A DNA stretch of 23,549 nt from a virus, in IMG/VR virus record IMGVR_UViG_3300044712_000992, positions 1-23,549 of that record; one strand, written 5' to 3'. The notes beneath the pieces are model-generated. The model was not told where the DNA came from and did not search any database. It saw only the letters and a program-made list of their open reading frames with translations. Both the position numbers and the translations under genes were made by a program. Positions 1 through 23,549 of this stretch are shown one piece after another; position 1 is the stretch's first letter; the number at the start of each line of letters is the position of its first letter.

Positions 1-810
1 GTAGCTGATGCTCACGTCGCGCCCCACAATTCCGCGCAACTGATTGCGCAGCTCAGCACTCACCCGCTTCTCCAACCGGTCAGCCGCATATCGGTTCGCC
101 ACACTCACCGTGAAAACTCCATCCACGTAGCCGATGTACCTAGCCGGCCTGATCCAGCTCTCAAACTCAGAGCGTGGCATTTGCCGCTGCAGTTCGCCGA
201 TCGCCAGGCTCCAGGCTCTTTCCCCCTCAAAAGAGGCAGGAGCAGCCGGGATCTGCCCGGGTTGGCTTATCTTCTCTTCTTTTTGTTTATCTTTTTCTTT
301 AACTTCTTTTAACTTCTTTACTTCATAACCTTGCACGGTATCTACCTCGGTAGGTACTAGGGTAGGTACTTCCGCAGGTACTTCTGCGCCTACCTTGCAA
401 AATCCGCCCTCGCGCTCCCAATTGAGCTTGTGCTCACGGTTGCCGGCCATGTTCACCCGCACCCGATCGATCCAGCCGTCAGGGGCCGGGTAAGCAGATG
501 GACTTGCCCACTGCATCTTCTGATATTTCCACCAGTTGATGATCTGGATGTACGTCTTGCCTTCCACCTGGTAGATCGCGATGAACGGGTCAGCGCAACC
601 GGCCAGCACGTCCAGGTCAGCCTGCACCTCAGCCAGGGCGATATCATCGGCCGGCCACACCGCTGAGCGCACCAGGGCGGGCGTGCCCTGCAAACGTCCC
701 TGGTCGTCAGCCACTTCGATCAGCCCCTGCCACAGATCCCGTTGCCGGTAGCTGAGTGCCGTGAAAGACTCACTGGACCGTATCTGACCAACGATCACCC
801 GACCGCTCAT
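1..810 (-). CDS. Phage replication initiator with C-terminal DnaA domain I-like module (3' end cut by window)
   Basis: The frame is open from the ATG at 808-810 to the window edge (270 codons, no stop), so the C-terminus is missing. Residues about 1-120 resemble the N-terminal region of phage replication initiators: an opening helix-turn-helix-like part (YRQRDLWQGLIEVADDQGR), then a Trp-rich stretch (IQIINWWKYQKMQWASPSAY). Residues about 140-185 form a low-complexity linker with repeated EVP/LVP units and then Lys/Glu-rich sequence. From about residue 195 the sequence reads like DnaA domain I: a helix ending FESWIRPARY, then VDGVFTVSVANRYAADRLEKR. In DnaA this domain contacts helicase and partner proteins, so host replisome recruitment is the likely role (inference). 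The start overlaps the stop of the upstream gene (ATGA), suggesting translational coupling. Confidence 0.75.
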   Translation of the reverse strand, partial: MSGRVIVGQIRSSESFTALSYRQRDLWQGLIEVADDQGRLQGTPALVRSAVWPADDIALAEVQADLDVLAGCADPFIAIYQVEGKTYIQIINWWKYQKMQWASPSAYPAPDGWIDRVRVNMAGNREHKLNWEREGGFCKVGAEVPAEVPTLVPTEVDTVQGYEVKKLKEVKEKDKQKEEKISQPGQIPAAPASFEGERAWSLAIGELQRQMPRSEFESWIRPARYIGYVDGVFTVSVANRYAADRLEKRVSAELRNQLRGIVGRDVSISY

Positions 811-1031
811 GCCGTGATCTCCTCTGACAGATCAATCTCGATCTCATAGCTGCGCTTCTTTTCGTCCACTGCCAGCACGACGCCGGGGAACCTGGCACCG
901 TTATCCCGGTTCTCCACCTGCACCGATTCACCCACCACCGGCATCGCATTCTTCATTTTTACGTAGGGGATGTGTACTGCGACCTTCTTGGCTTGCTTGT
1001 GAAGTACCTGTGTTGATCTGATTGTGTGCAT
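807..1031 (-). CDS. Small phage protein of unknown function (74 aa)
   Basis: Not recognised. The start has a good ribosome-binding site (AGGAGA, seven bases before ATG), and the stop overlaps the initiator start by four bases, so it is a credible member of the leftward early operon. The N-terminal 30 residues are basic. The rest alternates short strands (VGESVQVENRD, RFPGVVLAVDEKKRSYEIEI), suggesting a small beta-barrel, perhaps SH3-like. No catalytic motif, signal peptide or membrane segment is visible. Its position beside the replication initiator suggests a DNA-metabolism accessory, but nothing in the sequence proves it. Confidence 0.6.
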   Translation of the reverse strand: MHTIRSTQVLHKQAKKVAVHIPYVKMKNAMPVVGESVQVENRDNGARFPGVVLAVDEKKRSYEIEIDLSEEITA

Positions 1032-1042
1032 TGATGATTCTC

Positions 1043-1462
1043 CTACGCCGATGGCAGCTTCAACTGCCCACCCGGATACCAGCGGTCAAAAGACTTGCGC
1101 ACCGCGCTTTCCTGATTTAGCAAATTCATGCCCCGGTCGTGCAGCTCAACCTTCAGGTACTCATCGGCTTCCTTCGGGTCTTTCAGGATCCAGTACCCGC
1201 CGCGGATTCCCCCCGTGCCGGCCAGAGGAATCCCCTTCGCCCGCAACTCGCTCACCGCCAGGCGCACCGTCCGATCATCCTGCCTGTAACCCTGCGAGGT
1301 CAACTCGGCCAGCAACTCGCTGCGGCTGATCGCATTCTCGCGCCCGATGTGAAACATCACCACCCGTAAAATAGCCATTTCGAGCTCGTTGCTCACACCC
1401 GTCAGCGCCTGGGTCATTGAAAAACCGATATTCAAATTGGATTGTTTGTACTCGTGGGTCAC
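1043..1462 (-). CDS. Winged helix-turn-helix phage protein (139 aa, GTG start)
   Basis: The GTG start is chosen because a perfect AGGAGG lies six bases upstream and no better start exists. Residues about 28-39 form a first helix, 45-57 a second (ISRSELLAELTSQG) and 61-76 a recognition-type helix (DDRTVRLAVSELRAKG). These are followed by a Gly-rich hairpin wing (IPLAGTGGIRGGYWIL). This is the usual architecture of small phage winged-helix DNA-binding proteins. The C-terminal 40 residues look helical and end in KSFDRWYPGGQ. It sits 11 bases upstream of the 74-aa gene, so it probably belongs to the early replication or regulatory cassette. The exact target is unknown. A strong hairpin lies immediately 5' of its ribosome-binding site. 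Confidence 0.65.
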   Translation of the reverse strand: MTHEYKQSNLNIGFSMTQALTGVSNELEMAILRVVMFHIGRENAISRSELLAELTSQGYRQDDRTVRLAVSELRAKGIPLAGTGGIRGGYWILKDPKEADEYLKVELHDRGMNLLNQESAVRKSFDRWYPGGQLKLPSA

Positions 1463-1474
1463 TGTCTACCTCCT

Positions 1475-1498
1475 GGGGGAGAGATCGCTCTCTCCCCC
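1475..1498 (-). promoter_or_regulatory. Perfect 10-bp hairpin abutting the ribosome-binding site of the winged-helix gene
   Basis: GGGGGAGAGA and TCTCTCCCCC are exact inverted repeats around the four-base loop TCGC. On the minus-strand transcript the 3' arm ends directly at the AGGAGG of the gene starting at 1462. There is no U-tract, so an intrinsic terminator is unlikely. It may protect the mRNA, mark a processing site or modulate initiation (inference). Confidence 0.6.
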
Positions 1499-1544
1499 GT
1501 CGTTAGGGGAAGTACGGGGTGATGAGTCCCGCGGGATGCCGTTG

Positions 1545-1967
1545 TCAAAACGTACTGACAGACGGCACGACCGCGGGAGTTACCCTTACTTCAGAATTCA
1601 CTACTAAGTCATCGGGCAGGCAATCGCTCAAATCCTCAGCGATCTGCACGTCAACGAACTTCCATTGTTCATTTCTTACGATTTGGATCTTCGGGTGGAT
1701 GATGCTGATATCTGGCACTGCCAGTGAAATGTCCCAGCAGATTTTCATCAGATGAACGCTCATCCAGCCGATGAGGAACTGCTCGCCCTCGCGTGCATCG
1801 GTAAAAGCCAACGCGGCCGGGCTGTGCTCATCGATGCCGTCTAACTCCTCAGCGCGCCGTTTGGCCAGGGCGATCTGCTTCAAATACGCCGGCACGATGA
1901 TCAACTTCTCTTGAACGGCTGTTGGGAATTCTGCAAAATGGGGGATTTGTTGCGGTTGAAAGCTCAT
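1545..1967 (-). CDS. Phage early protein of unknown function (about 140 aa)
   Basis: Not recognised. An in-frame ATG at 1986-1988 has no ribosome-binding site. The ATG at 1965-1967 has GGAG about 12 bases upstream (a rather long spacing), and I prefer it, giving MSFQPQQIPHF as the N-terminus. Residues about 20-45 look helical (AVQEKLIIVPAYLKQIALAKRRAEEL). The middle contains hydrophobic segments (FLIGWMSVHLMKICWDISLAV) that are probably core helices rather than membrane spans. The C-terminal half is strand-rich (KIQIVRNEQWKFVDVQI). It lies between the tRNA region and the winged-helix gene, same strand, consistent with the early operon. A long hairpin precedes it. Confidence 0.5.
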   Translation of the reverse strand: MSFQPQQIPHFAEFPTAVQEKLIIVPAYLKQIALAKRRAEELDGIDEHSPAALAFTDAREGEQFLIGWMSVHLMKICWDISLAVPDISIIHPKIQIVRNEQWKFVDVQIAEDLSDCLPDDLVVNSEVRVTPAVVPSVSTF

Positions 1968-1995
1968 CGTTTTTACTTCTCCTCTCATTACAAAT

Positions 1996-2033
1996 GTTGC
2001 CGGGGTGCGCGCTCCCAGTCACACCCCGGCAAC
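1996..2033 (-). promoter_or_regulatory. Long perfect hairpin (12-bp stem) upstream of the 1545-1967 gene
   Basis: GTTGCCGGGGTG at 1996-2007 and CACCCCGGCAAC at 2022-2033 are exact inverted repeats around a 14-base loop. On the minus strand only a weak ATTTGTAA follows, so termination is possible but not strong. The hairpin lies between the tRNA-like region and the next gene and could separate tRNA processing from the mRNA. Confidence 0.55.
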
Positions 2034-2172
2034 GATGCCGGCTCAGAGGCCTCAAACCTCCGATAGGGTCAAGGCGTCCCCTTTGCACCGCGTTCGCCGT
2101 GCCGGCCTTCCACCGGCTTGACCGTGTTTACGGCTTGGAAGTGGGGAACCTCCTAACTCATCAAAATGGTTA

Positions 2173-2244
2173 TGGTGGACGCCGCTGATTTGAACAGCAC
2201 GGACCCAACCAGGTTGAGGGGGCAACCCAGCCCGTCGAGCGCCC
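2173..2244 (-). tRNA. Degenerate tRNA-like sequence with encoded CCA (possible anticodon CTG)
   Basis: On the minus strand the ends pair as an acceptor stem (GGGCGCT with GGCGTCC, two G-T wobbles), followed by A and an encoded CCA. A D-arm (GGGC/GCCC, loop TGGGTT) and a T-arm (GCTG/CAGC, loop TTCAAAT) are clear. The anticodon arm is poor: CTCA/TGGG with a G-T pair and a seven-base loop ACCTGGT. That would put CTG at 34-36, but with C instead of the universal T at 33. Total length is 72 bases. It may be a divergent phage tRNA or a pseudo-tRNA. Confidence 0.4.
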
Positions 2245-2401
2245 AGGGAACTTACACCACCTCTGGTGGCCGTCACGCCTGTTCATCAAAACATCTTTGT
2301 GTATCGGTCACACAAAATTTCTCACTGATGAAGCCAAATGTTTCGAAAGAGCAAATGGTAAAAGATCAATCCATAAAGGTCGGCGTTCTCTCAAATCCCT
2401 G

Positions 2402-2474
2402 TGGGGCCGGAAGGATTCGAACCTTCACCCTCTCAGATAATTGATTCTGAGCGTTTCGCCGTAACAGCGTCCCC
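2402..2474 (-). tRNA. tRNA with oversized anticodon loop (isotype unassigned)
   Basis: On the minus strand the acceptor stem pairs GGGGACG with CGGCCCC (six of seven), discriminator A at 2402, no encoded CCA. The T-arm is perfect: GAAGG/CCTTC with canonical loop TTCGAAT. The D-arm has three pairs (GTT/AAC) with GG in the loop. The anticodon stem CTCAG/CTGAG encloses ten bases (AATCAATTAT). If A-T also pairs, this becomes a 6-bp stem with an eight-base loop, ATCAATTA. If T is position 33 the next bases are CAA (Leu), but the extra base makes the assignment unsafe. It is probably phage-encoded. Confidence 0.65.
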
Positions 2475-2597
2475 GTGTGCCGGTCTGTTCCCGGCTGCCA
2501 ATCAAACCTTGTGCCTGTCTCTCCAGGCTGCCTGAAATGTGCAAAGCAGAATTGATCTGCAAATTGCCAAAATTACTGGTGGTCAGGATTAGTTTTG

Positions 2598-2819
2598 TCA
2601 CCTGATCGGCTGCCGTAGAAGCTCCTTCGCCGTTTTGGCTTCCTGCTTTCGGCTATCGGCCACACACATGGAGCGAGACAACCAGCGCATGAAATGCTTT
2701 TGACCGAGCTTCAACAGCTTCCACTCTGTTGCGGAATTTCGTAATCCAACTCCGCCACGCCTATGGCGTTTTCCAGCCTCTCGTTCACGCTTTCCAGGGT
2801 TGGGTCTTTTGTAAGACAT
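2598..2819 (-). CDS. Small highly basic phage protein (73 aa)
   Basis: Not recognised. GGAGG lies six bases before the ATG, which is why I believe this ORF. The protein is rich in Lys and Arg throughout, with an N-terminal basic tail (residues 1-24, KRPNPGKREREAGKRHRRGG). A helical remainder with several Leu/Trp positions follows (EWKLLKLGQKHFMRWLSRS). Such composition fits nucleic-acid binding, but no known fold can be named. It is transcribed leftward between two tRNA-bearing stretches. No signal peptide or membrane segment is seen. Confidence 0.5.
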   Translation of the reverse strand: MSYKRPNPGKREREAGKRHRRGGVGLRNSATEWKLLKLGQKHFMRWLSRSMCVADSRKQEAKTAKELLRQPIR

Positions 2820-3301
2820 GTCAGACCTCCGGTTCTGTTACCTCATTTGCCTACTCAACAGGGCGTGTACCTACCACGCCGCCACCTTTGCCCGCCGACG
2901 TGAGCGGGACTTGTTGATCTTATATTTCCGTCTGCCAGGCTGATCAGGCCACCTTTCCTACTCACCACAAACGAGTGGTTTTCCGATCAAAAGGTTTTCT
3001 TCGCGCCCTTCGCGCCTTCGCGTGAAAGAAGCCCCGAGTTACACCATTCGGTTCGCCGTCTCAAGCTGTTGCATCTTCAGCGGCGATGCTCTCGATGCGC
3101 ACACCGAGGATCTTCGGGAATGCTTATTCAGCGCAGTCCCAACGCGCCGAGGAGCGAGATCTCCGTGCTCCTCTTTACTTTCTGCCATCTCAAACCGGAT
3201 GGCCATTTATTTGCAAAGCTGACGGCGGTACTTGGTCCCGCGGCCAGCGATTTGCTAATCAAAAACTTGTTGCCTGTTCGGTTGTAAAAGAGCAATTCCA
3301 G
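2820..3301. other. Non-coding stretch with one host-like repeat; no convincing gene
   Basis: ORFs here lack ribosome-binding sites and overlap each other or the tRNA. It holds one copy of the GC-rich repeat (2989-3030). On the minus strand near 3059-3124 a short frame reads FPKILGVRIESIAAEDATA then stop, which may be the trace of a decayed phage gene. Confidence 0.4.
2989..3030. repeat. Copy 1 of dispersed 'GGTTTTCTTCGCG...CTTCGCG' repeat
   Basis: It reads AAAAGGTTTTCTTCGCG followed by CCCTTCGCGCCTTCGCGTGA. It matches the cluster at 6386-6905 base for base over most of its length. It is non-coding and probably a host-type dispersed repeat. Confidence 0.7.
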
Positions 3302-3373
3302 TAGCGGGAGACGGACTCGGACCGTCGGCTTCTTGGGTATGAACCAAGCGAGGTGCCACTCCTCAATCCCGCA
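3302..3373 (-). tRNA. tRNA with CAT anticodon (Met-type)
   Basis: On the minus strand a 72-base cloverleaf folds. The acceptor pairs GCGGGA with TCCCGC, with the outermost pair (T-T) unpaired. The D-arm is GAGG/CCTC with loop AGTGGCA. The anticodon arm is CTTGG/CCAAG with loop TTCATAC, giving CAT at 34-36. The T-arm is GACGG/CCGTC with loop TCCGAGT (C at position 55 instead of T). Discriminator A is at 3302, with no encoded CCA. The unpaired first position is initiator-like, but the anticodon stem lacks three consecutive G-C pairs, so elongator Met or a lysidine-type Ile tRNA remains possible. It lies in the phage early region. Confidence 0.8.
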
Positions 3374-3447
3374 GTATTGCAGCCCATCCATCACGGGCGC
3401 TGATATTTCCTACCGCTAAACGAAACCCGTCACCGGGCGGACTGCCG

Positions 3448-3666
3448 CTAAAATCGTCCTGCAGGAACGCAGGTTGAGGCACCGTGTTTCTCAAGCAGCC
3501 TGACTGCCTTTTGCAGCTTTACAACTGTATCCAGGATCACCACTCGATCTTCAGGCTGTAGCTTTGGTGCAACTTTCTCCAGATTGATCGATGCCTCGTT
3601 CACGTTCTCTGCGGCGCGGTCGCGGTCATCAGCCGCCTTCGTTGGCCATTCTCTTGCTGCCGTCAT
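3448..3666 (-). CDS. Small helical phage protein (72 aa)
   Basis: Not recognised. GGAG lies eight bases before the ATG. The sequence is mostly charged helix: an N-terminal stretch rich in Arg/Asp/Glu (REWPTKAADDRDRAAENV), then NLEKVAPKLQ and a longer amphipathic helix DRVVILDTVVKLQKAVRLLEKHG. It has no membrane segment. It is the second gene downstream of the leftward early promoter, after the RHH-type protein, and probably shares its transcript. Helical hairpin proteins of this size are common in phage early regions with regulatory or anti-host roles, but none can be assigned here. Confidence 0.5.
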   Translation of the reverse strand: MTAAREWPTKAADDRDRAAENVNEASINLEKVAPKLQPEDRVVILDTVVKLQKAVRLLEKHGASTCVPAGRF

Positions 3667-3724
3667 TCCTACTTCTCCGTTTTCGAGCTCTTTTCACTCC
3701 GGATTGGTCCTTTATTTCAAAAAC

Positions 3725-3946
3725 CTACCCGGTCGTGCTAACCTGTTCATCAAGAACAGGAGGTTCCACAAATGAAGCGTCAATACGCACCTTACCGTCA
3801 GCGCCTTTGGCAACTACCACCCGCTTCTGCATCGATGAGTTGATGATCGTGCGCATGGCCGCAGAAGCAGAACTCTGATTTTCCTGCGCACATTGCTTCA
3901 CGTATTCGATCTGTTCTTCTTGCAAAATGTAGGCGACTGTCTTCAT
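3725..3946 (-). CDS. Ribbon-helix-helix-like regulator (73 aa), first gene of the leftward early transcript
   Basis: The N-terminal 45 residues have the pattern of an Arc/CopG fold. A short strand (TVAYILQ) is followed by a helix (EEQIEYVKQCAQEN), a Ser-rich turn (QSSASA) and a second helix (AAMRTIINSSMQKR). The C-terminal 28 residues are polar and probably disordered. It starts about 30 bases from a near-consensus promoter and is divergent from the XRE repressor, the position Cro-like regulators take in lambdoid switches. The ribosome-binding site is weak (AAAGAG). That it regulates the shared operator is inference; the fold assignment is moderate. Confidence 0.6.
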   Translation of the reverse strand: MKTVAYILQEEQIEYVKQCAQENQSSASAAMRTIINSSMQKRVVVAKGADGKVRIDASFVEPPVLDEQVSTTG

Positions 3947-3965
3947 AAATTCAACTCTTTACTAA

Positions 3966-3985
3966 ATGTATTCTATTGAATACAT
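3966..3985. promoter_or_regulatory. Perfect operator-like palindrome between divergent regulators
   Basis: The core TGTATTC-TATT-GAATACA is an exact inverted repeat, extended by one further pair to 20 bases. It overlaps the -35 of the rightward promoter and the -10 of the leftward one, so a dimer bound here could affect both. A half-site GAATAC recurs at 4018-4023, beside the repressor start. Confidence 0.7.
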
Positions 3986-4003
3986 ATTAGCAGGTTTTAT
4001 ATT
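3976..4003 (+). promoter_or_regulatory. Rightward promoter for the repressor operon
   Basis: TTGAAT at 3976-3981 and TATATT at 3998-4003 are separated by 16 bases. The predicted start near 4010 leaves a short leader with AGGTG before the ATG at 4027. The -35 lies inside the palindrome. Confidence 0.55.
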
Positions 4004-4012
4004 GATTGTCAA
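3984..4012 (-). promoter_or_regulatory. Leftward early promoter (near-consensus)
   Basis: Read on the minus strand, a perfect TTGACA (4007-4012) is followed after 17 bases by TAATAT (3984-3989). This is the best sigma-70-type promoter I see in the window. It faces the RHH gene and overlaps the rightward promoter and both inverted repeats. Confidence 0.75.
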
Positions 4013-4014
4013 TA
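4000..4014. promoter_or_regulatory. Second inverted repeat in the switch region
   Basis: TATTGA-TTG-TCAATA is a perfect inverted repeat covering the -35 of the leftward promoter and the rightward -10/start region. It differs from the 3966-3985 palindrome, so it may bind the other regulator. Confidence 0.45.
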
Positions 4015-4026
4015 GGTGAATACTAA

Positions 4027-4458
4027 ATGACTACCAACGAAAACTCTTTTCATGTAACAATAATGCACATGAGCATTGGAGAAGAATTTGTTTTATGGTT
4101 GAGAGATCAAATGACTGTCCGTAATTGGTCTCAGTCCGATCTTGCTAAAGCATCTGGCATCTCTAAGCAGGCGATTAGCAATATTCTCAACCAAACACGA
4201 GCGCCGGGGCCGGAGGTTTGCCTTTCAATCGCCAACGCGCTAAATCTAGATCCCAAAATTGTGTTTATCAAAGCGGGATTGTTTCCAGAATCTGAAGAAG
4301 ATGAATCAACCCTTGTGCGAGAAATAAAGTACAAAATCTCAATGTTATCTGAAGATAAACTCCAATCTCTTTTAGATATCGTTGATGCGTTTTTGGTAAA
4401 GAACCGTGCAGCCCATGTGGTTGCCGATAAAAAAGAGGCATACAAAACAAAAAAGTAA
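4027..4458 (+). CDS. XRE-family repressor-like transcription regulator (143 aa)
   Basis: Residues about 20-82 form an XRE/Cro-type helix-turn-helix domain: FVLWLRDQMTVRNWSQSDLAK, then ASGISKQAISNILNQTR with the recognition helix around 46-58, then CLSIANALNLDP. The C-terminal part (about 95-125) is helical. There is no LexA-type peptidase domain, so the protein is shorter than lambda CI and would not self-cleave; induction must act another way. The first ATG is chosen because AGGTG sits eight bases upstream; the internal Met codons have no such site. It is divergent from the RHH gene and is the first gene of the plus-strand operon, the expected position of the lysogeny repressor. Confidence 0.75.
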   Translation: MTTNENSFHVTIMHMSIGEEFVLWLRDQMTVRNWSQSDLAKASGISKQAISNILNQTRAPGPEVCLSIANALNLDPKIVFIKAGLFPESEEDESTLVREIKYKISMLSEDKLQSLLDIVDAFLVKNRAAHVVADKKEAYKTKK

Positions 4459-4485
4459 TTACTAACTCAATCTAAGGGAGGAAAT

Positions 4486-5013
4486 ATGAGGAAATATGTC
4501 ATTCTGTTCGTACTTACAATTCTGATGGTTTCCTGCACGCCAAAGGCTGAACCAATCCAAAAGATCTCTATTCCAGATCTGGACCCTGCCTTATTGCTGC
4601 CAGATCAAGGTGCCATGCCAGAAGGTGTGATCTTATCCACCACCAGTACAACCTTTGAAAAAAGAGACGTGCTCAAGCCCTACAAATTTATCTGGAAACA
4701 GATTGAAGACGCAACCACAGAAAGGGGAGGAATCAACATTTACACCTACGAATCCCCCCTGGATATGAAACACTCCTACCAGACTGAGCAGGAATCCAAC
4801 AAAAGCATTTCAGATAAAACCTACCCCGATCTCACAGCCGGCGAGGTTTCCCAGGTCACCAGCTACATCATTGGCTCTGACCAGGTCAACGATCTTGTCT
4901 TCTATCGTTGCAACGTCCTGGTCACAGTGCGCTACCTCGCTTCTGACACCACCGATCTGATGGCGATCGGTAGCGCCATTGATTCTGCCATTCAGAAATG
5001 GGTGTGTGAATAA
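4486..5013 (+). CDS. Predicted lipoprotein, putative lysogenic-conversion gene (175 aa)
   Basis: A strong ribosome-binding site (GGGAGG) precedes the ATG. Residues 1-16 form a signal peptide with a lipobox LMVSC, the lipidated Cys being C17. The mature part starts TPKAEPIQ. It contains mixed alpha/beta sequence with no recognised catalytic motif, and a second Cys pair near the C-terminus (C153 region and the penultimate Cys). It lies 27 bases after the repressor on the same strand, so it is probably expressed in the lysogen and displayed on the cell surface. Superinfection exclusion or surface change is plausible but not shown by sequence. Confidence 0.65.
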   Translation: MRKYVILFVLTILMVSCTPKAEPIQKISIPDLDPALLLPDQGAMPEGVILSTTSTTFEKRDVLKPYKFIWKQIEDATTERGGINIYTYESPLDMKHSYQTEQESNKSISDKTYPDLTAGEVSQVTSYIIGSDQVNDLVFYRCNVLVTVRYLASDTTDLMAIGSAIDSAIQKWVCE

Positions 5014-5014
5014 C

Positions 5015-5995
5015 ATGAGCACCCCACCCCCTCTTCCACGTTTCACCTGGCACACCCTCGAAGAATGGGCAGCCAGATCTCTCATCGCGCTGATGGGCCT
5101 CGGCCTGATCATTGGCGTCGCTCAAACAGCCACCGCTGGCCGGCAAGAAGCGCTCCCGCCGCCGACTTCCACCGTCGCCCCCACCTTCACGCTTTTGCCA
5201 ACTTCTACCTTTACCAGCACCGTTATTCTCACCCCCACCCAAACGCTGACCCCAACCCTCACCTTCACCCCAACGGTCACATTTACCCCAACGCTGACCT
5301 TCACGCCCACCATCACCCTCACACCAACCGTCACACTTCCACCCCTGGCCGCTGCTGATTGTGTCTCTCCGACTGCAGAACGTCAGACCGGCGTGGTCAC
5401 CAAGATCACCGATGGCGATACCATCCACGTCAACATTGATGGGGTTGATTACCCGGTGCGCTACATCGGCATCGATACCCCCGAGGTTGGAGCCAAAGAC
5501 GCCGCCCCCGCCGCTCAGTACAATTCCTACCTGGTGCTGGGCAAGACAGTTACCCTCATCAAGGATGTGTCAGAGACCGATCGCTACGACCGCCTGCTTC
5601 GCTACGTCTTTGTAGGCAATGTCTTCGTCAACTATGAGCTCGTGGCCCGTGGCTACGCAACTTCTGGCACCTGGGAGCCAGATACCGCCTGTGATTCCAC
5701 CTTCGCCGCTGCCATGGCTGCGGCCAGATCAAAACAACTTGGCATGTGGGCTCCCACCTCACTTCCTGCCACATCAATCCCCGCCACAGCCCTGCCAGTC
5801 GCAGGCATCCCCACAAAAACCCCGTCCCCGTCCCTCGGCTCCAACTGTGATGCAGCCTATCCAGATTTCTGCATTCCCTCACCACCACCAGACTTGGACT
5901 GCAAAGACGTTGCCCCACACAAACGCTTCAAAGTTCTCTCACCAGATCCGCACCACTTCGATAGTGACGGTGATGGCGTTGGTTGTGAAAGCTAA
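5015..5995 (+). CDS. Exported SNase-family nuclease with excalibur-like calcium-binding tail (326 aa)
   Basis: I start at the ATG just after the lipoprotein stop; no clear ribosome-binding site, so coupling is likely. Residues about 21-41 form a signal or anchor helix. Residues about 50-110 are a Thr/Pro spacer of repeated TPT units, typical of Anaerolineae surface proteins. Residues about 124-245 are a staphylococcal-nuclease domain. Visible active-site equivalents are D133 and D135 (TDGDT), R149, D154 and E157 (RYIGIDTPE), and R193 (DRYDR). Residues about 278-326 carry paired Cys and end DSDGDGVGCE, an excalibur calcium-binding signature. It should be a Ca-dependent nuclease acting outside the cytoplasm. 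As prophage cargo it could degrade environmental or incoming phage DNA (inference). Confidence 0.85.
   Translation: MSTPPPLPRFTWHTLEEWAARSLIALMGLGLIIGVAQTATAGRQEALPPPTSTVAPTFTLLPTSTFTSTVILTPTQTLTPTLTFTPTVTFTPTLTFTPTITLTPTVTLPPLAAADCVSPTAERQTGVVTKITDGDTIHVNIDGVDYPVRYIGIDTPEVGAKDAAPAAQYNSYLVLGKTVTLIKDVSETDRYDRLLRYVFVGNVFVNYELVARGYATSGTWEPDTACDSTFAAAMAAARSKQLGMWAPTSLPATSIPATALPVAGIPTKTPSPSLGSNCDAAYPDFCIPSPPPDLDCKDVAPHKRFKVLSPDPHHFDSDGDGVGCES
5226..5341 (+). repeat. Tandem degenerate repeat encoding the Thr/Pro spacer
   Basis: Units of about 18 bases (ACCTTCACCCCAACGGTC and variants) encode TFTPTV/TLTPT hexads. Slippage would change spacer length without breaking the frame. Confidence 0.8.
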
Positions 5996-6013
5996 TTTTA
6001 AATAGGAGGATAT

Positions 6014-6316
6014 ATGGAAAAGTGGGCAGATTATGTAATTACTTGCGTTACCTATGATAAGGACCATGAAAGGATAATTTCTTGTGGTGTCCGAGTTGAT
6101 AATGGAGATACCATAGGACCTGAAGTAAAACAAGACAGAGAAACAATTGCAAAAAATCTTGAAAAATTTACATACATTACAGCTTACGAAGGTGAAGAGA
6201 ATAAATGGAAAAAAGGTGACACAGTTATTAAATATAAAATTGATGATACGTATTTCATTCGAACTGATGGGAACAAAGTAAAATCAGATAATCTCGGAAA
6301 ATTACCCGAATGCTAG
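6014..6316 (+). CDS. DUF3892 domain protein (100 aa)
   Basis: TAGGAGG lies upstream of the ATG. The whole protein matches the DUF3892 pattern as I know it. It opens ADYVITCVTYDKDHERI, then VRVDNGDTIG, a helix with an Ala/Lys/Asn pattern, FTYITAYEG, KWKKGDTVIKY, and closes TYFIRTDGNKVKSDNLGKLPEC. The family has no firmly established function. It is the last gene before a bidirectional terminator. Its A+T content is clearly higher than that of the preceding nuclease gene, so it may have been acquired separately. Confidence 0.75.
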   Translation: MEKWADYVITCVTYDKDHERIISCGVRVDNGDTIGPEVKQDRETIAKNLEKFTYITAYEGEENKWKKGDTVIKYKIDDTYFIRTDGNKVKSDNLGKLPEC

Positions 6317-6348
6317 TTTGCTTCCCATAACTGCGCTTATCACAACCA

Positions 6349-6376
6349 AAAAGACCGCCTTTTCTGACGGTCTTTT
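6349..6376. terminator. Bidirectional intrinsic terminator
   Basis: AAAAGACCG (6349-6357) pairs exactly with CGGTCTTTT (6368-6376) around a ten-base loop. A-rich and T-rich flanks make it work both ways, ending the repressor operon and any leftward transcript of the 6436-6639 gene. Confidence 0.85.
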
Positions 6377-6385
6377 GAATTTATC

Positions 6386-6433
6386 CAAAAAATGGTTTTC
6401 TTCGCGCACTTTGCGCCTTCGCGTGAGATAAGG
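6386..6433. repeat. Copy 2 of dispersed 'GGTTTTCTTCGCG' repeat
   Basis: It reads AAAAAATGGTTTTCTTCGCG followed by CACTTTGCGCCTTCGCGTGA. It abuts the terminator and runs to the stop of the small minus-strand gene. Confidence 0.7.
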
Positions 6434-6435
6434 TT

Positions 6436-6639
6436 TTATCCCTCTTCCTCAACCAGCTCCGCATCCTTCCCAAAGATCTCTCGCACCTTCTTCCGAGCAT
6501 CATCAAGATCGATCGCCAGCGTCGAAATAGACGTAAACCCATACCGAAAGCTGATCACATACTGCTCTTTTCGCACCTCAGAAGGTGAATAACTCACCCT
6601 CGCCCCTCGCCCATTTTCATCAGCATAAGTATAGTTCAT
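6436..6639 (-). CDS. Small acidic protein of unknown function (67 aa)
   Basis: Not recognised. It is an ORF between two host-like repeats and two terminators, so it is an isolated unit rather than part of the late operon. The N-terminal half looks strand-rich (NYTYADENGRGARVSYS, EQYVISFRYGFTSISTLAID). The second half is a helix (LDDARKKVREIFGKD) with an acidic tail. Only a weak ribosome-binding site is seen. The upstream A+T-rich TTTATAAAATAGAG could hold a -10. A moron-type gene is possible. Confidence 0.4.
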   Translation of the reverse strand: MNYTYADENGRGARVSYSPSEVRKEQYVISFRYGFTSISTLAIDLDDARKKVREIFGKDAELVEEEG

Positions 6640-6663
6640 GCGTTCTATTTTACTCTATTTTAT

Positions 6664-6905
6664 AAAAAAGGTTTTCTTCGCGCACTTCGCGCCTCGCGGT
6701 CTTTGCGCCCCCTTGTGGGGTCGCGTGAGAAAAAAAAACTAAAAGACCGCCGTATCCTGGCGGTCTTCACTATCCCCCTAATGGTTTTGATTTTCTTTCA
6801 AAGGTTTTCTTCGCGGTCTTCGCGCCTTCGCGTGATAAAGGTTTTGACCTTCCCTCCGCCCCTCTGCGCCTCGCGGTCTTTGCGCCCCCTTGTGGGGCTG
6901 TGTGA
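6664..6905. repeat. Copies 3-5 of the 'CTTCGCG' repeat family
   Basis: Three copies lie at about 6664-6740, 6799-6840 and 6861-6905. Copies 3 and 5 also share GCGCCTCGCGGTCTTTGCGC followed by CCCCTTGTGGGG. The late-operon terminator is embedded between copies 3 and 4. There is no coding sequence on either strand that I trust. Confidence 0.7.
6733..6767 (-). terminator. Late-operon intrinsic terminator
   Basis: On the minus strand AAGACCGCC and GGCGGTCTT pair perfectly (6743-6767, seven-base loop) and are followed by TTAG and a run of nine T. It lies about 150 bases after the endolysin stop and shares the GACCG stem core with the terminator at 6349-6376. Confidence 0.85.
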
Positions 6906-6919
6906 GTCGCTCTTCGCTC

Positions 6920-7900
6920 TTACCTCACCTCAGCCAACTGCTGACTCCCAAACTGCGCGCAGATCCACCCTTCGCTCACCTTCACCCAGGTGTTCTTCAG
7001 CTCCTGCGCTGAATCCAGCACCTGCCGTTTTTGCTTGTAGGCCAGGGTGCCAATTTGGTTGTTCCCCTGCACGGGTGCAGATCGTACCTTCACCCCCGCG
7101 CCGATCGTAACCGTCACGTACTTCACAGCCGCAGCCACCAACACCGGTTCATCTTCGTACACAGGCGCTGATGTCTCACTGCTCGCCCAATCCGCATCGA
7201 TGGCCACATTCAGATCGAACGGATCCCCTTCAAGACCCATTGCACGACCGTCAGACGTGCCATTGTCATCAATATCCCCGTCTGATGCGTACTGCAGCAG
7301 GTCAAATGGCCCCGTCCACTTCCACGCCTTGAGCACCGCCCGGATCTGCTCAATGGTCACATTTCGGTTGTACCAGCTAAACCACAGCGGGCGGCACCGG
7401 TGCGAGTACCCAAACACGAACAGATAGCCCTGGTTGGTGTAAATGCCCGTCACCTGCCCGGTCAGTTTATCCAACTCCTGCAAAAAAGCATTGATGATCA
7501 CGCCCACCTCTGATTTATTCGCGTCCGTGATCGCTGCCAGGCTCGAATTTTCCACGTCCAGGTAAATGCGCTTGAAGTTCTTCCCCTTGATGATCTCGTA
7601 CACCGCCCGCGCCTGGCGCTTGCCCCACTCAGCCGGCGATGTCTTCATCCAGGGCAATTTGTGTGAGTAGAAATCCAAATAGGGGTACAGCAAGATCGTG
7701 AGACCCCACTTCACCGCCTCAGCGTAATATCGCTCGAAATCCTCATCTTTTACCACCCCCACCGATGTGCGGATGCCCACAAAAGAGAAGCCGCGCTCTA
7801 CCAGCCTGTCAAAAATGGGGAAATAAGCCGTTTCGTTGTTGTCGTTCCACTTTGAAACGTCAAATCCCTTGCGTTTCAGATGATCTTTATAAGTAGTCAT
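6920..7900 (-). CDS. Endolysin: GH25-type muramidase with C-terminal SH3-like domain (326 aa)
   Basis: I choose the ATG at 7898-7900, preceded by GGTGA at about six bases; an upstream in-frame TTG is less likely. Residues about 10-240 are a glycoside hydrolase 25 barrel. D14 lies in FDVSKW, D115 and E117 in YLDVENS (the catalytic acidic pair of the family) and D229 in FDLNVAIDAD. The substrate-side motif LLQYASDG near residue 201 fits. Residues about 258-318 form a bacterial SH3-type wall-binding domain (VTIGAGVKVRSAP ... WVKVSEGWICAQ). It cleaves peptidoglycan glycan strands at the end of the lytic cycle. It is the last late gene. There is no signal peptide, so a holin should exist, but none is seen nearby. 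Confidence 0.85.
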   Translation of the reverse strand: MTTYKDHLKRKGFDVSKWNDNNETAYFPIFDRLVERGFSFVGIRTSVGVVKDEDFERYYAEAVKWGLTILLYPYLDFYSHKLPWMKTSPAEWGKRQARAVYEIIKGKNFKRIYLDVENSSLAAITDANKSEVGVIINAFLQELDKLTGQVTGIYTNQGYLFVFGYSHRCRPLWFSWYNRNVTIEQIRAVLKAWKWTGPFDLLQYASDGDIDDNGTSDGRAMGLEGDPFDLNVAIDADWASSETSAPVYEDEPVLVAAAVKYVTVTIGAGVKVRSAPVQGNNQIGTLAYKQKRQVLDSAQELKNTWVKVSEGWICAQFGSQQLAEVR

Positions 7901-7917
7901 TTTTTTCACCAATAAGA

Positions 7918-7933
7918 TTTACTTTAAAGTAAA
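7918..7933. promoter_or_regulatory. Perfect 16-bp palindrome before the endolysin gene
   Basis: TTTACTTTAAAGTAAA is exactly self-complementary. It lies between the stop of the fibre-like gene and the endolysin start. It could bind a dimeric regulator or fold as a short A+T-rich hairpin. Confidence 0.5.
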
Positions 7934-7934
7934 G

Positions 7935-9011
7935 TTACGAACCCTTCAGCGCCATCGCGCTGTAAAAGCCATACGTGCTGGCCCCGGTGGCTCCCATCGA
8001 TGTAGTTCCCGCTGCCCCTGGCTTGATCGTTACCAGCAATTGTGGAACCTTGCTCACATCATTGCGGATGATCGTTTGCCCGGCATTGGGCGTCCATACC
8101 GTGGTCACGTTGGTGCATAGTACATCAAGTACCAGGTCAGATAGAATGGAATCAGGGTTCAAAGAGGTGGAGGTCGCTGAGTTCATGCTCGCCCCAACTC
8201 TCGTGCGTGCAATACTGGCCATTGACCCCACAAATCCAAACGCCACCGCATTGATCTCTGCCGAGGCCGGCGCGGTGATGGAGAGTGTCTTGGCGGCCCC
8301 GATGGTTGGCAATCTCAACACGGCAAAACCGCTACCATAATAGCTGCTGCCCACACTCCCTTCAGCCGCATAGATGGTCATGGCCGTGCCATCAAAGGTC
8401 ATCGCAGTCGGCAGCCCCGTTGTGCTTGCTTTCTTGCTGGCAAAAGCCACCACCAGTAGGTCCGTACCGCTCGGCACCGTCACAGAGGTGGTAAAGGATG
8501 CCGTCCCGATCACCGGCGTGGCGCTTCCCAGCAACTGCAGCAGGGCGTTCGATGTGTAATGCACCACGCTCAGCCGCGCCGTCACCGTGCCCGTGGCACC
8601 AGTAAAAGCCGTCATTGCCACCCCAATGGCCCCAAACGCTGGCCGCTGGGTGCTGCCAGAGTCTTTGGCATAGCCGGCCGTATCAGATGCGATCAGCCAG
8701 TTCCCCCGCACCACGTTACCAGAAACTTTTACCGTGTGCAGCCCAAAGGTTGATAAATACCCGGATGCCCCCGCCGCAATGCTCGGACTGACCACCACAC
8801 CGATCACAGATGGATCACCCGCCAATGTGGTGCGTTTGAACCCATTGTCCACAGAGGCATCAAACACACACACGGATCCTTCATCCACAAGTACGCCGCT
8901 GTTGTTCACCAAATAATCAAACCGGCTCAGCGCATCCAACCGCAGATTGTTGTATTGGCTGGCATCGGTCTGCACCCCGTTCGAGATTGTTTCGCTTTTT
9001 GGGTAGCTCAT
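7935..9011 (-). CDS. Tail fibre or receptor-binding-like structural protein (358 aa)
   Basis: It starts one base inside the previous stop (TAATG). Residues about 1-150 resemble small phage decoration or spike modules, rich in Gly/Ala/Ser/Val strands: VVVSPSIAAGASGYLST, VSGNVVRGNWLIASD, GAIGVAMTAFTGATGTVTARL. Residues about 165-358 form a second beta-rich domain (FTTSVTVPSGTDLLVVAFAS, TAMTFDGTAMTIYAAEGS, ALKGS end), probably a beta-sandwich. There are no catalytic residues. Its place after the tail hub and before the endolysin suggests a distal tail component. Receptor binding is inference. Confidence 0.6.
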   Translation of the reverse strand: MSYPKSETISNGVQTDASQYNNLRLDALSRFDYLVNNSGVLVDEGSVCVFDASVDNGFKRTTLAGDPSVIGVVVSPSIAAGASGYLSTFGLHTVKVSGNVVRGNWLIASDTAGYAKDSGSTQRPAFGAIGVAMTAFTGATGTVTARLSVVHYTSNALLQLLGSATPVIGTASFTTSVTVPSGTDLLVVAFASKKASTTGLPTAMTFDGTAMTIYAAEGSVGSSYYGSGFAVLRLPTIGAAKTLSITAPASAEINAVAFGFVGSMASIARTRVGASMNSATSTSLNPDSILSDLVLDVLCTNVTTVWTPNAGQTIIRNDVSKVPQLLVTIKPGAAGTTSMGATGASTYGFYSAMALKGS

Positions 9012-9544
9012 TATTTCACCTCCATCGAATGCTGCACGGTCAGGTCAGCAGTCCCGCCGCTGTTATCCTTATCCAATAAGAACCGGCACACCAGGATCCC
9101 AGAGTTCGCCACAGCAGAAGCAGCCGCCCCGCCAAAGATGCCACCCTCTCGAATGTGAAAACTGCACTCGCTCTTCAGTAAAAACAGGGTGGAATACACA
9201 AACGTGTCCCCCTGGTAGCATTCTGTCATTGTCTTGCGGATTACTTCGGCGCCTAGCGCCTCGTCAGAAAGATTGGGGTCAGCGCTCCCCGTCCCGATAG
9301 CCAAATAAGCAAAGCCAACTGCCTCTTCCCCGCTTAGCCGCTGAGCCATAAATTGCTTTCCTACTGTGGTCACCAGGTTGTGCGTTTTATGCACATACTC
9401 AAGACCGCCCAATCCCTCGGCCAGAGCCATGGCTTCACGCAGGCTGCGCCCACTGGCCATTAAAGAACCTAACAATCCAGGCTTCCACCCCTTGACCTCA
9501 ACTCTTCCCGTAACAGTTACATTTACATAAATAAAATCATTCAC
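9011..9544 (-). CDS. Tail fibre/baseplate-associated protein (177 aa, GTG start)
   Basis: GAGGG lies just upstream of the GTG start at 9544. Residues about 55-170 follow a pattern seen in phage tail-fibre attachment proteins. A helix LVTTVGKQFMAQRL is followed by YLAIGTGSADPNLSDEALGAEVIRK, then strands ending FHIREGGIFGGAAA and ILVCRFLLDKD. It lies between the large tail hub gene and the fibre-like gene, so it may link the two. The N-terminal 50 residues are unrecognised. It overlaps the next gene by one base, indicating coupled translation. Confidence 0.6.
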   Translation of the reverse strand: MNDFIYVNVTVTGRVEVKGWKPGLLGSLMASGRSLREAMALAEGLGGLEYVHKTHNLVTTVGKQFMAQRLSGEEAVGFAYLAIGTGSADPNLSDEALGAEVIRKTMTECYQGDTFVYSTLFLLKSECSFHIREGGIFGGAAASAVANSGILVCRFLLDKDNSGGTADLTVQHSMEVK

Positions 9545-9552
9545 TTTGCCCT

Positions 9553-11559
9553 CTATCCCCAGGTGGAATAACCCCAGTCAGCAGAACCCCAGTTATAAGG
9601 ACCGTTACTTTCGCTCACACTTACGGTCCCTTTGTTCAAATACACCTTATCCAACGCATCCAATATCTGATTGATCACCTGGTCGTCATTGATATCCGCA
9701 TTGCTTATCTGCGAGGCCCGCTTCAGCCGCATCCACAAGGTCACCAGGTCAGCGTCGATTGCCCCCACCTCAACATCAGCCTCCACGAACCCGGCAATGC
9801 CAATGTTGCTGGTAACCCGGTTGATCAGGTAATCGCCGTCCACGCCCCGGTGCGGCATGTGAATCGCGATGTTTTGCCCAGCTCTCAACCCCGGCCGGCG
9901 TACCTTGAAGCTGATGGTCTGCCTGGTCAATGCGTTCTGGGCCAGTTCCGTGCTGGCACGTATCACCGCCACCCGTGGATCCACAATGCTGGTATCCGTG
10001 ATCACGGCCTTCAACCACTTGCCGTACAGCTCATAGCTCGTTTGGTTTCTCACAATGACGTGCACGGGTTTTTCTTCCCGCCCATCGATCTCAATGCCAT
10101 TGGTCAAAGTCGGCCAGAAGGTTTCCTGTTCCAGGTGAGAATCACTGTCAAAATAGAGCACCTCATCCCGCCCCTCAAGCATATCGCTATTCCCCGTCTT
10201 GACTGTCAGGGTGGTCCACACAGGCATATTTACCCGCGTTGAGGTTGAATTGTGCGCCGTGCCCGTCCAGGCATACCCGGTTCCCAGCGTGCCGTCGCAG
10301 TAGGCCGATGGCCAGGCCAGTTTCTCAGCCTGCACCGCATCATAGTAGGCTACCGTGGTGCCATCGTTGGCATTGTTATACAGCTCAACCCGCACGCTCA
10401 AGGTCGTTCCCGTGCTGTTGTAGTATCCAGCTGTCACCAGTTCCCACTCAGAGGTTTTGCGGTTGTAGCATTCCCCCCGGTTCACCCCGTTGCCAATGTC
10501 CCAGATCACCACGGCCGCCTTACCAGCCGTCCCGCACCACACCCTGGACTGCACCGTCAGCGTTTCACCCGGTGCCAGTGAGATCGCCTGACCCTGCAGC
10601 ACGGTCACCGCCGTCCCCGCTTTCACCTTCAAACTTTTGGTCCCAACAGAGAACTTGGTAGCGTCCTGTGTCCAGGTTCCCCCTGTTCCGGCCTGGTATT
10701 GCGTCCACCCATCCGTGATGTTGGTCTCAAAGCTGGGGTTTACGATCAGATTGGTGGTCGGCCCGCCGTCATTTCGCCGTACAGCGATCTTGCTCGCCCC
10801 TTCCCACGCCCTGTACCGCCTGCTCAAATAGATGATCGTGTTGTAACCGATCTGCGTGGCAGGGAAGGTAGCATTCACCGAAAGCGCCTTTCCTCCCACC
10901 ACTTCAACGATGTTCACCACCGCCCCCGCATCGTTATCAATGGAGAAGTTCTCACACAGGCAATTAGCCGTGTCGGTTGGGTCATTCGTCACCCCAAACG
11001 GCGCTTCGCTCTGGGCGCTGCCAAAATAATGCAGGCATTTGTCGTAATCCACATACCAGTACGCGCCGCTCTGCTCACACAACCACGTGATCACATCCCG
11101 CACGGATCGCAAATTGAACACCGCCCTCGGGATCGACCGCACCGCGGTCACGCAGCTCGAAAAGTCATAATCGGCCAGGTCAGGGCAGGCAGCCCACACA
11201 GCGGCCAGCATTTCCTTGTCGCTCATGTCGGTGTATTCAGCTTGGATATACACCTTGCCCAGGTACGCCCCATAATCAGAGGCTCCGATCACCGCCCGGT
11301 TCTTTGTCAGTTTTGTGTCAGGCTGCATGTTGGGGTTGATGGCATAGCCCCCGAACTGCTTATCCGCACCATCAAGGATCTGCACATCTTCCCACCCGAT
11401 GATCCCCAGCCCGCCCGCGTCCTTCAGTGCCAGCGTGGCAGTATCCAGTTCTTCATTCAGCGCACTTACCACCTGGATGGGACCTTCAGCCAGATTGATC
11501 TTATCGGTCACATCTGCGCCGTCAAATAAAACCTGTAAAGACTCAACTGTCTCGCTCAT
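9553..11559 (-). CDS. Tail hub/tip protein with inserted carbohydrate-binding-like domain (668 aa)
   Basis: It follows the tape measure, the usual place for distal tail and hub proteins. Residues about 1-260 look like a hub core (FGGYAINPNMQPDTKLTKNR, SVRDVITWLCEQSGAYWYVDYD). Residues about 269-445 form a separate beta-sandwich opening NLIVNPSFETNITDGWTQ and closing PSAYCDGTLGTGYAWTGTAH. That signature is typical of carbohydrate-binding modules fused to phage tail proteins. After about 450 the core resumes (TSYELYGKWLKAVI, LRAGQNIAIHMPHRGVDGDYLI). The C-terminus after about 615 is helical, then Gly/Trp/Ser-rich (YNWGSADWGYSTWG). Role: tail tip assembly and probably glycan recognition. Confidence 0.7.
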   Translation of the reverse strand: MSETVESLQVLFDGADVTDKINLAEGPIQVVSALNEELDTATLALKDAGGLGIIGWEDVQILDGADKQFGGYAINPNMQPDTKLTKNRAVIGASDYGAYLGKVYIQAEYTDMSDKEMLAAVWAACPDLADYDFSSCVTAVRSIPRAVFNLRSVRDVITWLCEQSGAYWYVDYDKCLHYFGSAQSEAPFGVTNDPTDTANCLCENFSIDNDAGAVVNIVEVVGGKALSVNATFPATQIGYNTIIYLSRRYRAWEGASKIAVRRNDGGPTTNLIVNPSFETNITDGWTQYQAGTGGTWTQDATKFSVGTKSLKVKAGTAVTVLQGQAISLAPGETLTVQSRVWCGTAGKAAVVIWDIGNGVNRGECYNRKTSEWELVTAGYYNSTGTTLSVRVELYNNANDGTTVAYYDAVQAEKLAWPSAYCDGTLGTGYAWTGTAHNSTSTRVNMPVWTTLTVKTGNSDMLEGRDEVLYFDSDSHLEQETFWPTLTNGIEIDGREEKPVHVIVRNQTSYELYGKWLKAVITDTSIVDPRVAVIRASTELAQNALTRQTISFKVRRPGLRAGQNIAIHMPHRGVDGDYLINRVTSNIGIAGFVEADVEVGAIDADLVTLWMRLKRASQISNADINDDQVINQILDALDKVYLNKGTVSVSESNGPYNWGSADWGYSTWG

Positions 11560-11561
11560 CT

Positions 11562-13475
11562 CTACCGTACCTGTAATTTCATCTGTGATACGAGAATGTT
11601 CTTCACCTCAACCGCAACCGACCGCGCATCATTCGCCCCATTGATCTCAAAATGGTTCTGGATGATCACGTCACCGCCGCGCCCACCACCTTGCCCGCCA
11701 AACATCTTGCCGATCTGTACCAGGTCATCATGCGGGATGATGTACCCGTCGCTCGCAGAAGAAAAGTATTCAATGCCCTTTTCACCCGTAAAGCCAGATT
11801 GCCCGGCATAAGTAAACCCACCAGCCGCCCACCAGTGCCACTTACCAGAATTGTCATAGTACCCATTCGTCCCGTTCTGGTGCGCTTCCCCAGCATGGCC
11901 GGCATCTACGTTTGTTCCTGTGGAAGTTGTTGGCGCGGTTGGTGTGTTTCCCGTGCTCCAGTTCGTGCCTGGGTTGCCATAGGTTTCATAATAGGTCTTG
12001 TATTTGAAGACTTTCTCGCTGGGAAGTCCCAAAATGGCAAGCTGCCCTTTATAGATCGCATCCAACGCAGCCTTGAATTCCCAGGTTGATTCTGTGGTAT
12101 CGATCAAACCATCCTGGTTCTTGTCAAATTTATCGATCACTTCCAGGGTAGATTTTGAAACGGCATAATCCTGCTCACTGATCAGGCCCATATTTCTGGC
12201 AAGGTCCAAAGCAGATCCGGCATCCAATTTGGCGGCCACTTGTTGGTAGATAAGCTGGGCCGTGGTTTTCTTCAACTGTTCTTCGGCTTCCCGCTGTTTG
12301 GTTGTATTTTCCTCGGTTGAACCGGTCAGATTTTGGATTGTTTCAAGGTACTGATCTTGAGCATCCTTCAAGGTGCCAGCAAGGCCGGCTTTTACCGCAG
12401 CCAACGCATCCGCCTCATCCAATAACTGCACATTGAATTTGCCAATTTCAGGGTGAGCGCTCATATAGGCAGCGGCCGCAGCTTCCAACTGTTGCCCGTA
12501 AGCATCCCAACCATCGCGCAGATGGATAAGTTCATCAACCTGCTCCTGGCTTAGTTCTTTCCCGTCGCGAAAATACGCAAGCACAACCTGCCCATTTCTC
12601 GATACACCTTGTTGGCTGATGCCAAGTTCTTCATATACGCTTTTTAGCGTTCGGCTTGTTTGGATGGCTTTTGTCTCATTGTTGTAGTAATTGGTCCAGA
12701 AGCGGTTCCAATCACTGCTGCTTTTCAACAGATCACGCCCAACTTCGGCATTGTAGCGATCCTGGGCAGCCTTCAATTGGTCATACCCATCGCTGGCTTC
12801 GGCCATCTTCTCTGCAGCATCGCCGTATTCTTTTTGCAATTCCTGCAAGATCAACTTTTGGTAGCCAAGTACATCGCCGCTCTCGATCAGTTTCTTGGCC
12901 AGGTCAACCTGATCACTGCCAAAAGAAACGCCCACCTTCTTGGCCGCGCTCATGGCCGTCGATACAGCCCCCACATCCCCTGCCTGCACGTTCAACAACT
13001 TGCTGACCAACGTCACAGAGCTGGTAAGGTCCTTATCCAGCACCTTGCTCAGATTGATGGCAGCATTCATGGCCGTTGGGAAAACATACTTCCCAATGTT
13101 GGTGAAAGTAAGCATTACCGCTTCGCCGCTCACGATCACATCATCTTGGATGCCCGTGCTCTTGGAAAGTGCTTCAGAATACTTGTTCAGTTGTTCTTCA
13201 GAAAGGCCAACCGCATAATTGGTAGATTCAAGGATCGCATTTCGCTTTGCCTCAGCCACAGCAGAATCATTCGCCGCTGCCTCAGCCGTTTTCAGGTAAT
13301 CCACCAGCTTTTTACCGATCGCTACAGTGGCAGTGATCGCCCCGGCGTAAGACAAGCTCAACCCGGTAACGCTCTGAAAACCCTTGCCGATTTCCTTCAG
13401 CGCCGATTTGGTATCCTTGTCCCCCATACCCTTTTTGATCGTTTGGATAATAATGTTGATCACTGAATCAGCCAT
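11562..13475 (-). CDS. Tape measure protein (637 aa)
   Basis: It has the composition and position of a tape measure protein. The N-terminal helices run from residue 1, with a hydrophobic stretch at about 37-62 (LSLSYAGAITATVAIGKKLVDYL). Long Ala/Lys/Glu helices extend to about residue 440, and a Gly-rich tail ends in an IIQNHFEINGAND strand pattern. It lies directly downstream of the tail chaperone pair. At about 0.15 nm per residue it predicts a tail of roughly 95 nm (inference). Oddly, residues 451-462 read DKNQDGLIDTTE, a perfect EF-hand calcium-loop pattern. The 5' flank to the chaperone gene is a 280-base host-like repeat region. Confidence 0.85.
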   Translation of the reverse strand: MADSVINIIIQTIKKGMGDKDTKSALKEIGKGFQSVTGLSLSYAGAITATVAIGKKLVDYLKTAEAAANDSAVAEAKRNAILESTNYAVGLSEEQLNKYSEALSKSTGIQDDVIVSGEAVMLTFTNIGKYVFPTAMNAAINLSKVLDKDLTSSVTLVSKLLNVQAGDVGAVSTAMSAAKKVGVSFGSDQVDLAKKLIESGDVLGYQKLILQELQKEYGDAAEKMAEASDGYDQLKAAQDRYNAEVGRDLLKSSSDWNRFWTNYYNNETKAIQTSRTLKSVYEELGISQQGVSRNGQVVLAYFRDGKELSQEQVDELIHLRDGWDAYGQQLEAAAAAYMSAHPEIGKFNVQLLDEADALAAVKAGLAGTLKDAQDQYLETIQNLTGSTEENTTKQREAEEQLKKTTAQLIYQQVAAKLDAGSALDLARNMGLISEQDYAVSKSTLEVIDKFDKNQDGLIDTTESTWEFKAALDAIYKGQLAILGLPSEKVFKYKTYYETYGNPGTNWSTGNTPTAPTTSTGTNVDAGHAGEAHQNGTNGYYDNSGKWHWWAAGGFTYAGQSGFTGEKGIEYFSSASDGYIIPHDDLVQIGKMFGGQGGGRGGDVIIQNHFEINGANDARSVAVEVKNILVSQMKLQVR

Positions 13476-13515
13476 CTCTGCACCTGTAAAAGAACCAATA
13501 AAAATCGTTCTGTTC

Positions 13516-13740
13516 TGTCATCGCGAGGAGCGTAGCGACGAAGCGATCTCCTTCCGTCCTACATACCCCACCGCCTACTTACCCCACCGCACTTGCCTGT
13601 CATTGCGAGGAGCGCAGCGACGAAGCAATCCCCGCGATGCCTACATACCCCACCGCCCACCAGGCACCCCACCGCCCACCAGGCACCCCACCGCCTGTCA
13701 TTGCGAGGAGGGCAAAGCCCGACGCGGCAATCCCCGCACC
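13516..13740. repeat. Three copies of the 'GTCATTGCGAGGAGCG' repeat with tandem spacer, inside the tail operon
   Basis: Copies at 13516-13551, 13598-13641 and 13696-13740 share TGTCATTGCGAGGAGCG then CAGCGACGAAGCAATCCC, with small changes; copy 3 has a variant centre, GGCAAAGCCCGACGCGG. Between copies 2 and 3 a 19-base unit (ACCGCCCACCAGGCACCCC) repeats twice, and TACATACCCCACCGCC occurs twice. This chromosomal repeat type is common in Chloroflexota and some other bacteria. Its presence between the chaperone and tape measure genes is unusual for a phage. Confidence 0.8.
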
Positions 13741-13754
13741 GCATCCATACCCTG

Positions 13755-14386
13755 TTACTTGTACCCCTTCAAAAACTTCGCCTTCAAAGCATCCACCTTA
13801 GCCTGCCCCTCTTGCACATCAGGCAAACCACTTGCCAACGCCTCAAACACATCCAGCCATTCCCAGGGCAACCCATCCACCTCCCACGGCATCACCACCG
13901 CCCCACCCAAAAACGTATTGATCGCCCTGGCTCGTAAAACCGCCGCAAAATACGGGTCATGAGTCTGCCCTGTCTGTGCTATCTCCAACAGGGCAGACTC
14001 ATTCAGTTTTTTCGCGTATCACGATGCTCAACAATGGCATTGATGATCCTATCCACCACCCATGTCGGGAAGTTCGGGTCAGTAGGCATGGCTTCATCAA
14101 ACATTTTCTTCACTGCATCCACAGGGAGGGGTTTTCCACCCTCATGCAAAATAGCAGCATAAAAAGCGATCACTGCTTCATTGACCTCTTCAAACTGTTT
14201 TTCGTATTCGGCTTCCTTGCCTTTAGCGTCCTTGATCAACTCCTGCAGGATCCGCACATCATTTAGCCACTTGATGTACATCTTTGACGGTGGATTGACC
14301 CAGATATCCAGACTCGCAGCACCAAATTCTTGTGCATAGTCTGAGAAATTCAACTTCTTGAAGATCTTCGGAATGATGAATTCCAT
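13755..14386 (-). CDS. Tail assembly chaperone, -1 frameshift fusion (GT-type, about 210 aa)
   Basis: This is the product expected if ribosomes slip back one base at A AAA AAC (14006-14012). 127 residues of the upstream ORF are followed by 83 residues read from 14006 to 13755 (LNESALLEIAQTGQTHDPYF...). The second part has no ATG or ribosome-binding site of its own. It continues FAAVLRARAINTFLGGAVVMPWEVDGLPWEWLD and ends KFLKGYK. In lambda and most siphophages the G and GT proteins load the tape measure and tail tube subunits through exactly this arrangement, located between tail tube and tape measure genes as here. The fusion is strongly predicted but not proven. Confidence 0.85.
13959..14012 (-). 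promoter_or_regulatory. Programmed -1 frameshift signal: slippery heptamer plus 15-bp stem
   Basis: On the minus strand CGA AAA AAC TGA ends the first ORF. The heptamer A AAA AAC (14006-14012) fits X XXY YYZ exactly. After the TGA, ATGAGTCTGCCCTGT (13988-14002) pairs perfectly with ACAGGGCAGACTCAT (13959-13973) around a 14-base loop. A slippery site, a 3-base spacer and a long stable stem are the classic stimulatory layout. Confidence 0.9.
14003..14386 (-). CDS. Tail assembly chaperone, unshifted product (G-type, 127 aa)
   Basis: AGGAGG lies seven bases before the ATG. The protein is mixed with long helices: EFIIPKIFKKLNFSDYAQEFG, KMYIKWLNDVRILQELIKDA, then KQFEEVNEAVIAFYAAIL and VVDRIINAIVEHRDTRKN. 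Acidic and helical character and the position between tail tube and tape measure fit the G-type chaperone. It is the abundant, unshifted form; a minority would be made as the longer fusion. It stops at the TGA inside the frameshift signal. Confidence 0.8.
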   Translation of the reverse strand: MEFIIPKIFKKLNFSDYAQEFGAASLDIWVNPPSKMYIKWLNDVRILQELIKDAKGKEAEYEKQFEEVNEAVIAFYAAILHEGGKPLPVDAVKKMFDEAMPTDPNFPTWVVDRIINAIVEHRDTRKN

Positions 14387-14397
14387 CTCACATCCTC

Positions 14398-15402
14398 CTA
14401 CAAACTGGCCACATTCGTGGTCACAGCGGCCTCAAGCAACTTGCCGCTCGTGGCATCATACTGGCCATGCAGCACCAGAGTATCCAGGTTGCTGCTCTTC
14501 TGACGGTCATTGGAAGCCATGGCAACCACATCTTCCACATACCCGGCCAGATCAAACACCGCAGAGTGAGCCTCACCCGTGCCAATGACCGGCCCAAGCA
14601 GCTCAACCCGTGCAAACCGCATCTCATTGATCGCAGCACGCAGTGCCTCAGTGGTAACACCACGCTTCAGGGTCAATGTCAACATAGCAGAAAGCGGCCC
14701 CTGTTCGTGGCTTTTATAGGTCTCAGTAGATCCACCGTTGAAATCAGGGTAAGCCCCCGGCAGAATGTCCAGGTCAAATGAGCGTAACAAACCCTCAAGA
14801 GCTGTATCTCCAAGATCAGCCCACGCTGAATCAAGATACACATTCATCAGCTTCGCGCTCATATAGGTCATAGACAAAGGTACAAGTGCAGCCGTAAAGG
14901 CCCCGTTTACGTTCTGCTGAGCAAAATAATCCGCTTCCAACTTCACGGCGCTCTCACCGCCATCCTGGTTTACCTGCCCGGAGATGTGAATTCGCTTGAA
15001 CATGGCATAAGCGTGTTTCACTGCCTGCACATTATCGCCGCGCTCCAAAGTGAAGGAATCCAACGCATTATCTGCCGTCAAAGAGGGCGCAAACGTCCAC
15101 AAATAATCATCCTGATCAGGCGTTTGCTCCACAGGGGTAATGTTGCCCTTGAGTCCACCTGAGAGAAGGTAGGGCAGCAACTGGAACGCGCCCTGGTCCC
15201 AACTCAGCGTATCCTGTACCAGCACACCCTGCTGCAGCCGGCCGGTGACCTGCGCATTCACCCCAATGTCATACGGCAGCTCCGTTACCTTGCGGTCAAC
15301 AGGCAGCGGCCCCTGCACAATGGGGATCATCTTGGTGGCGGCCACAGCCGTCCCGTGAACCGTTTCCTTGCCGATCTGTACTTTACCTAAGATAGGTGCC
15401 AT
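14398..15402 (-). CDS. Major tail tube protein (334 aa)
   Basis: AGGAGG lies seven bases upstream of the ATG. The opening APILGKVQIGKETVHGTAVAATK and the strand-rich body are typical of phage tail tube proteins, which start with a loop before a beta-sandwich core. The body includes VQDTLSWDQGAFQLLPYLLSG, DYLWTFAPSLTADNALDSFTLERGD without a long helix, and LTLTLKRGVTTEALRAAINEM. Its place between the head-tail completion genes and the chaperones is diagnostic. At 334 residues it is larger than the lambda gpV type, so an extra surface domain is likely, probably in residues 100-230. It polymerises around the tape measure. Confidence 0.75.
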   Translation of the reverse strand: MAPILGKVQIGKETVHGTAVAATKMIPIVQGPLPVDRKVTELPYDIGVNAQVTGRLQQGVLVQDTLSWDQGAFQLLPYLLSGGLKGNITPVEQTPDQDDYLWTFAPSLTADNALDSFTLERGDNVQAVKHAYAMFKRIHISGQVNQDGGESAVKLEADYFAQQNVNGAFTAALVPLSMTYMSAKLMNVYLDSAWADLGDTALEGLLRSFDLDILPGAYPDFNGGSTETYKSHEQGPLSAMLTLTLKRGVTTEALRAAINEMRFARVELLGPVIGTGEAHSAVFDLAGYVEDVVAMASNDRQKSSNLDTLVLHGQYDATSGKLLEAAVTTNVASL

Positions 15403-15420
15403 TTCAATACCTCCTGCGCC

Positions 15421-15897
15421 TTATGCACCCAAAACAACCTTGCCGGTGAGGTCTTCCTCAACCGTCCAATAAGCCACAATTCCAAACCGGTCGCTTTCAT
15501 CGCCGTACTGTAAGACCGTAGGCTCCAGTGACCGACCACTATTCAAATAAAAGCCCTTTACGCATCCCCCCAGGGTGAAACTCTTGGCAGAAGCCTCCAC
15601 GATCTTGCGGATGTACTGCCAGATATATCCGAGAGATGCCTTCTTTACATCCGCCGTCAGGTAAAATTCGCTCTGCCCGTGCCAGGTCACAGAATTGGGT
15701 GCCCCCATGCTCACTTCGATCCCAATTTGTTCCGGCATGATGAAGGATAGAACACACGGTGTCACGGTAATGGCTTCCGGCAGCTTCTCAAACGGATAGG
15801 CCGTCAGTGCCTTCCCTTTACCGTCCCTTATAGAGCCCCACAGCTTCACAATTTCAGGACCCCATGCCTCAATACCCCAGATCTCAGTCTTTGCCAT
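15421..15897 (-). CDS. Tail terminator/neck-like protein (158 aa)
   Basis: Assignment is by position: it lies between the gp10-like gene and the tail tube, where siphophages encode the tail-completion protein. It overlaps the upstream gene by 14 bases. The sequence has short helices (AWGPEIVKLWGSIRDG) and many strands (AITVTPCVLSFIMPEQIGIEVS, SEFYLTADVKKASLGYIWQY, DRFGIVAYWTVEEDL), consistent with the small alpha/beta fold of tail terminators. No motif proves it. Head-tail joining is the expected role. Confidence 0.55.
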   Translation of the reverse strand: MAKTEIWGIEAWGPEIVKLWGSIRDGKGKALTAYPFEKLPEAITVTPCVLSFIMPEQIGIEVSMGAPNSVTWHGQSEFYLTADVKKASLGYIWQYIRKIVEASAKSFTLGGCVKGFYLNSGRSLEPTVLQYGDESDRFGIVAYWTVEEDLTGKVVLGA

Positions 15898-16507
15898 GTT
15901 TGCCCAACTCCTCTACCATCTTGTTGATCGCAGCGGCCAGCGTATCCTGAATCATCTGGGCAACTTCCTGTACCGTTGGCGGAACGATCGGCCGCGCCTG
16001 CAATCCCTTCCGCCCAATGCTCTTCGCCACCTTGAAGGCCACGTGTAAAGCCTCAGAATCACTTGCGCCCATCTTCTTCTTTACCCATTCCACCAACCGG
16101 CTGGCGGGCACGAACGATGGATTAGCCTTTCTGCCGGCAGCCATGGCTTTCTCACCACGCACCGTTCTGGCTCTTTCCCGGCCTCGCCACGTGCTCACAC
16201 TCTCCCCGCGGTCATGCCACTGCGCCCCACCGCTTACGAAGCGGAAGATGTGCTTGCGTTTGCTGGGTCCTACCGTCAAAGTCACAGACCCAACCCCATT
16301 CTCCGTGATCCTTCCCCGCATATCCTTGCGGGTTGCCCCAGAAAACGAAGGAATGTTCTTCCTCTCAGCCGTGATGATCTTGCTTCGGATGCTCTTCATC
16401 GCCGGCTGCAGATAGTCCTTGTTCACCCCAAAGGATTCCAGGAAAGAGATCTTATTCAGCGTCTCTTCCATCCCATCCATCTTGATCGTTACATCACCAT
16501 CAGCCAT
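15884..16507 (-). CDS. HK97 gp10-like head-tail joining protein (207 aa)
   Basis: The start overlaps the connector stop by one base (TAATG). The N-terminus VTIKMDGMEETLNKISFLE, followed by a basic segment (KSIRSKIITAERKNIPSFSGATRKDMRGRI) and VGPSKRKHIFRFVSGGAQWH, follows the gp10 family pattern. That pattern is an amphipathic helix, a basic region, then a short sheet ending in a hydrophobic FRFVEFGT-like stretch. It is longer than usual (about 120-150 aa) because of an inserted basic region at about 105-145. The C-terminal helix contains ARPIVPPTVQEVAQMIQDTL, another family hallmark. Role: neck assembly. Confidence 0.7.
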   Translation of the reverse strand: MADGDVTIKMDGMEETLNKISFLESFGVNKDYLQPAMKSIRSKIITAERKNIPSFSGATRKDMRGRITENGVGSVTLTVGPSKRKHIFRFVSGGAQWHDRGESVSTWRGRERARTVRGEKAMAAGRKANPSFVPASRLVEWVKKKMGASDSEALHVAFKVAKSIGRKGLQARPIVPPTVQEVAQMIQDTLAAAINKMVEELGKHGKD

Positions 16508-17499
16508 TACAAGACCTTTACTGAGTAGTGACTCTTGATCCGTGCGATCTGGTTGGGCGGAAACTCAGAGAAATATGATCCTTCACCCGTTGCCGGGTTG
16601 CCCGTTCTTCCTTGGAACCCGGATTCTGCTTTCATCAGCATCAACCCTGCGATCTGCCGGCACAGCCAGTTCACGATCTCAGGGTACACAGCACAACTCA
16701 GTGCTTTTGCCGTATGCTCTGCCGCATCAGTGCCATTGACCCCGCGTTGGACCTTGAATGTCCTGTAAACAGAGATCGGAGAATCATTTGCAAGGTCATC
16801 AACAGGGGAGTTATTCCACCCGCGTTCAACAGTCAGGCTGTTCCCAATGATTCTGCGAATGAGCATGTCTTCATTCCCGATCAGGATCACCTCGCCGGGG
16901 AAGAACTCGCTGCCATCATCAACATCAAGGATCTCCTCTGATGCGCCAAAATCTCCATCCAATAACGATGTGGCGGCACTGGCTTCAGGAGAATTCTTGT
17001 ATCCATGCCCGGATACCACCAGGATTTGTTCATCTTCGCAGATCAAGACCTGGCCGGCATCCAGAAGACTGCCATTCTCCACCTCGATGGTCTCTGCAGC
17101 CTCAGTCAAGGTGATTGAATCAAGCACAGGTTTGAGATCTTTGTACTTTCCCCATTCCCCATCAACCTCAACGGTCCCACTGCACCAGTAGGAAGAAGAT
17201 TTCAGCTTCAAGTAGGGACCGTTGACCCACAGCGGTGTTTCAGGGTGGAGTGAATACTCAGTGGTCTCTGTGTCATTCACAACCACTGATTTGACGCTCA
17301 GAACCGGCCCAACTGTCAGGTATCTGCCCATTCTCCCGCTGAATTTTCGCGTTTCGATCACCGGGATAAAGGTACCGAGTTCGTTTTCTACTGAATTGCT
17401 TGCTTCCAGAATGCGCTCTAACAGACTGCCTTTATCCCCTTTTTGGTTCATATCGGCAATCAATTCGCGCATTGTGCAATAAACCTGTGCTTTTTTCAT
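16507..17499 (-). CDS. Head-tail connector with duplicated inserted domain (330 aa)
   Basis: GGAAGGTG precedes the ATG. Residues about 1-60 (MRELIADMNQKGDKGSLLERILEAS, a long helix) and about 255-330 (AEHTAKALSCAVYPEIVNWLCRQIAGLMLMK) resemble the helical connector fold of HK97 gp6. Family members are usually 100-180 aa; here about 125-255 is a beta insertion. Two related units are visible in it: EVENGSLLDAGQVLICEDEQ (about 139-158) and DVDDGSEFFPGEVILIGNED (about 192-211). These are followed by LTVERGWNNS and FKVQRGVNGT, which also resemble each other. It forms the ring under the portal. Confidence 0.7.
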   Translation of the reverse strand: MKKAQVYCTMRELIADMNQKGDKGSLLERILEASNSVENELGTFIPVIETRKFSGRMGRYLTVGPVLSVKSVVVNDTETTEYSLHPETPLWVNGPYLKLKSSSYWCSGTVEVDGEWGKYKDLKPVLDSITLTEAAETIEVENGSLLDAGQVLICEDEQILVVSGHGYKNSPEASAATSLLDGDFGASEEILDVDDGSEFFPGEVILIGNEDMLIRRIIGNSLTVERGWNNSPVDDLANDSPISVYRTFKVQRGVNGTDAAEHTAKALSCAVYPEIVNWLCRQIAGLMLMKAESGFQGRTGNPATGEGSYFSEFPPNQIARIKSHYSVKVL

Positions 17500-17519
17500 T
17501 TTTCACCTTCCAGGTGATC

Positions 17520-17789
17520 TTATGCGGTCTCAGCCGGTGGTTTGGTGGCCGTTTCTTTTTCTTTTTTCAACGGCTTCACATACCCACAGCGGATCCAGTC
17601 AGCGCTTTCGGGCATGTTGATCGTTCTTCCCTTGCTCACCGTGTAGCTGTGCCCATCAACGATCCCGGAGAAACTTTTCAGCGCCACAACTTCGATGAAT
17701 TTCACCTCTTTCTTTTCAACAGGTGCTTCATCAGTTTTTGGTTTTACTGTTTTTGGCTCAACAGTTTTTGGATTTGTATTTCGTTCCAT
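17520..17789 (-). CDS. Small head-associated protein (89 aa)
   Basis: GGAGG lies six bases upstream of the ATG. Residues 1-25 are Lys/Pro/Thr-rich and disordered (NPKTVEPKTVKPKTDEAP). Residues about 29-75 form a compact strand-rich unit (KFIEVVALKSFSGIVDGHSYTV, then MPESADWIRCGYVKPL). The tail is again Lys/Glu/Thr. Small proteins with this flexible-basic plus beta core plan occur between capsid and connector genes in HK97-like phages. A decoration or head-completion role is likely but unproven. A perfect hairpin separates it from the capsid gene. Confidence 0.55.
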   Translation of the reverse strand: MERNTNPKTVEPKTVKPKTDEAPVEKKEVKFIEVVALKSFSGIVDGHSYTVSKGRTINMPESADWIRCGYVKPLKKEKETATKPPAETA

Positions 17790-17806
17790 AAAACACCTCC
17801 AGTTTT

Positions 17807-17832
17807 AGGTGAGGAGATTTCTCTCCTCACCT
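17807..17832 (-). promoter_or_regulatory. Perfect 11-bp hairpin between capsid gene and next ribosome-binding site
   Basis: AGGTGAGGAGA and TCTCCTCACCT are exact inverted repeats with a four-base loop (TTTC). It lies 18 bases after the capsid stop and seven before the GGAGG of the 89-aa gene. There is no U-tract. It could stabilise the upstream capsid message or set relative expression. Confidence 0.65.
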
Positions 17833-17850
17833 GATTGACTTGGTATAAAA

Positions 17851-19104
17851 CTATCCAGCAGCGTGCAGGGCGCCGTAACCGATGGCGCCGGCGATGAGCT
17901 GTCCATAGCACATGCGGAAGCTGTACTTCAAAACGGTCAGGTTATCGACTGAGTACGGATCCACGATCAAGCGGATGCTCGGGCTTTCGTACAGGCCCAT
18001 GTAGTACCAGTTACCAAAGAACACGGCCTTGGCTTCAGCGGCAATGGCAGCGGCTTTGCTGGAATACTCAACCGGATATTCGCACAAAACACGGCCAGAT
18101 CCTAGTGCAGAAGCGTACACACGCGGATCACCGGAGATCTTGCGGATGGCACCGTAAGTTGAAGGGCGCATTACCCAGGCGATGGCTCCGCCGTCATCCA
18201 GGTATGGGCTGAGGGTATCGTTATAAACGATGTCTTCAGCTTCACCATCAGCGATCGCAGTAGCTGAGGCAAAGGTTTTCAACAAAGTACCAGTGGCAAT
18301 AACTTCAGCCACTAGACCCGCATTATGGGTCAAAGCAACACCGCGGCCGATATTGTTCGCAATCCAGGCATTGAGCTCAACGTCCTCATCTTCCAAGAGC
18401 TCATTGGTGAGTTCAAGTTTTTTGGTTTTGTTCACCAGGGTGAATGCTTTCAACCCAGCCTGGAGAGCGTCACGAGAAGAGGAATTGCCGTGGGCATCGG
18501 TTTGCTCTGAAGTGGTAACAAAATCCTGTGCATCTGCGTTTTCAAACGGGAAATTCACAGTGGTTCCTTTACCAGGAACACGCTGCACGCCCAATTTGTC
18601 AGCCAGCATCAATTCACCGCGACGCATGGCAATGCGGTTCACCATTGTGGTGGGCACAATGTTTTTCCCATCGCCAGCGGTGGTGATGTTCATGGTGCTG
18701 TCAGTCACAGCGCGCAATTGGTTCGGGGTCGGGATGGTCAACTCAATGGCAACCTTTCTGCTGTTGCGGGTTTCGTTGTCATCAACGATCATGCTGCGCA
18801 CAGCTCCGGCATCACCGGTGCGGAAGAAATGAGCCAATGCTTTGGTCTCATCATCGCCCAACTTGGTTTTGCTGTTGTAAGCAGGGGCTTTGCCGCGCAC
18901 TTCTCCGTCACCACCTTCAATGGTTCCCAATGCTTCAAGACGTTTGAAGCGGTTTTCCAGACTGGTGGCTTCGGAGATGAAATCATCGTAAGACTTCTGC
19001 TCTTCAGGGGTGAAGTCGCGGTTTTCCTTTTCGGCCTTTTCGTTCAATTCAGCGGCCTTTTGCAAAACATTGGTGCGCATGTCGCGCAATTCACGTGCAT
19101 TCAT
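17851..19104 (-). CDS. HK97-fold major capsid protein with N-terminal delta domain (417 aa)
   Basis: GGAGG precedes the ATG. Residues about 1-60 form a charged coiled-coil (ARELRDMRTNVLQKAAELNEK, then EEQKSYDDFISEATSLENRF), the scaffold-like delta domain of HK97 capsids. Residues about 60-120 are a Gly/Asp/Arg-rich linker, where the protease should cut; the exact site is unknown. From about 130 the HK97 fold follows: IVPTTMVNRIAMRRGELMLADK, VPGKGTTVNFPF, ELTNELLEDEDVEL, then AIAWVMRPSTYGAIRKI, and KAVFFGNWYYMGLYE near the C-terminus. It self-assembles into the head, then is cleaved by the adjacent protease. Confidence 0.85.
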   Translation of the reverse strand: MNARELRDMRTNVLQKAAELNEKAEKENRDFTPEEQKSYDDFISEATSLENRFKRLEALGTIEGGDGEVRGKAPAYNSKTKLGDDETKALAHFFRTGDAGAVRSMIVDDNETRNSRKVAIELTIPTPNQLRAVTDSTMNITTAGDGKNIVPTTMVNRIAMRRGELMLADKLGVQRVPGKGTTVNFPFENADAQDFVTTSEQTDAHGNSSSRDALQAGLKAFTLVNKTKKLELTNELLEDEDVELNAWIANNIGRGVALTHNAGLVAEVIATGTLLKTFASATAIADGEAEDIVYNDTLSPYLDDGGAIAWVMRPSTYGAIRKISGDPRVYASALGSGRVLCEYPVEYSSKAAAIAAEAKAVFFGNWYYMGLYESPSIRLIVDPYSVDNLTVLKYSFRMCYGQLIAGAIGYGALHAAG

Positions 19105-19121
19105 AATATTCCTCCAATAAA

Positions 19122-19766
19122 CTAATTACCGATAAGAGTTTTGAGCTGGAGCTTCCGCTTGCGGCTCTCCCTGCGCACCTGCGCAAGTCGTGCTTCGGCC
19201 TCATTGGCAACCACCTGGTTACCTTGAGTGAATTCATCCAGTTTTGAGCGCACTGCAGCGCTCGTTTGCGGGTATGCCGGGAAAGTAACCGGCGATACTT
19301 CAAGTAATTGCACCTCAAGTAAGGTGCGTATGATGGTATCCCCAACGCGCTCCCAGTTGTCATTCAGGGTGTAAAACCCAAATGACATGGAATCAACATC
19401 ACCCCGTTCGATGGAAACGATCAGGTCACGGGCGTATTGGGTGTCAGGCGGAATGATCTCAAACTTCAACCCCTTCAGATCCTCAGATAAGGAGAGGGTC
19501 CGAGCCTTTACGCGCCCCAGTGGATAATCTGCGTTGTGGTTCCACAAAGACCGCACATCATCTGCCACTAAAGACTGTGCAAATGCACCTGGTGCGATCT
19601 TTTCTACAAATCCACCCAGATCCTCAGAGGGTTGGTTGAAAACAGCAGCGTAGCCACTGATTTTCTTCACGCCATCCTCACCAGCACCGGCGCGAATTTC
19701 ATTCACAATGTAATTTCGTATTTCGCGCCCTTCAATTACCATTGGTTTTTCAAGTTTTTCGCTCAT
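19122..19766 (-). CDS. HK97-type prohead protease (S78 family, 214 aa)
   Basis: AGAGGTGAG precedes the ATG, overlapping the portal stop region. The N-terminal strand KKISGYAAVFNQPSEDLGG and APGAFAQSL are family hallmarks. The catalytic His is H77 (LWNHNADYPLGR), and the Ser lies in DSMSFGF (S126 or S128). The C-terminal 60 residues are a Lys/Arg-rich helix (ANEAEARLAQVRRESRKRK), which targets the protein to the capsid interior in relatives. It cleaves the capsid delta domain during maturation. The size is normal and it stands in the canonical slot between portal and capsid. Confidence 0.9.
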   Translation of the reverse strand: MSEKLEKPMVIEGREIRNYIVNEIRAGAGEDGVKKISGYAAVFNQPSEDLGGFVEKIAPGAFAQSLVADDVRSLWNHNADYPLGRVKARTLSLSEDLKGLKFEIIPPDTQYARDLIVSIERGDVDSMSFGFYTLNDNWERVGDTIIRTLLEVQLLEVSPVTFPAYPQTSAAVRSKLDEFTQGNQVVANEAEARLAQVRRESRKRKLQLKTLIGN

Positions 19767-19775
19767 ATCTCACCT

Positions 19776-21530
19776 CTAATTGCAAGCCAAACCGATAATA
19801 TTTTGAGAATTGCGTAGTACATGGACCTTCAGACGGCTTTCTTTCCACCCGTCAACGATTGTTTCAAATGAACTTACCGGGTCAGTGCTCTGCTCAAGCC
19901 CATGTTTGATCTCTTCCAGAGCACGCTCCTGGTAGGTTTTGGTAAACTCTTCGCATAATCGCTCAATTGTTTTTGCGTTTTCATTCGTATCTTCACCCCG
20001 TAAGATGAAGAATGATCGCACAACAGGCTCGATCTGCTTTTTCATCCACTCACAGTGTTCAGTCTGGTAGAAACTTCGGGCTGAATTGATAAAGCCGTCA
20101 ACAGAATCCTTACCCTGTGCGGTTAGGGTCTTTTTTGCCAGTGTTCGCAGGTCCTGACCCTCGCGCTTGATCACTCTGGCCATAACATCACCAAAAAGTA
20201 CCTGGATGGAATCATTCAGCCGCTTTTCTGCGATTGCATCCACATCCACGATCTTCACATCGGCATCTTCCCCAATTTCAAGTGAATTGGTCTGCTTTGC
20301 CATGCCTACCGTCTTACCGATCAGCTCAGGGTAGGTGTAATTGACCGGTACCATAACCCTGTCCCCATCAGGGAGAGAGTTCATGTTCTCCATTTTGCGG
20401 ATGTCGTTGGTGGTAAGCCAACCCCACTGCTTGCCAACGCCATAAGCCTCGTACCGTGATTTCGTGTCACCGCGCAGCAGTCCATCGATCAAATGCTCAG
20501 CGTAGTAGCGGTTACGTTCGCTCGGCAGCAACAGATTGAGTTTGATGCTCTGTTCCCAGCGCACCAGCCAGTGATGGATCGCATCCTGCACAAATTCAAT
20601 GCTCTGATGCTCAATGTTGGAGAAAGTGGCCTGCTCAAGGTCACCGATCTTATGCGGTGGTACACCAAACCAGCGGGCGATCTCTCGCACCTGGAATTTA
20701 CGTGTTTCCAGGAACTGCGCATCTTCAGGGGGAATGCCGATCTCATGCAGCTTCATACCCTCTTCAAGGATCATCGGCTTGTGAGAATTCTCTATCCCCG
20801 TGTGTTCTTCATCCAGATCTGCCTTTATGCGTGCATAAGCAGGATCAGAGAGCGTTGCAGGGTGTTCTACAACAATGCCAGGCCGCGCGTCATTGGAGAA
20901 GAACTTTATTCCAAACCCCTCAGCATCCATTGATAATGCAATGGCCTTTTTGGCCATGGCGATCACTGAATAGCCGATCACGCCATCAAAGCCAAGCCCC
21001 GGTAAATGCCAAACGGTGGATGTATCGAGTGTTTCTACATAACCATTGTCTTTTCTGTATTTGAAGGTCTTTTGACCATTCTTTACAGAAACTTGTTCCA
21101 TCCGGCTGGGCATGAGTGGCCACAGTTCAACCACACGCCCGCGCTGATCATAGATGATCTGGGCATACGCATTACCCCACATCAGCAAGGATGCCTGCAT
21201 CATTGCCCTGAATTCAATGGCGGTCATGGCAGGATTGGGGTTATCGTGAAGGATCGGGTAAAGGTAATGTTCTTTTGCCCGTACCTTCTCGCCTTTTACA
21301 TCTTCATAGATGAACAGGGGCAATTTTCCAACGGTCTCAGAGATCAGGCTCACACAAGCCCACACAGCAGACACCGACATGGAAGAAGAAACAGTCACAG
21401 ATCCTTCAGCAGACTTACGATTAGCGTTCCATGCCTGCAAAACCACATCGATGCCACTGTCGCGCTTTTCTTTGTTGGTATTTCGAGGGCTGCGCGTAAA
21501 TAGTTTTTGAATGAATGTTTGATTGCTCAT
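19776..21530 (-). CDS. Portal protein, HK97 type, with long C-terminal extension (584 aa)
   Basis: The start overlaps the terminase stop (ATGA). Residues about 40-400 follow the HK97 portal pattern: VSAVWACVSLISETVGKLPLF, YAQIIYDQRGRVVELWPL, ALSMDAEGFGIKFFSNDARP, VREIARWFGVPPHKIGDLE and NLLLPSERNRYYAEH. HK97 portal is about 420 aa. The extra 180 residues here (after DADVKIVDVDAIAEKR) are highly charged helices that I do not recognise, perhaps a longer barrel or clip region. It forms the dodecameric channel for DNA packaging and connects to the gp6-like protein. Confidence 0.85.
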   Translation of the reverse strand: MSNQTFIQKLFTRSPRNTNKEKRDSGIDVVLQAWNANRKSAEGSVTVSSSMSVSAVWACVSLISETVGKLPLFIYEDVKGEKVRAKEHYLYPILHDNPNPAMTAIEFRAMMQASLLMWGNAYAQIIYDQRGRVVELWPLMPSRMEQVSVKNGQKTFKYRKDNGYVETLDTSTVWHLPGLGFDGVIGYSVIAMAKKAIALSMDAEGFGIKFFSNDARPGIVVEHPATLSDPAYARIKADLDEEHTGIENSHKPMILEEGMKLHEIGIPPEDAQFLETRKFQVREIARWFGVPPHKIGDLEQATFSNIEHQSIEFVQDAIHHWLVRWEQSIKLNLLLPSERNRYYAEHLIDGLLRGDTKSRYEAYGVGKQWGWLTTNDIRKMENMNSLPDGDRVMVPVNYTYPELIGKTVGMAKQTNSLEIGEDADVKIVDVDAIAEKRLNDSIQVLFGDVMARVIKREGQDLRTLAKKTLTAQGKDSVDGFINSARSFYQTEHCEWMKKQIEPVVRSFFILRGEDTNENAKTIERLCEEFTKTYQERALEEIKHGLEQSTDPVSSFETIVDGWKESRLKVHVLRNSQNIIGLACN

Positions 21531-23281
21531 AATCTTCGTATCCCTCGCGTCTCGTAAATACTCTTTTTTGCACCATCTTTTAGCACCGGTAAAAGAAACA
21601 TCGCATTTATCAAAGCGGCCAGCGGGTCAATGCGCTGCGTATCATCTTTGTTTTCCTTGCTCAGCATGATGTTTTCGTTCACGTCGTGAACCTCTTTTGC
21701 ATTGCTCAGTGCCCAGGTCAACAGGGGAGATCCATCATGCACAACCTTTTTCTGAGCGATGAAAGTTCTAAACAGCTTTGTCGGTTCGCTCAAGGTTTGC
21801 TTTCCCTGCCTGATCTCAACGCACTTGCGACCTTTTTTCATCTGATCGGTCGCTAAATACGTTGCATTCCAGGGATCATAGGCAAAGTTCAGCGTTTTCC
21901 ACTGGTTCTTGATCTCCATCGCTTCCAGGTACTCAATAACCGCTGAGTAGTCAGTTACATCCCCTTCGGTCTCGGTAACCCATCCGTCTGCAATCCAGTC
22001 TCGATAAGGGATCTTGTCGGTTTTCTCGTGCCGTTTTACCGCCGCATGAGGGATAAAACCGTGAGCACACACCGCGATGCTTTCTGTTTCTGGCATCCAG
22101 AACAGGAACCCACATGCCGTCAGATCAATGGTCTTGGCCAGGTCAACCCCAAAGATGCACGGCAAGCTATTCGTCACCTTCTCAAACTCGGACCGCATTT
22201 CCACCGGTGTGGCTTTCATCGGGTCCAGAATGCTAGATTCCTTCCAGACAATGATGTAATCGCCAATGTAGCCATTCTCGGAGTCATAGATCCATTTATT
22301 CAGCCGTTTGATCCTGAAGGTGCGGATCTTGTCAGGATCCTTTGAATCGAACGCCTCATTGTGCTGCTCAATGAGCTCTTGCATGCCGGCCGGGTCGTTT
22401 GCCAGCAGCGGGTTTGCTTTCACCCAATTCTTGGGGTCATGCTCATCATCTTCAGGGTCCAGCTCGCAAATGTGTACAAAGTAGCGATCATTCACAACAT
22501 CGCCGGCCAGGATCCTCTTGCAGAGCTCGTATTCCTTGAAGCACGGATTGTTCTCGGCATCCATCCCCGCGGTGGTGATGATGATCATCAACATCTGAGC
22601 ACGTTGCCCGCGTGCAGACCAGATCAGATCATAGATCTCGCTGGTGGGGTGCGCGTGATATTCATCAATGATTGCCCCGGAAGGATTCAAGCCATCCTTG
22701 TTCTTTGTCTCTTTAGAAAGGGGCATCAGCACCCCACCGCGAGTAATGTGAGAGATTCTGTAATTCCGGATCTTCAACCGCTTGGCGATATCAGGGCTGG
22801 CTTCAGCCATATCCTTTGCGATGCCGTAAACAATTCGCGCCTGTTCTTTATCGACGGCTGCACAGTAGACCTTCGGGTTTTGCTCTCCATCCCCAACCAT
22901 CAAATAATCAGCGATTCCGCCAAGAGTCGTGCTTTTGGCGTTTTTGCGCGCCCACTGCAAATAGGCTTTGGTGAACCTACGATACCGGGTATCCTTGTGC
23001 ACCCACCCAAAAATACTGCCCAGCGCGAACTTCTGAAATGGCGCCAACTCAATGGGCTTGCCAACCATACGCCCTTCAACATGGCGGCATTCCAGAAACC
23101 ACTCGTAGATCCTGTTTGCTTTTGCTTCATCGAACACCCAGGGGAATTCTTCGCTAACAGGTCGCTGCAGATCATCCAGGTGCCGTTTGCACGCCAAATA
23201 CTCAGAGTGGCCAGTGAGCAACTTGCCATTCACAACATCAAGAGCGTATTGGGTGCAAGGGTGAACCTGTTTATTTTCCAT
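21527..23281 (-). CDS. Terminase large subunit, HK97-like (584 aa)
   Basis: ATPase domain, residues about 75-345: Walker A-like ARKNAKST (111-118), Walker B GAIIDEYH (202-209) and coupling motif IIITTAG (233-239). Nuclease domain, about 370-584: RNase H-type acidic residues at D380 (FGVDLAK), D469 (FAYDPWN) and D552 (QRIDPLAAL). The architecture and length match the Terminase_1 family. It translocates DNA into the prohead and cuts it. The ATG follows the TerS stop by a few bases with no clear ribosome-binding site, and its stop overlaps the portal start, so translation is probably coupled. Confidence 0.9.
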   Translation of the reverse strand: MENKQVHPCTQYALDVVNGKLLTGHSEYLACKRHLDDLQRPVSEEFPWVFDEAKANRIYEWFLECRHVEGRMVGKPIELAPFQKFALGSIFGWVHKDTRYRRFTKAYLQWARKNAKSTTLGGIADYLMVGDGEQNPKVYCAAVDKEQARIVYGIAKDMAEASPDIAKRLKIRNYRISHITRGGVLMPLSKETKNKDGLNPSGAIIDEYHAHPTSEIYDLIWSARGQRAQMLMIIITTAGMDAENNPCFKEYELCKRILAGDVVNDRYFVHICELDPEDDEHDPKNWVKANPLLANDPAGMQELIEQHNEAFDSKDPDKIRTFRIKRLNKWIYDSENGYIGDYIIVWKESSILDPMKATPVEMRSEFEKVTNSLPCIFGVDLAKTIDLTACGFLFWMPETESIAVCAHGFIPHAAVKRHEKTDKIPYRDWIADGWVTETEGDVTDYSAVIEYLEAMEIKNQWKTLNFAYDPWNATYLATDQMKKGRKCVEIRQGKQTLSEPTKLFRTFIAQKKVVHDGSPLLTWALSNAKEVHDVNENIMLSKENKDDTQRIDPLAALINAMFLLPVLKDGAKKSIYETRGIRRL

Positions 23282-23287
23282 TAGTCG

Positions 23288-23549
23288 TTAGTCGAACTTC
23301 TCACCAAATTTGTCCAGGACCTTATCCGCATGTTTCTTTACCAACCGTGCCCGCGCTGATGGGGTTAGCCCCAACTTCTCCGCATAAGAAATTACAATCC
23401 TTGAATATGCCTGCATCGCTTTTATGTCATCCGTGCTCTTGAATTTCTGCTGACTGATCTTTTTGTACTCGGCATAAGCATCACAATACATTGCGAGAAT
23501 TTCCGTATCTATGTTGTTTAGGAGCTCAATGTTTTGAACCGATTTTGTA
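23288..23549 (-). CDS. Terminase small subunit, P27-type (5' end beyond window)
   Basis: The frame stays open to the window edge, so an internal Met is not the real start. Visible residues include IDTEILAMYCDAYAEYKKI, a helix AMQAYSRIVISYAEKLGL and the closing TPSARARLVKKHADKVLDKF. The LGLTPSARARL motif near the C-terminus is characteristic of P27-family small terminases. It recognises the packaging site and hands DNA to the large subunit encoded six bases downstream. About half of the protein is expected to be missing. Confidence 0.75.
   Translation of the reverse strand, partial: TKSVQNIELLNNIDTEILAMYCDAYAEYKKISQQKFKSTDDIKAMQAYSRIVISYAEKLGLTPSARARLVKKHADKVLDKFGEKFD

Follow-up and report, generated by a model that had tools for sequence, protein, structure and literature searches.

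A −1 programmed ribosomal frameshift of the lambda G/GT type is predicted from the sequence to yield two tail assembly chaperones from one start in the virus of record IMGVR_UViG_3300044712_000992, a reading to which we assign a probability of about 0.93. The window, that is, the whole 23.5-kb stretch of viral DNA that was analysed, is coding mostly on the minus strand and carries genes for terminase, portal, capsid, tail proteins and the tape measure protein; the phage host is probably a member of the Chloroflexota. A slippery heptamer, its phase, an open −1 frame, a downstream stem and their conservation occur here together as a set. Mechanistically the site is unremarkable, a well-known device in a protein family that has no Pfam or PHROG model, and its hairpin is longer than usual. 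It adds to the tail chaperones an unmodelled family, found in phages and in Chloroflexota genomes, in which a predicted −1 frameshift is uniformly conserved.

The first gene of the pair, G (14003–14386, minus strand), is an ORF for a putative tail assembly chaperone of 127 residues in the 0 frame, with homologues in 36 further loci. Its 3′ end reads CGA AAA AAC TGA, with the TGA stop at 14005–14003, and the wider minus-strand context is ...GAT ACG CGA AAA AAC TGA ATGAGTCTGCCCTGT TGGAGATAGCACAG ACAGGGCAGACTCAT GAC CCG... The initial annotation had set A AAA AAC in the right frame at the end of this ORF, and the heptamer is indeed found at 14012–14006 (minus strand) as an X XXY YYZ motif in phase with G and before the 0-frame stop. 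The T extension (13755–14006, minus strand) runs in the −1 frame from 14006 to a stop at 13757–13755, which gives 83 codons plus stop and a predicted GT fusion of 210 residues. No upstream Shine–Dalgarno (SD) stimulator is present in the window; one was found in 5 of 36 loci.

Searching directly with either G or T by itself returned almost nothing, and relatives were reached via the terminase, the portal and the gene upstream of G, the last of which (14398–15402, minus strand) served as bait. The relatives comprise about 35 viral contigs and two Chloroflexota genome contigs or bins (L085, and L093, which belongs to the Pelolinea bin of L084); when the genomes of the whole class were searched, the sole hit was the Chloroflexi prophage already known (1 of 396). 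In all 36 loci, the window included, in which a homologous upstream gene is followed by a readable G, this G ends in an in-frame A AAA AAN and a homologous T follows in the −1 frame; one more locus, found through G, also has heptamer and T. The heptamer count is made up of 35 loci including the window, L131 (by hand) and L089. The last base of the heptamer varies among A, C, G and T, and the −1 frame runs for 83–95 codons; in L115 the contig ends after 18 codons of it, and L116 stops before G. These comparisons indicate that the slip site occurs throughout this phage group.

Downstream of the heptamer lies a stem of 15 bp, located both by folding and as an inverted repeat on the minus strand. 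Its 5′ arm occupies 13988–14002 (conserved core 13991–13998), its 14-nt loop 13974–13987 and its 3′ arm 13959–13973 (conserved core 13963–13970). The arms are 100% complementary, and RNAfold adds a 16th pair. Over 77 nt the predicted fold reaches –36 kcal/mol, with z –6.0 relative to dinucleotide-shuffled sequence, and of 780 segments scanned around the G–T region none is more stable than the 50-nt one directly 3′ of the heptamer. No other perfect inverted repeat in the window is as long as the stem; in Markov-shuffled windows perfect repeats of at least 15 bp occur on average about 0.015 times. For pairing of the loop with downstream sequence into a pseudoknot, the best candidate is a weak 7-nt U/G-rich match, which is not convincing. 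Structure about 5–9 nt downstream is common, though not obligatory, at −1 sites, and here the 15-bp stem has its core at 7 nt. The stem had been described as beginning three bases after the heptamer. This holds for the full stem, but the spacer to the conserved core (13999–14005, minus strand) is 7 nt in the sequence, as in relatives, and 7 nt is probably the effective distance. With the heptamer in the P and A sites the lowest pairs would lie inside the mRNA channel, so that at the base of the window stem three to four pairs (AUGA/UCAU, mostly absent in relatives) would probably be melted at the ribosome entrance.

Several lines of comparison point to selection on the stem. To tell RNA structure from protein constraint, 500 synonymous versions of the first 17 T codons were generated for each locus; the window stem was 20 kcal/mol more stable than the mean recoding (z –5.2), and p ≤ 0.05 was obtained at 14 of 34 loci, which are related and thus do not represent 14 independent events; control windows deeper in T gave median z values of –0.6 and +0.3. 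The clade of the window, nine members that are well supported on the upstream-gene tree, shares the 8-bp core GUCYGCCC/GGGCRGAC, which begins exactly 7 nt downstream of the heptamer and contains a mismatch in some members. Within this core, the pair formed by alignment columns 18 and 47 is U-A or C-G in all nine rows and has switched in a coordinated way at least three times on the upstream-gene tree, which ties changes at a synonymous Ser site to Gln/Arg or Gln/Trp replacements. The fraction of paired cells drops from 85% to 42–47% when the 3′ arm is slid by 1–3 nt, and codons in the arms are identical more often than elsewhere in T (61% versus 41%, permutation p 0.015). The RNAalifold covariation term is small, since, unpaired cells aside, most core pairs do not vary, and the observed number of pairs with double changes was reached in 307 of 500 column shuffles. 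The case for covariation therefore rests on the counts of cells, on the controls with a slid arm and on the independent stems of other members. Such stems, of unrelated sequence, stand at the same place in L131 (CGCACCGCGCUC/GAGCGCGGUGCG, starting 5 nt after the heptamer), L117 (GCGCCCUGCUCG/CGAGCAGGGCGC), L115 and L124 (CCCCUGCCC/GGGCAGGGG). Stems in other relatives start 5–7 nt after the heptamer, and several have 11–12 or more perfect pairs. The check for compensatory changes in related phages that had been proposed initially supports both heptamer and stem. On this comparative evidence the stem is under selection.

A stem above background is missing in about half of the family, mostly in one large clade with A9–A10 runs, and is therefore not essential to the family. 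The suggestion that such a stem is unusual for tail-chaperone sites needs adjustment, as about half of the relatives have one, but that of the window is the longest seen. The repeat might instead have some other role, in transcription attenuation, protein binding or mRNA stability, and the heptamer alone would then drive the shift. This would suit the half of the relatives that are predicted to shift without a stem, and also the size of the window stem, which exceeds what a stimulator needs and has its lowest pairs only 3 nt from the heptamer. We nevertheless consider it distinctly unlikely, because in many members the conserved core keeps a constant 5–7 nt from the heptamer and co-varies. Nor is it an intrinsic terminator, as no T run lies 3′ of the stem. 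A stem that stimulates frameshifting remains our preferred reading, and related sites with and without hairpins provide a natural series for gauging the hairpin's contribution to the G:GT ratio.

Polymerase slippage in the run of As, which would alter the number of As in the transcript and let T be read without any ribosomal shift, is the next alternative. It occurs on An with n > 7 (PMC3711429). Relatives L097–L104 and others have 9–10 consecutive As at the shift site, long enough for polymerase, but the run in the window consists of only six As followed by C, as in several relatives that are also A6C. The phase of the heptamer is moreover kept, and a stem 5–7 nt downstream has the geometry of a ribosomal stimulator. 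These points make transcriptional slippage very improbable as the explanation of the window site. As a separate observation, L097–L114 and others end G in A8–A10 runs without a stem, for which polymerase slippage or a double slip site are candidates. An apparent trade-off between A-run length and stem strength (Spearman 0.53 for z and 0.70 for MFE) disappeared once phylogenetically independent contrasts were applied (r –0.05, p 0.78); given this null result and only three to four independent changes, we do not claim it. It is a rather doubtful idea that, within this one chaperone family, frameshift sites alternate between a short A6–7 heptamer with a long co-evolving hairpin and a long A8–10 run without one. 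If it were true, the long-run design would perhaps use polymerase slippage, and the stem would be a means of tuning the G:GT ratio that can be rebuilt.

The −1 frame was said to lead straight into a second ORF lacking its own ATG. The data agree: 83 codons are open, no ATG lies near the start of the frame, and T has no conserved start codon among the relatives. Separate production of T would have to begin at TTG 13988 or another start, with re-initiation at the TGA/ATG overlap. The TTG is in frame, six codons into T, and has a weak 3-base match of the GAG type, and ATG 14002–14000 directly abuts the G stop. That ATG, however, is in the G frame, which closes within eight codons, and the TTG lies within the stem-loop and lacks a proper SD. 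T protein alignments begin at the first residue after the heptamer, upstream of the TTG, so residues that a TTG start would leave out are conserved. Independent initiation is hardly credible on these grounds. Homology from the heptamer onward, together with unconserved starts, argues strongly, on comparative grounds, for access to T from G through a −1 shift. In all members T is liable to be mis-annotated by gene callers. A sequencing or assembly error that split one gene, for which the homopolymer of As might speak, has a negligible probability and is already refuted by the relatives, since all independent contigs have the same −1 arrangement.

For the frameshift itself, we infer that ribosomes shift at this site and that the stem stimulates the shift. 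Most ribosomes would terminate at the TGA at 14003–14005 and release G (127 residues). A minority, carrying tRNA-Lys at AAA and tRNA-Asn at AAC, would move back by one base on A AAA AAC while the hairpin at the entry of the mRNA channel resists unwinding, and the slipped ribosomes would continue in the −1 frame to produce GT (210 residues). The usual distance from a slippery sequence to the start of its hairpin is 5–8 nt (PMC4066793). In E. coli, A AAA AAC is a weaker shift site than A AAA AAG (PMC5009743), which makes a helper hairpin plausible, though the host ribosome here is not that of E. coli. Measured shift levels of tail chaperones are low, with a product ratio of about 30:1 in lambda (PMC5009743) and 6–7% shifting in two other chaperone genes (PMC3711429). 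The initial annotation gave the junction peptide as TRKKLNESAL. This sequence would arise from slippage in the P site only and is expected as the minor form; if both tRNAs slip in tandem after AAC has been decoded, the main form should be TRKNLNESAL (TRKN–LNESAL).

By analogy with lambda, G would coat the tape measure protein, its expected partner, and the T part of GT would recruit tail-tube subunits, which is why the G:GT ratio would matter. Neither G nor T matched a family in Pfam, PHROG or the PDB, and no close solved relative of G was found in the PDB. AlphaFold models built on 34-row alignments were confident, with pLDDT values of 96.6 for G and 93.2 for T. Of the three top BFVD fold matches of G, two carry the name tail assembly chaperone, with E-values that are weak (0.06–0.17), and T had no convincing match in BFVD. 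With no family matches and weak fold matches, the chaperone name rests on position and on the frameshift.

The lambda G/GT pair is alike in having a short ORF directly before the tape measure gene, a heptamer near its 3′ end and a −1 extension, and in the rare long product to be expected. The heptamer of lambda is G GGA AAG; the window differs in its A AAA AAC and long downstream stem, and the two share no detectable sequence family. Studies of the lambda frameshift were reportedly made by Levin in 1993 and Xu in 2004. The lambda G/GT tail assembly chaperone frameshift is reviewed in PMC5009743. The A_AAA_AAN plus hairpin cassettes of the IS3 family and dnaX resemble the window site in their A-rich heptamer and a stable hairpin 5–8 nt further on (PMC4066793), but the genes are different and dnaX has an upstream SD stimulator that the window lacks. 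The tail chaperone of HCTV-2, a haloarchaeal virus, has A_AAA_AAC in a G–T type gene pair (PMC5009743); its host is archaeal, and the likeness rests on the heptamer and the type of gene pair.

The gene order agrees with the lambda-like, long-tailed phages, in which G–T stands directly before the tape measure gene (PMC5009743). In the window G and T sit between the upstream gene at the tail-tube position (15402–14398, minus strand), which lacks a family match and is taken for a tail-tube gene by position, and the tape measure gene (13475–11562, minus strand; PHROG 27166 tape measure, E 3.6e-15). The tube and tape-measure flanks of lambda-like G/GT are thus both in place, the tape measure gene adjoining the pair and the tube gene being assigned from position. 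T and the tape measure gene are separated by 279 bp in the window, compared with 0–115 bp between T and the following long ORF in relatives.

This interval holds, at 13513–13752, three copies of a repeat of the type TGTCATTGCGAGGAGCG(C/T)AGCGACGAAGCAATCC, spaced 82 and about 100 nt apart, plus a 19-nt tandem. Among all fetched loci the repeat occurs in this virus only, and it resembles a dispersed repeat of host type, inserted into the tail operon. Elsewhere in the window there is a tRNA-Met (CAT) gene at 3301–3373 on the minus strand. Outside the structural operon, a plus-strand ORF at 4979–5995 contains a T/P-rich repeat region, and its sequence is reminiscent of a secreted thermonuclease-like domain.
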